Source: Chitinophaga agri (GTDB taxonomy: Bacteria; Bacteroidota; Bacteroidia; Chitinophagales; Chitinophagaceae). From it: a stretch of 64,000 nucleotides of DNA. Below are positions 1 to 64,000 of the stretch, in pieces. Where the stretch lies: contig NZ_CP048113.1 in assembly GCF_010093065.1 (NCBI RefSeq), positions 124,001 to 188,000 on the forward strand. Direction: 5' to 3'. The notes beneath the pieces were generated by a model that was not told the origin of the DNA, did no database searches, and saw only the letters and a program-made list of their open reading frames with translations. The position numbers were made by a program, and so were the translations under genes. The first letter of the stretch is position 1; each line of letters starts with the position of its first letter.

Positions 1-322
1 AGCGGGAGATACCCCAGTTACAGTGTACCAGTACCTTCTTGTCCGTTAGATGACGGTCCATGAACAGCATGCACCTTTCAATGATAGGGTGGGTATATTG
101 CGGCATCAGCTCCTGGTCCATGTCCACCATATTGAGGTATAAATGACGATCGCCATGCAGATGCATCAGGTAGGAAGGGTGACTGGATTTCAGGTTGCCT
201 TTGTATCCAACCGCCTGACGATGACAGGGTTCCTTACACGCATGAATGATGGCAAAGCCGGCGGATTCCTGTTGGCAGTCTCTATTCGTTCCCACGTATA
301 GCTTATTATATACCTCTATCAT
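1..322 (-). CDS. Dual-specificity/tyrosine phosphatase-like protein (C-terminus outside window)
   Basis: Reading the minus strand from the ATG at 320-322 gives 107 codons that stay open to the window edge. Near the end lies HCNWGISR (H100, Cys101, R107), the HCx5R phosphate-binding loop of cysteine-dependent protein phosphatases; Cys101 would be the nucleophile. An upstream stretch with L-N-M-V-D-M-D-Q (about residues 62-69) fits the position of the general-acid Asp in dual-specificity phosphatases. The family removes phosphate from Tyr/Ser/Thr or other phospho-substrates; the substrate here is unknown. The C-terminal part after the P-loop is missing only because the window ends. Confidence 0.75.
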   Translation of the reverse strand, partial: MIEVYNKLYVGTNRDCQQESAGFAIIHACKEPCHRQAVGYKGNLKSSHPSYLMHLHGDRHLYLNMVDMDQELMPQYTHPIIERCMLFMDRHLTDKKVLVHCNWGISR

Positions 323-664
323 GTGTAATTTATCTTCGCTTATTGCGGCCTAAAAATACAGAAACTGTACATACAATTGTACATTTTCCGCTGGATATTT
401 AGCGGAAAACAATGTACGGATCGCATTTGGATGCTGCATGTATTGCACAAATAGGATGTCTCGCGCAGCATTATAGACGCCTCGTACCGAATACCTGGAT
501 ATAAATATTTCTGTTGCTGTATGCATTATAAATAAAAAGGATGGGACAATTCCAGGTAAGCAGTCCATGTTAGTGTTGGTTGTAGCCTGCCTTTCGACCT
601 TGCCACTTATCGTATGTTGTGTAGCTGAGGGAGGCTGGGCGCGGTGAAATGGCCGTTTTTAGCC
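323..664. other. Intergenic region with one stem-loop
   Basis: No convincing gene lies here. A hairpin occupies 379-417: the arm at 379-392 (GTACATTTTCCGCT) pairs with 401-417 around an 8-nt loop, with a 3-nt bulge in the right arm. It lacks a T-run on either strand, so it is not a clear terminator. The rest is AT-rich and could hold the promoter of the phosphatase gene that starts at 322. Confidence 0.4.
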
Positions 665-1771
665 TTATTCCTGCCGTTTCAGCATATTCGCCGCTAGTCT
701 CACCGGTTTAGTGAAATAATACAGGAAATAGGGCAGTTTAAGCCCTTTTACGTCGTTCCCATTCGGACGGACCAGGTGCGCCAGGTGCTGTCTTACAATA
801 TGCACCTTACCCGATAAGGGCCGCGCTGAAATAAGATGGAGATACGCCTGTTCCAGGAACGTGTATTTCCCCTGCATGGCAGGATGCTGTAAACGTTTGA
901 GTAGCAGTTTACCGGCGCGAGTGGTCATAGCGGCCTGCCCCCCTGTATCAATGCCCAGTGATGTAGCTGCCAGCTGTTTCCAGAGGATGTCAAATGGCTG
1001 CAATGCCCCGGGAACGGTTGCGGGTCCTTTCCGGTATAACAAAACCATGTCCAGCAGTGACCGCAGATGCGGATAGAAATCGCTGGCCCCGTTGTTCAGC
1101 AGCATGAGGGAATAGTAGTCCTGGCTGGTATAGCTCCGCGACAGGTAATCCTCTCCCAGCAGTTCCGTAAAGCTATATGGAAAGCCTGTTAAAGCACGGG
1201 TCGGCCGGTAATGAAATTCAAAGCTGAACCGCTTTCCCCGCGAACAACGTTTCCCGAAGGAAAGATCTTTCAGATGCTTGCTGAAATGTGCCGGATACCG
1301 GCTGAAATAATCCGCCTGGTCCATTTCGTACCCTTCTCCCTCCATGGTCGCTTTCACCCGTAGCAGCGCATCCTCCGGTATGATAATATCCATGTCGGTA
1401 AACTCCCGCATACTGATATCATTGTACAACAGCAGTGAGAAGTCCGTTCCTTTATACAAACGCGCTTTGATACCCTGCTGCTGAAGTAACTCTATAATGC
1501 GGGCAGCTTCTATCTGCCGGTCGGCAGCAAACACAAACAGATTGCGGCAGTATTGCTTAAACTGTTGCCAGGTGTCTTTGGGTACTGCTTCCGGTATTCG
1601 ACTCAATACATGGAATACGACGGGCCTGACCCTATGCCGGGCACAGAGTTCATATACCGCCTGCCACCGGATCGTATGCCCGTGTATGAAGGTCTTAAGA
1701 TCGGAAATGGTGCTTGTTTGCAGGTATACCCTGCAGCATAGGAATACTACAGTGACTTCGTTGTGTAACAT
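665..1771 (-). CDS. Lasso-cluster nucleotidyltransferase family protein
   Basis: A 368-residue protein of the nucleotidyltransferase fold found in RiPP and lasso clusters. Around residues 107-130 it carries the lysine-glycine start of the fold (YKGTDFSLLLY) followed by an acidic pair in FTDMDIII (D126, D128), the expected metal-binding carboxylates. I chose the ATG at 1769-1771 over an upstream TTG at 1783. It follows the PqqD-like gene by 4 bp, so the two form one transcription unit. In kinase-containing lasso clusters such a protein is thought to modify the peptide or its phosphate; that role here is inference. Confidence 0.75.
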   Translation of the reverse strand: MLHNEVTVVFLCCRVYLQTSTISDLKTFIHGHTIRWQAVYELCARHRVRPVVFHVLSRIPEAVPKDTWQQFKQYCRNLFVFAADRQIEAARIIELLQQQGIKARLYKGTDFSLLLYNDISMREFTDMDIIIPEDALLRVKATMEGEGYEMDQADYFSRYPAHFSKHLKDLSFGKRCSRGKRFSFEFHYRPTRALTGFPYSFTELLGEDYLSRSYTSQDYYSLMLLNNGASDFYPHLRSLLDMVLLYRKGPATVPGALQPFDILWKQLAATSLGIDTGGQAAMTTRAGKLLLKRLQHPAMQGKYTFLEQAYLHLISARPLSGKVHIVRQHLAHLVRPNGNDVKGLKLPYFLYYFTKPVRLAANMLKRQE

Positions 1772-1775
1772 ATGA

Positions 1776-2075
1776 TCAGTCAACGATCAGCATCCTGTGC
1801 TGCATCATCTTTTGAAGAAAAAGAAGGGTTTCCTGCTCGCAGAGCTGCATGCTGATCGCATACTCCTGCATCAAAGCATGTACTACATCATGGACCGCTA
1901 CAGGCTGTTCCAGTTTTTCCCAGATAACGCTGCCCACAGCATTGAGACCTATATATTCCCCATTGTGGATGTCCATCAGGACGACTTCTTCTCCTACCCG
2001 GCTTACAAGAAAATTACGCTCATTCCGTCGTATGACCGTTTCTTTACAAAGGGGCAATTGTACACTTTCTGACAT
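1776..2075 (-). CDS. PqqD-like lasso peptide recognition protein (B1/RRE)
   Basis: A protein of about 99 residues with the PqqD / RiPP recognition element pattern: an N-terminal beta-hairpin (V-V-L-M-D-I-H-N-G-E-Y-I-G-L-N), the conserved G-S-V-I-W segment, and a C-terminal helical part. In lasso pathways the RRE binds the precursor leader and presents it to the protease and cyclase. The start at 2075 gives the usual family length; ATGs at 2087 and 2123 are in frame but would crowd the divergent promoter. It is co-directional with the nucleotidyltransferase and divergent from the kinase-B2-cyclase genes. Confidence 0.82.
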   Translation of the reverse strand: MSESVQLPLCKETVIRRNERNFLVSRVGEEVVLMDIHNGEYIGLNAVGSVIWEKLEQPVAVHDVVHALMQEYAISMQLCEQETLLFLQKMMQHRMLIVD

Positions 2076-2150
2076 ATGTTTAAACATTAATGATAAGTTG
2101 CGTGTATATAGTAATTGTAACATAATGTGACCCGAAATAGTTCATCGTTC

Positions 2151-3050
2151 ATGCATAAATATTGGGGCTTCGGCCTGTTGATCTCATCCACTGTTGAATT
2201 TCCGGAGCTGATGCCCGCCACGTCCCCGCACACGGACGTGACCATTGCCATCGGTATGGTGCCGGTCATACACGCGTCCGCTACCTTTTGTACCGGACGT
2301 ATCACCTACGATATTGTCAATGACGCAGCGTTACTGTTCACCGTCGACGGTATAGCGACCTATTATGTTGCCGACGGCAACAGGATCATCATCTCGCCAC
2401 TGGCTGATGATGTGGAACCCAGGGTGCTCAGGATGTTTGTACTCGCTGGCGCCATGGCGGGTATTCTTCAGCAGCGCAAAAAGATCCCATTACATGCCGC
2501 CGGCATCGTAACAGATGGTGGGCTTACGCTTATCACCGGTCACTCCGGAGCCGGCAAGTCGACGACACTGGCAGGATTGCAGGAAAAAAAATACCCGATA
2601 TTCACAGATGATATTACCGTGCTGCACCACTGTGCTGATGATGACCGGGTGAGGGGCACTGCAGCTTATCCGATGCTGAAGTTATGGGAGCAGTCCATGC
2701 AGACCCTCCAGCTGCACGACCGCTCTTTCCCGGTAATGCCGGGTATGGAGAAATACGGCGTTTTCTTTCACCAGGACTTCGATACACAGCATTATCCCAT
2801 CCGGAGGATTATCCTCCTGGCTACAGCAGATATTGATGAAATAAGACATGTGCAGCTGAATGGAAGTATGGCCTTCACACAGGTCATACAGCATATTTAC
2901 AAACCGGTACTTTTCAGGCAACCAGCCGTTCGGGCCGTTTGTTTTCATATGATCAGCGCGATGACACGACAGGCAGTCACCCATTGTGTCACAAGGCCAC
3001 TGCAGAGTGATCCGGCTGAATTATTAACCGTTGTAAAGTCCCTGCTGTAA
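2151..3050 (+). CDS. HprK-like kinase of the lasso cluster
   Basis: A 299-residue protein with a Walker A loop GHSGAGKST (about residues 130-138 from the chosen start) preceded by P-L-H-A-A-G-I and followed by F-T-D-D-I, as in HPr Ser kinase/phosphorylase-type kinases and PEP carboxykinase-like folds. Kinases of this family sit in lasso clusters of the paeninodin type, where one was shown to phosphorylate a precursor's C-terminal Ser (established for that family). I chose ATG 2151; an in-frame GTG at 2127 is possible. The stop abuts the B2 start with no gap, which implies translational coupling. Confidence 0.8.
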   Translation: MHKYWGFGLLISSTVEFPELMPATSPHTDVTIAIGMVPVIHASATFCTGRITYDIVNDAALLFTVDGIATYYVADGNRIIISPLADDVEPRVLRMFVLAGAMAGILQQRKKIPLHAAGIVTDGGLTLITGHSGAGKSTTLAGLQEKKYPIFTDDITVLHHCADDDRVRGTAAYPMLKLWEQSMQTLQLHDRSFPVMPGMEKYGVFFHQDFDTQHYPIRRIILLATADIDEIRHVQLNGSMAFTQVIQHIYKPVLFRQPAVRAVCFHMISAMTRQAVTHCVTRPLQSDPAELLTVVKSLL

Positions 3051-3461
3051 ATGAAAAAGGTCTTTACTGCCACGTTATTATTCACAGAAGCCTGGTGCTG
3101 GCTGGGCGTTGCCCGTCTGCTACTGGTTTTTATGCCATTCAGGAAAATTGTACCCCTGCTGGGAGACAGTATACCGGCCGACCCGACCGCACCAGTGACG
3201 AAGACGATCCGCCCCCAAAGGATCCGGGCCGCTATCAGGAGGGCCGCTGCCTGTGCCCCCTGGCGAACGAAATGTTTTGAACAGGCGTTGGCTGGTAAAC
3301 TGATGCTGCGCTACCGGAAACTGCCTGGCGTTGTTTTTTTCGGTGTCAATAAGAACGGGAATAAGATGAATGCACATGCATGGCTGGAATGCAATGGCAT
3401 CATTGTCACCGGTCACACCGGCATAGATGAGTATACTGTTATCGCCCGTTTTAAAAGCTGA
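3051..3461 (+). CDS. Lasso peptide biosynthesis B2 protein (transglutaminase-like leader protease)
   Basis: A 136-residue protein of the B2 family, which cleaves the leader from lasso precursors. The Cys (C75 in KCFEQALAG) and His (H109 in NAHAWLE) of the transglutaminase-like protease site are visible, and D126 is a candidate for the third member. An N-terminal hydrophobic segment (about 7-28) is common in B2 proteins. It lies directly between kinase and cyclase, with a 3-bp gap to the cyclase ATG. In this cluster type the RRE (B1) and protease (B2) are separate genes, as seen here. Confidence 0.85.
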   Translation: MKKVFTATLLFTEAWCWLGVARLLLVFMPFRKIVPLLGDSIPADPTAPVTKTIRPQRIRAAIRRAAACAPWRTKCFEQALAGKLMLRYRKLPGVVFFGVNKNGNKMNAHAWLECNGIIVTGHTGIDEYTVIARFKS

Positions 3462-3464
3462 TGC

Positions 3465-5300
3465 ATGAGCTCCATTTTTGGTATTATATATAAGAACGGT
3501 CGGCCTGTTTCCCCGGAAGAAGCCGCTGCTATCACCCAGGCGGTGCAGCACGCCGGTGTCGGTAAGTGTACGCCCTGGATAGATGATAATGTGCTCATCG
3601 GACAATGTCCCCATGCACCGGCAGCCAGCATACCTGCTGATCTGCTTATAGCTGACGAGCTGCTGGTGGCTGCTGATGTCCGGATAGACAACCGCGGGTA
3701 TATGCTGGATAATCTGCCGGCTGACAGGAGTTACACCGATCAGCAGCTGCTGTTGTCCGCCTACCGTAAATGGGGCATGCTGGCACTCCACCACCTGGAA
3801 GGGGAATATGCATTCTGCGCATGGGATATTGAACAGCGCCGCCTTTTCCTGGCGACTGACCATATGGGGTTCCGGCCGCTTTATTATTATAACTCCGACG
3901 ACGTATTTATTTTCAGTTCAAGTCTGAAAGCAGTACTCGCCGTGAAGCCGAAACCACATGTGTTCAATGCGGAATGCCTCATCAACTATCATTTCCGGCA
4001 GGGGGATGCCGCGGATACATATACGAAAGATGTCTATGCTTTTTGTGGTGGTAATTACCTGACCCTGCATGGTCGGAAAATACACATGGCGAAATACTGG
4101 AACCCACTTCCGGGAAGATATAAATTAGACTCGCTGGATGATTGTACGGAAGCATTAAAAGAACTGCTGCTCACAGCCATCAGGAACAGGATCATGCCTG
4201 ACCGCCCGATAGGAATTACACTCAGCGGCGGACTGGACTCCTCGTCCATCGCCTGTTTGCTGGCGCGTGAACTGTTCCGGCAAAACAAACCGCTGTATTC
4301 ATTTTCTTCTGTTTTGTCTGAAAATGCTGCAGGAAACGATGAGCGTGCCTATATTGATATCATTGGCAGGCGCTATCCGAATATAATACAGACGTATGTA
4401 GACGCCCCGGATGCGGGTCCGTTTGAAGGCACACTCGATGCCTTCAGTTGTGATGAAACCATTCCAAACAGCTTCTTCTATATGGATCATGCTATCCTGC
4501 GTGCCGCCAGGGAAGAGGGCGTAGGTATATTGTTCACCGGTTACGGAGGCGATCACTGGGTATCCTGGCAGGGCAATCCTGTCATTTATAATATGCTATG
4601 TAAAGGCTATTGGATGGACGCTTATGACCTCATCATGGAGTTTGCGGAAACGGAAAACATCCATCCCTTCCAGGTAGCTAAAAGAGAACTGGCGCCGCAC
4701 ACACTATTATACCAGACACTACGCGGTGCGCAAAAGAAGAAGATGCGGGACACTGCATTGCATCCTTCCTTTCTGCGTAAATACGGATCAGCACTCGACT
4801 TCAGACCTGTAAGGGATATCACGGCCTTTATGACCGACAATATCATCAGTGGCCGTACGGGGCAGTTCCTGGGGATGCTGAACGGCCGGAACAACGCTTA
4901 TGGAATGGAGTCAGCAGTGCCACTGCTGGACCGCCATATCGTCGAACTGATGATGGACATGCCGGAAGAGGCATTTATCTTCAATGGACATAAGCGTAGT
5001 CTGCTGCGCCATACCATGGAAGGTGTACTGCCGGAAGATATATTATGGCGAAAGGATAAAGGCCGGTACTCGCCCGATTTCCCGCAGCGTATCACTGCCG
5101 GCCTGCCCAAGGCTGCCGAAGTGATGCGCAACCAGGAATATGCGATGGTGTTTGACCGTTACCTGAGCAAAGAAGCTATCCGGCGTTTAGCCGGTGGGGA
5201 TGAGCTGTCTATGATCAGAATGACACAGGGTATCATATGTAGCATGGTACTCACGTCATTACAAAAAAATGGCTATGTATTTGATGATAACTTTTCTTAA
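3465..5300 (+). CDS. Asparagine-synthetase-like lasso macrolactam synthetase (C protein)
   Basis: A 611-residue homologue of asparagine synthetase B. The N-terminal glutaminase-like domain starts MSSIFGI, with Ser where glutaminases carry the catalytic Cys after Met, so it should not use glutamine. The ATP-pyrophosphatase loop LSGGLDSSS is at about 253-261. In lasso pathways this enzyme adenylates the Asp/Glu side chain of the core and closes the ring onto the N-terminal amine. Position after B2 and just before the small precursor gene supports that role. A true asparagine synthetase is unlikely given the lost Cys and the context. Confidence 0.85.
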   Translation: MSSIFGIIYKNGRPVSPEEAAAITQAVQHAGVGKCTPWIDDNVLIGQCPHAPAASIPADLLIADELLVAADVRIDNRGYMLDNLPADRSYTDQQLLLSAYRKWGMLALHHLEGEYAFCAWDIEQRRLFLATDHMGFRPLYYYNSDDVFIFSSSLKAVLAVKPKPHVFNAECLINYHFRQGDAADTYTKDVYAFCGGNYLTLHGRKIHMAKYWNPLPGRYKLDSLDDCTEALKELLLTAIRNRIMPDRPIGITLSGGLDSSSIACLLARELFRQNKPLYSFSSVLSENAAGNDERAYIDIIGRRYPNIIQTYVDAPDAGPFEGTLDAFSCDETIPNSFFYMDHAILRAAREEGVGILFTGYGGDHWVSWQGNPVIYNMLCKGYWMDAYDLIMEFAETENIHPFQVAKRELAPHTLLYQTLRGAQKKKMRDTALHPSFLRKYGSALDFRPVRDITAFMTDNIISGRTGQFLGMLNGRNNAYGMESAVPLLDRHIVELMMDMPEEAFIFNGHKRSLLRHTMEGVLPEDILWRKDKGRYSPDFPQRITAGLPKAAEVMRNQEYAMVFDRYLSKEAIRRLAGGDELSMIRMTQGIICSMVLTSLQKNGYVFDDNFS

Positions 5301-5324
5301 CTTCAATGAATCCAATATCACAGT

Positions 5325-5453
5325 ATGAAAAACGAAGCAACACGACCAGTCCCAGTATGGGAAACACCTGACATGATTGTTCTGCCTATTAACGAAGTTA
5401 CGCTTGGCAATGGAGAAGCGGGCTTTGACTTCGCGTCCGAAATTAGCGCCTGA
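5325..5453 (+). CDS. Putative lasso peptide precursor (42 aa)
   Basis: A 42-codon ORF starting 24 bp after the cyclase stop. The leader (residues 1-27) contains W12-E-T-P15-D-M17, matching the Y-x-x-P-x-L recognition motif of lasso leaders with W for Y and M for L, and ends in T26-L27, giving the hallmark Thr at position -2. The predicted core is GNGEAGFDFASEISA: Gly1 as ring amine, Asp8 as acceptor (8-residue ring) and a 7-residue tail. Leader motif, Thr(-2), Gly1 and Asp8 all sit at canonical spacing in the expected neighbourhood. The product is predicted, not shown. The penultimate residue of the core is Ser14, which the cluster kinase could target. Confidence 0.8.
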   Translation: MKNEATRPVPVWETPDMIVLPINEVTLGNGEAGFDFASEISA

Positions 5454-5461
5454 CATCATCG

Positions 5462-6367
5462 TCATCCCAATTTTACACCATGTCGTACTCCGAACTGGTC
5501 TGCATAGTATGCAGGCACATAGCCCTCGTAGACGTACAGCATGTTTGTTCTGATTGTGCGGCCGCCTGCACAGACTATTTCCATAACCTTATCCTGTATA
5601 ATAACTGTACCTGGATGGGTGTTTGTGTGAGTAGCTGTGAGGGCGCCGTCCATTAACTTCAGTTCCTGCCCGTTGAAGATAGTCATCGCCCCTTTATTCC
5701 AGGGATTGCAAGCCCGTATCAGGTTACATATTTCTGTGGCAGTCATCTGCTCCCAGTTGATCAGTATATCGTGCAGCTGTGGCCGTTTATGATAGCCGGC
5801 CTGTTTGTTACCGGCACTGATCGCAGGTAACGGCATACGTTGCCTAAGCATCGCTATTATGCCCATGACGCCTTCTATGCAGTACTGGCTGCATAACTGG
5901 TTAACTGCCGCATACGTGTAGTGTGGCTGATCAGGTATTGTCTTTGTCCATACGACCTGGCCCGCATCAAACTTTTCTGACAATACATGTATGGTAAACC
6001 CAAGTGTGGGCTGCCCTGTTTTCAGTTGCCAGAACACCGGCGATGGCCCCCGGAAGCAAGGTAACGGCCCCGGATGAATGTTAAATGCAGGAATACCTGC
6101 AAAACGTTTTATATCCAGCAGATAACGGTAGCCATATACGAATACAGTCTCCGGACGAACAGCATCCAGCCATTCATATACATCCGTGGTGACGTTTTTT
6201 TCCATCTGCATGGGTAGCCGCGCTGCCTGTATAAATGCCTGTACTTTCTGCTGTGCAGCAAGATCCTCCGTGGGAGAAAAGAAAATACACACCTGCAAGC
6301 CCTGGCTTGCAAGTGTGTAGGCGAGCGGGATGAAATGATCCCCGCCGGAAATGATACCTATTTTCAT
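5462..6367 (-). CDS. Formyltransferase family protein
   Basis: A 301-residue protein with the formyltransferase fold. Asn96, His98 and Asp134 (FNIHPG ... EKFDAGQ) reproduce the catalytic N-H-D triad with the same 2- and 36-residue spacings as methionyl-tRNA formyltransferase. The loop GPLPCFRGPSPVFW resembles formyltransferases that act on small amines rather than the tRNA enzyme, and the C-terminal domain is short. It is the last gene of a minus-strand operon with three collar-domain proteins (8-bp gap) and converges on the lasso precursor gene, the stops 8 bp apart. The formylated substrate is unknown. Confidence 0.75.
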   Translation of the reverse strand: MKIGIISGGDHFIPLAYTLASQGLQVCIFFSPTEDLAAQQKVQAFIQAARLPMQMEKNVTTDVYEWLDAVRPETVFVYGYRYLLDIKRFAGIPAFNIHPGPLPCFRGPSPVFWQLKTGQPTLGFTIHVLSEKFDAGQVVWTKTIPDQPHYTYAAVNQLCSQYCIEGVMGIIAMLRQRMPLPAISAGNKQAGYHKRPQLHDILINWEQMTATEICNLIRACNPWNKGAMTIFNGQELKLMDGALTATHTNTHPGTVIIQDKVMEIVCAGGRTIRTNMLYVYEGYVPAYYADQFGVRHGVKLG

Positions 6368-6375
6368 ACTGATTT

Positions 6376-6954
6376 TTAGTGACTCGGATATATGCCAAAG
6401 AGGGCAATGATGTAGTTGACAGTGACGTATGGCATCATGTTGTTATGCGCCTGTGTGCCACCTGCAGGACCGATAGACATGGGGTCCATCAGTGCATTGG
6501 GCACAGTGGTGCCGCCTCCGGGTAAGGGCAGTGTCGTATACAGGTTAACATCCGGGTAAGCCGTTGGACCTGTGTTATTATTGCCGTTAGTGACAGCGAG
6601 CATATTGTTGGAAGGAGAGCCGGTTGTCGCAGCAGTATTCACCGCTACCAGTCCATGTGTATGGTTAGGGATGTTGGTGGTCAGCAGTGTGACATTCTGT
6701 GTGCCTGCCGCTTGCCCCAGCATATAGCTGCCGGAGCCGCCTGACGGACTGATTTGTCCCATACTGACGGCGATCCTTACCCGCATATCAGGTAGCGCGA
6801 ACGTCGTGATGCCGTCTCCGCCATATTGTGTGCCGATCAGTGTAAACAGCGCCTCATATTCAGCGATAGACAGTAATGCGCCATTGCAAACTGACCAGCC
6901 GACAGGAGCAAAGTTGCCACCAAATAGTCTGATCTCTCCCAGATAATTATCCAT
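6376..6954 (-). CDS. Phage tail collar-domain protein, copy 1
   Basis: A 192-residue protein beginning MDNYLGEIRLF, with an N-terminal collar domain (about 5-60: G-E-I-R, G-W-x-x-C-N-G, L-F-x-L-I-G-T-x-Y-G-G-D-G, F-A-L-P-D) and a Gly/Asn/Thr-rich C-terminal half ending N-x-M-P-Y-V-T-V-N-Y-I-I-A-L-x-G-I-Y-P. This is the layout of microcystin-dependent-protein / tail-collar family members, widespread in Bacteroidota outside prophages. Two paralogues lie directly upstream (24- and 40-bp gaps). The function in bacteria without a phage context is unclear. Confidence 0.8.
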   Translation of the reverse strand: MDNYLGEIRLFGGNFAPVGWSVCNGALLSIAEYEALFTLIGTQYGGDGITTFALPDMRVRIAVSMGQISPSGGSGSYMLGQAAGTQNVTLLTTNIPNHTHGLVAVNTAATTGSPSNNMLAVTNGNNNTGPTAYPDVNLYTTLPLPGGGTTVPNALMDPMSIGPAGGTQAHNNMMPYVTVNYIIALFGIYPSH

Positions 6955-6978
6955 AAAATCTTTTTAGAGGTTTAACAT

Positions 6979-7530
6979 TTAGTTACGTGAGGGGAATATG
7001 CCCTGTGTGGCGATACAGTATATCAGTGTCAGGTAGGGCATCCTGTTCTCATGTGGAAGGTTGCCTCCCGTAGCAGTAACACAAGGGGCCATGCTGACCG
7101 TAGCACCGCCTGCAGGCGCGAAGAGGTTGACGGTACCTGTATTCTGTCCCGGTTGCGTGGGAGAGCTGGGTGTATTCGGATTACCAAAGTAGTTGGTGTT
7201 CGGACTACCCTGATCGTACGAGTTATTGGCATTTACAGGGTGCGAATGTGCGGGCAGTGTGCTGACCGTCAGTGTCACTGTTTCTGTACCTGCTGCCTGA
7301 CCAATGTTGTAGTTCGTACCGGAGGTACTGCTGCCAGTACCAACGATAGTGCGACCGTTCAGGTTAGGCAGCATAAAATTGGTGGTGCCATTACCACCAT
7401 AGTAAATACCCAGCAGGGCAAACAACGCCTGGTTCTGTGCGATAGGAAGTGTTTGTCCGCTGCAGGACACCCAGCCTGTGGGGATCTGCGTATAAGGGAA
7501 CAGACGGATCTCTCCGAGATAGTTTTCCAT
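6979..7530 (-). CDS. Phage tail collar-domain protein, copy 2
   Basis: A 183-residue paralogue of its neighbours. I set the start at ATG 7528-7530 (MENYLGEIRLF), because the 22 residues further upstream are not conserved with the paralogues. It contains the same G-E-I-R ... G-W-x-x-C-S-G-Q ... L-F-A-L-L-G-I-Y-Y-G-G-N-G ... F-M-L-P-N-L collar pattern and the conserved C-terminal N-R-M-P-Y-L-T-L-I-Y-C-I-A-x-x-G-I-F-P signature. Low-complexity Pro/Thr/Asn stretches in the middle suggest a fibre-like trimeric region. It is the middle gene of the triplet. Confidence 0.8.
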   Translation of the reverse strand: MENYLGEIRLFPYTQIPTGWVSCSGQTLPIAQNQALFALLGIYYGGNGTTNFMLPNLNGRTIVGTGSSTSGTNYNIGQAAGTETVTLTVSTLPAHSHPVNANNSYDQGSPNTNYFGNPNTPSSPTQPGQNTGTVNLFAPAGGATVSMAPCVTATGGNLPHENRMPYLTLIYCIATQGIFPSRN

Positions 7531-7570
7531 GTTTTTGATAAGATAAGGTGAGTAAATGAAGAAGGGGCGA

Positions 7571-8125
7571 TCAGGGGTGCTGAGGGAAAACGCCACTGGC
7601 GCAAATACAGTAAGTCATTGCCAGATAGGGGTCCATATTCGCATGTGGTGTGGTACCGCCGGTTGGACTAAGGCTTTGCGGATTTAACGTCGTACCGCCC
7701 TGGTTATTGGAATACACAACTATCCCCCTGTTTGCACCGGTACTAAAACCATTGGTGAGATAGGCATTCGTACCAGGCTGGGAGATCGCTGCGGCGGTCT
7801 GTGCCTGACTGGTACGTACAACAGCCTGCATCATGTGGTTGTGCGCAGGTATGGTTGCCGTAGTCAGTGTGACAGTTTCACTGCCGCCCTTTATACCAGG
7901 TGCATTGAACGAGGAATTCTGCAAACTGATGCCCAGAGCGGCTACACCGCGCAGATCAGGTACTGCAAAGGTAGTCGTACCATTGCCGCCATAACTGGTA
8001 CCAAGGATCGCGAATAGGGGGGCATTACTTTGAATGGGGTAGGTACTTCCGTTACAGGGAAGCCAGCCCGAGGGGACAAAATTGAATGCAAAGGCTCTTA
8101 TTTCGCCTACATATGCATCTGCCAT
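7571..8125 (-). CDS. Phage tail collar-domain protein, copy 3
   Basis: A 184-residue first gene of the operon; ATG at 8123-8125 (MADAYVGEIRAF). It has the same collar domain (G-W-L-P-C-N-G, A-I-L-G-T-S-Y-G-G-N-G, F-A-V-P-D-L-R-G) and C-terminal signature (M-D-P-Y-L-A-M-T-Y-C-I-C-A-S-G-V-F-P) as the two downstream paralogues. None of the three has a signal peptide. The absence of capsid, baseplate, sheath or lysis genes nearby argues against a prophage or a contractile injection system. Confidence 0.8.
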   Translation of the reverse strand: MADAYVGEIRAFAFNFVPSGWLPCNGSTYPIQSNAPLFAILGTSYGGNGTTTFAVPDLRGVAALGISLQNSSFNAPGIKGGSETVTLTTATIPAHNHMMQAVVRTSQAQTAAAISQPGTNAYLTNGFSTGANRGIVVYSNNQGGTTLNPQSLSPTGGTTPHANMDPYLAMTYCICASGVFPQHP

Positions 8126-8313
8126 AAACAAGTGTTTTTTGGGTGAATAATAAGGATTATAAAATGGGTGAATACGTCAGAAGTGTGGAGTCAGCACAAA
8201 CTGTTTTTCATGGAACTTGGTCATACTTCAGGGAAACATTCTTAACTCTGTAGCAGGTATATTTTCTGTTTTAAGTCTATTGTAAGTTACTAATCCTGAG
8301 CGGGAAATAAAAA

Positions 8314-8351
8314 TTTAAAGGGAAATAAAAGACTTTTTATTTCCCTTTAAA
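8314..8351 (-). terminator. Strong stem-loop downstream of the TetR gene
   Basis: A perfect 17-bp inverted repeat: 8314-8330 pairs with 8335-8351 around a 4-nt loop (GACT). It lies 34 bp beyond the stop of the TetR gene and before the collar operon, so it most likely ends TetR transcription. The stem is AT-rich and contains its own A/T tracts. The GGGAAATAAAA part of the left arm also occurs just upstream at about 8302-8312. Confidence 0.75.
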
Positions 8352-8385
8352 ATCTGTAATTATATTAAATAGGCATTGCCGGTAA

Positions 8386-8967
8386 TTATGCCAGTACAGA
8401 CAATGCCACTTTCACGATATCATCCAGCGATCTCTTATCAGGCTTGGCCTGTCCGCTGATACGTAAACCGCTATATGTATTGAAAAGATGTCTCGCTATC
8501 GCCTGTGGTGTAAAGGTCTTACTCATCTCTCCCTGTTGCTGCGCCTCTTTCACCCATTGCTGGAACAGGTGCTCCATTCCCTCCATGTTCTGCAACGCCA
8601 GTACACCCACTTCCTCGTCGACATTGGACAGTTCTGCAGTGCTGTTCACCATCAGACAACCATCCCTTTTTTCATCGCGCAGTATCACCTCCACCATGTA
8701 TTTGAAAGCGATCTTTATTTTCTTGAGCGGAGAGCTGGTTACGGCAACTGCCTGCATTAATGACTGCTGCTGGCTGGACAGGTAATAATGCAGGCAGCGC
8801 ATGAACAGGCGATGTTTATCTCCGAATGAATTGTACAAACTGGAACGACTTAAACCTGTTGCCTTCGTAAGATCATCCATTGAGGTGCCGTTATATCCTT
8901 TATGCCAGAATAACGCCGTCGCTCTTTGTAAAACTGTCTCTTCATTGAATAATACTTCTTTAGGCAT
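8386..8967 (-). CDS. TetR/AcrR family transcriptional regulator
   Basis: A 193-residue protein with an N-terminal helix-turn-helix (about 8-55: R-A-T-A-L-F-W-H-K-G-Y-N-G-T-S-M-D-D-L, G-L-S-R-S-S-L-Y-N-S-F-G-D-K) typical of TetR repressors, and a C-terminal ligand-binding domain containing R-D-G-C-L-M-V-N-S, as in TetR_C proteins related to AcuR/NemR types. It follows the SDR gene on the same strand (47-bp gap). A palindromic operator lies directly before its start and two more before the SDR gene, which suggests repression of both. The inducer is unknown. Confidence 0.88.
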   Translation of the reverse strand: MPKEVLFNEETVLQRATALFWHKGYNGTSMDDLTKATGLSRSSLYNSFGDKHRLFMRCLHYYLSSQQQSLMQAVAVTSSPLKKIKIAFKYMVEVILRDEKRDGCLMVNSTAELSNVDEEVGVLALQNMEGMEHLFQQWVKEAQQQGEMSKTFTPQAIARHLFNTYSGLRISGQAKPDKRSLDDIVKVALSVLA

Positions 8968-8983
8968 TGCTGTTCATTTTAAA

Positions 8984-8999
8984 TGGAATATTCGTTCCA
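8984..8999. promoter_or_regulatory. TetR-type operator, copy 1
   Basis: TGGAATATTCGTTCCA lies 16 bp upstream of the tetR start. It has the form TGGAA-N6-TTCCA, shared with two sites upstream of the SDR gene (9821 and 9855). A site so close to the start fits autorepression by the TetR protein. Confidence 0.7.
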
Positions 9000-9014
9000 A
9001 ATGTAAGCAAAAAA

Positions 9015-9764
9015 TCATAATGTGCTCATACCACCATCGGCGATCAGTTCTGACCCCAGCAGGAAAGTTGAATCATCTGACGCCAGGAAGAGCGCTACCT
9101 TCGCAATTTCTTCCGGTGTACCGAAACGACCAATAGGTATGCTGGACTGTATATGGCTGGCGGTTGCGGAAAGCTGATCTGCTGCCAGGCCAAGTTTACC
9201 ATACAGCGGTGTGCTAACCGGACCAGGACTGACTGCATTCACACGGATCTTACGGCCGATCAGTTCTGCGGATAAGTTTCTGATCAGTGTCAGCTGCGCT
9301 GCTTTAGTGGCGGCATAAACAGATGCATTCGCCATACCGATGTGCGCGTTGATAGAAGTATTCAATACGATAGCACCGCCATCATGCAGGATAGGCAGTA
9401 ACTGCTGAATAGTAAAGAAGGAACCTTTTACGTTGATATTAAACTGCTCGTCAAAGAATGCCTCAGTCGTCGCCTCAATAGGAGAGAACTTCGCTACACC
9501 TGCATTCAGGAACAGAATGTCAATGACCGGATGTATCGCAGCCACCTGTGCCTGTAACTGCATAATGTCTTTCATACTACCTGTGTCAGATGCAATGCCG
9601 CTGGCCGATGTGCCCAGTTCCGCTACTGCCTTGTCTATAGATTCCTGATTACGGCCGGTAATGATCACTTTTGCGCCTTCAGCAATAAATAACTGCGCTG
9701 TCGCAAATCCGATACCGCTGTTACCACCGGTAATGAGGGCTACTTTATTTTCTAACCTGTTCAT
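9015..9764 (-). CDS. SDR family oxidoreductase
   Basis: A 249-residue classical short-chain dehydrogenase. The cofactor loop TGGNSGIG is at 12-19, NAGV at 87-90, and the catalytic Ser137, Tyr150 and Lys154 (YAATK) are present. The T-G-R-N segment after beta-2 favours NADP(H). The C-terminal G-S-E-L-I-A-D-G-G-M is typical. Substrates of this subgroup are small aldehydes, ketones or quinones; none can be assigned. It is transcribed toward tetR, with two operator copies upstream, so it is probably the main target of the regulator. Confidence 0.88.
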   Translation of the reverse strand: MNRLENKVALITGGNSGIGFATAQLFIAEGAKVIITGRNQESIDKAVAELGTSASGIASDTGSMKDIMQLQAQVAAIHPVIDILFLNAGVAKFSPIEATTEAFFDEQFNINVKGSFFTIQQLLPILHDGGAIVLNTSINAHIGMANASVYAATKAAQLTLIRNLSAELIGRKIRVNAVSPGPVSTPLYGKLGLAADQLSATASHIQSSIPIGRFGTPEEIAKVALFLASDDSTFLLGSELIADGGMSTL

Positions 9765-9820
9765 AAAATTGATTTTAATCGTGATGTACTGTTTTATTAT
9801 TAAGATTGATCTGTGTTGTT

Positions 9821-9870
9821 TGGAACGATCGTTCCGGATGTAAAATTAGTAATGTGGAATGAATGTTCCA
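9821..9870. promoter_or_regulatory. Two TetR-type operators upstream of the SDR gene
   Basis: TGGAACGATCGTTCCG at 9821-9836 (its inner 14 bp are a perfect palindrome) and TGGAATGAATGTTCCA at 9855-9870 share the TGGAA-N6-TTCC form of the site before tetR. Their starts are 34 bp apart, 57-106 bp upstream of the SDR start, which suits repression or cooperative binding. Confidence 0.75.
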
Positions 9871-10214
9871 AATAAACTTTTAAGCACCGGTAAGATCAGC
9901 AGGGAAGTGATGATGTATAAGTGTTTTTTATATAGTGTTAAGAAAGGACCGGACTACATAGCATCTTTTGTCCTTTTTATCAGTATACAGATCCATGGCT
10001 GTTCCTCAATGATCGGTATATTTTTCTGTTTACCATAGCGTGGGCAGGATAATGTTCGATTGCGACTATTAAATGCATAAAAATGCCATCGCATACCCGG
10101 TATCCGGGCCTGCCGGGATGGCTTACATAAGGTTGGACAGGAGGGAATAAAAAGCAGCAGCGCCTATCAGAAATGGCCTGTTTTTTCGTTAGATTTGTAG
10201 TAACCTGATTTCCG
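9871..10214 (+). promoter_or_regulatory. Intergenic region with a promoter-like box for the downstream membrane protein
   Basis: No gene is evident. TAGATTTG at 10190-10197 is a perfect Bacteroidota -7 box (TAnnTTTG), 17 bp before the ATG at 10215; no clear -33 TTG stands at the usual distance. GC-rich inverted segments occur around 10105-10125 but form no convincing terminator. Confidence 0.4.
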
Positions 10215-10712
10215 ATGTCCCAATCCGCCACTCGCCGACCCGCAACTGTTGAGGAGCAATCGCCTATTCCTGTACTTGAAACAGACGTAGTATTTGCTGA
10301 CCTCCTGATATGTATCTCTTTTGCGACGCTGTCGCTCGCCACAGCAATACTGCTGCTGTTTAATATGTCCGCCGCTGCATGGGGCGGTCAGCTGACATTA
10401 GCGTTCTTCTTCATAGCCATCGCTATGTGGGCCGCCTGGTCTTCAGAGACCTACCATCTGTACACGGACAAACTGCTCATCAAAAAGCCGCTGACATACC
10501 TGTCGTCCACAACAACGGTCATTCCGTTATCCTCCATGAAAGAAGTGACAATTAAAACTGTAAAATACCGGCACAGAAGAACGTATCTGACCATAAAGAC
10601 CCGTAGCCGTACCTATCAGTATACGGTCAGCAGGGATATGGAATTTATAGACACCTTTATTGCCGAATTACAGCAACGGGGCGTTAACGCACATAAAGGC
10701 AGTTATACCTGA
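10215..10712 (+). CDS. Small membrane protein with PH-like cytoplasmic domain
   Basis: A 165-residue protein. Two hydrophobic segments (about 27-50 and 57-75) form a helical hairpin, followed by a basic, beta-rich C-terminal domain (L-Y-T-D-K-L-L-I-K-K-P ... I-P-L-S-S-M-K-E-V ... Y-L-T-I-K-T-R-S-R) resembling the PH-like domains of bacterial membrane proteins. No enzymatic motif is seen. The stop is directly followed by the stop of the convergent gene at 10713. Function unknown. Confidence 0.6.
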   Translation: MSQSATRRPATVEEQSPIPVLETDVVFADLLICISFATLSLATAILLLFNMSAAAWGGQLTLAFFFIAIAMWAAWSSETYHLYTDKLLIKKPLTYLSSTTTVIPLSSMKEVTIKTVKYRHRRTYLTIKTRSRTYQYTVSRDMEFIDTFIAELQQRGVNAHKGSYT

Positions 10713-11159
10713 TCAGGCATCCTCTCCGGGGTGATCCTGGAACTCTGTAAAATCTTCTATTGCCCCCTTCGTTAGCTCATCCAGCTCCGGATGTTGTAAT
10801 AAGGCATGCATCTTTTCTGTCAGCATTTTATGCTCCAGGTAATCCTGGTCCGCGTTCGTCAGCCGGTTCAGCATCCAAACCGTCAGTGGCGTAGGGCGCC
10901 TGTCCAGCGATGCGATCAATGCATCATGATAATACTCATGGAATGACTCCAGCGTGTGCACCAGTGGACCAGGTGATCCATAATCAATATGCGGATATTT
11001 CTCTATCAGCCGGAATATAGGTTCTATTGCTTTCTCCTTGTCGGCATTCTGTTTCAGTGCCTCCATCAGGTCATAGAAGTAGGAGACGTTATCATCATCG
11101 GAGCGTTCTGCTGGTTGAAAGGCCTGCAAGGCCTGTATGATCTCATCAGTAGTCATCAT
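10713..11159 (-). CDS. Hypothetical acidic helical protein
   Basis: A 148-residue soluble acidic protein, predicted mostly helical, with the motif H-I-D-Y-G-S-P-G-P-L-V-H-T-L-E and a later P-T-P-L-T-V-W-M-L-N-R-L. Layout and composition recall small helical-repeat proteins, some of which are toxin-immunity proteins, but no toxin gene is nearby, so that is only a possibility. ATG codons at 11159 and 11156 are adjacent; either could be used. It is not in an operon with its neighbours. Confidence 0.6.
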   Translation of the reverse strand: MMTTDEIIQALQAFQPAERSDDDNVSYFYDLMEALKQNADKEKAIEPIFRLIEKYPHIDYGSPGPLVHTLESFHEYYHDALIASLDRRPTPLTVWMLNRLTNADQDYLEHKMLTEKMHALLQHPELDELTKGAIEDFTEFQDHPGEDA

Positions 11160-11388
11160 GGAATTGTTAAGGGTTTGAAACGTTAATTATCTCAGCAGTG
11201 GCGTATAACAGGGTTAATAACTTAAAAATAGGGAAATTTACTGAATAAGCATTGCAACCGACAGGTGCCCGGTACACCGTACCTAACTTGTATTTACATA
11301 TTATTAATCTGTGTTGTATCATTGGATATTCGCACTGAAATAGCTATTTTCATACTTTTTCCCCTACTGCACACTTAACTGACAGCAA

Positions 11389-11796
11389 ATGCAAAATTAT
11401 GTAGTGCTTCCTACAGCGGAAGCCGAAGCACAAAAAGTTTTTCAGGATCTGCTGGACCAACCTGACCAGGTCTTACTATTAATATTGGGGGACGACGATG
11501 TAGCTGCTGAAGCAAATGATACTGCTAACTTTATCAGGTCAAAGACCGGCAAAACAGGCATGGGTATGTATGATATGGTCATCTTCGTCCGGGTGACCAT
11601 CCCGGCGGTCCTCCTGCCCATGTTAAAGAAAATGGAATGGCACCCCCGCGTGAAGCCTTCCGATTATGATAGCTTCGTATTGCTCTCCATCTCCCCATTC
11701 AGGAATGTTGTATCAGAAGGTGTGACCAGACCCCGTTTTATGAAGGGAAGAGGAAGTATGCACACTGCCGTCATGACGGCTTACGCTAACGGTTGA
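11389..11796 (+). CDS. Hypothetical protein
   Basis: A 135-residue soluble protein with alternating hydrophobic strands (V-L-L-L-I-L-G-D-D-D, M-V-I-F-V-R-V-T-I-P) and no motif I recognise. The 229-bp region before it is AT-rich. It precedes the secreted protein at 11827 by 30 bp on the same strand, so they may be co-transcribed. No function can be given. Confidence 0.6.
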   Translation: MQNYVVLPTAEAEAQKVFQDLLDQPDQVLLLILGDDDVAAEANDTANFIRSKTGKTGMGMYDMVIFVRVTIPAVLLPMLKKMEWHPRVKPSDYDSFVLLSISPFRNVVSEGVTRPRFMKGRGSMHTAVMTAYANG

Positions 11797-11826
11797 GTTC
11801 CTGTTTTACCTTAATGAAAATCCCAT

Positions 11827-13587
11827 ATGCGACTTTTTACATTGCCATGTGCTATCCTGTTTCCTTTGTTATTTGGCAGCAGCGTCTACGCGCAGTCTGT
11901 CATCTCTGTTGTGGAAACTGATCAGAATAATCGTACCTACAGTAATAAAAATAACGCCGACATCAACAGCCGGCTGACCATTCAGTTTAACCGTTCCACT
12001 TTTATCCGGAAGGTCAACACCGCTGGTATCGGTAGCCCGCTGCCATCCGATGCGGTGAACATGATCAATGTCCTGTATGAAGCCTCCCGTAAAGTTGACG
12101 GATGGGCCAGGGGAATGGAAGAAGCCGTGCGTCAGCATGTGCGCGGCGATAAGAACAGTCTGCCGGCATTCGTCGAACGTACCTCCGCCATCGCACAGGA
12201 GATCATAACGGTATTCGACAAAGATCCTGCTACACGCGATTACTTCGAATCCTATGAAGACGTCACCGATATCTGGGGAGGTATTACCTACGCGCTCAGC
12301 AAACGGCTGGCTGACCTGGAGCAACAGCTCACAGATGGCGCCACCTATAATGACGTCCGGATCCAGATCGGCGCTTGGCTGATGCACAATAATCAGCCGT
12401 CTCCTTTGCATTTTAACGGGCTGGATGATAATCCGCAGGGTGAATACTACGAAGTGGAACGCTGGAAGTTTACGCTCACCGATGCACAGTTGTCCCAGCT
12501 GGAAGATATCCAGCAATCTGTACGGAGTAGCCAGCAGCGTGAAATGAACGTAAACGAGATACTGAGAGGAGAATATGTCCGCCAGTTCACCGATATCCTC
12601 CAGCAAAGACTGAAAGCTGATTATGAAGACTTCCGTAAGGAAGCGGCAAAGGTATTGACCACCCTGAAGGACCAGCAGGTCATGTACGATATCAGACAGG
12701 TACTCGCACAGGGGGACCTGCTCAAAACACGCCTGAATGAGCGGGTAAAATACTATCAGACGCTGGGCAGCGCCAACACAACAGCCAGTGCCGGATTTCT
12801 GTCCACGTTGCAATCCGACATCATCCTGCTGAATAGTGAGTTCAATAAAATGAAGGTGTTACTGACCGCTCTCAAAACCGACATCCCGGCTGCATCAGCA
12901 GAAGTGCAGACACAGGCAGCTAACCTGTTGGCCATCGCTTCCGGTAAGATCACATCGCTGGCAGATATGATCATTCCTGATGACCTGCTGCAATTCGGTA
13001 AGGAAGAAAGAAGGCTGGCAGAGCTGGCGCTTCGTTTTTCTGATAAAGTTTTTTCATTGGCACTGGGTAGTATCCCGTCTGAAGCAACCACCGATCTGCT
13101 CTATGCCGGTTACCGCGAATCAGGTGACCGTGTGGTCATTAAGATGCAGGTGACCAATATCAGTTCAAAGCGGAACCTGATGGAGGAAACCCATAGTCTC
13201 ACTTTATACCGTATTCTTGCGCATATAGAGGCCACTGTAGGGGTTATTTTTGCCCACCCGCTCATCACTACCAACATTCAGAAGGACGTCCAGATGGCGC
13301 CTTATTACAATGTGCTGTTCAAAGGTATATTTGGGACGAGCCAGCACTGGAAACGGAATTCCTCCCTGCCTAATAACCTGCTGGACCTGAACTTTGGTTT
13401 ACATGTCTCATCTCCCGACTTTGACAAGGATGATGTACCCGAACTGGGACTGGGTATTGTAGCGTCTACCCTACATGATTACCTGCAGGTAGGATGGGCT
13501 TATAACCTGTTTTACGGTGCTAACTATGTTTTTGTCGGGTTTAGATTGCCGATACCGACGATGAGCCTGGGGAAGAAAGAAAATTAG
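11827..13587 (+). CDS. Secreted coiled-coil protein of unknown function
   Basis: A 586-residue protein with a clear signal peptide (about 1-22, ending S-V-Y-A-Q). The central part (about 80-400) is rich in Glu/Gln/Leu/Lys and probably helical or coiled coil; the C-terminal 150 residues look beta-rich (L-L-D-L-N-F-G-L-H-V-S-S ... G-L-G-I-V-A-S-T-L ... Y-V-F-V-G-F-R-L-P-I-P), which could be outer-membrane strands. No catalytic motif is visible. Probable location is the periplasm or outer membrane. The downstream gap holds a nested inverted-repeat element. Confidence 0.65.
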   Translation: MRLFTLPCAILFPLLFGSSVYAQSVISVVETDQNNRTYSNKNNADINSRLTIQFNRSTFIRKVNTAGIGSPLPSDAVNMINVLYEASRKVDGWARGMEEAVRQHVRGDKNSLPAFVERTSAIAQEIITVFDKDPATRDYFESYEDVTDIWGGITYALSKRLADLEQQLTDGATYNDVRIQIGAWLMHNNQPSPLHFNGLDDNPQGEYYEVERWKFTLTDAQLSQLEDIQQSVRSSQQREMNVNEILRGEYVRQFTDILQQRLKADYEDFRKEAAKVLTTLKDQQVMYDIRQVLAQGDLLKTRLNERVKYYQTLGSANTTASAGFLSTLQSDIILLNSEFNKMKVLLTALKTDIPAASAEVQTQAANLLAIASGKITSLADMIIPDDLLQFGKEERRLAELALRFSDKVFSLALGSIPSEATTDLLYAGYRESGDRVVIKMQVTNISSKRNLMEETHSLTLYRILAHIEATVGVIFAHPLITTNIQKDVQMAPYYNVLFKGIFGTSQHWKRNSSLPNNLLDLNFGLHVSSPDFDKDDVPELGLGIVASTLHDYLQVGWAYNLFYGANYVFVGFRLPIPTMSLGKKEN

Positions 13588-13596
13588 GGATGGGGG

Positions 13597-13733
13597 AATC
13601 AGGAATGAGAAATTGCCTGTTTTTACAACCTTTCGCATAAAACATTGTTGACTATTTATGTGAAAGGGCAATTGATAGCCCGGTTGTCTACATCAATTCA
13701 AACCAACCAGTTCCTGTGTCTTAATTCCTGATT
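13597..13733. repeat. Nested inverted repeats in an intergenic region
   Basis: Three inverted repeats lie inside each other: outer AATCAGGAAT (13597-13606) with ATTCCTGATT (13724-13733), middle AATTGCC (13611-13617) with GGCAATT (13667-13673), inner CCTTTCGCATAAA (13629-13641) with TTTATGTGAAAGG (13655-13667, one G-U). The element could fold as one long arm as RNA. It may act as a transcript end, a leader of the receiver protein at 13803, or a mobile REP-like unit; these cannot be separated here. Confidence 0.5.
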
Positions 13734-13802
13734 ATTTTCTGGCATGACTAATGCGGACTATTTAACGACACAAGCTTACTTCCATTCAAAATTTCTTCAA
13801 AA

Positions 13803-14222
13803 ATGGCAAAACATGGTCCGCTGCTTATACTGGAAGATGATGAAGACGACCGGGAAATATATCAGTCCGTATTAGCATCGCTGGGACTGCGCAACATGGT
13901 ACTTTTTTTTGATGCTGGTGATGCCTTGCTGAAGTACTTGCAGGAAACGACGGAAAAGCCACTTATTATCATAGCAGATATCAATGTGCCAAGAATGAAT
14001 GGTCTGGAACTCAGACGCCGGATCGACATGGATGAATCACTGCGTAAGAAAAGTATACCATTTGTATTTCTCACTACCATCGAATCAAAAGAAATTGTAG
14101 ACGAAGTATATGACCTTACTGTACAGGGCTATTTTATCAAAAGACCTTTGTACGAGGATATAGAAAAGCAGATCCGTATTATATTGGAATACTGGACCAA
14201 TGCCAGGCATCCGAATGAATAG
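13803..14222 (+). CDS. Stand-alone response regulator receiver protein
   Basis: A 139-residue single REC domain without an output domain. The acidic pocket L-E-D-D-E-D-D is at 10-16, the phosphoacceptor Asp in I-I-I-A-D-I-N-V-P-R-M-N-G (about 59), the Thr switch in V-F-L-T-T (about 90), and a Lys in F-I-K-R-P (about 119). Such proteins act in phosphorelays or bind partners directly. No histidine kinase is adjacent; the nearest is at 24.3 kb and already has its own OmpR partner. Confidence 0.85.
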   Translation: MAKHGPLLILEDDEDDREIYQSVLASLGLRNMVLFFDAGDALLKYLQETTEKPLIIIADINVPRMNGLELRRRIDMDESLRKKSIPFVFLTTIESKEIVDEVYDLTVQGYFIKRPLYEDIEKQIRIILEYWTNARHPNE

Positions 14223-14416
14223 GTGCGTCCGTATTGTCAACAAGATAACTTTCACACTTCCCGCTGCCAGTTCCACAGAATGATCTACTCATTTTTAGGA
14301 TAGTATTGTCATGTATTTTCGTATGGATCTCTGGGACTCAATGTTATAGCTAAACGGAGCCATATTGACTGCTACAAAGAAAAGTTAAGATTTCAGCAGG
14401 CAATATAAATCGGTTC

Positions 14417-14424
14417 TAAATTTG
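14417..14424 (+). promoter_or_regulatory. Bacteroidota -7 promoter box
   Basis: TAAATTTG matches TAnnTTTG exactly, 56-63 bp upstream of the chosen acyltransferase ATG. A TTTC at 14391-14394 could serve as the -33 element, with a 22-bp spacer. Confidence 0.4.
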
Positions 14425-14479
14425 CGTTAACGGACTAACATGTTTGAATCATAAACCCTCAGGGCTAAAGAAAACGCCT

Positions 14480-15421
14480 ATGTACGACGCTGCTAATTCT
14501 ATCAGAAAACCAGCTTACGCCAGCCACGAGATGAAGCTACCCGAAAAGATCAGATACCGGAGACTGGTGTATGAGCCTTTGTTTGCTATGCTCTACTTCA
14601 TCAGCTTATTACCCACGTGGATGCTGCGTAGTATACAGCATTTAATTTACTGGACTCTCTGCAACATGATGCGCTATCGTTATGATGTCGTTGTGCAGAA
14701 TCTTTCCCGCTCTTTCCCTAAAAGAAGCTACCGGCACATCCAGGCCATGACACGTGCCTTCTATTGTCACTTCAGTGAATTGCTGGTAGAGACCCTGCAG
14801 CTATTGTCCATCACAGAAGAGCAACACCGGAAAAAGGTACATCTGCATAATCCGGAAGTACTGGAACATTGTCACCAGCAGGGGCGGAACATCATCATTG
14901 TAATGGGGCATTACGGCAACTGGGAATGCCTGAACATCCTGCCCCGCTATGTTTCTTTTGATGTCTATGCGGTATATAAACCCACACCTTACACGTTCCT
15001 GAACAGGGTGTTATACCGTATCCGTTCACGGTTCGGCATCAGGCTGCTGGCTACGAATGAAACTGCCCGTTTTATGCTGTCTAACCGTCATCGTCCGGGT
15101 GCATATGTATTTATCGCCGATCAGTCGCCGGTAATAAGGGCGCGTTGTAAAACCGACTTCCTGCATCAGCCTACCGCACTGCCAACGGGCGCCGAGCAGC
15201 TGGCACGTTCCACCGATGCAGTCGTGCTATACGCTTCTGTCAGGAAACGCAGCAAAGGTGACGGCTGGAATGTATACTTCTCGCTGATAACAGAGGAAAC
15301 CGCTGATGTGGAATCATATGACATCACCAGGACCTTTGCCTGGTACCTGGAGCATGATATCTTACATGCACCTGAATACTGGTTATGGACCCACAGACAA
15401 TGGGAGCGGGAGGAGTGTTAA
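14480..15421 (+). CDS. LpxL/HtrB-type lipid A acyltransferase family protein
   Basis: A 313-residue protein of the lysophospholipid / lipid A acyltransferase family. The catalytic H-x4-E is in G-H-Y-G-N-W-E, and a later A-D-Q-S-P segment matches the D-Q-x-P acyltransferase motif. A hydrophobic N-terminal segment (F-A-M-L-Y-F-I-S-L-L-P-T-W-M-L) would anchor it to the inner membrane. It probably transfers an acyl chain to lipid A or a related amino lipid. ATG 14480 is used; an in-frame TTG at 14444 would add 12 residues. The stop overlaps the end of sbcC by 4 bp (convergent). Confidence 0.82.
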   Translation: MYDAANSIRKPAYASHEMKLPEKIRYRRLVYEPLFAMLYFISLLPTWMLRSIQHLIYWTLCNMMRYRYDVVVQNLSRSFPKRSYRHIQAMTRAFYCHFSELLVETLQLLSITEEQHRKKVHLHNPEVLEHCHQQGRNIIIVMGHYGNWECLNILPRYVSFDVYAVYKPTPYTFLNRVLYRIRSRFGIRLLATNETARFMLSNRHRPGAYVFIADQSPVIRARCKTDFLHQPTALPTGAEQLARSTDAVVLYASVRKRSKGDGWNVYFSLITEETADVESYDITRTFAWYLEHDILHAPEYWLWTHRQWEREEC

Positions 15422-18400
15422 CCTCCCACTACCTCTACCGTGCTTTTTCCATTGGCCATCCGGATCACTTTTATCTGTGCAGGGATACGTTCTGTCATTT
15501 CCTGTACGTGAGAGATCACCCCAACTTTACGTCCCTGGTTATGTAAACGTTCCAGGGCATCTACTGCTACATTCAGGGTATCCGGATCGAGTGCGCCGAA
15601 ACCTTCATCAATGAACAGGGATTCTACCTTCATCTTGCTGGAAGATAAAGAGGCCAGCCCCAGCGCCAGTGCCAGTGATACCAGGAAGGATTCTCCACCG
15701 GAAAGTGAGAAGACCGTTCTGAGTTCATCACCCATATCTTTATCCAGTATCTGCAATCCGAGGGTACCAGGTATACGCTGCAGTTTATAGCGGGTGGTCA
15801 GCATCGCCAGGTGCATGTTGGCATAGCCCAGCAAAATGTCCAGTGTATATTCCTGGGCTATCTGCCGGAACTTTTTACCATCAGCAGAGCCGATCAGTTC
15901 ATTCAGTCTGCCCCAGTTTTCGTGTATAGCTGTTTTGGCTTCAATGTTCTTTTGTAAGCCGCCGATGGTATCTTTGTTCTTTTTATCTTCCCAGAGTTTG
16001 TAATCAACTTTACTCTTTTCCGCAGAGAGCTGTTCCAGTGTTTGTCTGGCTTCACCGGCAAGCGCGGTCACCTCTTCCAATCCACGTTCACTCGTGCGTT
16101 TCTGCAGATGATTGGTGACCTGCAGCTCACGTTCTTCCAACGTGGCTTTCGTCGTAGTGACGGCAGTCCGCAAAGCATTGATCGTTTTTCTTTCGGTGTC
16201 TATCCAGGCGGCAGAATAAGCCAGTAAACTGGTCAGGTCTGGTTCTGATAGTTGTACACCATCTGTCGATGCATAGGCATCCAGCCATTCCTTAATGGCT
16301 GCACTTATCTGTGCGATATTGTGATGGATATTGTTGATATCGGCGGATGTCTGTTCTCTGGAAACCGTATAACCACGGAGCTCTTCCCGCAGATTATTCA
16401 ATTCTTTCGCTGCTGCTTGTTGCGTAGCAACCGCATTGTCCATCGCCTGTTTCAGTCGTTGTTCAAACACACTGACAGCAGCGCCGTTCAGTAATCGCTG
16501 GCGCTCCTGCGTAAGGGTGTCGAACTGTGTTTGCTGTGTATTGAGATCATGGATCCTTTCATTCAGCTCTGCCGCGATCAGCGGACCTTGTTTACTCATC
16601 TCCTGCAACGCTGACTGATGCTCACGCAGTAACTGCGTATTATCCGTGATTGCCTGCACATGCTCTTTCCACTGTACGGCGAAGGCGCGGATACTGTTGT
16701 CAAATCCCTGCGGATCCTTTTTCCAGTTGTCTATCCAGGCGGGATTGTTAAAGTGTGGCGCCAGCAGTTCCGTCATGGTGTGCAGACTCTCTGTGATATT
16801 AGCCAGTTGCTTTTCAATATGCCGTTGCGCTTCCTCTTTACTGGATTTTTCCCGCTGCCTGTCTTTCAGGCTATCCCCCGTAGCGGTCAGTTTATGCTGT
16901 AAGGCATCCAGTTGTATTTTCAGCTGATCGGCTTCTTTCCTTTTTTCTTCATATGCCTGTAGTTGCTGCGTCGTCTGCTGATGTTCATCATGCAGCTCCT
17001 GTACGCGGGCAGCCAGCCATGCTTTCCTGCTTTCGGCAGGCAGGGTTTGACTGGCCGTTGCCAGACTAAACGTCATCCATGTTTTTTCCAGGGAAGTGAT
17101 CTGCTCACTTCTGCGTGCCAGCATACCTTCATACATACTGCCGTCTGTATCCAGTTTCCTGGTGAGCTGTTCCAGAGTGCTGATATCACCCTGTAAGCTA
17201 TTGTATGTTTGCAGGGCTTTTTTATATTCCTCTTCCAGTCCCAGTAATATGGTGTGTTCTACCGGATTACCTCCTGCAAAGGGATGTGCTGTACTACCGC
17301 ACACGGGGCAGGGTTCATCCTGTATCAGCTGCGCACGCAACGCTTCAACGTTCTCTGCTATCTGCAGGCGTGCCTGTTGTAATAGTTTGTCAGTGAGGTC
17401 TTTTTGTGTCTGCGCAACGATCAGTTGCGCTTTCTTATCTTTAAGCACCGTTGTTTTTTCGAGCAGTTCCTGCTGGCAATTTTCCAGTAGGCGCACCGTA
17501 TGTTCCTTTTCCTGCAAATTGCTCAGCAGCAGATCCCAGTGCCCTTTTGCCGCCTCGCCTTCCCTGATATGCTGTATCAGCGATGACTGTTGATCCTTTA
17601 ACGCATCGACGGGCATCTGTCCGATGGCCACGTGCAGGGTATCGAATGCCTTTTGGAGGTCAGACAGCTGTTGTTGTTCATCCAACACTTTTTCCTGCAG
17701 GGCCGTGATCTGTTCCTGTGCTTTTTTTATGAAGCTGCTGTTATCCTGTTGTTCCCTTAATGCCTCCTGTTGTCTGGGTAACAGACTGGCAGCATGACTC
17801 AGCTGTGTCCTGATCTCAATATCATTCTCTGCGATATCTTTTTTACCGAGGTGATCCCGCTGCCATTGCTGTAATTTTTCAATCGTCGCGGTCACCACCG
17901 TGATCTCCTGTTCCTTATTTTCGAACACTTTCAGGTGGTCCTGTTGTTTCTTTTCAGCCACATCAGCTGCCGCCTTTGCAAGGCTCACCCGTTGCGCTTT
18001 CTCACCGATCAGCGTGTCGAGGTGACGCGCCCTCTCTATATCTGGTTGAGAGGCAGCAGCAGCCTGTTGTTGTTCCTGTACGGCGGTATCTGCCTCCGAT
18101 AAAGCCTGCATCGCCTGCTGCTGACGCTCAGTGGTCTGTACGATCCGGTTTGTGATCTCCGCGAGCGCGGCCTCTTTTACTGATAGTTCCCTTTCATAGG
18201 ATCGTCTGGCTTCTACCGGGCCTCTGGCTGGCTGCACCTGTTCCACCTGGGTGAAGGTGCGGATGCTGTCGGCCGCATTCTCTATCGCTGTGAGGGCTTC
18301 TGTATACTTTCCTGCCGCTACATTCCGGTTATCCTGTAGTGTACCCAGCAGCTGATGCCAGTTGATTTCGGCGTTAAGGGTATTGATCGTTTGTTGCTGT

Positions 18401-19152
18401 GTTGCAATGGAAGCAGTGAGCGTGCTTTGCTGTTCGGTGAAGCTGGTCCTTTCTTCTTCCGACAAACTGACGATCCCTGCGATCTGTTGTTTCAGTTGTT
18501 TCAGCTCAGTATCAGCCTCTTTGAACTTTTCAAATACACCTACTGAGATCTCCGAATAGATATTGGTACCTGTCAGCTTTTCCAGCAGGGAAGCTTTCGC
18601 GTCTTTGTCCGCTTTCAGGAAGGCGGTGAAGTCGCCCTGTGCCAGTAAGACGGAGCGGGTGAACTGTTCGAAGTTCAGGCCGACCACCCTTTCTATTTCG
18701 CGCAGTGTCTCGGTTTTCTTTCCAGGCACAGGGGTATTGGTACTCAGGTTAAAGAGTTCCACGGTATCTGTCTGCAGGTTTCCATCTATCTTATTACGGG
18801 CACGTTTGACTGACCAGGTAGCCCGGTAGTTATGACCATCTATGCCGGCGAAGGAGACCTCTGCAAATCCATCCGCAGTGCCATCCCGCAGGATGCCCCT
18901 GATATCGCCCTGATTGAGCTTGTTTCCGGTTCTGTCCTGTATCTCTACGCCAGTCTCTTTCGCCTGCTGATAGCGCGGTGTTTTGGCATATAATGCCAGA
19001 CACAGGGCATCGAGCAGCGTGGATTTACCTGCCCCTGTCGGGCCGGTAATGGCAAAGATCCCCGCCTTGCTGAGTGGTTCTTTTGTAAAATCTATTTCGT
19101 TGGTATCTTCGAGTGATGCCAGGTTCTTTAAACGAATGGCTAATATCTTCAT
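15418..19152 (-). CDS. sbcC: SbcC (Rad50-like) exonuclease subunit
   Basis: A 1244-residue SMC-like ATPase. Walker A GPTGAGKST is at 37-45, two long coiled-coil arms flank a zinc hook C-P-V-C (C615, C618), the signature LSGGE lies near 1140, and Walker B L-F-I-D-E (D1182, E1183) near the C-terminus. With SbcD it forms the nuclease that opens hairpins and processes double-strand ends and blocked DNA termini. It starts 6 bp after the sbcD stop, so the two are co-transcribed. The length is somewhat above the E. coli protein, normal for Bacteroidota. Confidence 0.95.
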   Translation of the reverse strand: MKILAIRLKNLASLEDTNEIDFTKEPLSKAGIFAITGPTGAGKSTLLDALCLALYAKTPRYQQAKETGVEIQDRTGNKLNQGDIRGILRDGTADGFAEVSFAGIDGHNYRATWSVKRARNKIDGNLQTDTVELFNLSTNTPVPGKKTETLREIERVVGLNFEQFTRSVLLAQGDFTAFLKADKDAKASLLEKLTGTNIYSEISVGVFEKFKEADTELKQLKQQIAGIVSLSEEERTSFTEQQSTLTASIATQQQTINTLNAEINWHQLLGTLQDNRNVAAGKYTEALTAIENAADSIRTFTQVEQVQPARGPVEARRSYERELSVKEAALAEITNRIVQTTERQQQAMQALSEADTAVQEQQQAAAASQPDIERARHLDTLIGEKAQRVSLAKAAADVAEKKQQDHLKVFENKEQEITVVTATIEKLQQWQRDHLGKKDIAENDIEIRTQLSHAASLLPRQQEALREQQDNSSFIKKAQEQITALQEKVLDEQQQLSDLQKAFDTLHVAIGQMPVDALKDQQSSLIQHIREGEAAKGHWDLLLSNLQEKEHTVRLLENCQQELLEKTTVLKDKKAQLIVAQTQKDLTDKLLQQARLQIAENVEALRAQLIQDEPCPVCGSTAHPFAGGNPVEHTILLGLEEEYKKALQTYNSLQGDISTLEQLTRKLDTDGSMYEGMLARRSEQITSLEKTWMTFSLATASQTLPAESRKAWLAARVQELHDEHQQTTQQLQAYEEKRKEADQLKIQLDALQHKLTATGDSLKDRQREKSSKEEAQRHIEKQLANITESLHTMTELLAPHFNNPAWIDNWKKDPQGFDNSIRAFAVQWKEHVQAITDNTQLLREHQSALQEMSKQGPLIAAELNERIHDLNTQQTQFDTLTQERQRLLNGAAVSVFEQRLKQAMDNAVATQQAAAKELNNLREELRGYTVSREQTSADINNIHHNIAQISAAIKEWLDAYASTDGVQLSEPDLTSLLAYSAAWIDTERKTINALRTAVTTTKATLEERELQVTNHLQKRTSERGLEEVTALAGEARQTLEQLSAEKSKVDYKLWEDKKNKDTIGGLQKNIEAKTAIHENWGRLNELIGSADGKKFRQIAQEYTLDILLGYANMHLAMLTTRYKLQRIPGTLGLQILDKDMGDELRTVFSLSGGESFLVSLALALGLASLSSSKMKVESLFIDEGFGALDPDTLNVAVDALERLHNQGRKVGVISHVQEMTERIPAQIKVIRMANGKSTVEVVGG

Positions 19153-19158
19153 GCGTTT

Positions 19159-20400
19159 TTACTGCTCTTTTGTAGTGATCTCCTGCAATACCTGGTTGAA
19201 AAGGCTGACCAGTTCTTCCGGTGCTTCATTGTTATAGCTGGCTTTAAAGGCCTTCTGAAATATATCCAGTGGCTTTAATTCCTGCAGCTGATCTGTGCGC
19301 ATCACAGTGTCTGTTTCATTTTCTCCGGATGACAGGCGGCTTGTTTCAATCTTTGCCAGCTTTACGTGTTTGCCGGTAAGGGCGGTTTCTATCTTGTGTC
19401 TTAATGCCGGTTCGGGCCCTTCCAGCAGCACACGTACTTCCAGGTAAGGCGCGGTGTGCAGATGGTCAGTAGCCGCTGGTAACTGCAGGAGCTCTTCTAA
19501 TACAGTGGCCAGTGGCTGCGGCTTAGCCGGTACGCGTAGCAGCTCGGTGGTGACCGGTATCTCCAGCAGGGCAACATTACTGAGTACGCCGCCGGTAATA
19601 TCGAAAGTCACTACCTGGTGTTTGTAGTTCCTTTCTGAAAATGACATGGGCAGCGGACTACCACTGTACCGGATGTTTTCTTTCCCGCCTATTTTCTGGG
19701 CTTTGTGTATGTGTCCTAATGCGGTATAGATGATGTCGTCATGGAAGGCGCTGACAGGAACATATTCCACCCCACCCATGATCAGTCTTTCTTTATCATC
19801 GTGCTCATTCTTTTCGGCATTGAGTGTATGCAGATGTGCCATGGCGATGATGCCCTGGTCCGGTTGCTTTATGGTCAGCGCGTGCTCATAGGATTCCCTG
19901 TAGAGGGCAACCACCCCATCCACATAGGGCGTCTCGCTTTCCGCTACCGCGGGATAGTCTCCCATGCGCAGGAAAGGGATAGCCATACACCAGAGCACCG
20001 TTGCCCCTGTTCTATCCTTCACAGGGATCAGCATTTTTTCATAGTCGATCGTACCATCTTCTTTCCGCTCGATCGTACCGATAATATGAATGTCAGACGA
20101 TTCCAGCAGCGGTTTAGGCGCTTCCAGCCTTGCTGCTGAGTCATGGTTACCTGCCGTGACAATGATCTGTAAACCGGGTTGTGCCTTCATGGCACTATTG
20201 AGAAAGGAATAGAATAATTTAACCGAAGTAGCGGAGGGGTTAGCTACATCAAACACGTCCCCACTGATGATCAATAACTCAATATCTTCTTTCTTAATGG
20301 TATCTGTCAGCCAGTACAGGAACTGCTGGTGTTCATATGTTCTGTCATACTGATAGAAGGTTTGTCCTATATGCCAGTCTGCAGTATGCAATATTTTCAT
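19159..20400 (-). CDS. sbcD: SbcD (Mre11-like) exonuclease subunit
   Basis: A 413-residue calcineurin-like phosphoesterase. Metal-binding motifs in order: D8-x-H10 (TADWHIG), G-D-x-x-D (ISGDVFD), G-N-H-D (TAGNHDS), H-L-H (MAHLHTL) and G-H-I-H. The C-terminal capping domain ends shortly before sbcC. It is the manganese-dependent nuclease subunit of SbcCD. A -7-like box TATTTTTG (minus strand, 20461-20468) lies about 60 bp upstream of its start and is the likely promoter of the pair. Confidence 0.95.
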   Translation of the reverse strand: MKILHTADWHIGQTFYQYDRTYEHQQFLYWLTDTIKKEDIELLIISGDVFDVANPSATSVKLFYSFLNSAMKAQPGLQIIVTAGNHDSAARLEAPKPLLESSDIHIIGTIERKEDGTIDYEKMLIPVKDRTGATVLWCMAIPFLRMGDYPAVAESETPYVDGVVALYRESYEHALTIKQPDQGIIAMAHLHTLNAEKNEHDDKERLIMGGVEYVPVSAFHDDIIYTALGHIHKAQKIGGKENIRYSGSPLPMSFSERNYKHQVVTFDITGGVLSNVALLEIPVTTELLRVPAKPQPLATVLEELLQLPAATDHLHTAPYLEVRVLLEGPEPALRHKIETALTGKHVKLAKIETSRLSSGENETDTVMRTDQLQELKPLDIFQKAFKASYNNEAPEELVSLFNQVLQEITTKEQ

Positions 20401-20460
20401 CTGATAATTTTTGCCTTGAAAATCTACCGGTGGCTGATCGGGTCAACGGGCCGGTGACTG

Positions 20461-20468
20461 CAAAAATA
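20461..20468 (-). promoter_or_regulatory. Putative sbcDC promoter -7 box
   Basis: On the minus strand TATTTTTG matches TAnnTTTG exactly, about 60 bp upstream of the sbcD ATG. No well-placed TTTG -33 element is clear. Confidence 0.4.
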
Positions 20469-20559
20469 AGTATTGTAGGGGAAAGGTGAGAGGTGTGGTG
20501 TAATGACACCTGTATTATCCCGGATCGGATGTCATGGATTTTATTTTATCTTAGTCTAT

Positions 20560-20817
20560 ATGAGGAAATATCCAATAGGCATACAGGATTTTGGCGAAAT
20601 ACGAAATGGACGATATTTATATATAGACAAAACGCGACTGATCTACACGCTGATAGAATCAGGCAAGTACTATTTTTTAAGTCGCCCGAGGCGATTTGGT
20701 AAATCCCTGTTACTGCCTACCATTAAGGAAATCTTTAATGGTAATAAAGAATTATTTAAAGGCCTTTGGATAGAGGAGCAGTGGAACTGGGAGCAGACAC
20801 ATCCCGTAATACATTAG
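20560..20817 (+). pseudogene. Remnant of an AAA-ATPase / PD-(D/E)XK nuclease-like protein
   Basis: An 85-residue ORF that matches only the N-terminus of the large Bacteroidota AAA-ATPase-like family (DUF of about 500-600 residues): Y-P-I-G-I-Q-D-F, Y-I-D-K-T-x-L-I, R-P-R-R-F-G-K-S-L-L, L-F-K-G-L-W-I-E. It stops right after H-P-V-I-H, where the family normally continues for several hundred residues. The following 135 bp show no continuation in any frame that I can recognise. I read it as a deletion remnant. Confidence 0.75.
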
Positions 20818-20952
20818 CTGGTTCCTTTTCCGGAAACGCGCATAGCATTCCTCCCGCAATAGCAACTATGCAGTGAAACTGAGTCAAACAGACCAACATT
20901 TAGTCAGGTATTTACGACCGGTAACAAACGATCAACATAAGTCAACGCTGCT

Positions 20953-21492
20953 TTAATCAAGTAGCACTTCTTTCACCGTCTGCCTGCCCGGTAAGTCCTG
21001 CGCTATCACAATGATTTTGCCGCCAGCAGGCAGTGACGCCGCCTTATAACGCCATTCTATCCCATTCCAGCCCAATTCCGCTCTTCCACTCTCTTTGACC
21101 ACTCCGTCCGCATCGAGTACTTTCACTTCTACTTTCGCTACGCGGAATTCATCCTTAGCCGTTACCACCACATCATTCTCTTCCAGCCTGATATTCTGTA
21201 CTTCCGGAGAACGGTAGGCATCTTTTACCGCCATATTATAGGCATTCTGCCCCGGACCTGCCATTGATGCATAATATTCCTTTACCGCAGGATCTGCAAT
21301 CATTACCTGGGCTAACGCTGATGCCACAAGCATTTTATGCCTCGCTTCCAGCTGTTTTTTTGTAGGTTTTTTCGTAGACGGGCCGCGTTTCTTCGCCATA
21401 ATGATCTGCCCGTTCCGTTCGTAGATGGTGAGTTGTCCGCCGATAGTACCCCGGACAAGCTGCATGAGGATGTTATCCTTGATAATTGCCAT
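20953..21492 (-). CDS. Hypothetical protein
   Basis: A 179-residue protein; ATG 21490-21492 chosen (MAIIKDNILMQLVRG). The N-terminal third is basic (A-K-K-R-G-P-S-T-K-K-P-T-K-K), and the C-terminal half alternates beta-strands (V-A-K-V-E-V-K-V-L-D, W-N-G-I-E-W-R-Y-K), looking like a small Ig-like or beta-sandwich fold. The pattern recalls unannotated Bacteroidota proteins beginning with M-A-I-I-x-x-x-I-L, but no function is known to me. No signal peptide is seen. Confidence 0.6.
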   Translation of the reverse strand: MAIIKDNILMQLVRGTIGGQLTIYERNGQIIMAKKRGPSTKKPTKKQLEARHKMLVASALAQVMIADPAVKEYYASMAGPGQNAYNMAVKDAYRSPEVQNIRLEENDVVVTAKDEFRVAKVEVKVLDADGVVKESGRAELGWNGIEWRYKAASLPAGGKIIVIAQDLPGRQTVKEVLLD

Positions 21493-21577
21493 AATAGTTG
21501 CTTTTGAGGTTGTACTGAACAAAGGTAAAAGGTTCGGCTAACCTACCATTGCACCGTGATATAAAAATGAAGTTTTC

Positions 21578-21614
21578 AGGTCACTTCAGTATCAGTAGGA
21601 TATTCAAGTGACCT
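21578..21614. repeat. Stem-loop between the TonB receptor and the hypothetical gene
   Basis: AGGTCACTT (21578-21586) pairs with AAGTGACCT (21606-21614), with a 19-nt loop. A short T-run follows on the plus strand. It could help end transcription between the receptor gene, which ends at 21708, and the gene starting at 21492, but the loop is long for a classical terminator. Confidence 0.35.
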
Positions 21615-21707
21615 TTTACTGCCCTGTTAATCACCTGATGCATTGGAATGTCACAGGTCTTTCTATCGGACATCCGACGGTGCATAAAGCCGGGAAAGAG
21701 TGGCGTA

Positions 21708-24110
21708 TCAGAACTTGTAGTTATAGCCTGCACGTACTACCTGTGTTTCATTATAGTCGGTACTGGTATAATGGAACCCCTTGCCCCGCACGGCTCTTTT
21801 ATTCCGCAGGGTATTCGCTACATCGGTGGCATTGACAAAGAGTTCTCCCTTGCCCTGCTGGATCGTCTTTTTTACCCCGATGTCCACCCCGAAGCGGGAA
21901 TAGGTCTTACCCTGTGGTACCAGGTCAGGGCCCTGGTAAATCGCCGTTAATTGAGCGTCTATCTGCCGGGCGAAATGGAACTGGCCATTCAGTTTGATAT
22001 TTCCGGAGAAAGTACTTTCCCGCGCAGCGCTGAACACGTTCTCTACCGGATACCGGTTCACAACCGTAAAGGAGTCGATGATATTGTTATATCCATTCAG
22101 GTTCAGGTTGAAGGTGGCCCGGTTGGATACCTTCCGGGATAACAGCAGTTCGATACCGGTCCTATAACTCTTGCCGGCATTCTGGAAGATGTTATAAATG
22201 ATGGTACTGCCCGGTACGGTACTGCCAATGCGGGTAATAGTGGCATCCATACGCTTATGATAGATGGAAGAGAAGAGGTAGCCTTTGTTCCAGCTGCGCT
22301 TATTGCCCAGTTCGAAGGTATTGGTATACTGCGGACGAAGGGCCGGGTTGCCGACCTTGATGATTTCGGCATCGTCGTATTTGGGGAAGATGCGGATATC
22401 GACTTCATTCGGCCGGTCTACACGGCGGCTATAGAAGAAGGACAGTTTGTTGTTTTCGCTCAGCTTGTAGGCCAGTCGCAGGTCGGGGAATGGCTGGGTA
22501 TAGTGGTAACCGTCGCTCTTGTATACCGGGTGGTCCGGATTGACATCGTAGTTCAGGTCTACATATTCCAGGCGCAACCCGGCTTCCAGTTCAAAACGGG
22601 TGTTTTCGTAGAGGTAGTTGCCATATACGGCCGGGATGTTTTCCCGGTATTTGGTCAGACCGCCGGCATGGGCATCCAGTACGGAATGAACACCGGGTTT
22701 GAAGTCCATGTTCACAGGAATATACCGGTACCGGTATTTCACCCCGGCTTCAAAACGCCCGTGGCGGATCGGCTGTACATAGTCGACGCTCAGGTCTGTC
22801 ACATGTTCATCTGACAATACCTTAAAAGAGTCTGCACCAGTGTATTCAGGCATTATGTTAGTAAAGAAGTATTTCTCATCCTCCCGGTGAAAAGTGCTGC
22901 TCAGGGAGACGTTCAGCATTCTGCCGGGGGCAGCGAAGTTGTGTTGCCAGATGGCGGCACCGACAATGGTCGTCTTCAGTTCATCCTCCAGGAACTGCCA
23001 GAGGCGCTGCCTTGCTGTAAGATCGCTGTTAAAGAAAGGCTCATCGCCATGATCAAGTATTTTCTCGGTACCATACATACCCGATACGGTGAGGGTGTTC
23101 CTGTCATTGATCGCCCAGTCCATACCGGCTTTTACGTTGGAGAAGTTGGTGTTCCTGTTACGTTTTGTTTGTTGCCTGACGGTATCTCCGTTGTCATAGT
23201 AACGATCTGTAAATTCATTTTTGTTCAGTGTTCTTGTGTACAGATCGTCTGCCTGAAGGAATAAATTGACCTTATTCTTTTTGTAGTTCAGCGACAGGGA
23301 GGGGTTGATCTTTGGCGTACGCTGGTATTGTGGCCTGATACCCGGCAGATTTGCCTTTTTGATCCATAGGGCGCCGGCACCTCCACTTAGCCCTATTTTG
23401 CCGTTAGAGCCTTCCTTTTTTTCTTTTTTGTAGATGATATTGATGATGCCCGCATTGCCATTCGCATCGTACCTGGCAGACGGATTATTGATGATCTCAA
23501 TCTTGTCAATAGCAGATGCCGGGATGTTGTCGAGACTTGTTTGTCCGCCGAAACCGGTGATCGCTGTCTGCTTCCCGTCTATCAGTACCATCACTTTATC
23601 ACTACCTCGCAGTATGATCCTGCCGTCCTGGGTCGTTACACCCGGCAGGTTCTTCATAGCTTCCAGCACGGAACCGCCTGCCTGACTGATATTGTCCGCC
23701 ACATGGAAGGTTTTCTTATCCAGGCGTATGGCTTCCTGCTGCCCTGTAATAGTGACGGTATTCAGCGAAGCGGGATCAGGATACAATTCGATGCTGCCGA
23801 GTTCCAGTATAGGGGTTAACTGTCCGGCAGTGACGGATTGTGTAACCGGCTGATAACCCAGGTAGGAGAATGTCAGCAGATAATTTCCGGGATTGACATC
23901 GGTGATCCTGAAACGGCCGTCATCCCCCGTGATCGTACCTGTGATAAAGGTGCTGTCTTTTACCTTCGTAAGGGTAACACTGACGAATGGCAGGACGGTT
24001 TTATTGCTTGCCGATTTGACCTGGCCGGCGAGGGCCACTTTAGGGGATTGCGCATGAACAATGGATACAACGGAAAGTAAGAGAATAGAAATGAACGGGA
24101 CACACTTCAT
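21708..24110 (-). CDS. TonB-dependent outer membrane receptor (OMP beta-barrel family)
   Basis: An 800-residue protein with a signal peptide (about 1-20), a carboxypeptidase-regulatory-like beta-sandwich (about 27-110), a plug domain (about 120-225, including L-R-G-S-D-K-V-M-V-L-I-D-G-K-Q) and a beta-barrel to the C-terminal V-R-A-G-Y-N-Y-K-F. This is the SusC-unrelated receptor family common in Bacteroidota; no SusD partner is next to it, so a polysaccharide locus is not indicated. The ligand is unknown. An OmpR/histidine-kinase pair lies upstream on the same strand. Confidence 0.88.
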   Translation of the reverse strand: MKCVPFISILLLSVVSIVHAQSPKVALAGQVKSASNKTVLPFVSVTLTKVKDSTFITGTITGDDGRFRITDVNPGNYLLTFSYLGYQPVTQSVTAGQLTPILELGSIELYPDPASLNTVTITGQQEAIRLDKKTFHVADNISQAGGSVLEAMKNLPGVTTQDGRIILRGSDKVMVLIDGKQTAITGFGGQTSLDNIPASAIDKIEIINNPSARYDANGNAGIINIIYKKEKKEGSNGKIGLSGGAGALWIKKANLPGIRPQYQRTPKINPSLSLNYKKNKVNLFLQADDLYTRTLNKNEFTDRYYDNGDTVRQQTKRNRNTNFSNVKAGMDWAINDRNTLTVSGMYGTEKILDHGDEPFFNSDLTARQRLWQFLEDELKTTIVGAAIWQHNFAAPGRMLNVSLSSTFHREDEKYFFTNIMPEYTGADSFKVLSDEHVTDLSVDYVQPIRHGRFEAGVKYRYRYIPVNMDFKPGVHSVLDAHAGGLTKYRENIPAVYGNYLYENTRFELEAGLRLEYVDLNYDVNPDHPVYKSDGYHYTQPFPDLRLAYKLSENNKLSFFYSRRVDRPNEVDIRIFPKYDDAEIIKVGNPALRPQYTNTFELGNKRSWNKGYLFSSIYHKRMDATITRIGSTVPGSTIIYNIFQNAGKSYRTGIELLLSRKVSNRATFNLNLNGYNNIIDSFTVVNRYPVENVFSAARESTFSGNIKLNGQFHFARQIDAQLTAIYQGPDLVPQGKTYSRFGVDIGVKKTIQQGKGELFVNATDVANTLRNKRAVRGKGFHYTSTDYNETQVVRAGYNYKF

Positions 24111-24292
24111 GCAGTAAGATTTTCTGCATAGTTAAGACCGGAATCTAACGACTTTCTAAAGTACGTGGGGGTGTATATGCCTGGTGAATGACTATTTTAC
24201 AACAGCCACCCAGACGAAGAAATACCGAACAAAAAAACATCGCGCAACAGAAAATAAACCTCTTTGGAAGACTACAAACAAGCGTGGCATTT

Positions 24293-25336
24293 TCAGAACC
24301 TCACCGAAAACACATGCCGTTCATTCGCAAATTCATATGCCGATCTCCACTGATACCTGTTACAGATCTGCTGCACCAGCGATAGTCCCAGTCCGGTGCC
24401 CGGCGTATCGGAAGAGGTACTGCCGAAGCGTTTAAATACCTGTTCCTGCTGTAAACTGGTTGTACCGGGATTAGCAATATGCAGGCATTGATCTGTTAGT
24501 ACGATCTCAATGGTATTATCGGCTGGTGTGTAGCGGATGGCGTTTGTGATCAGGTTGTTTAACAGTATTTCGATCAGTATCTTATTACCCTCTATGGTGA
24601 CCCCGGGGGCAATGTCAGTTTGCAGCAGCAGTTGTTTGTTTTCCGAGAAAACGGAAAATATTTGCAGGGTGCTTTTCAGCAGACCGGAAAGATCGATCGT
24701 CTCACGATCCATAAACTGGCTGTTCTCGATCTTGGTGAGCAGTAACAGGTTCTTATTGATGCGCGTGACCCGGGCGAGCGCCTTGTTGGCTTCCTCTATC
24801 AGATCGTATTGTTCGTTCGTCAGTACTTTTGTTTGCAGCAGCAGGTCTAATTTGGACTGTATTATAGCCAGTGGCGTTTGCAGTTCATGGGAGGCGTTAT
24901 CAGCAAATTCTTTCTGCTGATTGTAGACGGTAATATTACCGGCGATCAGTTTTTCCAGGCTTTTGTTCAGCTCTGAAAATTCTTCTATATCGGTATGTTC
25001 AAAGACGACAGGCTGCTGCTGATCGAGATTAAAGTTCCTGATGTGTGCCAGACTTTTATGGAATGGTTGCCAGAGGCGCCTGGAAATACGGCGGTTCAGC
25101 AGGATAAAGCCGATCATCAGCAGGAGGAAGAACAGCATGGTCAGTCCGGTGACGATACCAATGATCAGATACCGGTCTTCACGTCCGGCAGCGGCAGTCA
25201 GTTCGATATGATGTTCATTAAGTTCATGACGCCACAGCAGATTGATCATGTAGTAATACACCGGGATACTGAGCACCAGCACGATGCCGGCATATACCAT
25301 AAAGCGCTTCATGGTACGGTTTAGCAGTTTACTCAT
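24293..25336 (-). CDS. Sensor histidine kinase
   Basis: A 347-residue inner-membrane kinase. Two membrane segments (about 13-34 and 57-81) enclose a very short periplasmic loop, followed by a HAMP-like linker, the H-box with His150 (NASHELQTPLA), and an ATPase domain with N (N-L-I-T-N-A-I-R-Y), D-x-G-like and G-T-G-L-G-L motifs. The start codon overlaps the response-regulator stop as ATGA, showing tight coupling. The small periplasmic part suggests membrane or intracellular sensing. Confidence 0.93.
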   Translation of the reverse strand: MSKLLNRTMKRFMVYAGIVLVLSIPVYYYMINLLWRHELNEHHIELTAAAGREDRYLIIGIVTGLTMLFFLLLMIGFILLNRRISRRLWQPFHKSLAHIRNFNLDQQQPVVFEHTDIEEFSELNKSLEKLIAGNITVYNQQKEFADNASHELQTPLAIIQSKLDLLLQTKVLTNEQYDLIEEANKALARVTRINKNLLLLTKIENSQFMDRETIDLSGLLKSTLQIFSVFSENKQLLLQTDIAPGVTIEGNKILIEILLNNLITNAIRYTPADNTIEIVLTDQCLHIANPGTTSLQQEQVFKRFGSTSSDTPGTGLGLSLVQQICNRYQWRSAYEFANERHVFSVRF

Positions 25337-26007
25337 ATTTCCCATTTATAGCCGGTGCCGTATAGTGTTTTCAGGTAGTTGTCGCAACCTGCTTCTGTCA
25401 GTTTCTTCTTCAGGTTCTTGATATGTACATAAATGAAATCATAGCTGTCAAACATATCAGCCACATCACCGGACAGATGTTCCGCCAGTGCACTTTTAGA
25501 GATCACTTTGTTTTTGTTGCTGATGAAGTAGAGAAGGAGATCAAATTCCTTTTTCGTGAGTACGACAGGTTGATCATTCACGGTGACGGACTTGGCCAGC
25601 AGATTGATCTTTAGTTCATTCAGTTCAATAATATTCACATTGCCGAACTGCTTACGCCGGATAACGGAATAGATACGCGCGGCCAGTTCCGGCAGATGGA
25701 AGGGTTTGGTGAGGTAGTCGTCAGCACCTATCTGCAGTCCTTTTATTTTATCGTCGAGGGAGTTTTTGGCGGAAATGATGATCACCCCGTCCTGTTTATG
25801 TTGCTGCTTGATCTCTTCAAGTATCTTTAGTCCGTCGCCTCCGGGCAGCATCAGGTCGAGCAGAATACAGTCATAGTCATACACACTGACTTTATCTATT
25901 GCCTGTCCGAAGTTAGCCGCAAATTCGCAGAGATAATTTTCGTCCGCCAGGTAGGCGCCGATGCTTTTGGCCAGCGCCGGTTCGTCTTCTATTATTAAAA
26001 TTTTCAT
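25333..26007 (-). CDS. OmpR-family response regulator
   Basis: A 224-residue protein with a receiver domain (acidic pair E7-D8, phosphoacceptor D51, Lys in Y-L-T-K-P-F) and a C-terminal winged helix (about 130-222, Y-L-K-T-L-Y-G-T-G-Y-K-W). It forms a two-component system with the overlapping kinase. Direct repeats at 26025-26044, 11 bp apart, lie just upstream of its start and look like an OmpR-type site, suggesting autoregulation. The TonB receptor gene downstream may be another target. Confidence 0.93.
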   Translation of the reverse strand: MKILIIEDEPALAKSIGAYLADENYLCEFAANFGQAIDKVSVYDYDCILLDLMLPGGDGLKILEEIKQQHKQDGVIIISAKNSLDDKIKGLQIGADDYLTKPFHLPELAARIYSVIRRKQFGNVNIIELNELKINLLAKSVTVNDQPVVLTKKEFDLLLYFISNKNKVISKSALAEHLSGDVADMFDSYDFIYVHIKNLKKKLTEAGCDNYLKTLYGTGYKWEI

Positions 26008-26024
26008 CCGTGAAAGTATGAACG

Positions 26025-26083
26025 TATTCTGAAGATATTCTGAATGTGGTATACCGGAGTATCGCTAAGGGTATACCACATTC
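26025..26083. promoter_or_regulatory. Direct repeats and palindrome upstream of the OmpR gene
   Basis: TATTCTGAA occurs twice (26025-26033 and 26036-26044), 11 bp apart or one helical turn, as expected for OmpR-family half-sites. Overlapping it is a 14-bp perfect inverted repeat, GAATGTGGTATACC (26042-26055) and GGTATACCACATTC (26070-26083), with a 14-nt spacer. It could be a second operator or a transcript stem-loop. Confidence 0.55.
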
Positions 26084-26128
26084 GCAATTTAAGGTATTGC
26101 GTGAATATCTGTTCACAGAGATCGCAGA

Positions 26129-28615
26129 CTAATGTCGGGCCCGGAGTTTTTTATATACTTCAAACCAGGCTACCGCGCATCCGGCAGTCAGGAGGCATAT
26201 GAGCATATCTTTCACGGACAGTACGCTCAATGCGAAGATGTTCCTGATGCCGGGAATGGCTTCAATAGCGATCAGGAAAGCTACGGAGATGATCAGTATA
26301 TAGGGTGTGAGTGAATTGCGGTACCGGAATGTTTCGCGGAGTGTGGCTGTGAACGATCTGTTGGTGAATGTCAGGAATATATTACTTACTATCAGGGTAA
26401 TGAATACCATGGTACGGGTATATGCGATGTCGTGGTCCCGCATATATATGGCATACAACAGCAAAATACTGCTACTGATGACGAGACCCTGAATGATGCT
26501 GATGATCATCTCCTGCGTGGTAAACAGGCGTGTGGTCACTTTTCTTGGAGGCAGGGACATAATATTGCTTTCAACCGGCTCCTGCTGATAGAACAGGGAG
26601 CAGGTGGGACCCATGATCAGTTCCAGAAATATTACATGGATAGGAGAGAAGATGTTCACGTATTTCCATTGCAGAAGCAGCGGACTGACGGCGATCAGTA
26701 TAATGGGAATATGTATGGATATGATGTAGCGGATCGCTTTTTTTAAATTGCTGTAGATCTTTCTGCCCTGCTCTATGGCTGTTGGTATCATCGCCAGGTT
26801 ATCATCCGTGATGATCAGGTCGGCGGCCTGGCGGGCGATTTCCGTGCCTTTTTTTCCCATGGCAATGCCGATATTGGCGGCCTTAATGGCGGGGCCGTCA
26901 TTGACCCCGTCTCCGGTCATGGCAACGATCCCGCCACCGGCCTTTAATGCTTCAATGACCTTGCGCTTAGCTTCCGGAAACATCCTTACGAACAATGATT
27001 CCTGGCGGACGGTGAGACGCAGGTCAGCGGGCGTCATTTTCATAACATCCTCCCCAGATACGGGATGCCCGAAAAGGATGCCTGTCTGTGAAGCGATATA
27101 AGCCGCGGTCGCGGCATGGTCGCCGGTAAGCAGCATCGGACGTATACCGGCGTCCCTGATCTTTGCAATGACCTCTCTCGCTGATAGCCGGGGTGGGTCA
27201 TAGAAGGCAACGAGACCTTCCAGTTCCCAGTTCCAGGCATCCTGTGAGGAAGGCATATCATGATCGTTACCCGTCGCACTGGCTACACCGAGTACACGAT
27301 GCCCCTGTTTCCCCATCTCTTCTGCCAGGCGACTGATCCGGTCTGCCGTAAGCGGATCGGTATGGCATACCCGCATGATCCGCTCTATAGCGCCTTTTCC
27401 GGCAGCCAGTGTTGTGTCTTCCCAGTGATATACATGTGTCATCATGGGCGGTGTGCCTTCCAGCGCGTACTCATGGACCAGGGTGGGTAGTTCCCTGCTG
27501 GCTGCATTGTTGTTGTCAAAGGCCTCCATGATCGCTTTTTCCATATGATCGAAAGGCTGCCGCTCAGAAGCAAGGGCGGCGATGAACAATAGCCGGCTGT
27601 CAAGGCCAGGTGGCAGGCCGGACATGTCATACACCTTATCGGCCCTGGCGTCATAGAGTGTGACCACCTTCATCCTGTTCTCCGTCAGTGTACCTGTTTT
27701 ATCGAAACAGATAATATTGGCAGCGCCAAGGTTTTCGACGATCTGGGGTTGCCTGGGTATAATGCCCATTCTGCTCATATGATAGGCGCCTAATGCCATG
27801 AAGGAGGAAAAAGACACGGGGATCTCTTCAGGTATAGCCGCCATCGCGAGTGTCAGCCCGAGTATCAGGCTGCTGGCCCAGTCCCTGGTCTGGATGAAGT
27901 TAACCGTAAAAATAGCGATGCACCCTAAGATGCCGAACGTGGCCAGCTGACGTACAAAGACCTTTGTTTGCTTTTGTAGTAATGTTTGCTCCGTCACCGG
28001 ATCAGTAATATGTTTGCCGAGTTTTCCCAAGGTGGTCTCATCGCCGGTAGCGGTGATCTTTGCCATGCAGGCCCCGGAATGGATAGTAGCCCCCTGGAAG
28101 AGCAGTGGCGCGTCCGTATTGTTCTTGGTGACGGGATAGGCCTCCCCCGTAATGATCGACTCATTGGCGGTCAGGTCATTCGCACTCACCACAGTAGCGT
28201 CAGCAGGTACCATGTCGCCTTCGTGCAGCAGGATGATATCGCCGGGCACAAGTTCAGCTGACGGGATGGTGGCTTCCCTGCCATCCCTGATCACGGTGGT
28301 TAAGGGCGTTGAATACTGCCGGAGTGCTTTCAGGGCGTTCTCACTTCTGGCTTCCTCGTAGAGGGAAATGCCTGCTATCATAGTGATCGCTGCCAGCATC
28401 ATCGTGGCTTCAGCGGTCGCGCCGAGCAGGAAATAGATACCCGTGGCAAACAGCAGCAGGATGAACATGGGCTCCGCCAGTATATGACGCAGCATGATGA
28501 GCAGACCGTATCGTTTCTTTTTTGTAAAAACATTACTGCCATACCTGGCACGCAGGGCAGGGATGTCTTTATTGCCAAGTCCCCGGGGGAGCGTTGTTTT
28601 AACGTCAGTGATCAT
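26129..28615 (-). CDS. P-type cation-transporting ATPase (Ca2+-type)
   Basis: An 828-residue P-type ATPase. The phosphorylated Asp305 lies in DKTGTL, the hinge is T-G-D-G-V-N-D, and the actuator loop reads TGEA (156-159) where most relatives have TGES. P-E-E-I-P (262-266) in M4 carries the Glu typical of Ca2+/Mn2+ pumps. The ATPase motifs are intact, so it should be active; the ion is inferred. In hypoxia islands of other bacteria a CtpF/MgtA-like pump occurs in the same company. It follows the LOG-family gene by 11 bp. Confidence 0.9.
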   Translation of the reverse strand: MITDVKTTLPRGLGNKDIPALRARYGSNVFTKKKRYGLLIMLRHILAEPMFILLLFATGIYFLLGATAEATMMLAAITMIAGISLYEEARSENALKALRQYSTPLTTVIRDGREATIPSAELVPGDIILLHEGDMVPADATVVSANDLTANESIITGEAYPVTKNNTDAPLLFQGATIHSGACMAKITATGDETTLGKLGKHITDPVTEQTLLQKQTKVFVRQLATFGILGCIAIFTVNFIQTRDWASSLILGLTLAMAAIPEEIPVSFSSFMALGAYHMSRMGIIPRQPQIVENLGAANIICFDKTGTLTENRMKVVTLYDARADKVYDMSGLPPGLDSRLLFIAALASERQPFDHMEKAIMEAFDNNNAASRELPTLVHEYALEGTPPMMTHVYHWEDTTLAAGKGAIERIMRVCHTDPLTADRISRLAEEMGKQGHRVLGVASATGNDHDMPSSQDAWNWELEGLVAFYDPPRLSAREVIAKIRDAGIRPMLLTGDHAATAAYIASQTGILFGHPVSGEDVMKMTPADLRLTVRQESLFVRMFPEAKRKVIEALKAGGGIVAMTGDGVNDGPAIKAANIGIAMGKKGTEIARQAADLIITDDNLAMIPTAIEQGRKIYSNLKKAIRYIISIHIPIILIAVSPLLLQWKYVNIFSPIHVIFLELIMGPTCSLFYQQEPVESNIMSLPPRKVTTRLFTTQEMIISIIQGLVISSSILLLYAIYMRDHDIAYTRTMVFITLIVSNIFLTFTNRSFTATLRETFRYRNSLTPYILIISVAFLIAIEAIPGIRNIFALSVLSVKDMLICLLTAGCAVAWFEVYKKLRARH

Positions 28616-28626
28616 ACAGAGAGATT

Positions 28627-29391
28627 TTACTCAGCCAGTAGTCTGAATTTTTTATAGAGCATCTTTCTTTTGGAATTGTATTTCTCTCTTGCGTATTTGT
28701 CTATATGTTTCAGTGCTTCTTCTTCGGAGTCAGTAAAGAGTATGTATTTGAGATCTTTTTTGTCGATCGTGCCGGCTGTGAGCATATTGTCCAGAAGAGG
28801 CATGAGGGGCTGCCAGTAGGCTGTACCCATCAATACCACCGGGAAGTCGAGTACCTTCCGTGTCTGTATCAGCGTCAGCGCTTCGAAAAATTCGTCCATG
28901 GTACCGATGCCCCCGGGCATGATGACAAAGGCATAAGAGTACTTGAACATTAATACCTTTCTTACAAAGAAATATTCGCAGGTGAAATATTTGTCCATGA
29001 ACAGGTTGGGGCGCTGTTCGCCGGGAAGTTTGATATTACAGCCTACAGAGTATCCGCCGGCCGACTGCGCGCCTTTATTGGCTGCCTCCATGATACCCGG
29101 GCCACCACCTGTCATGACGGTAAAACCAAGTCCGGCGATGCCGGCGCCCATACTGCAGGCTGTGTTATAGAACGTACTACCTGGTTTTATCCTGGCAGAT
29201 CCGAAGACGGATACACAGGGACCCACGAAATGAAGTATCCTGAATCCCCTTATAAATTCAATGAATATCCTGATAACAAAGACCAGTTCCCTTAACCTGG
29301 AGCGGGGACCTTCCAGGAAATACTTTTCTTCATGCTCAGGTGTACCGGTAATGGTATTATGCTGTTTCTCCCTGATCGTTGCAGTGTCCAT
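28627..29391 (-). CDS. LOG/TIGR00730-family Rossmann-fold protein
   Basis: A 254-residue protein with G-G-G-P-G-I-M-E-A-A-N-K-G (95-107) and P-G-G-I-G-T-M-D-E (159-167), the signature of the LONELY GUY family, nucleoside 5'-monophosphate phosphoribohydrolases often misnamed lysine decarboxylases. Such enzymes release adenine-type bases from nucleotides. It has an N-terminal extension of about 50 residues, as in the longer bacterial type. It lies between the alcohol dehydrogenase and the P-type ATPase on one strand and is probably co-transcribed. Confidence 0.85.
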   Translation of the reverse strand: MDTATIREKQHNTITGTPEHEEKYFLEGPRSRLRELVFVIRIFIEFIRGFRILHFVGPCVSVFGSARIKPGSTFYNTACSMGAGIAGLGFTVMTGGGPGIMEAANKGAQSAGGYSVGCNIKLPGEQRPNLFMDKYFTCEYFFVRKVLMFKYSYAFVIMPGGIGTMDEFFEALTLIQTRKVLDFPVVLMGTAYWQPLMPLLDNMLTAGTIDKKDLKYILFTDSEEEALKHIDKYAREKYNSKRKMLYKKFRLLAE

Positions 29392-29446
29392 ATTCAGCTA
29401 TTTGTATAACATGGCAGGTGTTGGCCACCTGAACAGTCCTGTTGAT

Positions 29447-30487
29447 CTAGTCATTGTTCAGAATGACCTTTAATGATTTTTCTTTTTCCGCATGTGAGAA
29501 GGTTTCATATGCCTGCAAAATATCAGTCAGCCTGAACCGGTGGGTGATCAGCAATGCCGGATCGAGCTTTTCAGACATGACGGTTTTTAACAACAGGGGC
29601 GTGGTGACGGTATCCACAAGCCGGGTGGTGATGGTGATATTTTTTGCCCACAGTTCCTGCAGATGTAATGTGGCAGGTTTACCATGTACACCGACATTGG
29701 CAATACAGCCGCCAGGTGAAATGATCGCCTCACACAGTTCGAAGGTGGATGGGATACCTACGGCTTCGATGGCGGTGTCAACACCGCGGTTGCCGGTCAT
29801 TTCCAGCAACGTGCCGAGAGCAGGTTCCTTCGAGCTGTTGATAGTATGCGTCGCGCCAAACTTCAAAGCGACCTGGAGCCTGTTCTCGTCCAGATCTATC
29901 ATAATGATCTTTGCAGGGGAATAGAACCGGGCTGTCAGCAGGGCGGCGAGACCTATAGGACCTGCACCCACAATAGCGATGGTACTGCCGGGGCTCACTT
30001 TACCATTTAACACGCCGCATTCATAGCCTGTGGGGAGAATGTCGCTCAGCATTACCAGCGCTTCTTCATCTGCACCGGCGGGGATACGATAGAGACTGGT
30101 ATCGGCGTGGGGTATCCTGACATACTCTGCCTGTGTACCATCTATCAGGTGCCCCAGTACCCAGCCCCCGTCTTCACAATGTGAATACATGCCTTTGCGG
30201 CAATATTCACATTTACCACAGGACGTGATACAGGATATCAGTACATGATCACCTTTTTTGAAATTTGCGACGCTGGCGCCTGTTTCTTCTATAATGCCGA
30301 CTCCCTCATGTCCTAATATCCGGCCATCTGTGACTTCGGGAACGTCTCCCTTCAGTATATGAAGATCAGTGCCGCAAATGGTGGTTTTGGTTATTCTGAC
30401 GATAGCGTCAGTGGGCTGCTGAATAACGGGTTGAGGCTTGTCCTCAAAACTCTTCCGGCCGGGGCCATGGTATACCAATGCTTTCAT
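29447..30487 (-). CDS. Zinc-dependent alcohol dehydrogenase
   Basis: A 346-residue medium-chain dehydrogenase. Catalytic zinc ligands C38 and H60/E61 (GHEGVG), structural zinc cysteines C90, C93, C96 and C104, and the Rossmann loop G-A-G-P-I-G-L are all present. The short form, with C-G-T-D-L-H-I-L-K-G-D, resembles dehydrogenases acting on short alcohols or aldehydes. In oxygen-limited cells it could regenerate NAD+. It shares a 150-bp divergent promoter region with the PNPOx-like gene, which holds a CRP-like palindrome. Confidence 0.9.
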   Translation of the reverse strand: MKALVYHGPGRKSFEDKPQPVIQQPTDAIVRITKTTICGTDLHILKGDVPEVTDGRILGHEGVGIIEETGASVANFKKGDHVLISCITSCGKCEYCRKGMYSHCEDGGWVLGHLIDGTQAEYVRIPHADTSLYRIPAGADEEALVMLSDILPTGYECGVLNGKVSPGSTIAIVGAGPIGLAALLTARFYSPAKIIMIDLDENRLQVALKFGATHTINSSKEPALGTLLEMTGNRGVDTAIEAVGIPSTFELCEAIISPGGCIANVGVHGKPATLHLQELWAKNITITTRLVDTVTTPLLLKTVMSEKLDPALLITHRFRLTDILQAYETFSHAEKEKSLKVILNND

Positions 30488-30556
30488 AGCGTTTTTTTTT
30501 ACATTGAATTTACCTCAGTCATGATCCCCGGAGAATGATCAAATACCATCGGCGGC

Positions 30557-30600
30557 GTGATTATGGTCATTGCAGGGTTGCGGCAGGAGTTGTCTATTTG
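30557..30600 (+). promoter_or_regulatory. CRP/FNR-like site and promoter of the PNPOx-like gene
   Basis: GTGATTATGGTCAT (30557-30570, form GTGA-N6-TCAT) is followed by TTG (30570-30572), a 20-bp spacer and the -7-like box TCTATTTG (30593-30600). The centre of the palindrome falls near -42 of the predicted start, the classic class II activator position. The same geometry recurs at 51022-51065. Confidence 0.6.
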
Positions 30601-30637
30601 TACCTGATTCTATTTCCCACTTCTAAATCATTTATGT

Positions 30638-31096
30638 ATGTTAGGTTCACTTAGTCAGCAGGAAATGGAGCAGCTATTGCTCCGGAATGTAACCGGCAGG
30701 ATCGGCTGCCGCGATGGCGACCGGATATACATTGTACCTGTCAGTTATGTTTATCACGATAAATCCATTATTGCTCATTCCACTGAAGGTTTGAAAATAA
30801 AGATGATGAGAAAAACGCCGGACGTCTGTTTTGAAGTGGACGAAATTCAGGACATGGCCAACTGGCAAAGTGTGATCGGTACCGGACGGTTCGAAGAGAT
30901 CCATGGTGAGAAAGAAAAGTATTATGCCATGAAATTTCTCGTCAGCAGGTTGCTGCATATGCGCGTAAGCGAAACGGCACATCTGCCTCATATGGTTACG
31001 GACGGAGGAGAAGAAGTATCTCTTACAACTTCGGTACGCCCTGTTGTATACCGCATCCGTTTTGAATTTATGACGGGCAGGTATGAGAAGACATGA
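30638..31096 (+). CDS. PNPOx-like flavin-binding protein (NimA-type)
   Basis: A 152-residue member of the pyridoxamine 5'-phosphate oxidase-like split-barrel family: G-R-I-G-C-R-D-G-D-R-I-Y-I-V-P-V-S-Y-V-Y near the start and V-C-F-E-V-D-E-I-Q in the middle. Such proteins bind FMN or F420-like cofactors and include NimA nitroimidazole reductases. The natural substrate is unknown. Members occur in DosR-like hypoxia islands. The ATG at 30638 follows a CRP-like promoter; a terminator follows the gene. Confidence 0.82.
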   Translation: MLGSLSQQEMEQLLLRNVTGRIGCRDGDRIYIVPVSYVYHDKSIIAHSTEGLKIKMMRKTPDVCFEVDEIQDMANWQSVIGTGRFEEIHGEKEKYYAMKFLVSRLLHMRVSETAHLPHMVTDGGEEVSLTTSVRPVVYRIRFEFMTGRYEKT

Positions 31097-31129
31097 TATT
31101 ATTTGTGAATGTAGCCTGATGCAAGAACA

Positions 31130-31153
31130 AAGGTCTGCTAGATAGCAGACCTT
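31130..31153. terminator. Bidirectional terminator-like stem-loop
   Basis: AAGGTCTGCTA (31130-31140) and TAGCAGACCTT (31143-31153) form a perfect 11-bp stem with a 2-nt gap in the centre, flanked by GAAC and GTTC. It lies between the convergent PNPOx-like and DUF2892 genes and could end both transcripts. Confidence 0.7.
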
Positions 31154-31190
31154 GTTCATTTTGGAGCCAACAACGCACTGTTTGATCATA

Positions 31191-31424
31191 TCAGCTCGGA
31201 TGCTGCGAGTTATTTTGTCCTGACCTGTGCTGAAGGGTAGATATACCCAGCAGTGAGTACAATGGGCATATGCCGATCAGACTTGTAAGCGCCAGTATTC
31301 CAGCAATGAGCAATAAAATGATGCCTCCGGTACCTGTTATGATTTTATTATAGTATAGAAAGAACGCTGTTAATGCTGCAGTTACCCGGATGATACGGTC
31401 GAAGATGCCTTCATTCTGTTTCAT
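31191..31424 (-). CDS. DUF2892 (YgaP-like) small membrane protein
   Basis: A 77-residue protein from the ATG at 31422-31424: M-K-Q-N-E-G-I-F-D-R-I-I-R-V, then two hydrophobic segments (about 15-34 and 36-52) with G-I-C-P-L-Y-S-L-L-G-I-S-T, the DUF2892 hallmark. The family appears in redox and stress contexts; no activity is known to me. Its upstream region carries a CRP-like palindrome and -7 box in the island geometry (31449-31492). Confidence 0.82.
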   Translation of the reverse strand: MKQNEGIFDRIIRVTAALTAFFLYYNKIITGTGGIILLLIAGILALTSLIGICPLYSLLGISTLQHRSGQNNSQHPS

Positions 31425-31448
31425 AGCGTGAGATTTTATTTGATGACC

Positions 31449-31492
31449 CGAAAGTAAGACAAGTTCCTTTCCATTTTGGTGACTGACATCAT
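31449..31492 (-). promoter_or_regulatory. CRP/FNR-like site and promoter of the DUF2892 gene
   Basis: On the minus strand ATGATGTCAGTCAC (31479-31492, ATGA-N6-TCAC) is followed 22 bp later by TACTTTCG (31449-31456), one mismatch from TAnnTTTG. Spacing from palindrome to -7 box equals that at 30557-30600 and 51022-51065. Confidence 0.55.
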
Positions 31493-31535
31493 CGTTGCCC
31501 ATGATTTCAATTGCCACTTCTTATAACAGTCATTA

Positions 31536-31566
31536 TTGCACAGCAGTATCGGGATAGATAGCTTTG
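31536..31566 (+). promoter_or_regulatory. Bacteroidota promoter of the membrane protein-PolX-Usp operon
   Basis: TTG (31536-31538), a 20-bp spacer and TAGCTTTG (31559-31566), a perfect TAnnTTTG box. The ATG of the first gene is at 31608, leaving a leader of about 35 nt. A half-palindrome TCAT sits at 31530-31533 just upstream. Confidence 0.5.
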
Positions 31567-31607
31567 AAAGAGATTATTCCCATTCCCCACTATTAAAGTA
31601 TCCAGTT

Positions 31608-32111
31608 ATGAGAGGCAATGTTTTTTCAACAGCTTATATGCTGTCCAACCTTGTAGCAGTACTCATCGTCTACCTGTGCATACTGAAACCTGTTATTGGC
31701 AGAATGACCATGTCATTGCTTTTTATCGCGGCTGCTGTCGTAAACACGGTCATATCAATATCTCATCCGCAGATCTATATGACCTATGCAGATGTCGCTG
31801 CCATCCCGGCATATGTGCAGTTTATCAATGAATACTTCAGTCGTCACATCACCTTATATGTGCTGACGATAGCAGCGGGGCAGTTCCTTATCGGCACCTT
31901 TCTGGTCTGGAAAGGCCCCGTGGAAAAACTGGCACTCACGGGTGCGATCATCTTCCTGTTAGCGATTGCACCGCTGGGTGCCGGCGCATCGTTCCCCTGT
32001 ACGTTACTGCTTGCACTGGGATGCGCACTGTTGCTGAAGGAAAAAAATATTCAGCCATGGCCGCTGACCCTGTTACATTTTACCACTGAACGTAAAAGAA
32101 CTATATCATGA
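31608..32111 (+). CDS. Polytopic membrane protein of unknown function
   Basis: A 167-residue protein from ATG 31608 with four to five hydrophobic segments (about 8-25, 30-45, 75-95, 105-125, 128-145 by eye) and a C-terminal basic tail. No family is recognised. Small polytopic proteins without known function also occur in dormancy islands elsewhere. Its stop overlaps the PolX-like start by 4 bp (ATGA), so it is the first gene of the operon that continues through the three Usp genes and PEP synthase. Confidence 0.65.
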   Translation: MRGNVFSTAYMLSNLVAVLIVYLCILKPVIGRMTMSLLFIAAAVVNTVISISHPQIYMTYADVAAIPAYVQFINEYFSRHITLYVLTIAAGQFLIGTFLVWKGPVEKLALTGAIIFLLAIAPLGAGASFPCTLLLALGCALLLKEKNIQPWPLTLLHFTTERKRTIS

Positions 32112-33886
32112 CTACGGTGATTCCAAATACCCAACTTCCACGCACACGCGTGGCATTCTGCGAGATCTATCATAAGATGGCAGCCTGCTATCGCTATATG
32201 GGACGGTCAGCTATGGCCAGGTCATATGAAGAGATGGCGGTGAAGGCCGCCCGTATCACGAATGATGGTAACGGTATGATCTCATTGTCAGGGATACGAC
32301 AACTGCCCGATCCGGGGGACAAGCCGGATATGCTGACAAGAGACCTGATCGAGTTTGAGACTTCCGGTACGCTGAAGCGATATGTACGCCTGTTACAACG
32401 GGTGCCTGCCGCATTACTGGGGTTGCTTGACGTGAAGAGTATCAGCGCTTCGCTGGTGCGGAAACTGCACGAGGAACTCGATATTTCCACTGTTGATCAG
32501 CTGAAAGCCGTTATTCTCTCTGGTGAGTTAAAGCGGGTCAGGGGCTTTAGCCAGGCAAAGATCGGATTACTGAAGAGAAGTCTGAAACTGTATAAGACAT
32601 CCGGCTCCCGTCTGCTGTTATGGGATGCCATCTTACAGGGAAATGAACTGCTACGGGTGGTGAGACTGATCCCTGAAGTGGAAGAAGCGTCTTTAACAGG
32701 TAGTCTGCGCAGGGGAGGAGAGACGGTCGGAGACATTGATATGGTTGTCAGTGTAGCGCTGACCGACCGGCCCGCGTTCCTGAAGCATGTGCTGGAAATC
32801 CCCCAGATCAGGGAAGTGGTGGTGGCCTGCTGGAATATGGTTTCTGTCGTGTTGTATAATAACACCCAGGTAGATATACGGGTGGCTGATGAATATTCTT
32901 ATGGCGCAGCTCTCATGTATTATACCGGTTCGCTTCGTCATCTGGCCATGCTGAACGAGCGTGCAGAAAAGAAAGGTATGCATCTTTCTGCTATGGGGCT
33001 GTTCAATGACTCCGGCGCATGGGTGGCCGGCGATACGGAAGATAGTATTTTCAAAAAACTGGCGCTGTCATATATACCACCGGAACTGCGGGAGGGGGGC
33101 AGAGAAGTATTCCGGGCGGGCAGAGAGCTGTTACCTGACCTGGTGACCTTCAGTCATATCAACGGAGATATGCGTGTGCAGACAAATTTCGGTCATGGTG
33201 AAGAGTCGCTGGAGACGATCGCTCATTATGTCATCAACGCTTTCCCGCATTACGAATATGTGGTAGTGTCAGATGAATTATCTGCAGATGCCTATCCCGG
33301 ACAGTTTGAATACATCGACCGTGTCAACGAAACGATTGGATTCTCCTATATCAAAAAAGGGATCGTGGTTCAAATGAACAATCATGGCGCTTTAGATATC
33401 TCAGATGACCTGCTGCGGCAGGCCGACTGGGTAACGGCTATTATCACTGACCGTCATCCTGCCCACTATCGAAAACAGTTTATCATGGCTTGTGATCATC
33501 CGTTGATCAATTGCATCGCCAACCCCGCTGGAAGAGTCATCGGCGTGTATGAAGATAGTGTACAGAACTGGGACCAGTTGTTCAGGAATGCTGTTCGTAC
33601 CGGTACTGCGCTGGAGTTGAACGCCCAGCCGCAGCATCTCGATCTGTCAGACAGGCTGCTGAAAGGAGCAACAGAGAAAGGTGTAAAGATCGTTATCAAC
33701 AGTTGTGCGCAGATATGCAGTCACTATGACTATATGCAGATGGGCGTGATCATGGCCCGGCGTGGATGGTGCAGTAAAGCGCATATCCTGAATACAGGGC
33801 ACTGGGATGATGTACAACGCTTTAAAAAACAGCATTCGATGATGCACAAATCTTATAGTCATGAGAAAGATATTACTGATTTTTAA
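32108..33886 (+). CDS. PolX-like DNA polymerase with degenerate PHP domain
   Basis: A 592-residue protein of family X DNA polymerase plus PHP architecture. The nucleotidyltransferase core is kept: G-S-L-R-R-G-G-E-T-V-G-D-I-D (D209, D211) and V-D-I-R-V (D256) supply the three carboxylates. The helix-hairpin-helix motifs are weak. In the PHP nuclease domain, canonical H-x-H is R356-V-Q358 (N-G-D-M-R-V-Q), and the S-T-D-A-H motif is N-S-C-A-Q (531-535), so the metal-dependent 3'-5' exonuclease site should be dead. The gene overlaps its upstream neighbour by 4 bp and the first Usp gene by 26 bp. Confidence 0.82.
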   Translation: MTTVIPNTQLPRTRVAFCEIYHKMAACYRYMGRSAMARSYEEMAVKAARITNDGNGMISLSGIRQLPDPGDKPDMLTRDLIEFETSGTLKRYVRLLQRVPAALLGLLDVKSISASLVRKLHEELDISTVDQLKAVILSGELKRVRGFSQAKIGLLKRSLKLYKTSGSRLLLWDAILQGNELLRVVRLIPEVEEASLTGSLRRGGETVGDIDMVVSVALTDRPAFLKHVLEIPQIREVVVACWNMVSVVLYNNTQVDIRVADEYSYGAALMYYTGSLRHLAMLNERAEKKGMHLSAMGLFNDSGAWVAGDTEDSIFKKLALSYIPPELREGGREVFRAGRELLPDLVTFSHINGDMRVQTNFGHGEESLETIAHYVINAFPHYEYVVVSDELSADAYPGQFEYIDRVNETIGFSYIKKGIVVQMNNHGALDISDDLLRQADWVTAIITDRHPAHYRKQFIMACDHPLINCIANPAGRVIGVYEDSVQNWDQLFRNAVRTGTALELNAQPQHLDLSDRLLKGATEKGVKIVINSCAQICSHYDYMQMGVIMARRGWCSKAHILNTGHWDDVQRFKKQHSMMHKSYSHEKDITDF

Positions 33887-34694
33887 TGGAAAGTCTGCTG
33901 CTAACCTGCTGAGCTTTGGATGTTATATAGCTGGTGTTGTTAAAGGCCGGTTGCTGGGCCTCTTTCCGGAAGAGATAGAGTATGATGAAAGTCCCAGACG
34001 GATAGTTACAAGTACTGCGTCACAAAGTGGGATAACGGATATTGGACCGGCTGTTGAAACGAATCACACGAATGATATACAGGCTGACATCCGTCGTTTT
34101 CAGCAGATGTGTGAGAGAAAAGGGATACACGCATCCGTACATAACGGTTCGCGTTTTACGATAGCTGACCTGGCGGATGAGAGTCGTTTCGCGGACCTGA
34201 TCATCGTCGATGCCACTCCGCGGAAGGGATTTCTGACAGAATCTGTACACGAGAGGATTGTGAAAGAACTGGTTTCCGCTGCTGAGTGTCCTGTCATTAT
34301 TGCACCGGCATCTTTTGAACCGGTGGAGGAAGTGGTATTCTGGTACAACCGGAGTGCTTCCGCCGCATTTGCCATGAAGGAGTTTGCTTACATATTTTCC
34401 TTTTCTGACGATATAAAGGCTACGGTGGCGCTCACGCTGAACGATGGTGACGATGACACCGGCGATACACATGCTGTGAGGGAGTGGCTGAGCCGTTATT
34501 ACGAATATGGAGACGTGGTTATCCTGAAGGAACACCAGGAAAAAACACTGTTTGACTACCTGCTACGTAAAAAGAAGGTGCTGGTCGTCACCGGTGCCCA
34601 TGGCAGAGCCGCCCTACGCCGGTTCTTTCAGCATAGTCAGACGGACCTGCAGTTAAAAACATTGCCTTTCCCCCTATTGATCACTCATCACTGA
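33861..34694 (+). CDS. Universal stress protein, copy 1
   Basis: A 277-residue protein made of two Usp-like halves. Copies 1-3 share the layout of an N-terminal I-L-L-I-F-N-G / V-T-D / A-F-D-G strand, a V-x-A-D-L-x-x-x-D-A segment, A-E-C-P-V-I-I-A-P at the half boundary and a C-terminal G-A-H-G-R-x-A-L-R-R-F-F. The ATP-binding G-x2-G-x9-G-S/T pattern is only partly kept. Usp proteins aid survival under starvation and low oxygen. The start lies within the end of the polX-like gene. Confidence 0.85.
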   Translation: MRKILLIFNGKSAANLLSFGCYIAGVVKGRLLGLFPEEIEYDESPRRIVTSTASQSGITDIGPAVETNHTNDIQADIRRFQQMCERKGIHASVHNGSRFTIADLADESRFADLIIVDATPRKGFLTESVHERIVKELVSAAECPVIIAPASFEPVEEVVFWYNRSASAAFAMKEFAYIFSFSDDIKATVALTLNDGDDDTGDTHAVREWLSRYYEYGDVVILKEHQEKTLFDYLLRKKKVLVVTGAHGRAALRRFFQHSQTDLQLKTLPFPLLITHH

Positions 34695-34708
34695 ATAAAA
34701 CATGTGCT

Positions 34709-35545
34709 ATGAAAAAGATACTTTATGTCACAGATGTACTCAGGCTCGATGTGGCTACACTGGATTTCGCCTGTTATCTGTGTAATCTTTCCCGTTCGAA
34801 GCTGGTCGGTATTTTCCTGGAAAACATCGAGGGGGAGGCCCGGTCATCTAAAGCGATAAAAGAGGTCGCTATGGAAAGCGGTATCAGTTTGCAGACTGAT
34901 AATCCACAGGAGGTCAAGGAGCGTTGTACGGCCGAGCATATACAGTTGTTTAAGGATGCCTGTATGCAGCGGGGAGTAACAGGGCTGGTGCACCGGGATA
35001 AGGGCGCTCCGCTCGAAGATATCATTGTTGAAAGCCGGTATGCGGATGTATTACTGATAGATGCTTCCACCTCTTTTTCCGCTGAGAAGGAAAGTGTGCC
35101 TACCCGTTTTGTTACAGAGGTGCTGGCAGATGCAGAATGTCCGGTAGTAGTATTACCGGAGCGCTTTGAAGGCCTGAACAAAATTGTGTTCACGTATGAC
35201 GGCCGTAGTTCGTCCGTCTTTGCCATCAAGCAGTTCACCTATTTGTTTCCTGAACTGAAAGACCATTCCGTAGTTGTCATTACCATTATGGAAGGCAAAA
35301 AACCCGCTCCGGAAGAACGCTACAAGCTGAAAGAATGGCTGCATGATCACTATACGGATATTGATTTTATTGTCATGGATGGCAATGTGAAGACAGGATT
35401 GCTGGACAGCCTGCTGCTCCGCACGAAGGATTTTATCGTCATGGGCGCATATGGCAGAAATGCATTCTCTACGCTGTTCGCGCCGAGCCATGCCGCACCC
35501 GTACTGAAGCTGGTAGCACAGCCTGTATTTATTGCACACCACTGA
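34709..35545 (+). CDS. Universal stress protein, copy 2
   Basis: A 278-residue tandem-Usp protein, 14 bp after copy 1. It carries A-E-C-P-V-V-V-L-P near the middle, V-F-T-Y-D-G-R-S-S-S-V-F-A-I-K at the start of the second half and V-M-G-A-Y-G-R-N-A-F-S-T-L-F near the end, the last resembling the nucleotide-binding loop of Usp domains. The three tandem copies differ enough to be old duplications and may form hetero-oligomers. Confidence 0.87.
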   Translation: MKKILYVTDVLRLDVATLDFACYLCNLSRSKLVGIFLENIEGEARSSKAIKEVAMESGISLQTDNPQEVKERCTAEHIQLFKDACMQRGVTGLVHRDKGAPLEDIIVESRYADVLLIDASTSFSAEKESVPTRFVTEVLADAECPVVVLPERFEGLNKIVFTYDGRSSSVFAIKQFTYLFPELKDHSVVVITIMEGKKPAPEERYKLKEWLHDHYTDIDFIVMDGNVKTGLLDSLLLRTKDFIVMGAYGRNAFSTLFAPSHAAPVLKLVAQPVFIAHH

Positions 35546-35559
35546 TCAATGCTGATAAC

Positions 35560-36396
35560 ATGAAAAAGATAGTAGCGGCCTTTGATGGCCTTAAATTTTC
35601 AGAGAGCACACTGGCGTATGCTGTTGCGATAGCAAGAGACCATAATGCACATCTGGTAGGTGTATTTCTGAACGACATGACTTATTTCAGCCGCAGCCCA
35701 TACCGCGTGATGGCTGATGCGGAGAATTCCTACCGTAACCTGGAGACGCTGGAGGAAGAAGATGCCGGCACACGGAGACAGGCAGTTGATAAGTTCAGCG
35801 CAGCCTGTAGTGCAGCCGCCCTGAACTTTTCTGTGCATAAGGATAAATACATTGCACTACAGGAGCTATTGCATGAAAGTGTATATGCGGATCTGGTAGT
35901 GATCGATGCTGCGGAGACACTGAACCGTTATGCGGATGCGCCACCTGCACATTTTATGCGTGATTTTCTTGCAGATGCCCATTGTCCGGTACTGGTGGTA
36001 CCACGTACGTACGTGCCAGTCAGGTCATCGGTGCTGCTCTATGATGGTGAACCATCCTCCGTATATGCCGTAAAGATGTTTAGTTACCTGTTGCCTGTAC
36101 AGAGCGCATTGCCAGCAGAAGTGATCACGATCAGGGAGTCTGACGAGAATCTTCATCTCCCTGATAATGCCCTGATGAAGGAGTTCATGAAGCGCCATCA
36201 TAACAAAGCTGTTTATACCGTAGCGAGAGGTGATGCGGATGAGGAAATTCCGGCCCGTCTGCGTATGAATGATGCCAGTACACTCGTAGTGCTGGGCGCA
36301 TACAGAAGAAGCGCTGTTTCCAGATTTTTCAGGGAAAGTATGGCCGATAGACTGATCAGGGAATTGAAATGGCCATTGTTCATTGCTCATCAATAA
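35560..36396 (+). CDS. Universal stress protein, copy 3
   Basis: A 278-residue tandem-Usp protein, 14 bp after copy 2. V-A-A-F-D-G-L-K-F-S-E-S-T at the N-terminus, A-H-C-P-V-L-V-V-P in the middle, S-V-L-L-Y-D-G-E-P-S-S-V-Y-A-V-K and V-L-G-A-Y-R-R-S-A-V-S-R-F-F near the end mark the family. It precedes PEP synthase by 14 bp on the same strand and is probably in the same transcript. Confidence 0.87.
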   Translation: MKKIVAAFDGLKFSESTLAYAVAIARDHNAHLVGVFLNDMTYFSRSPYRVMADAENSYRNLETLEEEDAGTRRQAVDKFSAACSAAALNFSVHKDKYIALQELLHESVYADLVVIDAAETLNRYADAPPAHFMRDFLADAHCPVLVVPRTYVPVRSSVLLYDGEPSSVYAVKMFSYLLPVQSALPAEVITIRESDENLHLPDNALMKEFMKRHHNKAVYTVARGDADEEIPARLRMNDASTLVVLGAYRRSAVSRFFRESMADRLIRELKWPLFIAHQ

Positions 36397-36410
36397 TTAA
36401 CGATTGTGTT

Positions 36411-38801
36411 ATGGAAAACTTTGTAAGGCATTTTTCAGCCATCACGATGAAAGACGTAGCGACCGTAGGCGGAAAGAGCGCCTCCCTGGGTGAGATGACG
36501 CATCACCTGGCGCCGATGGGGATCAATATACCGGATGGATTCGCAACCACCGCATTTGCATACTGGACATTCCTGGATTATAATAATCTGTGGGAGCCTC
36601 TTACCCAGCTGATGAGAGAGCTGGACCGGCGGAACTTCAGTAATCTCAGGGAAACGGGTGCTGCTGCCAGGAAGATGATCCTGCGGGGAGAGATACCGGC
36701 AATACTGGTAAAGGCCGTAAAAGATGCCTATGTGGGCATGTGTGTGAACGAGCCGGCCGCTGTGGCAGTAAGAAGCAGCGCAACTGCCGAAGACATGCCT
36801 TACGCCAGTTTCGCGGGGCAACATGAGTCTTTCCTGAATGTCAGGGGAGAAGACGCGGTCATTGATGCGCTGCTGCATTGTTATGCATCCCTGTACACTG
36901 ACCGGGCCATCAAGTACCGGGAAGATAACGGTATCATTCATGAAAAGGTAGCCCTGTGTACCTGTATCCAGCAAATGGTCAGAGCCGATCTTGCCTGCTC
37001 AGGTGTGGGGTTTACGCTGGATCCGGAATCGGGGTTCAGGAATGTGGTGCATCTTTCCGGCAGCTGGGGACTGGGAGAGAACGTGGTGCAGGGCACGGTA
37101 GATCCTGATGAATTCTATGTTTTTAAGCCGGCACTCAGCTGGGGTAAACAGGCGATTGTAAGCAAAAAGACAGGCCGCAAACAATTTACCATGATCTACG
37201 CGGAAGGTGCTGACAGGACCGTGAATATTGATACACCCGAACAACAGCAGGTGCGGCAGGTACTGACGGATAAGGAGATCGCGCAGCTGGCCGCCTGGGG
37301 TGTGCTGATCGAAACCCATTATAAATGCCCGATGGATTTTGAATGGGCGAAAGATGGCATTGATGGTAAATTGTTTATCGTGCAGGCCCGTCCGGAGACC
37401 GTGCATTCCCGGAAGACTGCTGAGAAATCATATGAATATCATCTCAAAAAAAAGGGGAAGGTACTGGCAGAAGGCCAGGCAGTGGGGGCGATGATCGCCA
37501 CGGGTATAGCAAGGGTTTTACAATCACCGGCCGAAGGGCATCAGCTGGCGGAAGGTGAAATTATTATTGCGCGCACGACCACACCCGACTGGGACCCGCT
37601 TTTGCGAAAGGCCGCCGCTATCGTGACAGATGCGGGTGGTCGTACCAGTCATGCTGCTATTGTAGCCAGGGAGCAACATGTTCCGGCTATTGTAGGCTGT
37701 GTCAACGCGACTGCCGAAATAAGAACAGGGATGCAGATCACTGTCTGCTGTGCTGAAGGGAAGACGGGTATTGTTTACGAAGGTGCGTTACCCTATGAAA
37801 CAACTACAGTCGATTTTACTGATATGGAGACACCTGCGCATGTCAGCCCGATGCTGATCATGAGTGATCCCGGACAGGCATTCAAACTGTCGGCCTATCC
37901 TGTGGCAGGGGTAGGTTTATTGAGAATGGAGTTTATGATCACGCATACGATCGGTATTCACCCCATGGCCCTGATCAGGTATCCCGACCTGCCCGATGAG
38001 TCAGTTAGAACACAGATTGACAAACTGACAGCGGGTTATCCGGATAAAGCACAATTCTTTGTGGACAGACTTGCGCAGGGAATTGGCACGATAGCCGCCG
38101 CCTTTCATCCAAGAGAAGTGATCCTCAGAATGAGTGATTTTAAGACAAATGAGTATGCGCAACTACTGGGAGGCCAGCAATTTGAAGTGGCTGAAGAAAA
38201 TCCTATGCTGGGCTTCCGGGGAGCTTCCCGTTACTATCATCCAGCCTACCGGCCTGCGTTTGCATTGGAGTGTGCCGCCGTACGCCGTGTGCGGGAAGAC
38301 ATGGGGCTGACGAATGTGAAGGTAATGATCCCATTCTGTCGCACCGTGGAAGAGGGAAAAAAGGTACTGGCAGTAATGCAGGAATGTGGGTTAAAGAGAG
38401 GCGACAACGGACTGGAAGTATACGTGATGGCGGAGATACCTTCCAACGTGCTGCTGGCAGAAAAGTTCGCCGGTATTTTCGATGGGTTTTCCATCGGTTC
38501 AAATGATCTTACACAGCTGACACTCGGAATAGACCGGGATGCGGCGATGGTCGCAGGGCTTTTCAACGAGGAAGATCCGGCGGTGGAAGTGATGCTGAAG
38601 CACGTCATTAAAAAGGCAAATAAGATGAAACGGCATATCGGACTGTGTGGTCAGGCTGCAAGCGACCTGCCTGCTTTTGCCGGTCTGTTGGTGAGAAGCG
38701 GTATCAATAGTATTTCTTTCAATCCGGACGCGGCGCTGAAAGGTATTCATAACATCGTTGAAGCGGAGCAGCGTCTCAGCAAAGACCTGCTGTTGCTCTG
38801 A
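36411..38801 (+). CDS. ppsA: Phosphoenolpyruvate synthase
   Basis: A 796-residue pyruvate, water dikinase. ATP-grasp domain at about 1-345 (R-S-S-A-T-A-E-D, G-E-N-V-V-Q-G), phosphohistidine domain with His414 in G-G-R-T-S-H-A-A-I, and C-terminal TIM barrel with G-S-N-D-L-T-Q and Cys746 in G-L-C-G-Q. It turns pyruvate and ATP into PEP, AMP and phosphate, the entry into gluconeogenesis and glycogen storage, or recovers ATP in reverse under energy stress. Start at 36411 gives the usual length. Last gene of the Usp operon. Confidence 0.93.
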   Translation: MENFVRHFSAITMKDVATVGGKSASLGEMTHHLAPMGINIPDGFATTAFAYWTFLDYNNLWEPLTQLMRELDRRNFSNLRETGAAARKMILRGEIPAILVKAVKDAYVGMCVNEPAAVAVRSSATAEDMPYASFAGQHESFLNVRGEDAVIDALLHCYASLYTDRAIKYREDNGIIHEKVALCTCIQQMVRADLACSGVGFTLDPESGFRNVVHLSGSWGLGENVVQGTVDPDEFYVFKPALSWGKQAIVSKKTGRKQFTMIYAEGADRTVNIDTPEQQQVRQVLTDKEIAQLAAWGVLIETHYKCPMDFEWAKDGIDGKLFIVQARPETVHSRKTAEKSYEYHLKKKGKVLAEGQAVGAMIATGIARVLQSPAEGHQLAEGEIIIARTTTPDWDPLLRKAAAIVTDAGGRTSHAAIVAREQHVPAIVGCVNATAEIRTGMQITVCCAEGKTGIVYEGALPYETTTVDFTDMETPAHVSPMLIMSDPGQAFKLSAYPVAGVGLLRMEFMITHTIGIHPMALIRYPDLPDESVRTQIDKLTAGYPDKAQFFVDRLAQGIGTIAAAFHPREVILRMSDFKTNEYAQLLGGQQFEVAEENPMLGFRGASRYYHPAYRPAFALECAAVRRVREDMGLTNVKVMIPFCRTVEEGKKVLAVMQECGLKRGDNGLEVYVMAEIPSNVLLAEKFAGIFDGFSIGSNDLTQLTLGIDRDAAMVAGLFNEEDPAVEVMLKHVIKKANKMKRHIGLCGQAASDLPAFAGLLVRSGINSISFNPDAALKGIHNIVEAEQRLSKDLLLL

Positions 38802-38828
38802 CAAATAGCTGATCCCGGGGCGAGTTGT

Positions 38829-39887
38829 TTAATTGGAGAGATCTGCAAGTTTCCGGGCGTTCGTGACATAAATGAAACCTTCTTTGATATCGAGGAGTTT
38901 CTCATTTCTGAAGTCGCCTACTGTTCTTATCAGGGACTCCTTGGCAACGCCGGCAACGGCTGCCAGGTTTTCCCTGCTGATGTCAATACCGAATCCATCT
39001 ATGCCGGAAGGGTTATATTTTCTGCAGACGCTGAGGATCGCGTCTGCTACTTTCTTACGCAATGAATTATAGGCAATGCCCAGGAGCAGTGTTTCCTTCT
39101 CTGCAATATTATTGGCAAGTAATTTAATAAAGCGCTGCACTACCTGTGGGTTTGAGCCTGTCAGCTCGTCGAAGTCCTTCCGGGGTATAATGGCGAGTTC
39201 CGTATCGTCCATTGTTTCGGCATTTTCTTTATAGGTCGTATCTTCCAGCAGCGGCGCATAACCAAAGAAGTCGCCGGTGCTGTAGAGGCCTGTTATGAGT
39301 TCTTTTCCTTCATCATTTCTTTTATAGGCTTTCACTTTTCCCTTAATGATATAAAACAGGCAGGACGGATGATTGCCTTCCTGGTACACGCACTGTTTCT
39401 TTTTGTGCTTCATGATATTGCGACCTTCTTTCAGGGCGCTAATGGACTGCTCTGCAGATACCATATTGAGCAGGGAGTCTACGCCGTTAATGCCCTGCAG
39501 AGAGGTTTCTTTCAGGGTGGCTGCTTTTTTCAGTCTGCTTTCTATGGAATTGAGTAATTCTACCGGGTCAAAGGGCTTGGTGATGTAATCGTCTGCTCCC
39601 ATGTCCATTCCTTTCCGGATATCGGACCGTTCTGTCCGCGCGGTAAGAAAGATGAAAGGGACCGTTCTGAGGTCCGGCTTTTTGCCAATCAGGTGCAGGA
39701 CCCCGAATCCATCCAGTCCCGGCATGGTCAGATCGCAGATAATTAGTTCGGGTTTGTGCGCTTCCGCCAGTTGCACTCCGGATTTCCCATCCGCAGCGGT
39801 CAGTACTTTATAGTTGGCAAGCTCCAGTATCTCAGCGGTGTTCTCCCTTACGTCAGCATTATCCTCGATGAGTAAAATCGTAGTCAT
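38829..39887 (-). CDS. Response regulator with CRP/FNR-type output domain
   Basis: A 352-residue fusion. Receiver domain (1-125; acidic pair E8-D9, phosphoacceptor D52, Lys in I-T-K-P-F), cyclic-nucleotide-binding-like domain (about 150-270: G-N-H-P-S-C-L-F-Y-I-I-K-G-K-V-K, F-F-G-Y), and C-terminal winged helix (about 300-350: I-S-R-E-N-L-A-A-V-A-G-V-A-K-E-S-L-I-R-T). There is no FNR-type Cys cluster for an Fe-S centre. CRP-type palindromes in several island promoters make it a good candidate regulator of the island, with input from a phosphorelay. It ends 27 bp from ppsA (convergent). Confidence 0.9.
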   Translation of the reverse strand: MTTILLIEDNADVRENTAEILELANYKVLTAADGKSGVQLAEAHKPELIICDLTMPGLDGFGVLHLIGKKPDLRTVPFIFLTARTERSDIRKGMDMGADDYITKPFDPVELLNSIESRLKKAATLKETSLQGINGVDSLLNMVSAEQSISALKEGRNIMKHKKKQCVYQEGNHPSCLFYIIKGKVKAYKRNDEGKELITGLYSTGDFFGYAPLLEDTTYKENAETMDDTELAIIPRKDFDELTGSNPQVVQRFIKLLANNIAEKETLLLGIAYNSLRKKVADAILSVCRKYNPSGIDGFGIDISRENLAAVAGVAKESLIRTVGDFRNEKLLDIKEGFIYVTNARKLADLSN

Positions 39888-40032
39888 GTGCTTTTTTTTA
39901 ACGGATGTTATATGGAGTATTAATATAATGTAGCGTTGTTGCAGTGCGGCTTATATGACGTGTTATTCAAATATACGTAAAAAAGTGAAAATTTTGAATA
40001 ATTGTGCCAGATCATCATTTACTGCCAGGACA

Positions 40033-40098
40033 GTGATGACGATCACTATAATGCTTGAGGAACATCATTTGTTGTTTTTTATCCGGGGAGTAATTTAG
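40033..40098 (+). promoter_or_regulatory. CRP/FNR-like site and promoter of hsp20
   Basis: GTGATGACGATCAC (40033-40046) is a CRP-like palindrome (GTGA-N6-TCAC). The promoter TTTG (40068-40071) - 19 bp - TAATTTAG (40091-40098, one mismatch) follows. The palindrome is 22 bp, two helical turns, further from the -7 box than in the other island promoters, which suits a class I activator site. Confidence 0.55.
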
Positions 40099-40145
40099 TA
40101 CTGTTAAATATTCATTTTACCAGCAATAAAAACAAGGAGGTAATT

Positions 40146-40589
40146 ATGTCTACGAATTTAGCAAAAACAAGCCCACTGTTCCCCGCATTTTTTGACGATA
40201 TGTTTAAACCCTGGAAAGATCTTTTTGATACCAATGGTGGCCGCTCATGGACAGCGACCGTACCCGCCGTCAATGTAACGGAAGAGAAGGATGCCTTTAA
40301 GCTGTCACTGGCCGCTCCGGGTATGCGCAAAGAAGACTTCAATGTGGATGTGGAGGGAGATATGCTCACTATCAGTGCTGAAAAGGAAGAAAAGAAGGAA
40401 TCCAGCGACGAGAAGGTGAGCAGGGAGGAATATAATTACTCCAGCTTTAGCCGTAGTTTCCGTCTTCCTGAGACGGTAAAGCGGGATAGTATTGGCGCCC
40501 TCTATCAGGATGGCGTGTTGAAAGTCACGCTGCCTAAAAAAGAAGAGGCCCGTAAAAACGGAGAGACAAAGAAAATTGATGTGCATTGA
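40146..40589 (+). CDS. Hsp20/alpha-crystallin small heat shock protein
   Basis: A 147-residue small heat shock protein. The alpha-crystallin domain (about 37-140) contains P-A-V-N-V-T-E-E-K-D-A-F, L-A-A-P-G-M-R-K-E-D-F-N-V and the C-terminal G-V-L-K-V-T-L-P-K signature. It holds unfolding proteins ready for refolding under heat, desiccation or dormancy. A perfect Shine-Dalgarno AAGGAGG lies at 40134-40140, 5 bp before the ATG, unusual in this phylum and a sign of strong translation. A terminator follows at 40634-40667. Confidence 0.93.
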   Translation: MSTNLAKTSPLFPAFFDDMFKPWKDLFDTNGGRSWTATVPAVNVTEEKDAFKLSLAAPGMRKEDFNVDVEGDMLTISAEKEEKKESSDEKVSREEYNYSSFSRSFRLPETVKRDSIGALYQDGVLKVTLPKKEEARKNGETKKIDVH

Positions 40590-40633
40590 CTGTTTATCCG
40601 CCGGAATTCTTTCCGGAGGTGTTTTCATCATAG

Positions 40634-40667
40634 AAAAAAGATAGCGATTACGGTCGCTATCTTTTTT
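40634..40667. terminator. Bidirectional intrinsic terminator
   Basis: GATAGCGA (40640-40647) and TCGCTATC (40654-40661) form an 8-bp stem with a 6-nt loop, with A6 on the left and T6 on the right, so it works in both directions: for hsp20 (+) and the convergent Usp gene (-). Confidence 0.88.
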
Positions 40668-40689
40668 ATTTATACCTAAAAACCCGGAA

Positions 40690-41526
40690 TTATGGATGAG
40701 TGATGAACAGCGGACCTTTCATTTTCTTCAGGATATTATCGGCACTGCTATCATCAAAGAAGCGGGACAGTTTGCTTCTTCCATATGCGCCAAAAGTGCT
40801 GATATAGTCTGACTTGTTTTCGAGGTAGGCCGCCAGTATATCGTCCGCAGGACCGGAAAAGATCTTGAACTCTACCTTATTACTGTAGCCTGCAAGATAT
40901 TCTCTCAGCAGGTCCTCGTGCGGCATGGTACTATGTCCTTTTTCACATACATACACAACGCTGCAGTCCTTTGCTACCAGTGCAGGGAAGATGGCCGTAA
41001 ATGCCCTGATGGCATACATGGATGAATAGGTGCCGTTATAGGAGAACACAACCCCTTTGGGGACGGTGAGGCTATCGGGGATGACCAGTACCGGACACTG
41101 GGCTGCCGCCAGCATGTCTTTAACAAAGCTCGTAGGATTGGTGTCAAAGAGAAATGGGAAGGAGGTGTCTTTACTTACCAGCAGCAGGTCGGCGAAACGG
41201 CTTTCAAGGATGGTCTCTTCTGCCGCTGATCCGGAATCGTTCCGTATGGTACAGGTGATATTCCGTTCCCTGCAGATGTTGGTCAGTGTGGCGGTATTTT
41301 CCCTGATGATCTTTTTCTTTTCTTCAGCAGCCTTTATCACAATTTCATAGGTATGGGCAGGCACACCTTCTGCGAAGTCCGGCGCCATCAGCTGGTTGAG
41401 GCTATTGATATCTTCCAGCATGATGATCGTTAGTTTGCTTCTGAACATGCCGGATACATATTCAATGGCATCCAGCTGTTCTTCTTTAAAGTTTACAGCA
41501 TCAATAACAGCTAATATCTTTTTCAT
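40690..41526 (-). CDS. Universal stress protein, copy 4
   Basis: A 278-residue tandem-Usp protein on the opposite strand from copies 1-3, with A-V-I-D-A-V at the start, A-Q-C-P-V-L-V-I-P at the half boundary, G-V-V-F-S-Y-N-G-T-Y-S-S-M-Y-A-I-R, and F-G-A-Y-G-R-S-K-L-S-R-F-F near the end. Its promoter region overlaps the stop of the glycogen gene and contains a perfect ATGA-N6-TCAT palindrome. Confidence 0.87.
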   Translation of the reverse strand: MKKILAVIDAVNFKEEQLDAIEYVSGMFRSKLTIIMLEDINSLNQLMAPDFAEGVPAHTYEIVIKAAEEKKKIIRENTATLTNICRERNITCTIRNDSGSAAEETILESRFADLLLVSKDTSFPFLFDTNPTSFVKDMLAAAQCPVLVIPDSLTVPKGVVFSYNGTYSSMYAIRAFTAIFPALVAKDCSVVYVCEKGHSTMPHEDLLREYLAGYSNKVEFKIFSGPADDILAAYLENKSDYISTFGAYGRSKLSRFFDDSSADNILKKMKGPLFITHP

Positions 41527-41602
41527 AACATATAGATTTTGTATACTTATATATCACAAAGCTATTGTCCTGCCGGCTCAATCCCAATGATAGCGGCAGG
41601 AA

Positions 41603-41643
41603 GAAAGGTAGTTGTTGTTATCTGTTCGTATGACGTTGATCAT
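41603..41643 (-). promoter_or_regulatory. CRP/FNR-like site upstream of Usp copy 4
   Basis: ATGACGTTGATCAT (41630-41643, ATGA-N6-TCAT) overlaps the last codons of the glycogen gene. On the minus strand TACCTTTC (41603-41610) is one mismatch from TAnnTTTG, 3 bp closer than in the other island promoters. Confidence 0.45.
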
Positions 41644-44600
41644 GCCCATTTTATAAAGGGCATGTCAGTATGGTAGAGAAGAAAGTGATTCTTTGCATAG
41701 AGCCGGAAGGTATAATTATACTCTCCGCTGAGCCGGAGCGGAATGTCGGCAGCGAGCGTCAGTTCCTGTCCATGCTGGCAGCAGGCCAGTAATTCCTGTT
41801 TGAAGAAACGCGCCTGGCTGCCATGTTTAGGCGTAAAGAGTACTTCTGCTCCGATGTCATCTACAGTAAGCGATCCTATGTCAGCCACGACGGAAACGGG
41901 CATTTTGCCGCCTGCTGTTGCGGTGAATGGTACGCTTTTATCCTGGCCTACATTGACGATGTGGACGTTGTCCCAGCAGTCGCGGACCTTTTCCTTCCAT
42001 ACGGCGAGCGACCTGGCACACGCGTAGTTATTGTTCCTCATGATCAGTCCGCGTTCTGCCAGTTTTTTGTAATACTGGCCGTACTGCTCCATCATACGGT
42101 TCATGCACAGCGCCTGACCCGAAAGCGCGATACCATTTTTTATTTTCTGTACCCACTCAGATGGGATACCTTTTTCATTGCGCCTGAAAAATAGCGGAAT
42201 GATCTCATGATACAGCATACTATATACCTGTGCAGCATCTATCTCGTTCTGCTTTTCTTCTTCTTTGTAGAGGTATTCATATGTCAATGCCCAGCCGGAT
42301 GCTGCATCATAATGTTCTGCCCACCATCCATCAGGTGTACTGAACTGGAGTACGCCGTTCATCAGTGCTTTCATGCCACTGGTGCCACATGCTTCCCTGT
42401 TCCTCACGGGCAGATTTAACCAGAGATCTGTGCCCTGCACAAGTAGCCGCGAGATGTCGAGGTCATAGTCTTCCAGGAAAAGGATATGCGGATTTTCTGT
42501 ATGGTTGATCACCTGTTGCAGCATGTTCAGACCGGCTGCATCATCCGGGTGTGCTTTACCAGAAAAAAGGAACACAACCGGCCGTTGGTCATCGAGTATT
42601 TTTTTAAGTTGTTCCCAGTGGTGAAATAGTAATGTAGACCTTTTATACGGTGTAAACCTGCGCGCAAATCCGATAAACATCGTATCAGGCTGAAGCAGTG
42701 CCATAACACCCGCTACTTTTTCAGGGGAGGAATGGTGTTGTGCCAGTTGTTTCATTAGCAGCTGTCTGATGGCTGCAATATTCCTCTTCTTTATCTGTTG
42801 CCTGACAGACCAGACCTTTTCTTCTGGGATGTGCTGGATATGTTCCCAGTCACCTTTGCCCGTCGTCATATCAATACCGCATCCGGCAAGAATAGTTTTC
42901 CATTCCGGTGCTAACCAGGAGGGAAGATGTATACCGTTAGTGACATAACTGACAGGCAGTTCTGCCGTTTGGTAGTCAGGCCATACTGACTGGAGTAATT
43001 TACCGGAAACGTCGCGGTGTTTACGGCTGACGGCATTGATCTCCTGTGCTGTTCTGGCCGCGAGATAAAACATGGAAAAGTCTTCCTGTGGCTGTCGTGT
43101 ATCTTTGCTGCCAAGCGCCATGAACTCCTGCCAGCTGATATAACAGGAAGCTGTCAGACTGGAAAAGTAGGGGCGTAGCATCGTTTCGGGAAAGGAATCC
43201 ATTGCTGCCGGAACAGATGTATGTGTGGTGAACAGCTGTGATGCTTTCACCACTTCATAGGCACTTTCCAGTGAGAGCTGGTGCTGTAGTATGAGTTGTG
43301 CTATACGTTCTATGGCCATGAATCCGGCATGGCCTTCGTTACAATGGTAGACATCAGTGGTCACACCTAAAGCGGTCAGCAGCCTGATACCACCCATTCC
43401 AAGAATGATCTCCTGTTGTAACCGGAGTTCTTTATCTGACGGATAGAGCCTTGAGGTGATCTGCCTGTCGGCGGCTGTATTTTTTGATACATCTGTATCG
43501 ATCAGGTACAGGGGTACTTTTCCAATCTGCATTTTCCATACCTGCGCGTAGACTGTTCGCCCGGGAAAACTGAAGTGCAGGAACAGCTGATCGCCTTTCG
43601 CATCTCTCACCTGTTCAAACGGGAGATGGGAGGGATCGAGGTGTTCCGGGGAGGCGATCTGTTTTCCGTCATCGGAAAATTGCTGCCGGAAGTACCCATG
43701 GCGATAGAACAGCCCGATACCGATACATCGTACGCCCATGTCACTGGCGGTCTTGAGGAAATCTCCCGCCAGTACGCCCAGCCCGCCCGAATAGATCCTG
43801 CAGGCTGCATGGATGGCGTACTCCATGCAGAAATAGGCGACATTGGGGCCGTCCTGTTGTGGCGTATGCATATACAGATCGAAGGCCTTTTCCTGTTGCC
43901 GCATATCGTTCAGGAAATCATGGTTCCGGGTCAGTGCATCCAGTTGCTCATAGCTCAGGTTGTGTAGCATCCGGAGGGGATCTTCCCGGCATTGTTCCCA
44001 CAGCATTGGATCAATTTGCTGAAACAGTGCACCGGCGTCGGAATGCCAGCTCCACCAGAGGTTTTTACTGAGTCTTAACAACGGTGCAAGCGCTGATGGA
44101 AAGGACGCTGAGATATTGATTTCATGCCATGTGGCGCTGGCGTTGTTATTCGTCTGTATTTGCAGAGGGGTGGCCTGTGGCTTGTCATGGTACAGTCCTT
44201 CCCGCTTCCTGCTTTTATGCAGGGCAAAGTTGTAGGCTTCCAGGTATTTTTCCAGCAATGTTTCCCAGCGGAAATGAGCGGCGATCATGCCGGCATTTTC
44301 ACGCAGGTCGTTGACCATAGCCGGTGATCGTTGCAGGAATGACATGATATGCGCTGAAATATTCAATGCTGTATCGTGCACATTACTGCGGTCCAGGATA
44401 GTGATCGCCATCCTGGTTTCGGCAGGCAGTTCGCTGGCGGCCTGTCCGAATCCGGAAAGGGAAGTGGTCAGTGCAGGAACGTGAAAGGCGAGTGATTCGA
44501 GGGGGGGGTAGCCCCATGGCTCATAGCAGGAAGGGAATATGGCAAGGTCAAAACCGGGCAGCAATTCGTAGTAGCTGAGATTGAAAATACCGTCGTTACC

Positions 44601-45800
44601 GTTCAGGTAAACGGGCGCATAGATCACTTTTACCCGGTCATCTGGTGTATTGTTCAGTTGTTTTTCCTGCAGGCTCCTGAAGATAGCATCTTTATCAGGT
44701 GCATAGAGGTAATGGGTCAGGAGGTGATCTCCGAAACCTGGTACAGCATGTTCGTTGATATGCCCGGTATTGGCAGCAGGGATGAAGATAAAGGCGATCA
44801 CCGTCCGCGGCAGTGTCTGCGTTTTTAACGCTGCCAGTGCCTCAATGAAGACATCTATTCCCTTATTATGGAATTCATATCGTCCGCTTTTTAAGACCAG
44901 CAGACAGTCATCCGGCAATGTTTGCTGCATGACACGACCAGCGGCCGTTAGGAGCGTGCGCCGCGCTGTGTGCCGTTGTTGTTCCAGGTTGGTAGCCAGT
45001 GCCAGGTCAAATCCATTGGGTGTTATAAAGTCCGGATATCTTCCCAGAAAGGATTTGCACTCTCTGGCGGTGGTTTCGCTGACGCAGGTAAAACAGTCAG
45101 CGATGGATGCGGCTGACTGTTCCAGGGAATGTTTGGAGGTCACATTATAGCTGGCAGCTACGGAAGCGGGGCTACCGTGGCCAGATAGCGGCTGTCCGGC
45201 ACCTGACAGTGTTCTTCCCAGTACCGTGGCGTGTGTCGTAAATATGGTCGCTATCTGCGGTGCATGCTCTTCCAGGTAGAGGATGCCTGTGCCGGTCATC
45301 CATTCATGGAACTGGGCGACGATATGCTCACTGGCATTTATATGTGGCTGGTACAGGCTTTCGATGATCTGCCCTGCGGCATAGCCGAAAAGGGCCGGGT
45401 CAATGTAGTCCCACTGGCCAGACAGGGAATCCAGGCGATAGGTATTCCAGAGGTGTGCCAGTATATCGTCTTTACTGGGATATAAACTGGTAAAATCAAC
45501 GAGGATGACCAGCGGTGTTCCGGGAATATTCCAGCGGCCTGTTTTGATCCTCCAGCCTTCGGCGGCCATCTTGTCCCGCCATACCGGAAAGAGGGATCTG
45601 TCTTCTGTAAAAGAAGCCGCCTGTCCATTCCCGTTCAGTAGGTCCGGACCGATAAGTATATAACGATCCTTCAGGTTTTCCTGGAGGATGCCGGCTTTTG
45701 TGCTCACAACGGTATGGATGCCTCCGACCTTGTTACATACTTCCCAGCTTATTTCGAACAGGTGATCCGGGGTCAGGTATTCGTTTCCGGCTGTGTCCAT
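41640..45800 (-). CDS. Fused glycogen synthase (GT3) / alpha-glucan phosphorylase (GT35)
   Basis: A 1386-residue two-enzyme fusion. Residues about 1-560 form a glycogen synthase of the eukaryote-like GT3 type (I-S-W-E-V-C-N-K-V-G-G-I-H-T-V). Residues about 580-1386 form a short-type alpha-glucan phosphorylase: F-I-G-F-A-R-R-F-T-P-Y-K-R and the PLP-lysine loop G-T-S-G-M-K with N-G-V-L-Q-F-S-T-P-D-G-W-W. One chain could therefore build and break alpha-1,4-glucan. It overlaps the debranching-enzyme gene by 28 bp and belongs to the BON-debranching-synthase operon. Two separate genes joined by a missed frameshift are excluded by the continuous frame. Confidence 0.9.
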   Translation of the reverse strand: MDTAGNEYLTPDHLFEISWEVCNKVGGIHTVVSTKAGILQENLKDRYILIGPDLLNGNGQAASFTEDRSLFPVWRDKMAAEGWRIKTGRWNIPGTPLVILVDFTSLYPSKDDILAHLWNTYRLDSLSGQWDYIDPALFGYAAGQIIESLYQPHINASEHIVAQFHEWMTGTGILYLEEHAPQIATIFTTHATVLGRTLSGAGQPLSGHGSPASVAASYNVTSKHSLEQSAASIADCFTCVSETTARECKSFLGRYPDFITPNGFDLALATNLEQQRHTARRTLLTAAGRVMQQTLPDDCLLVLKSGRYEFHNKGIDVFIEALAALKTQTLPRTVIAFIFIPAANTGHINEHAVPGFGDHLLTHYLYAPDKDAIFRSLQEKQLNNTPDDRVKVIYAPVYLNGNDGIFNLSYYELLPGFDLAIFPSCYEPWGYPPLESLAFHVPALTTSLSGFGQAASELPAETRMAITILDRSNVHDTALNISAHIMSFLQRSPAMVNDLRENAGMIAAHFRWETLLEKYLEAYNFALHKSRKREGLYHDKPQATPLQIQTNNNASATWHEINISASFPSALAPLLRLSKNLWWSWHSDAGALFQQIDPMLWEQCREDPLRMLHNLSYEQLDALTRNHDFLNDMRQQEKAFDLYMHTPQQDGPNVAYFCMEYAIHAACRIYSGGLGVLAGDFLKTASDMGVRCIGIGLFYRHGYFRQQFSDDGKQIASPEHLDPSHLPFEQVRDAKGDQLFLHFSFPGRTVYAQVWKMQIGKVPLYLIDTDVSKNTAADRQITSRLYPSDKELRLQQEIILGMGGIRLLTALGVTTDVYHCNEGHAGFMAIERIAQLILQHQLSLESAYEVVKASQLFTTHTSVPAAMDSFPETMLRPYFSSLTASCYISWQEFMALGSKDTRQPQEDFSMFYLAARTAQEINAVSRKHRDVSGKLLQSVWPDYQTAELPVSYVTNGIHLPSWLAPEWKTILAGCGIDMTTGKGDWEHIQHIPEEKVWSVRQQIKKRNIAAIRQLLMKQLAQHHSSPEKVAGVMALLQPDTMFIGFARRFTPYKRSTLLFHHWEQLKKILDDQRPVVFLFSGKAHPDDAAGLNMLQQVINHTENPHILFLEDYDLDISRLLVQGTDLWLNLPVRNREACGTSGMKALMNGVLQFSTPDGWWAEHYDAASGWALTYEYLYKEEEKQNEIDAAQVYSMLYHEIIPLFFRRNEKGIPSEWVQKIKNGIALSGQALCMNRMMEQYGQYYKKLAERGLIMRNNNYACARSLAVWKEKVRDCWDNVHIVNVGQDKSVPFTATAGGKMPVSVVADIGSLTVDDIGAEVLFTPKHGSQARFFKQELLACCQHGQELTLAADIPLRLSGEYNYTFRLYAKNHFLLYHTDMPFIKWA

Positions 45801-47770
45801 GTCAGTGATGTTTCATGTTGGTGATGAATAGTAATATTGACGGATGGTTTGTATTTAAACCCGGAAATTAATTCGCCCATTCTCAGCAGTTCCGCGACAC
45901 TCCATGCCTGGGCAACTGCTCCACGGGCGGTATGAGGAAAGTCGCCGTCAAATATTTCCGCGATGGTGTTCAGGCAATACTCATCGAGCGCATAGGTAAA
46001 TCCGTCATAGATCTTCTCAAGGAATGGCAAGGCCACTGGTCCGTCTGTCTTGAGCAGGGCTTCTGTAAAGTGCCCCAGTAACCATGGCCAGACGGTACCC
46101 TGATGGTAAGCCCTGTCCCTGGATACCTGATCTCCTGTATAGGAAGCGATATAGGATGGGTCGGACGGCGCCAGTGTTCTCAATCCTCTGGTAGTGAGAA
46201 GGTCCATCCTGATCCTGTTTATAACATCGCGTCGTTGTGATGGTGACAGCGGGGAGAAAGGCAGTGATACTGCGAACAACTGGTTGGGTCTTACGGACCA
46301 GTCCTTGTTGTCAGCAAATACACAGTCGGCGAGATATCTTTTTTCGTTGCTCCAGAATGCATTGGCGAAGGATTGGGCAATTTCCTCCGGATATGATTCC
46401 CAGGTATCTGTGAAGGAAGCGTCCTTTGCATAGAAGGCCACTTTCAGGCAGAAACACACCGCATTGTACCATAATGCGTTAATTTCGACTGCCTTGCCGT
46501 TACGTGGTGTGACGGGCGATCCGTGCACGATGGCGTCCATCCAGGTAAGTGCAGTATTCGTTGTGCCGGCTATGATCAGCCTATCAGCATCCATGTGTAT
46601 GTTATAAAGGGTGCCGTCTCTGTAGGCCGACAGCATGTCCGTCAGGATCTGCCCGTATTCATGCCAGATCTCTTTCCAGGAATGTGTCCTTTCTGCATAT
46701 TGCTGCAGGGCCCATATTAACCACAGCGATGCGTCTGCCGTATTGTACAGGGCATTGTCACAATAGCCATTGTTGGGTAGGAGCCCTTTTCTGATCTGCG
46801 TAGTATAGCTGTTCATTATTTCTTTGAACAGGTGCGTCTTTCCGGTGGCCAGGGTTAGTCCGGGCAGTGAGATGCAGGCGTCTCGTCCCCAGCTGTTAAA
46901 CCAGTAGTATCCAGCTTTGACCTTACCGTTGGCGATGAATTGTTCCGCAGCCTGCAGCAGATGTTCTTTTAATGTATATGGCCTGGCCACTGTGTTGTGT
47001 AACTGGCTGAAACGCTTACGGATGACGGACATAGACTGGACCTGAAAGCCGGCAGAGAAGACCACTGTCTTTCCGGGGGAGAGCGTCATATCAAAAAAGC
47101 CGGGTGAGTAAAGGTCTTCGCGGAATTCATATCCACGGTCCTGTTCGCGGGGATATTCAATATTAAAATACCAGTATCCCTCCGGCTGAAACTTTCCGTC
47201 CGTGGTTTGCATAAAGAGTTTACTATAGCCCTCATATAGCTTCATGCCGATGCCTTTGGAGACGCGGTTAACCTGTATGTCGGCTACTGTATTGGCGTGC
47301 GTAAGACAGTGCATATTCCTGAAAGCCAGCATGGGTCTTAACTGCAATCTTAGTGGTGTTGTTCCGGCAAGGTGTGTATAGCGGATCATCAATGCGCCGT
47401 TTTTGTCCATCAGCAGTTCCTTCAGGATAGTATTATCCTGAATCTGGTACCACCATTGAGGAAGAGGGTTTGCGGCAAATGCGACCAGGTTAGGTTGCGC
47501 CTGCGGGGTTGCACCTGCATAGTAATGAAAGTATAATGGGTGTGTGTTGTTTTCGTATATGATGGTTTCATCCAGTGAAGATAGCAGTACATAGTTATCT
47601 CCGTCCGCGAAAGCCTGCGGCGCTACCATCAGTCCATGATATTTCCTGGTGTTGCATCCGGAAATGGTACTCGCAGCCCATGCGCCTGAAGGAGCAGCAA
47701 CCAGGTATTCCCTGGTTGCTGAGAAGTTCAGGTCCTGCATGAGTGGCGCATGAAAGCAATCGTAAATCAT
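45773..47770 (-). CDS. Amylo-alpha-1,6-glucosidase (glycogen debranching enzyme)
   Basis: A 665-residue debranching enzyme of the GH133 type. An N-terminal beta domain (about 1-240, R-E-Y-L-V-A-A-P-S-G-A-W-A-A-S-T) is followed by an (alpha/alpha)6 domain with W-F-N-S-W-G-R-D-A-C-I-S-L-P-G-L, L-T-W-M-D-A, E-I-N-A-L-W-Y-N-A and Y-H-Q-G-T-V-W-P-W-L-L-G. It removes alpha-1,6 branch stubs so the phosphorylase can continue. Its 3' end overlaps the synthase/phosphorylase start, and it starts 11 bp after the BON gene. Confidence 0.92.
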   Translation of the reverse strand: MIYDCFHAPLMQDLNFSATREYLVAAPSGAWAASTISGCNTRKYHGLMVAPQAFADGDNYVLLSSLDETIIYENNTHPLYFHYYAGATPQAQPNLVAFAANPLPQWWYQIQDNTILKELLMDKNGALMIRYTHLAGTTPLRLQLRPMLAFRNMHCLTHANTVADIQVNRVSKGIGMKLYEGYSKLFMQTTDGKFQPEGYWYFNIEYPREQDRGYEFREDLYSPGFFDMTLSPGKTVVFSAGFQVQSMSVIRKRFSQLHNTVARPYTLKEHLLQAAEQFIANGKVKAGYYWFNSWGRDACISLPGLTLATGKTHLFKEIMNSYTTQIRKGLLPNNGYCDNALYNTADASLWLIWALQQYAERTHSWKEIWHEYGQILTDMLSAYRDGTLYNIHMDADRLIIAGTTNTALTWMDAIVHGSPVTPRNGKAVEINALWYNAVCFCLKVAFYAKDASFTDTWESYPEEIAQSFANAFWSNEKRYLADCVFADNKDWSVRPNQLFAVSLPFSPLSPSQRRDVINRIRMDLLTTRGLRTLAPSDPSYIASYTGDQVSRDRAYHQGTVWPWLLGHFTEALLKTDGPVALPFLEKIYDGFTYALDEYCLNTIAEIFDGDFPHTARGAVAQAWSVAELLRMGELISGFKYKPSVNITIHHQHETSLTWTQPETNT

Positions 47771-47781
47771 ACAAACAGGAA

Positions 47782-48435
47782 TTAAGGTGCAATGACAAGT
47801 TCGTCTTTTACGTCAGTCACACCGGGTGTAGACCATACCGCATTCTCTACTTCGCGTCGTTCTCCCCAGGAGCGTACCTTTCCTCTCAGCGTTACACGAT
47901 GACCTTCCGTAATGATGTTAATAGAGGAGGCTTCCACTTCCGCACTCCGTTCCAGCGCCTTTTTAATGGTTTCTTTCACAACATTTTGAGCCGGTGCTGG
48001 TTTGAGGCGTATCAGGTTGGTAATACCTTTGACTCCCAGCAGGTCTTTTGTGAGATTTTCAGCGGCCTGTTTCTGATACTGCCATTCCAGTTCACCTTCC
48101 AGTGTAATCCATGCATCTTCTACCTTGATGGTCACCCTGTCTTTGGGGACAACAGTGCTCCAGGATAACGCATTGAGGGCTGCATGTGCAATGTCAAGAT
48201 CAGTTTTTCCTTCGCCATTAAAAAAATGGATATCTATTTCCATTGCTACTGCTTTCACGTCTTTGACACGTTTGGCGGCTTTTTCAGCGGCGAGTTTTTT
48301 GGTATAGCTATTGACAGTACCGCTGAGCGTTACGACACCGTCATTGACAGACACGCCGATCTCCGATGATTCCAGGGTTGGATCCCAGAACAGTTCGTCC
48401 TGTACATCCTGCTGTAGTTGCAGATCTGTTTTCAT
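47782..48435 (-). CDS. Protein with three BON domains
   Basis: A 217-residue protein from the ATG at 48433-48435. Three BON repeats (about 5-72, 77-145, 148-216), each with the V-x-V-x-x-G-x-V-T-L-x-G-x-V pattern (G-V-S-V-N-D-G-V-V-T-L-S-G-T-V, W-I-T-L-E-G-E-L, R-V-T-L-R-G-K-V). BON domains bind membranes or associate with outer-membrane and osmotic-stress proteins. No signal peptide is apparent. It is first in the glycogen operon; a CRP-like half-site lies upstream. Confidence 0.88.
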   Translation of the reverse strand: MKTDLQLQQDVQDELFWDPTLESSEIGVSVNDGVVTLSGTVNSYTKKLAAEKAAKRVKDVKAVAMEIDIHFFNGEGKTDLDIAHAALNALSWSTVVPKDRVTIKVEDAWITLEGELEWQYQKQAAENLTKDLLGVKGITNLIRLKPAPAQNVVKETIKKALERSAEVEASSINIITEGHRVTLRGKVRSWGERREVENAVWSTPGVTDVKDELVIAP

Positions 48436-48474
48436 AAAATGAACATTTATGAGGTGAACAATCATTTATGCTTT

Positions 48475-48540
48475 ACAAATTACTTTGCTGTCATCAGCAG
48501 ATCAATGACCGTAGTTCCTTTCTGTGGTGATTTACATCCA
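48475..48540. promoter_or_regulatory. Weak CRP-like sites between the BON and M50 genes
   Basis: For the BON gene (minus strand) a half-site TCAT (48505-48508) stands at the island spacing from TAATTTGT (48475-48482). For the M50 gene GTGATTTACATCCA (48527-48540) keeps one half-site only. Both are one or more mismatches from the palindrome, so they are tentative. Confidence 0.3.
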
Positions 48541-48611
48541 TGGCCGGCTATAACGCTGATCATTGATTTACTACGTCATTTCGGAGACCTTCATATACTA
48601 AAATAACTGTT

Positions 48612-49712
48612 ATGAAACCGACCTTCACACTTAGGGCAGGTAGTATCAGTATCGGCATACACTGGACGTTGCTCACGCTGATCGGGTGGATATTGATCAT
48701 TGACGGGTTATCAGGCAAGACCCCGATGCATACCTTATGGACGTTGCTGGCACTGGCCGGTATTTTTGTATCCGTTATACTACATGAACTTGGACATATG
48801 CTGATGGCCAGGTATTTTGGAATTCCGGTCACAGATATTGTACTGCTACCAATCGGTGGGGCCATAAAACTTAAAAGGCAACCTGTTAATCCCCGTCAGG
48901 AGATCCTGATCAGTCTGAGCGGACCGGTGGTAAGTCTGCTGATTGGACTGATCATGATACCGTTCCTTCCTGACGCACGTCCTATCTGGAAGGCAATACC
49001 GCTGTTTATGCGGTCAGGAGGTGTAAATTTTCTGTTCCTGATGCACGCCGTCAATCTGTTGATCGCCCTGATAAATATGATCCCTGCTTTTCCTATGGAT
49101 GGGGGGCGTATACTCAGGGGAATACTCGAAATATTTACGGCACCAATGAAAGCTACCAGTATCGCTATATGGGTAGGACGTATTGTCGCTCTGCTGTTCA
49201 TTGTTTCTGGGATGCTGAATATGAATGTCCTGCTGATAGCGACAGGAATATTTTTGTTGTTGCAGGGAACTTTTGAAAAACGTGATGCCCTTATCCGGGC
49301 GGGTTTATCCGGGATCGCATTACGGGATATGCTTGTGCATGACTATCGTGTTATCCCGGCGGGCATGTCGCTGAGAGAGGCGCTTGTGCCGTTAACAGAT
49401 TACCGTCAGCCGTATTTCGTCATCGTTGATGGAAGCAGACCGGTAGGCGTGATCAGTCGTGTAACAATGCTGAATCATATTGACAGGCGTAATATTGACC
49501 GGGCTGTTATTGACCTGCTGGAAGAAAGTCATCCGGCACTCGATATCAGTTTATCTGCGGTGGCTGCCTGGGATGAACTGCCGGCAGAAACAGACCTGAT
49601 TGTTCCGGTCACCTCAAACGGTGAGCTTACAGGTGTGATAAGCCGCGATGCGGTGCTGGAATATCTGATGCTGCATGAGCAGGGCGCTGCCCTGGAAGAA
49701 GTATATGGCTAG
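48612..49712 (+). CDS. Site-2-type M50 metalloprotease with two CBS domains
   Basis: A 366-residue intramembrane protease. HELGH (58-62) lies in the second membrane segment, and N-M-I-P-A-F-P-M-D-G-G-R with D163 supplies the third zinc ligand. Five to six membrane helices occupy about 10-220. The C-terminal 130 residues hold a CBS pair (L-R-D-M-L-V-H-D-Y-R-V-I-P ... V-T-S-N-G-E-L-T-G-V-I-S-R-D-A), which may bind AMP/ATP and gate cleavage. Mycobacterial Rv2625c, a DosR-regulon member, has a related protease core. The substrate, possibly an anti-sigma factor or a membrane regulator, is unknown. Confidence 0.9.
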   Translation: MKPTFTLRAGSISIGIHWTLLTLIGWILIIDGLSGKTPMHTLWTLLALAGIFVSVILHELGHMLMARYFGIPVTDIVLLPIGGAIKLKRQPVNPRQEILISLSGPVVSLLIGLIMIPFLPDARPIWKAIPLFMRSGGVNFLFLMHAVNLLIALINMIPAFPMDGGRILRGILEIFTAPMKATSIAIWVGRIVALLFIVSGMLNMNVLLIATGIFLLLQGTFEKRDALIRAGLSGIALRDMLVHDYRVIPAGMSLREALVPLTDYRQPYFVIVDGSRPVGVISRVTMLNHIDRRNIDRAVIDLLEESHPALDISLSAVAAWDELPAETDLIVPVTSNGELTGVISRDAVLEYLMLHEQGAALEEVYG

Positions 49713-49894
49713 TAGTCGTGTTGTATGATAATCGCGTATAATTTTTCGAGCAATAGCACAAGCAATGTTTTCAATAAAGGGAACGCGATCGCTGCGATCA
49801 GTGTTGCGATAATATAGGAGAACAGCATGATGCTCATCGGTATGTGTCGCTGTTCAGACAGGCGTAATTTGCCCGGAGTAAGTTCGTAATACAT
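49709..49894 (-). CDS. Small single-span membrane protein
   Basis: A 61-residue protein with one to two hydrophobic segments (about 19-52: M-S-I-M-L-F-S-Y-I-I-A-T-L-I-A-A-I-A) and charged ends. It begins 11 bp after the stop of the gene at 49906, on the same strand, and its end overlaps the M50 stop by 4 bp, so the reading frame fits a real gene tucked into the gap. No family is known to me. Confidence 0.5.
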   Translation of the reverse strand: MYYELTPGKLRLSEQRHIPMSIMLFSYIIATLIAAIAFPLLKTLLVLLLEKLYAIIIQHDY

Positions 49895-49905
49895 AACATG
49901 GCAAT

Positions 49906-50919
49906 TTATTGGTATTGAATGTAAACCGGGCTCGGATACAAGGCAATTACTTCCGCTGGCTCCATGATCCGTTTACCGGTTTGGGGATCGACTTTATAGA
50001 ATAGTTTGAATCCGGTGAACTGTACAGGTTCTCTTGACACAAATCCTTTATAACTGTCTATTTTTTTAGCAGGAGACCCGAAACCATCCATATTGATCAC
50101 TACCTGCACTTCGGGTACTACCCTGATATTTTTGTAGTTGGTCAGCATTGCCTGTGTGAACCGGTGAACAACCAGTACTTTTGGCGGCAGGTGATATCTT
50201 TTGACAATGCCAGCCAGAAATGATATGGCATAATTGATCTCTGCGGCGTCAAAAGTGCCGATAGTAGTACAGGGCACTGCTTTATTTTTCATGGAGTATT
50301 CAGGATCTATGCCCAGGTGTACCCCTGGCATTCTCAGGTAAGGCTCGAGTGGCGGCAGTTCTTCCTGTAAGGTACTGAGGCCCACCTGCACGTCAAAGAA
50401 TAGAAGCAGGTGGTTGTCCGCCGCCATACTAACCGCTTTGTCGAGCTGTGTTACCGGCATCCGCAGCCGGTATTTTCCTGACGTACCAGGTTGACTTTGC
50501 GCCGTTACGGCAATGTAATGCAGCGCAGGTAGAACCGGCAGTACCGTATCTGCGCTTTGCCATCTTGCAGCTTCCGCCTTCAGCCTGGTCAGCATTTCCT
50601 GTTCCGGTATGCCAAGCACCCCCATAGCCGGCGTATAAAAGTTGCCGTAGTAAGCCAGTATCCTGTTATAGGGAAGGATCGCCCGTGGCAGCGGTTCCTC
50701 CTTGTCTACAGGCCATTTGTCGGAAGGTTTGTTATGTACGAGATGCAGCAGCCTTTGCTGATAGACAGTGCTGTCTGCGGTAATACCAATGGGAGTTACC
50801 GTATCCGGGTTAATATAATCAGTATAGGATATACCTGCATCGTTCGCATTGCAGGATTGTAGTAGACTCCATAGACATGCACCTGCGGCTGCTTTGTTTA
50901 AAACCTGCATCATACACAT
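49906..50919 (-). CDS. Putative lipoprotein of unknown function
   Basis: A 337-residue protein. The N-terminus has a short hydrophobic stretch ending L-L-Q-S-C (Cys at about 23), a plausible lipobox. The rest alternates strands and helices (L-L-L-F-F-D-V-Q-V-G, V-H-L-G-I-D-P-E-Y, K-V-L-V-V-H-R-F, V-V-I-N-M-D-G-F-G), as in a TIM barrel such as a glycoside-hydrolase-like fold, with acidic residues at strand ends, but I recognise no named family. It is divergent from GH57 across a 169-bp region holding a CRP-like site. Confidence 0.6.
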   Translation of the reverse strand: MCMMQVLNKAAAGACLWSLLQSCNANDAGISYTDYINPDTVTPIGITADSTVYQQRLLHLVHNKPSDKWPVDKEEPLPRAILPYNRILAYYGNFYTPAMGVLGIPEQEMLTRLKAEAARWQSADTVLPVLPALHYIAVTAQSQPGTSGKYRLRMPVTQLDKAVSMAADNHLLLFFDVQVGLSTLQEELPPLEPYLRMPGVHLGIDPEYSMKNKAVPCTTIGTFDAAEINYAISFLAGIVKRYHLPPKVLVVHRFTQAMLTNYKNIRVVPEVQVVINMDGFGSPAKKIDSYKGFVSREPVQFTGFKLFYKVDPQTGKRIMEPAEVIALYPSPVYIQYQ

Positions 50920-51021
50920 TTTTATCTGAAATTAACAGATACCTGACAGCTTTCAGATGATATGACGATACTGGCGGGATGATCATTGTCAGGTAAAGGT
51001 GGTAGAAAATTACTGGTCATT

Positions 51022-51065
51022 GTGATCACCATCATTGATGAAGTCCTGGCTTGGATGTTATTTTG
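51022..51065 (+). promoter_or_regulatory. CRP/FNR-like site and promoter of the GH57-GT4 operon
   Basis: GTGATCACCATCAT (51022-51035, GTGA-N6-TCAT), TTG (51035-51037), a 20-bp spacer and TTATTTTG (51058-51065, one mismatch from TAnnTTTG). Every spacing equals that at 30557-30600. The ATG of GH57 is at 51089. Confidence 0.6.
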
Positions 51066-51088
51066 AATATCCACAACCAGCTTACCAC

Positions 51089-52309
51089 ATGAAACACATC
51101 TGTCTATATTTCCAGTTACATCAGCCATTCAGGCTCAGAAAATACTCTTTTTTCAGCATAGGCGGTGACGATCTGTATTTTGATGATGTGCAGAACAGAG
51201 AGATCATTCAGCGCGTGGCACGGAACTGCTACCTGCCATTCAATCAGCTGCTCCTGCAACTGATTATCAGTACCGGGTATCAGTTTCGGGTTAGTTTTTC
51301 GCTCAGTGGTACTGTTATCAGTCAGCTACAAGTCTATGCACCGGAGGTGCTGGCAAGTTTCAGGGCCCTGGTGGATACGGGCTGTGTAGAGTTGCTGGGA
51401 GAAACGTCCGCGCATTCGCTGGCAGGTATTATCAGCGAGAGGGAGTTCCGCAGACAGGTGACAGCGCACAAGCACCTTGTCCGTCAATTATTTGGACAGA
51501 TGCCGCAAACTTTCCGCAATACGGAACTTATATATGCAGATCAGCTGGCGCCGGTGGTACATGACCTTGGCTTTGATACGATCCTTGCAGAGGGTACATC
51601 CGGTATACTGGAGTGGCGGAGTCCCGATTATATGTATGCTGCTGAGAGCTGTCCGGCTGTAAGGTTGTTACTGAAGAACGGGCGGCTAAGTGACGATATT
51701 GCATTCCGTTTTTCCGACAGCTCCTGGAGCGGATGGCCGCTTACAGCAGCTACTTATCTGTCCTGGCTGAATGCTATTTCCGGAGATGCGCCGATCATCA
51801 ATCTGTTTATGGATTATGAAAGTTTTGGGGAACATATCCCGCAGTCATCCGGCATTTCCGGGTTTATGGAAGCGTTTATATCTGGTGCAATATCAGCCGG
51901 TTATACCTTTGTTACACCACAGGAAGCGGGCGCTCTGCTGCCGGTCAGTTCCACACTTTCTTTTCCTGCCTATACGTCCTGGGCCGATACCGAAAAGGAC
52001 CTGAGTGCGTGGCTTGGAAATGATATGCAACGGGAAGCCTTTCATGCACTCTATCAACTTGAAGATCAGGTAATGAAATACGGGCATCAGCAGGATATAC
52101 TTACCTGCTGGAACAGGCTTCAGAGCAGTGACCATTTTTACTATATGTCCACCAAAGGCATGTCCGATGGTGACGTACATAATTACTTCAGCCCATATGC
52201 CTCTCCTTTTAATGCTTTTATCAATTATATGAACGTGCTGACTGATTTTTCTATTCGTGTCAGAAAAAAAACCGCAGCTGGCCCCTCATATGTCAGGCCT
52301 TATGTGTGA
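51089..52309 (+). CDS. GH57 family alpha-amylase / glucanotransferase-like enzyme
   Basis: A 406-residue GH57 protein from ATG 51089 (M-K-H-I-C-L-Y-F-Q-L-H-Q-P-F). H-Q-P near the start, G-E-T-S-A-H, F-R-N-T-E-L-I-Y (proposed nucleophile Glu) and D-Y-E-S-F-G-E-H (acid/base Asp region) correspond to conserved GH57 regions. It probably acts on alpha-glucans such as glycogen or maltodextrins. The downstream GT4 gene starts 52 bp after its stop; this GH57-GT4 pair is common in Bacteroidota glycogen islands. Confidence 0.9.
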   Translation: MKHICLYFQLHQPFRLRKYSFFSIGGDDLYFDDVQNREIIQRVARNCYLPFNQLLLQLIISTGYQFRVSFSLSGTVISQLQVYAPEVLASFRALVDTGCVELLGETSAHSLAGIISEREFRRQVTAHKHLVRQLFGQMPQTFRNTELIYADQLAPVVHDLGFDTILAEGTSGILEWRSPDYMYAAESCPAVRLLLKNGRLSDDIAFRFSDSSWSGWPLTAATYLSWLNAISGDAPIINLFMDYESFGEHIPQSSGISGFMEAFISGAISAGYTFVTPQEAGALLPVSSTLSFPAYTSWADTEKDLSAWLGNDMQREAFHALYQLEDQVMKYGHQQDILTCWNRLQSSDHFYYMSTKGMSDGDVHNYFSPYASPFNAFINYMNVLTDFSIRVRKKTAAGPSYVRPYV

Positions 52310-52361
52310 GGGCCATTATTTCTTAACCATATGCCTAATGACAGGCGAAAATAGTGTAAGT

Positions 52362-53648
52362 ATGAAAGCATTAATGTTTGGATGGGAATTCCCGCCGCAG
52401 ATCTCCGGGGGACCGGGTACTGCCTGTGAGGGCATTACCCGCGGACTCACGGAGAATGGAGTGGCAGTCATTTTCGTTGCCCCCAGGTTATCAGGAAATG
52501 AGGCGCCCGGGAGCACTGTACTATTGTCGGCTGATCAGATCCCTGCCGCTACTGGTGACATACAGCGGGCTGCCACCGAGGGTCTATTATCTTATCTGCA
52601 TGTAAACAGTGTGCTGATGCCATACACGGCTGATGCTGACCAGTCTTCGGAAATATCTGCGGATGACCTGCTGCAGCACGTCTTGTCAGGGAAGGATACA
52701 GCAGCGGCCTATCCGTTTAAAGGTGGGTATGGACCACAGCTGATAGAGGAGGTGTTCAGGTATATGCTGCCGGCGATGGAGATCGCAGGGAAATACCAGT
52801 TTGACATTATTCATGCACATGACTGGATGACTTTCCCGGCAGCAATAGCTGCGGCAAAGATCAGTGGGAAGCCACTGGTGGTACATGTGCATGCGACGGA
52901 GTTTGACAGGTCAGGTGCTCATATCAATACTGGTATTTATGATATTGAAAAACTGGGTATGGATGAAGCTGATATTGTCATTACCGTCAGTGAGTTTACC
53001 AGGAAAAACCTGATCAGTTTATATAACATACCGGCAGATAAGATCGAGGTCGTTCACAATGCTATGCCTGATGCTTCATTCCGGAGAGATGATAAAAAGG
53101 CCAGCCCTTTTAGTGAAAAGATCGTATCATTTATCAGCAGGATCACCTATCAGAAAAATCCTGAGAATTTTTTATATGCGGCAAAGCGCATCCTGGATAA
53201 AGATCCTGATTTTCGTTTTGTGGTGGCAGGTAACGGCAATCTGCTGGAACCTATGATAGAAAAGGCGGCACAACTTGGCATTGCCGCGAAAGTACACTTT
53301 CCCGGTTTTCTGGAGATGCAGGAGCTTGTCCGTCTTTTTGGTGTCACCGATGTGTATGTAATGCCCTCTGTTTCGGAGCCGTTTGGTATTTCTCCCCTGG
53401 AGGCTGTAAAGGCAGGCGTGCCTGTGGTGATATCCAGGCAGTCGGGTGTACAGGAAGTCTTACATCATGCACTGAAGGTTGACTGGTGGGATGTAGAAGA
53501 GATGGCAGATGCCATTCACGGGCTTGCCAGGTACAGGGGACTTGCCGGTACTTTGAAGCAAGGTGCATCCAGGGAAGTGCAGGGGCTTAGCTGGCATAAA
53601 CAGACTGTATTGATCAGAAAGATATATGAAACAATAGCGCCGGTATGA
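52362..53648 (+). CDS. GT4 family glycosyltransferase (glycogen-synthase-like)
   Basis: A 428-residue GT-B glycosyltransferase from ATG 52362. F-P-P-Q-I-S-G-G-P-G-T near the N-terminus binds the nucleotide sugar, D-I-I-H-A-H-D-W-M-T is the linker region and E-P-F-G-I-S-P-L-E the E-x7-E motif of retaining GT4 enzymes. It probably transfers glucose in alpha-glucan metabolism, given the GH57 partner. The stop codon lies inside a terminator hairpin. Confidence 0.88.
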   Translation: MKALMFGWEFPPQISGGPGTACEGITRGLTENGVAVIFVAPRLSGNEAPGSTVLLSADQIPAATGDIQRAATEGLLSYLHVNSVLMPYTADADQSSEISADDLLQHVLSGKDTAAAYPFKGGYGPQLIEEVFRYMLPAMEIAGKYQFDIIHAHDWMTFPAAIAAAKISGKPLVVHVHATEFDRSGAHINTGIYDIEKLGMDEADIVITVSEFTRKNLISLYNIPADKIEVVHNAMPDASFRRDDKKASPFSEKIVSFISRITYQKNPENFLYAAKRILDKDPDFRFVVAGNGNLLEPMIEKAAQLGIAAKVHFPGFLEMQELVRLFGVTDVYVMPSVSEPFGISPLEAVKAGVPVVISRQSGVQEVLHHALKVDWWDVEEMADAIHGLARYRGLAGTLKQGASREVQGLSWHKQTVLIRKIYETIAPV

Positions 53649-53656
53649 CCGGCGCT
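53636..53656. terminator. Terminator overlapping the GT4 stop codon
   Basis: AGCGCCGGT (53636-53644) and ACCGGCGCT (53648-53656) form a 9-bp GC-rich stem with a 3-nt loop, followed by TTTCATTAT. The GT4 stop TGA is at 53646-53648. It also lies just past the stop of the convergent L,D-transpeptidase gene. Confidence 0.78.
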
Positions 53657-53660
53657 TTCA

Positions 53661-55097
53661 TTATCTGAACTTCTCATATACATCATCAAAAAAACGCACA
53701 ACGCCATTCACGCCAGGCCATGCTACCTCATATAATATGATAACCGGAGGCTTGGCAGCGACCGCAATATTGATGGGCGCACCGATAGGGGCAATCTTCA
53801 ACTTTGACAGGCTATCTATGTGAGCGGCGTTTTCCGGAGCGATCAGTGTCGCCAGCGGAATCGCTTCTTCAAGCCTGATACAGCCGTGACTGAAATAACG
53901 GCTGTTGAACATAAAGTAGCTTTTTGCCGGTGTGTCATGAAGATAGGTGCTGTAGGGATTGAAGAAATCCAGTTTGATGATGCCCAGTGAGTTATCACAA
54001 CCGAATACCTGGCGTAATGTATAGGGGAAATAATGTTTATTCAATGCCTGCCAGTTAATGGTCAGCGGATCTACAATCTTTCCGCTTTTATCCAGTACCT
54101 GATAATTTCCTGCCTCCAGGAAGATCTTCGGCGCTCCCTTGATGCCAGGCAGCAATTCCTTCACTGCAATGTTATGAGGTACATTCCAGTATGGAAACAT
54201 AATGACCTCGTTAATACGGCTTGCAAGTGGTGTAGTGGGAGTACGTGCTTTACCGACAATCACTCTGGAATAGAGCAACGTGCTATCAGCCTTGTAAACA
54301 AACAGGCCGGCAGCAGGAATATTTACCACGATGACGGGCTGTGTTTTTCTCAGGCAGTTAAGCCACCGGAAAGTGTTCAGCGCATGGTGTAGTTCCACCA
54401 GCCTTTTTTCGAGTGAGATGTTAAATTCATCCAGCACTTTGGGGCGTAGCTCCCCATCTTCCAGGAACTCGAACATATATTGCGCCGCTCTTGTCTTCAC
54501 CAGTAAAGTGTCTTCATGTACGTTATAGGCACATGTATCCAGGAAACCCAGCTGGAATAGTTTGTCTATGAGTGGGTGGTTATTGCTGTCAACGTTTGCT
54601 GAAGTGATCTGTACGTTGTGGTAGTCATTCCGTTGTATGCGGTCTGTGTAAACGGCAATCAATCTTTTAAGCGAAACATATTCTGGTGTGGATGGTTCAA
54701 GTTTCGTCAGCAATTGACCGAATGACCCTGCTGAAAGGGATTCATACAGTAGCTGTGGAATATCAAGGCAATCAGGTACATATTTAAGTCCGTCGTAATA
54801 CACGCGTACGGCTTTCGTCCCATATGCCACGTCGCTAAAGAACGATATGGCTGCCTGAGACAGTAGTTTATCTACCGCCAGGGAGTCACCAGGCACATTG
54901 CCGGCATTCAGTTGTTTCACCAGCGTAAAGGCATAGTCGTGCGGGTCTAGTCCTAATAAGGGCGCCTGATTGAAATAATTAAACAGCTGTTCTCTGTTTT
55001 GCGTGCAGTTCGCCGGCATCCAGTGCATTTCTTCATGAGCACTGCTGACAGCGACTTGTGTCAGCATAAGGATGATCAGACCGCATATTTTTTTCAT
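53661..55097 (-). CDS. L,D-transpeptidase (YkuD family, YcbB-like)
   Basis: A 478-residue secreted protein with a signal peptide (about 1-20, V-S-S-A-H), an N-terminal scaffold domain and a C-terminal YkuD catalytic domain with H404-G-C406-I-R, the active-site Cys loop. The layout equals the large E. coli YcbB type. It makes 3-3 cross-links in peptidoglycan, typical of slow-growing or stressed walls and used by dormant mycobacteria. The upstream region has a CRP-like half-palindrome in the island geometry. Confidence 0.9.
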   Translation of the reverse strand: MKKICGLIILMLTQVAVSSAHEEMHWMPANCTQNREQLFNYFNQAPLLGLDPHDYAFTLVKQLNAGNVPGDSLAVDKLLSQAAISFFSDVAYGTKAVRVYYDGLKYVPDCLDIPQLLYESLSAGSFGQLLTKLEPSTPEYVSLKRLIAVYTDRIQRNDYHNVQITSANVDSNNHPLIDKLFQLGFLDTCAYNVHEDTLLVKTRAAQYMFEFLEDGELRPKVLDEFNISLEKRLVELHHALNTFRWLNCLRKTQPVIVVNIPAAGLFVYKADSTLLYSRVIVGKARTPTTPLASRINEVIMFPYWNVPHNIAVKELLPGIKGAPKIFLEAGNYQVLDKSGKIVDPLTINWQALNKHYFPYTLRQVFGCDNSLGIIKLDFFNPYSTYLHDTPAKSYFMFNSRYFSHGCIRLEEAIPLATLIAPENAAHIDSLSKLKIAPIGAPINIAVAAKPPVIILYEVAWPGVNGVVRFFDDVYEKFR

Positions 55098-55109
55098 AAG
55101 CGCTTTTTC

Positions 55110-55153
55110 TAAAGCTACCTGAATACCGGTTTATCAGCGATGACGCCTGTTAT
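55110..55153 (-). promoter_or_regulatory. Candidate CRP-like site and promoter of the L,D-transpeptidase gene
   Basis: On the minus strand ATAACAGGCGTCAT (55140-55153) keeps the promoter-proximal half TCAT and lies 22 bp from TAGCTTTA (55110-55117), one mismatch from TAnnTTTG. Same spacing as the stronger island sites. Confidence 0.45.
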
Positions 55154-55182
55154 GTGTGCAACTGTTTGTAGTCATGACCTTT

Positions 55183-56136
55183 TTATCCCGCGCATGGACG
55201 CTTGCCATCCATTTCCTGATTGATCCATTCGTACAGGTGAAAAGCATCTTCCTTCCGGAAAAGTGCGGTGCCGGGGTTCATGGTGGCAGCTGTGCCACAG
55301 GCTACGCCAAATCTTGCGGCAGCAGACAGCGGATTACCCTGTTCCAGCATCCATACCACTCCCGCGACAACGCTGTCACCTGCGCCTACAGCATTTATCT
55401 TTCTGACCGGTGGTGCAGGTATACGTTCCGTATAGTCCCGGGTGACCAGCAATGCGCCTGAAGGGCCCATAGAAATAAGCATTGCATGGCACCGGGTTTT
55501 CCTGATGAGAGCCCTGGCTTCCACGCTAATACTGTCAAATTCAAGTGTAGGTTTGCCTGCCAGTGCGCACAACTCCGTCATATTGGGTTTTATCAGATAC
55601 ACACCTGCATTCATGGCGTGCTCAAGCGGGATGCCGGACGTGTCGGCGATCAATCTGGAACCCGTATGTTCACATATTTGAGAAAGGCGTGCGAAGAAGT
55701 CTTCCGGCGCACCTGAAGGGAGGCTGCCGCTGGCTACGATGAAAGAAGGAGCAGGATATATCGATTCTATTGCGGCTAATGTTAACGCGAGATCATTCTG
55801 ATCTATTTCCGGACCGGGCATTACAAAACGGTATTGCCGGTTCAGGGAGAGATCCGTTACTGTCATATTTTCTCTTGTCTCTCCCTTTATAGCGATCGCA
55901 TTTACCGGTATATCTGCCTGTTTGAGCATCTCCTGTAGTCTTGCTCCGGTTAGTCCACCGGCAGGGAAGAGGGCCAGGGTTTGTCCGCCGAGTTCTTTCA
56001 CTGCTTTGCTAACGTTAATACCCCCGCCCCCCGGCCCGATGAGGGGAACACTACAACGCAATTTCTTTTCTGCGTAGAATTTCTCTGTAGTGGTGCTGAT
56101 GTCAATGGCCGGGTTCATTGTTACCGTCAGTATCAT
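55183..56136 (-). CDS. PfkB-family hexose kinase (1-phosphofructokinase-like)
   Basis: A 317-residue PfkB-fold sugar kinase from ATG 56134-56136. N-terminal M-N-P-A-I-D (8-13), G-G-G-G-I-N-V-S-K-A (36-45) and the anion-hole G-A-G-D-S (251-255) with catalytic D254 are present; the layout matches LacC/FruK-type enzymes and E. coli Pfk-2. The substrate is a hexose phosphate, probably fructose 6-phosphate or 1-phosphate. Mycobacterial pfkB is part of the DosR regulon. A weak CRP-like site lies upstream (56181-56194). Confidence 0.87.
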   Translation of the reverse strand: MILTVTMNPAIDISTTTEKFYAEKKLRCSVPLIGPGGGGINVSKAVKELGGQTLALFPAGGLTGARLQEMLKQADIPVNAIAIKGETRENMTVTDLSLNRQYRFVMPGPEIDQNDLALTLAAIESIYPAPSFIVASGSLPSGAPEDFFARLSQICEHTGSRLIADTSGIPLEHAMNAGVYLIKPNMTELCALAGKPTLEFDSISVEARALIRKTRCHAMLISMGPSGALLVTRDYTERIPAPPVRKINAVGAGDSVVAGVVWMLEQGNPLSAAARFGVACGTAATMNPGTALFRKEDAFHLYEWINQEMDGKRPCAG

Positions 56137-56150
56137 AGCGGGACTTTTTA

Positions 56151-56194
56151 TCAAGTTAAAGATGCTGTTATGGCCGGCCTATGATCGCCATTAA
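56151..56194 (-). promoter_or_regulatory. Candidate CRP-like half-site of the PfkB gene
   Basis: On the minus strand TTAATGGCGATCAT (56181-56194) keeps TCAT but not the distal half; TAACTTGA (56151-56158) lies at the island spacing, with two mismatches from TAnnTTTG. Weak. Confidence 0.35.
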
Positions 56195-56357
56195 CGTTCT
56201 GCCTGTTTGTGATCACCGGCAGCCTGTTTCAGGTAATAGTGTCCCGAACCTCAAAAAATACCTATCTTCCCCTGAATCGTACTCTTTCCCTGGTCGCGGA
56301 CGGCAGACCTTTGCTTTATTAGATCACATAAAACATAGTAACCAATCGATCCAACAC

Positions 56358-57299
56358 ATGAAAGCGATTATTATAAACGAATTCGGCGGTACTGATAAAC
56401 TGATCCACACGGAAGTACCAACGCCTGAAACAGGAGAAAATGAAGTGCTTGTAAAAGTACGTGCATTGAGTATTAACCCGGTAGATACGAAGACACGTGC
56501 AGGGAAGGGAATGGCCGGCAGATTAAAAGACGAGTTCCCGATCACGCTGGGCTGGGATATCTCGGGAGTTGTTGAAAAAGCAGGCAGTGCAGTGACCCGG
56601 TTTAAGGCAGGTGATGAAGTATTCGGCATGGTGAATTTTCCAGGACATGGCAGGGCCTACGCGGAATATGTCGCAGCGCCGGCAGGACATCTTGCCCTTA
56701 AGCCGGCCAATATCACACATCAGCAGGCAGCGGCCGCTACACTGGCAGCACTGACTGCCTATCAGGCGTTGTATAAACACACCAAACTACAGAAAGGACA
56801 ACGTATACTCGTGCATGCGGCAGCGGGCGGTGTCGGGCATTTTGTGGTGCAAATGGCGAAACATATCGGTGCGCATGTTATTGGTACTTCGTCTGTTGCT
56901 AACAGGGACTTTCTGAAGGGTATCGGTCTTGACGAGCATATCGATTATAAAAGCCAGGACTTTACCAAAGTGGTGAAGGATGTAGACCTGGTATTTGATA
57001 CGCTGGGACCGGAAAGTGTAGCGCAGTCTATCGGCGTGGTACGATCTGGTGGGACTATCGTAAGCATTCCGACCACTATACCAGCTGACATAGTGGAGAA
57101 GGCGAAAGAAAATGGCGTACATGCATTTTTCTTCCTGGTACAGTCGTCCGGTGAAGATATGCAGGCTATCGCTGATCTGCTGGAAAAAGGAATATTGACT
57201 CCCTACGTGAATCATTATGATTTCTCTCAGATGGACATTGCCCATCAGCAACAGGAAACAGCTGGTACACGAGGCAAGATCGTCCTGACTATCGCTTAG
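56358..57299 (+). CDS. Zinc-less NADP-dependent quinone-oxidoreductase-like protein
   Basis: A 313-residue medium-chain reductase without zinc ligands. From ATG 56358: M-K-A-I-I-I-N-E-F-G-G-T, D-I-S-G-V-V, and the nucleotide-binding A-A-A-G-G-V-G-H-F-V-V-Q-M-A-K typical of the quinone oxidoreductase (QOR) subfamily. It reduces quinones or enones with NADPH. The AraC-type regulator follows after 38 bp and may control it. In-frame codons upstream to 56181 look non-coding and are left out. Confidence 0.87.
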   Translation: MKAIIINEFGGTDKLIHTEVPTPETGENEVLVKVRALSINPVDTKTRAGKGMAGRLKDEFPITLGWDISGVVEKAGSAVTRFKAGDEVFGMVNFPGHGRAYAEYVAAPAGHLALKPANITHQQAAAATLAALTAYQALYKHTKLQKGQRILVHAAAGGVGHFVVQMAKHIGAHVIGTSSVANRDFLKGIGLDEHIDYKSQDFTKVVKDVDLVFDTLGPESVAQSIGVVRSGGTIVSIPTTIPADIVEKAKENGVHAFFFLVQSSGEDMQAIADLLEKGILTPYVNHYDFSQMDIAHQQQETAGTRGKIVLTIA

Positions 57300-57337
57300 G
57301 AATATCAAGTATCTTTGAAGCACTGAAACCGATAGAT

Positions 57338-58177
57338 ATGCAGGTGGAAAATTCGGCACAACCTTTTTTTATTACGAAAGAAACATTGGAGGAATGGACG
57401 CGTCGGCCGCACCAGCATAATTTCTTTGAGCTGGTCTACATAGAGAATGGGAGCGGTGAGCAATGTATCAATCATACCGTCATCCCTTACCAGCAGGATA
57501 ATATCTTTCTGCTGCCTCCATACGATTGTCATTCCTTTAAGATCACTGAGCCGACTACTTTTGTTTTTATCCGCTTCAATGCACTGTTCTTCAGAAAAGA
57601 CAGTATGCAGATGATGGATTACACCGAATGGTTCCAGCACCTGCATTATATTCTGAGCAGTTACAACCGGCAGCCGGGAGATGTGATCCATAACGCATCA
57701 GACAAGAACATGCTGGTGACGCTTATCAAGGGTATTTATGATGAGTATACTGATAAGCGTGAGCAGTCGGACTCGATCATTCGTGCGCATATGTTCGCCT
57801 TACTGAACATCCTGCGTCGTAATTTTGAGCAGACTTTCAGAAGCGAACACCAGTCGGGTGGCGATAAACAGGTGGCGGATATGCTACAGTATATTCAGTT
57901 TAATCTGTTTGATAACGAGAAGTTGCGGGTAGAGTCGCTGGCCAGCCAGTTTAATCTGTCAGCTACGTACGTGAGCGAATACTTCCGGAAGAAAACAGGG
58001 GAGAGCCTGAAGGAATATATCCTGAAAGCCAGGGTGAACGTGGCGCAAAGCCGGTTACTGAACTCTGACCAGCGTGCGAAGGAGATCGCTTACGAACTGG
58101 GTTTTACGGATGCCAGTCATATGGCGAAGGTGATCCGCAAGTATAACCCGCCGCAAGAAGCTTGCTCGACGAAATAA
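57338..58177 (+). CDS. AraC family transcriptional regulator
   Basis: A 279-residue regulator. An N-terminal cupin-like sensing domain (about 20-110, R-R-P-H-Q-H-N-F-F-E-L-V-Y) is followed by two helix-turn-helix motifs (about 180-275, L-A-S-Q-F-N-L-S-A-T-Y-V-S-E-Y-F-R-K-K-T-G and I-A-Y-E-L-G-F-T-D-A-S-H). The signal is unknown; the adjacent quinone reductase suggests electrophile or redox control. A terminator follows at 58201-58233. Confidence 0.9.
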   Translation: MQVENSAQPFFITKETLEEWTRRPHQHNFFELVYIENGSGEQCINHTVIPYQQDNIFLLPPYDCHSFKITEPTTFVFIRFNALFFRKDSMQMMDYTEWFQHLHYILSSYNRQPGDVIHNASDKNMLVTLIKGIYDEYTDKREQSDSIIRAHMFALLNILRRNFEQTFRSEHQSGGDKQVADMLQYIQFNLFDNEKLRVESLASQFNLSATYVSEYFRKKTGESLKEYILKARVNVAQSRLLNSDQRAKEIAYELGFTDASHMAKVIRKYNPPQEACSTK

Positions 58178-58200
58178 GTGTACGCAGTAATACAATAAAG

Positions 58201-58233
58201 AACGCCGGACTGAAGTGGAATTAGTCCGGCGTT
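58201..58233. terminator. Bidirectional terminator
   Basis: AACGCCGGACT (58201-58211) and AGTCCGGCGTT (58223-58233) form an 11-bp perfect GC-rich stem with an 11-nt loop and a following T-rich stretch. It separates the convergent AraC gene and the gene at 58261. Confidence 0.82.
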
Positions 58234-58260
58234 TGTATGTTAGTTTAAACCATTTGTCAG

Positions 58261-59151
58261 TTATGCATGCGCTGCCGTTTTCTCTTTATTATTGTACATC
58301 GTGGAGACATCGGTCCGCTGTGCGAAGTTTTTCAATGCGGGATCTGTTTTGATCGCGTTGAAGGTCTTCTCTGCGTCCAGTGCTTTACCAGGATGAATGA
58401 TCTTCGTATGCGGAAAGTCAAACGGATCGACATATGCAGCTAATGCCTTCATCAGTTCATCATACGGGATGAAATCATGTGCCCATTCTTTTTTGAACCA
58501 GCTACGTTTTTCTCTGGAGATCAGGTAATAATCAGCTTCCGGCAGCAGGCTGGGAACGGATTGTGTCAGGGAAGTTACGGTCACTACCTCCTGGCTGTTA
58601 TTGGGTTTGAAGTAAAACAGCCGGGGTACGAAATACGCATCTCCCAGTTTCTCCTGCAATACTTTCCGGTGAACGTTATGATACCAGGACTGATTACTTT
58701 TTTCCAGCGGCAAGTAGGTACAATGCTCACCGAAATAAGTGCCGGAGAAATCAAGGTTCACATTCCCCCAGGTGTCGTAGAGCGCTTCCACTGTTGGTTG
58801 ATGCGGCTGTTCCGTTTCCGCTCCCATCTGCGGATTGACGATATATAGTCCCAGGTCATGCATGAATCTTACGACAATCGGAAATGCCTCGCGTCCGAAA
58901 AAGTCAGGCCGCATAAAGTTCAGATTGAAGGAAAAGCCAGTGTCATGAAATCCATCGAACGAGTGCTCATCCGATGGATCCGGCTTATCATATTGAAAAC
59001 TGAAATATACTTCCGTATCCTCATTATCATATGGCCACTGATGAGGTGCGCCGTCAGCAGGTGTTGCTATTCTTTCAGACAGGTAATGCCGTATATCTTT
59101 CTCAGATACCGGAGCATCTGCTTTTGTATGGAAGAAGAGATCAAAACTCAT
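58261..59151 (-). CDS. Hypothetical protein
   Basis: A 296-residue soluble protein from ATG 59149-59151 (M-S-F-D-L-F-F-H-T-K). Aromatic-rich (F-S-F-Q-Y-D-K-P, F-D-G-F-H-D-T-G-F-S-F-N-L-N-F) with no motif or signal peptide recognised. Such proteins are conserved in Chitinophaga-like genomes as hypotheticals, as far as I can tell. The C-terminus is A-A-H-A. It stands alone between a terminator and the esterase gene. Confidence 0.6.
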   Translation of the reverse strand: MSFDLFFHTKADAPVSEKDIRHYLSERIATPADGAPHQWPYDNEDTEVYFSFQYDKPDPSDEHSFDGFHDTGFSFNLNFMRPDFFGREAFPIVVRFMHDLGLYIVNPQMGAETEQPHQPTVEALYDTWGNVNLDFSGTYFGEHCTYLPLEKSNQSWYHNVHRKVLQEKLGDAYFVPRLFYFKPNNSQEVVTVTSLTQSVPSLLPEADYYLISREKRSWFKKEWAHDFIPYDELMKALAAYVDPFDFPHTKIIHPGKALDAEKTFNAIKTDPALKNFAQRTDVSTMYNNKEKTAAHA

Positions 59152-59184
59152 GGAAATCAAAATTGGCAATAAATGTAGGCTTTT

Positions 59185-60585
59185 TTATTGAACGCCTGCA
59201 TCCGTTCTGAATGGTGAGGCGGGCAGCCCTGCCGTATTATAGAGATTGACATCTGGTACATTGGCCCAGCCATAACGTACGGCGAAAGGTTGTTCCAGTC
59301 CTTCACGTGAGACAATCACTTTATTTCCCTGAATGATGGCAGTAGCCGGTTTGAACTGTTTATCAGCGCCGGCAATAGTGAATCCTTTTAAAGCTTCGTT
59401 GTTTTTAGTTGTCAGCCCATCGGCGGTATGTTCGAACGAGAGGATAACTGTGTTATCTTTTATTGCGTAGCCGCTGAATACGGGACCGCTATATTCTCCT
59501 TTCTGGTGATATACCATGCCGGCGGCAGCGATGGCAAGTCTTTCGCCTACAGGACGTTTATTGGAGGGGTGTATATCCCTGGCATCTCCGCAATCGGTTG
59601 TGACGATCAGGGCGGTGTGCTTTACTTTTTTGGTGACAAGTAGCTGTGCGTCTCTTATCTCAGGTCGCATGTCTTTGTAGGGAGCGATCTGCACGATCAG
59701 GAAAGGCATCTCCGGCTGATTAAAGTCCCTGCGCCAGTTTTGTATCATGTTAGAGAGGATTGCAGGATAAAGCGTAGGGTGATCGTTATTGGCTTCTCCC
59801 TGGTACCAGGCTACGCCTTTTACGGCATACGGCAGGAGCGGATGGACCATGCCGTTATAGAGTCCGTTCATGATCCTGGCCGGGGGCACCCAGCTGTACT
59901 TTATCTTGTAGAAGTTCCTGACAAATTCTGCCATCGCCGGGTCTTCTTTCAGTGAAGCTTCGCTGGTCCAGTCTTCCGCCGGTGTACCACCATACGCTGT
60001 GAAGATAAAGCCAACAGGAACGTTCAGCTTTTTATACAGTTCACTGGTAAAGAAATAGCCCACGGCTGAGAAATCGGCCACTGTTTGCGGAGAGCAGACC
60101 ACCCATTGCTGATGCACGTCGCTGATCTTCTCTTTTGAATATTTCAGTGGTACATAATATTCCCGTATCAGGGGAAAGTTCGCATTGTCTCTTTCCTTTT
60201 CCCAATTTGTAATGGGGGGCTGTGGTGGTCGGGGGCCCAGTTGTCTTTCCATGTTGGATTGCCCGCTGCAGATCCACACTTCACCTACCAGTACGTCATT
60301 GATGGTGACGGTATTGGTGCCGGTGATGGTCAGTGTGGAAGGTGTAGTGATATAAGGCAGTGCTTTTAATTTCACCATCCATTTACCATTACGGGTAATA
60401 GCAGAGGCGGTTTGACCATTGAACGATACCGTGACCTTTTCGCCTTCGGCCGCTTCACCCCATACGGGAACAGGCGTACCTTTCTGTAACACCATATGAT
60501 CGGTGAACAGGCTATGTGGTTTCACGGTGGCGTGGACAGCCAGCGGTAATGCGAGCAGGGTAAAAATATGCAGGAAACGGTTCAT
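59185..60585 (-). CDS. Sialate O-acetylesterase
   Basis: A 466-residue SGNH hydrolase with a signal peptide (about 1-20). The nucleophile Ser110 is in I-C-S-G-Q-S-N-M; A-W-Y-Q-G-E-A-N carries the Asn/Glu oxyanion residues; the catalytic Asp and His lie in D-I-H-P-S-N-K-R. It removes O-acetyl groups from sialic acids or plant hemicellulose. The starting region has beta-sandwich folds (1-100). No sialidase or SusCD neighbours are in the window, so the substrate is not fixed. Confidence 0.88.
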   Translation of the reverse strand: MNRFLHIFTLLALPLAVHATVKPHSLFTDHMVLQKGTPVPVWGEAAEGEKVTVSFNGQTASAITRNGKWMVKLKALPYITTPSTLTITGTNTVTINDVLVGEVWICSGQSNMERQLGPRPPQPPITNWEKERDNANFPLIREYYVPLKYSKEKISDVHQQWVVCSPQTVADFSAVGYFFTSELYKKLNVPVGFIFTAYGGTPAEDWTSEASLKEDPAMAEFVRNFYKIKYSWVPPARIMNGLYNGMVHPLLPYAVKGVAWYQGEANNDHPTLYPAILSNMIQNWRRDFNQPEMPFLIVQIAPYKDMRPEIRDAQLLVTKKVKHTALIVTTDCGDARDIHPSNKRPVGERLAIAAAGMVYHQKGEYSGPVFSGYAIKDNTVILSFEHTADGLTTKNNEALKGFTIAGADKQFKPATAIIQGNKVIVSREGLEQPFAVRYGWANVPDVNLYNTAGLPASPFRTDAGVQ

Positions 60586-60950
60586 TGTATCATAGCGTTT
60601 TAGTAGTCTGTATTAACTGTATCAATGGGATAACTTTTTCAATTTAAAACTTATTTGCCGCATATAGACCAGTAAGGTCAGGGAAATCAGGAATTCTGCT
60701 GAATCAGGGTTGACGGATGTACCGGTACAATCCGCCATTCCCGGTCCTGATTAATTAACGCCTACCGACTGTATGATATATCATAAAAATAGTCGCTAAT
60801 TTCCGAAATGCCGTCACTTTTGATCTGCGGAGAAGGACGGAACTGGCTCAGCGGCAGGAGGTTAAATAAATGGCTTACTGTTTGCGATACGGGGCGCTCT
60901 GAAACCGGCACGGACCGGATCATAATAACCATTACAAAACCAGTTATCTT
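60586..60950. other. Intergenic region with a palindromic element
   Basis: No gene is evident. An AATCAGGAAT motif (60685-60694) and its partial complement CCTGATT (60746-60752) enclose a near-perfect 21-bp palindrome centred on GTACCGGTAC (60714-60734). The motif AATCAGGAAT is also the outer arm of the nested element at 13597-13733. The region must also contain the promoter of the gene starting at 60951. Confidence 0.4.
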
Positions 60951-62660
60951 ATGAAGAAAACCTTTCTCGCCTCGGGGCTGTTACTTGCCCTGTTATCAGG
61001 ATGTACAAAGAAGGAAAACAGTGAAAATGCCCTTGACAATTCTTCTGTGAAGGCCGGCGTTGTTGTAGCCGGCTCGCCGGTAGGTGACGTAGTTGGAAAA
61101 GTAACTGTCGGATACCAGGGATGGTTTACCGCTCCTGGTGATGGATCGGCAGTAGACAGATGGACGCATCAGAACCTGGAGATGTGGCCTTACATGGGTG
61201 AATATACCAAAACGTATCAAACGGCATTTCCTGCACTGAGCAATGGCCAGCCTGCCAAGATGTTCTCTTCCTATGATCAGTCCACTGTAGACGTTCATTT
61301 CAGGTGGATGCAGGAGAACGGGATCGATTGTGCTGCTTTACAGCGATTTACCGGTGAACTGTCCGATCCGCCGTTTAAGTCCATGCGTGACGGTATGGCG
61401 CAGAAAGTAAGAGCCGCCGCCGAAGCCACTGGCCGGAAGTTTTATATCATGTATGATATTTCCGGTGATGCAGATATGCTGAACCGCCTGAAAACTGACT
61501 GGACGAATACCATTACCGGTACGATGAACCTGTTGTCTTCTCCTGCATACGCGCGGCAGAATGGCAAACCGGTTGTCTGCATCTTCGGTATGGGTTATCT
61601 CGGAGCGAAGATACCAGGCGCCGGCGATTCCGCACAATGCCTGGATGTTATCAGCTGGTTCAAAGCGCAGGGATGCTATGTGATCGGTAGTGTGCCGATG
61701 GACTGGCGAACTCCTAAGGGCGTATTTACCCGTGATAATTTCATGAGTGTATATGAATCATTCGATATGCTGTCTCCATGGGCGGTAGCTGCACAGGTAG
61801 GACCGACGTATCAGCCATGGATCCAGGGCGATTATGAATATTGCGAAGCGCATGGCATCGATTATCAGCCGATCGCTTACCCGGGTTTCTCTTTCCATAA
61901 CTCCAATGCAAATAGTCCGCTGAATGAGATCCCGCGTAACCACGGTGACTTCATGTGGGCACAGGTAGCGGTAATGAAGCAGGTAGGTGCAAAGAGCCTG
62001 TACGTAGCAATGTTCGATGAGGTGAACGAAGGTACTGCTATCTTCAAGGTAGCAGAAAATGCTGCTCAGGCACCCGCAGGTACTACCTTCGTCCATCTTG
62101 ATCAGGATGGAGTGGCTGTGTCTTCCGACTTCTATCTGCGCCTCGTGAATGATGCAGGTAAAATGATCAAGGGACAGATCCCTTATCAGGCAACGCATCC
62201 GACGCCACACGTGATCGGAGGCAGTGGTCCGCTGGCAAATGGTACGTATAAGATCATCAACCGTAACAGCAATCTGTCACTGGATGCACAGGGACAAGGC
62301 ACGGTGAATGAAACAGCTATACAGCAGTGGGGTTATAGCGGTGGTGCTAATCAGCGTTGGACCATTACCAGTGTAGGTGGTGATCATTACAAGATCATTG
62401 GCGTACAAAGCGGAAGATCGCTGGATATCAAAGGACAGTCGCTGCTGGATGGCGCTGCTTTACAGCTGTACGATTACAACGCCGGTGCTAATCAGGAGTG
62501 GGTGATCTCTCCTTCGGCAGGAGGATATTATACTATCCAGAGCGCACAGAGTGGAAAGGTGCTGGAAGTACCAGCATTCTCTACGACCGCAGGTACCGCC
62601 ATCGTACAGTACGGTGGTAATGGTGGTGTAAATCAGCAATGGACTATCGCCGCACCGTGA
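60951..62660 (+). CDS. GH71/99-like lipoprotein glycosidase with ricin-type lectin domain
   Basis: A 569-residue lipoprotein (lipobox L-L-S-G-C at about 18). A GH71/99-like TIM barrel (about 45-400: V-G-Y-Q-G-W-F-T-A-P-G, Q-R-F-T-G-E-L) is followed by a ricin B-type beta-trefoil (about 425-569) with three Q-x-W-like repeats. It probably acts on surface or environmental glycans, with the trefoil binding galactose/xylose-type sugars. The next gene, 32 bp downstream, carries the same lectin tail. Confidence 0.85.
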   Translation: MKKTFLASGLLLALLSGCTKKENSENALDNSSVKAGVVVAGSPVGDVVGKVTVGYQGWFTAPGDGSAVDRWTHQNLEMWPYMGEYTKTYQTAFPALSNGQPAKMFSSYDQSTVDVHFRWMQENGIDCAALQRFTGELSDPPFKSMRDGMAQKVRAAAEATGRKFYIMYDISGDADMLNRLKTDWTNTITGTMNLLSSPAYARQNGKPVVCIFGMGYLGAKIPGAGDSAQCLDVISWFKAQGCYVIGSVPMDWRTPKGVFTRDNFMSVYESFDMLSPWAVAAQVGPTYQPWIQGDYEYCEAHGIDYQPIAYPGFSFHNSNANSPLNEIPRNHGDFMWAQVAVMKQVGAKSLYVAMFDEVNEGTAIFKVAENAAQAPAGTTFVHLDQDGVAVSSDFYLRLVNDAGKMIKGQIPYQATHPTPHVIGGSGPLANGTYKIINRNSNLSLDAQGQGTVNETAIQQWGYSGGANQRWTITSVGGDHYKIIGVQSGRSLDIKGQSLLDGAALQLYDYNAGANQEWVISPSAGGYYTIQSAQSGKVLEVPAFSTTAGTAIVQYGGNGGVNQQWTIAAP

Positions 62661-62692
62661 TATTTTCAGTCATTAAAGCAAACAGTACAATC

Positions 62693-64000
62693 ATGTTACG
62701 CAAACTAAGCGGATTTATCATACTATTGCTTGCCTTTGTCTTCAGCGGATGTGCGAAGAAAGAGGATAGTGAAGCAATATTGACAATGAATGCAGATAAA
62801 ATAGCGGCGTCCGTGCCGGCAGATGGTTATGGCAGTCTGAAAGATCAGAATATACAGTATTTCGGCCGCTGGGACTTCAGCGACAGTACTAAATACAATT
62901 CCTGGTGGGGCGGTGCCTATATCCGCGTCAACTTCACCGGTACTACGGTAAAGATCAAAACAGGGAATATCAGTAACTTCTACGCCAGCATAGATGGTGG
63001 TCCGTGGATCTCTTACAAGCATACAGGCGGGGTGATCGATCTGACAGCGACACCACTCAGTAACGGAGCACATACATTGAGTGTGGCTCAGGGAAGTGAT
63101 TATGACTATCTGTTCTCTTTTGAGGGACTGCTACTCGACGAAGGTGCGGTGACCAGTAAACCTGCTGTATCGTCTTACCTGATAGAATATATCGGCGATT
63201 CTATTACGGCGGGTTACCTGGATGATCAGGCGAATGTCTCTGACTATGCCTGGATCTGTTCAGAAGCACTGCATACAGAGCATACGCAGATCGCGTATCC
63301 GGGTATTGCGCTGGTGAGTAGTCCGCGTCATGGCACTGCTATGGACAAACAGTATTTTAAACTGAAGACCCCGAATTATGCGACGTCCGTCAACTGGGAT
63401 TTCAGCCGTTATACACCACAGGCCATCGTATTGAACCTGGGTACCAATGACAGCGACTATGAAGACTCGGATAGTGTGTTCCAGGCGGTATATTTTCAAT
63501 TGCTCCAGGATATCCGTACCAGGTTCCCACAGGCGGAGATCTTTGTACTGCGGACCTTCCTGGGCATCCGTTCCCAGCCCACGGCGGCAGCGGTAGCCGC
63601 GCGTATTGTGGCGGGTGATAAGAAAGTTCATTACGTGAACACAGAAGGATGGATCGCCCAGAACACAACCGATTATCTGGCGGATAATCTTCATCCGAGT
63701 GAAGCGGGGCATATAAAAATTGCCGGCTTACTGCAGGCAGTGCTCGCGCCTTATGTAAATAACACGCAGCTAATACCCGATGGTACGTACAGTATCGTGA
63801 ACAGGAACAGCGGGCTGGTAATGGACGCTGCCGGACAGGGAACTGCCAGTGGTACCGCTATACAGCAATGGACTGACAATAACGGCATCAATCAGCGCTG
63901 GGTAGTGAAATACCTGGGTGACAACCGTTACCAGATCACCGGTCAGCAGAGTGGGAAGTCGCTGGATATGAAAGGGCAGTCCCTGCAGGACGGAGCAGAG
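62693..64000 (+). CDS. SGNH esterase lipoprotein with ricin-type lectin domain (C-terminus outside window)
   Basis: From ATG 62693 the frame is open to the window end (436 codons). Lipobox V-F-S-G-C at about 16-20; an N-terminal beta-sandwich (about 45-155); an SGNH hydrolase with G-D-S170-I-T, G-T-N-D and D331-N-L-H334-P, as in CE2-type acetylxylan esterases; then a ricin-like trefoil beginning at about 362 (Q-Q-W-T-D-N-N-G-I-N-Q-R-W). It follows the GH71/99-like gene by 32 bp, so the two form a small degradation operon. Confidence 0.85.
   Translation, partial: MLRKLSGFIILLLAFVFSGCAKKEDSEAILTMNADKIAASVPADGYGSLKDQNIQYFGRWDFSDSTKYNSWWGGAYIRVNFTGTTVKIKTGNISNFYASIDGGPWISYKHTGGVIDLTATPLSNGAHTLSVAQGSDYDYLFSFEGLLLDEGAVTSKPAVSSYLIEYIGDSITAGYLDDQANVSDYAWICSEALHTEHTQIAYPGIALVSSPRHGTAMDKQYFKLKTPNYATSVNWDFSRYTPQAIVLNLGTNDSDYEDSDSVFQAVYFQLLQDIRTRFPQAEIFVLRTFLGIRSQPTAAAVAARIVAGDKKVHYVNTEGWIAQNTTDYLADNLHPSEAGHIKIAGLLQAVLAPYVNNTQLIPDGTYSIVNRNSGLVMDAAGQGTASGTAIQQWTDNNGINQRWVVKYLGDNRYQITGQQSGKSLDMKGQSLQDGAE

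Follow-up and report, generated by a model that had tools for sequence, protein, structure and literature searches.

Organization of the locus

The window, by which we mean the whole stretch of 64,000 nucleotides of Chitinophaga agri that was analysed, carries the following genes:

665..1783, minus strand: NT, NTP_transf_5 nucleotidyltransferase-like protein (PF14907 at 101.3 bits, cut-off 31.2)
1776..2123, minus strand: B1, PqqD-like leader-binding protein (PF05402 at 58.9 bits, cut-off 23.4)
2127..3050, plus strand: HK, HPr-kinase-like kinase (Hpr_kinase_C at 16.1 bits, below the cut-off of 33.3)
3051..3461, plus strand: B2, transglutaminase-like leader peptidase (NF033537 at 95.3 bits, cut-off 33; PF13471 at 87.3 bits)
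3465..5300, plus strand: C, asparagine-synthetase-like lasso cyclase (PF00733 at 126.8 bits, above the cut-off)
5325..5453, plus strand: A, predicted lasso precursor (leader 1-27, core GNGEAGFDFASEISA)
5462..6367, minus strand: FT, formyltransferase (PF00551 and PF02911, above the cut-off)
6376..6954, minus strand: phage-tail-collar protein 1 (PF07484 at 92.3 bits; tail PHROGs)
6979..7596, minus strand: phage-tail-collar protein 2 (PF07484 at 81.7 bits; tail PHROGs)
7571..8131, minus strand: phage-tail-collar protein 3 (tail PHROGs; protein cluster common to collars 1 and 2)

The cyclase scores 312.7 bits against NF033535, below the cut-off of 525, which is a threshold for naming and not a chemical property; the 20 aligned rows covering both sites keep the ATP loop SGGLDSS and lack a Cys at position 2. 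Residues C75 and H109 of B2 are kept in 16 of 16 aligned rows, and K111, G112, R126, D130 and D132 of NT in 18 of 18. B1 scores 72.3 bits against the lasso-specific NF033536, under the cut-off of 80. HK, whose GTG start is possibly too far upstream, passes no family cut-off; H123, K144, D161 and D162, which we assigned as its His-Lys-Asp-Asp residues without alignment to the kinase PadeK, are kept in 18 of 18 aligned rows. There is no ABC_membrane exporter near the cassette: the nearest of the 14 ABC_membrane matches of the genome lies about 470 kb away, a distance that falls to about 300 kb on a circular contig.

Three minor observations complete this description. At 2-322 on the minus strand, a gene cut by the edge of the window is weakly phosphatase-like (DSPc, 19 bits, below the cut-off), and 9 of the 20 loci in the genus have such a gene close to the cassette. 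No RNA element reaches the gathering score in 1-13000. A role in anti-phage defence was considered and rejected, as none of nine cassette proteins has a PADLOC match.

The precursor and its core

The original prediction had placed at 5325-5453 a 42-codon gene, 24 bp after the cyclase, with the leader motif W-x-x-P-x-M, Thr at -2, and Gly1 and Asp8 in the core. The coordinates and the spacing from the cyclase stop were reproduced, and all these residues are present in the sequence MKNEATRPVPVWETPDMIVLPINEVTL followed by GNGEAGFDFASEISA: W12-E-T-P15-D-M17, Thr26 (-2), Gly28 (core 1) and Asp35 (core 8). The ORF thus has the lasso pattern, that is, an aromatic-xx-P-x-hydrophobic leader motif, Thr(-2), a small residue 1 and Asp or Glu at 7-9. 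We computed masses of 1470.626 for the linear core, 1452.616 for the cyclised core and 1532.582 with one phosphate, in agreement with the values of about 1452.6 and 1532.6 given before.

When a loose form of this pattern was applied to the 762 small ORFs (25-75 aa) of the window, only 5325-5453 fitted; any other precursor in the window was discarded, since none of the remaining 761 does. In simulated sequence the pattern is matched 0.14 times per 20 kb (31 matches in 4.49 Mb, counting ATG and GTG starts only). Searched against 5.8 billion proteins, the 42-aa precursor had just one relative, a C. rhizophila protein 80% identical to it, and a search of the PDB gave a chance-level match alone (E 1.3). 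Because the protein database yields a single relative, we used the loci themselves for comparison.

Conservation of the precursor in Chitinophaga

A homologue of the cyclase at E <= 1e-60 is found in 20 of 79 genomes of the genus, our own included (of the named loci assigned to the genus, one is labelled Flavihumibacter and one [Flexibacter]). In each of these 20 loci the cyclase is followed by one to three intact related short ORFs, 31 in total, and two more full-leader precursors from split loci bring the number to 33. The precursors of 18 loci were detected by tblastn with the precursor of the window; those of L014 and L015, which are truncated forms, were recognised by their core in the ORF list. 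Locus L017 has one further precursor piece which is not an intact ORF. The absence of homologous short ORFs beside homologous cyclases had been named as the result that would speak against the original prediction, and the prediction passed this test since all 20 loci of the genus have such ORFs behind the cyclase.

We aligned 27 of the 33 sequences; the six left aside (the second copy of L008, those of L009, L011 and L013, and both of L019) are identical to aligned ones or one residue away from them. Thr(-2), Gly6 and Asp8 are invariant in the 27 aligned precursors, and the leader Trp is absent solely from the two truncated forms. Residue 1 of the core is Gly in all but one of the 27, the exception being a copy at L016:1165-1293 whose core would start with Leu (LNGGAGFDFGSEAST). 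The motif xxGxxG[FT]DF[GA]SE fits 16 of the 27 (counted by eye), and some clusters have extra divergent cores (GEAGSGSDF..., GYWYFGGDV...), always with Asp8. The predicted lasso core of the genus is not hypervariable. A conserved leader with a variable core had been expected among relatives: the related precursors were indeed found, but the hypervariable core was not. The conserved core argues for a fixed target or signal and not for an arms race.

For the ratio pN/pS we use the values of the whole gene, the split into leader and core being wrong for pairs involving L007, L010 and L012. Nine pairs were picked by hand: eight give about 0.22 or lower, and the remaining one 0.55. To judge from these values, the precursor gene is under purifying selection. 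From the related ORFs, the invariant residues and the low pN/pS, the precursor would seem to be a translated gene whose core is conserved. This bears on the trivial explanation that 5325-5453 is an ORF formed by chance while the true precursor lies elsewhere. Short ORFs are common, as the 762 counted in the window show, but this one is conserved in 20 of 20 loci and is under purifying selection; we consider a chance ORF so improbable that it was ruled out on these two grounds.

In the split cassettes of G031 and G066 the genes are distributed over two places. The first contains the cyclase, a 25-27-aa precursor without WxxPx and three collar genes, while the second contains B2, the kinase, B1, NT, FT and a full-leader precursor; in G031 a collar triple is present at the second place too. 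The arrangement of the second place is found again in L149 (C. oryziterrae) and L148 (C. sp. YR573). The full precursor thus remains beside the processing genes even when the cyclase has a different location.

The motif-less precursors of 25-27 aa, at L014:1394-1477 and L015:1394-1471 (L056 and L057 in the wider regions), keep Thr(-2) and Asp8; possibly they are leader-independent substrates, or else remnants, with B1 and B2 at another locus. In L059 and L163 (Chitinophaga pinensis YS-16) the reading frames of the cyclase, of FT and of one collar gene are broken, through sequencing errors or decay.

The formyltransferase and the collar triple

FT is convergent with the precursor gene and separated from it by 8 bp. 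Its residues N96, H98 and D134, presumably the catalytic Asn-His-Asp of formyltransferases, are kept in 17 of 17 aligned rows, and its best relative in the PDB is the formyltransferase of ArnA. For the collars, a profile built from the relatives of collar 1 matches phage tail fibres, the best match being 8kec (a long tail fibre), with T4 gp12 (1ocy, 1pdi) also among them. The single-chain model of a collar has a mean pLDDT of 63.4 and is confident at residues 1-60 and over the last dozen, a pattern that would suit an intertwined trimer; it is too weak for a fold search. We looked for a prophage from which the collars could derive and rejected this origin, as none of the six further neighbours scanned on the collar side against PHROGs is a phage structural gene.

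In the 20-kb regions compared, the collar triple is present in 20 of 20 lasso loci of the genus (60 collar proteins, one of L059 being shortened), and the order of the genes is cyclase, precursor, FT (18 loci) and then the three collars. The outer flanks of these loci fall into five contexts: L045-L055 with L059, L058 with L060-L063, and L056, L057 and L064 each alone. The two larger contexts share just a gene of the short-chain-dehydrogenase family, placed on opposite sides.

At E <= 1e-70, FT is found in 20 of 20 lasso genomes of the genus versus 0 of the 59 others, two of which have weak matches near 1e-16. The first type of collar, at E <= 1e-60, is confined to the same 20 genomes; both limits were set after the gap in the tables was visible. 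Some collar match at 1e-10 exists in 59 of 79 genomes of the genus, and no lasso gene was seen at twelve further collar loci outside the cassette (L072-L083). Within the genus, the distances of the cyclase agree less closely with those of FT (rank correlation 0.68) than do the distances of the kinase and of B1 (0.93 each), a point against the partnership; correlations of this kind could also come from shared species history. FT and the collar triple belong to the same cassette as the lasso genes and are inherited together with them.

Lasso genes, formyltransferase and collars beyond the genus

Outside the genus we found 37 lasso loci with B2, all of which were fetched. Six of them have a collar triple (L084, L108, L112, L123, L129 and L136), and five of these six also have FT; the other 31 show none in the stretch that was fetched, which for some is a short contig. 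Hence lasso synthesis does not require collars. One of the lasso loci, L127 from a MAG, combines three genes resembling cyclases with four ORFs resembling precursors.

In the class, FT at 300 bits or more is present in 7 of 395 genomes, and B2 accompanies it in 5 of these 7 (our own genome included) versus 12 of the 388 others. For these counts two draws were taken as the same 395 genomes, since their sizes and labels agree, and five first-look candidates were scored per genome; the Fisher values of the association ignore shared ancestry. Among 18 lasso genomes of the family, two have a strong FT and two a weak one.

We also proceeded in the reverse direction, from FT alone, with the best 80 of its 156 relatives in named genomes. 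At least one collar gene is present in 76 of these 80 loci; a lasso gene is matched nearby in 26 and none in 54. A tree of the quick kind was made from the window and 78 of the 80 loci, the two omitted including L163 with its broken FT. On this tree 4 changes are enough to account for the lasso label, versus about 23 when labels are shuffled. In one clade (SH-aLRT 99), 24 of 25 rows are linked to lasso genes, 21 of the 25 by B2, or by cyclase and B1, in the locus itself; the labels of L153, L157 and L164 come from a precursor-like ORF, and those of L160 and L180 from a cyclase match alone. The window and the genus make up 14 of the 25 rows, the rest being from Sediminibacterium, Bacteroides ihuae, Mucilaginibacter, Pedobacter and other Bacteroidota. 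The one row that is not linked belongs to Mucilaginibacter sp. E4BP6, whose genome contains two lasso clusters at other places, one of them with its own collar triple.

Genomes without B2 in the FT locus were scanned for B2 elsewhere (34 of 59 such loci): it is present in 9 of 10 genomes on the lasso-type side of the tree, a side chosen after the tree was made, versus 1 of 24 others. In L162 and L164 it lies about 25 kb from the FT locus. In Bacteroides ihuae (L156) the collars, FT, precursor, kinase, a sulfotransferase, B1, B2 and C all lie on one strand, and in L188 a gap of 3 bp separates FT from C. A gene of the sulfotransferase family adjoins the kinase in L152, L154, L156, L166, L173, L181 and L188, all outside Chitinophaga (the Pfam check was made for L152); in those clusters sulfated peptides or fibres are possible.

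These data allow us to weigh the idea that the lasso cluster is real while the collars and FT are mere neighbours, kept beside it by shared regional ancestry with no joint function. Closely related loci of the genus do share other flanking genes, collar-FT modules do exist on their own, and 31 of the 37 outside loci lack the collar triple. However, the association holds in five flanking contexts and recurs in several families, the strong FT is missing from all 59 non-lasso genomes of the genus, and genomes with the lasso-type FT have B2 even when it is not close by. We therefore consider mere neighbourhood rather unlikely.

A second idea makes tailoring enzymes of both FT and NT, which would place a formylated amino-sugar on a tail serine, the collars being incidental. 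It is suggested by the closest solved relative of FT, ArnA, a sugar-nucleotide formyltransferase, by PsmN, which installs hexoses on the phospho-Ser of pseudomycoidin (described in the part of PMC9266682 consulted), and by L066, where FT stands beside B2, kinase, B1, NT and precursor without collars. On the other hand, FT follows the collars more than it follows NT (a collar gene at 76 of the loci of the best 80 of 156 relatives, 54 of the 80 having no lasso gene nearby), and the lasso-bearing loci L152 and L181 have no NT match. On balance this role of FT seems doubtful to us.

The collar-FT modules without lasso genes have a company of their own. Of 51 non-lasso loci, 28 have a large ORF (about 700 aa or longer) no farther than 1.2 kb from the collar-FT block, versus 0 of 27 lasso loci; both limits are arbitrary (L164 has a 704-aa ORF 1.3 kb away). 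We scanned two of these large ORFs. Por_Secre_tail and SprB domains are present in the first, and MBG and cadherin-like domains in the initial part of the second, which suggests surface proteins that are secreted. In 20 loci there is also a gene of a single family, a periplasmic-binding protein in the one locus scanned; among L189-L219, lasso-free modules often carry this periplasmic-binding-like gene together with a very large ORF. Since the large ORF stands beside non-lasso modules only, the lasso cluster may take the place of a surface protein beside collars and FT. In a Bacteroidia MAG, sixteen consecutive collar-gene matches precede the FT gene (L178:1-10000).

Proposed mechanism

With a probability of roughly 90%, we conclude that 5325-5453 is a lasso precursor matured by B1, B2 and C and probably tailored by the kinase and NT, in a cassette which includes FT and the collars. 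The chemical steps are deduced from homology with the enzymes present. B1 would bind the WxxPxM leader, B2 would cleave after Leu(-1), next to Thr(-2), and C would join the amine of Gly1 to the side chain of Asp8. The 8-residue ring closed on Asp8, as originally predicted, is thus supported by the anatomy of the cluster and by the comparison of loci, and the 7-residue tail would be threaded through it.

The same enzymes might instead produce a branched-cyclic macrolactam without threading. Phe9 and Ile13 are the sole bulky residues of the 7-residue tail, and some related tails have still fewer; yet characterised B1-B2-C systems yield threaded peptides, and the xanthomonins are short lassos of about this length, so that we find the unthreaded product quite improbable and retain the lasso.

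The kinase and the nucleotidyltransferase-like enzyme would probably phosphorylate and then glycosylate a tail serine, most likely Ser14, by analogy with PadeK, PsmK and PsmN. A phosphate, if added, is more likely to be on Ser14, the penultimate residue, or on Ser11, because the C-terminal Ser used by the paeninodin kinase is Ala here. The three collars may build a short (hetero)trimer resembling a tail fibre; that three paralogous genes are kept together would suggest a heterotrimer. As FT goes with the collars more than with the lasso genes, it may act on the fibre itself or on a glycan that the fibre carries. The weakest step is the last one, in which the fibre would display, deliver or receive the peptide at the cell surface: that the collar triple and FT form a short surface fibre carrying, delivering or anchoring the mature lasso peptide, which would sit on the head of a domesticated phage tail fibre where lasso-free relatives of the module often have a very large surface protein, apparently secreted by the type-9 route, is a tentative idea which we think has a small chance of being right.

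Significance

Lasso clusters are usually described as a precursor, B1 and B2, a cyclase and sometimes an exporter and tailoring enzymes. Here, genes resembling those of tail fibres hold a fixed place at a lasso cluster which has no nearby ABC_membrane exporter. Our literature searches gave nothing linking lasso peptides with tail collar, nor tail collar with PqqD; tail collar with formyltransferase, and microcystin-dependent protein with tail collar, led to Brucella and Brucella phage only. Six fragments of the precursor were not found either, and mining tables in supplements or subscription papers may list it. The part of PMC9576775 consulted contains no Chitinophaga, and that of the 2026 review on interlocked peptides (PMC13352647) no mention of Bacteroid-, Chitinophag- or tail collar. 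The cassette as it stands, with a collar triple and a formyltransferase linked to the lasso genes, is a variant which we did not find described in the literature searched. Should collars and FT indeed work together with the peptide, lasso peptides would have a partner for display or delivery that has gone unrecognised, and the role of the stand-alone collar triples of Bacteroidota could be tested through a neighbour whose chemistry is known.

Comparison with known systems

By its sequence, 5325-5453 is a new member of the class of lasso precursors, and its cassette can be set beside five systems. The first is pseudomycoidin (psm, Bacillus pseudomycoides), where the kinase PsmK and the annotated nucleotidyltransferase PsmN stand beside the lasso genes and PsmN is required for the hexoses on the phospho-Ser (PMC9266682, in part). 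The kinase and nucleotidyltransferase are common to both, the likeness of NT and PsmN being one of description only; pseudomycoidin belongs to another phylum, its phosphorylated C-terminal Ser is Ala here, and the part of PMC9266682 consulted mentions neither collar nor FT. Paeninodin (PadeA/PadeK) is likewise made by a kinase-bearing cluster. According to the same partial source, PadeK acts on the C-terminal Ser and lasso kinases have His-Lys-Asp-Asp, residues which are conserved here, whereas the last residue of our core is Ala and the Ser is penultimate. The C-terminal Ser of the paeninodin and pseudomycoidin type is therefore absent from this core; some of its relatives do end in Ser.

BsfA of Bradymonas sediminis resembles our precursor in its Gly1-Asp8 ring, its YxxPxL-type leader motif and its kinase (PMC10368454, in part), but it has Ile(-2) and is phosphorylated on Ser3, where our precursor has Thr(-2) and Asn/Gly at 2-3. 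The short tail fibre gp12 of T4 shares with our proteins the collar domain, through the profile matches to 1ocy and 1pdi; here, in contrast, the collars are three stand-alone genes of about 190 codons, with no other phage structural genes among the neighbours scanned. Finally, the N-terminal formyltransferase of ArnA has the same formyltransferase domains as FT, is its best match in the PDB and has the Asn-His-Asp that FT keeps, while FT is a single-function protein tied to collar genes.
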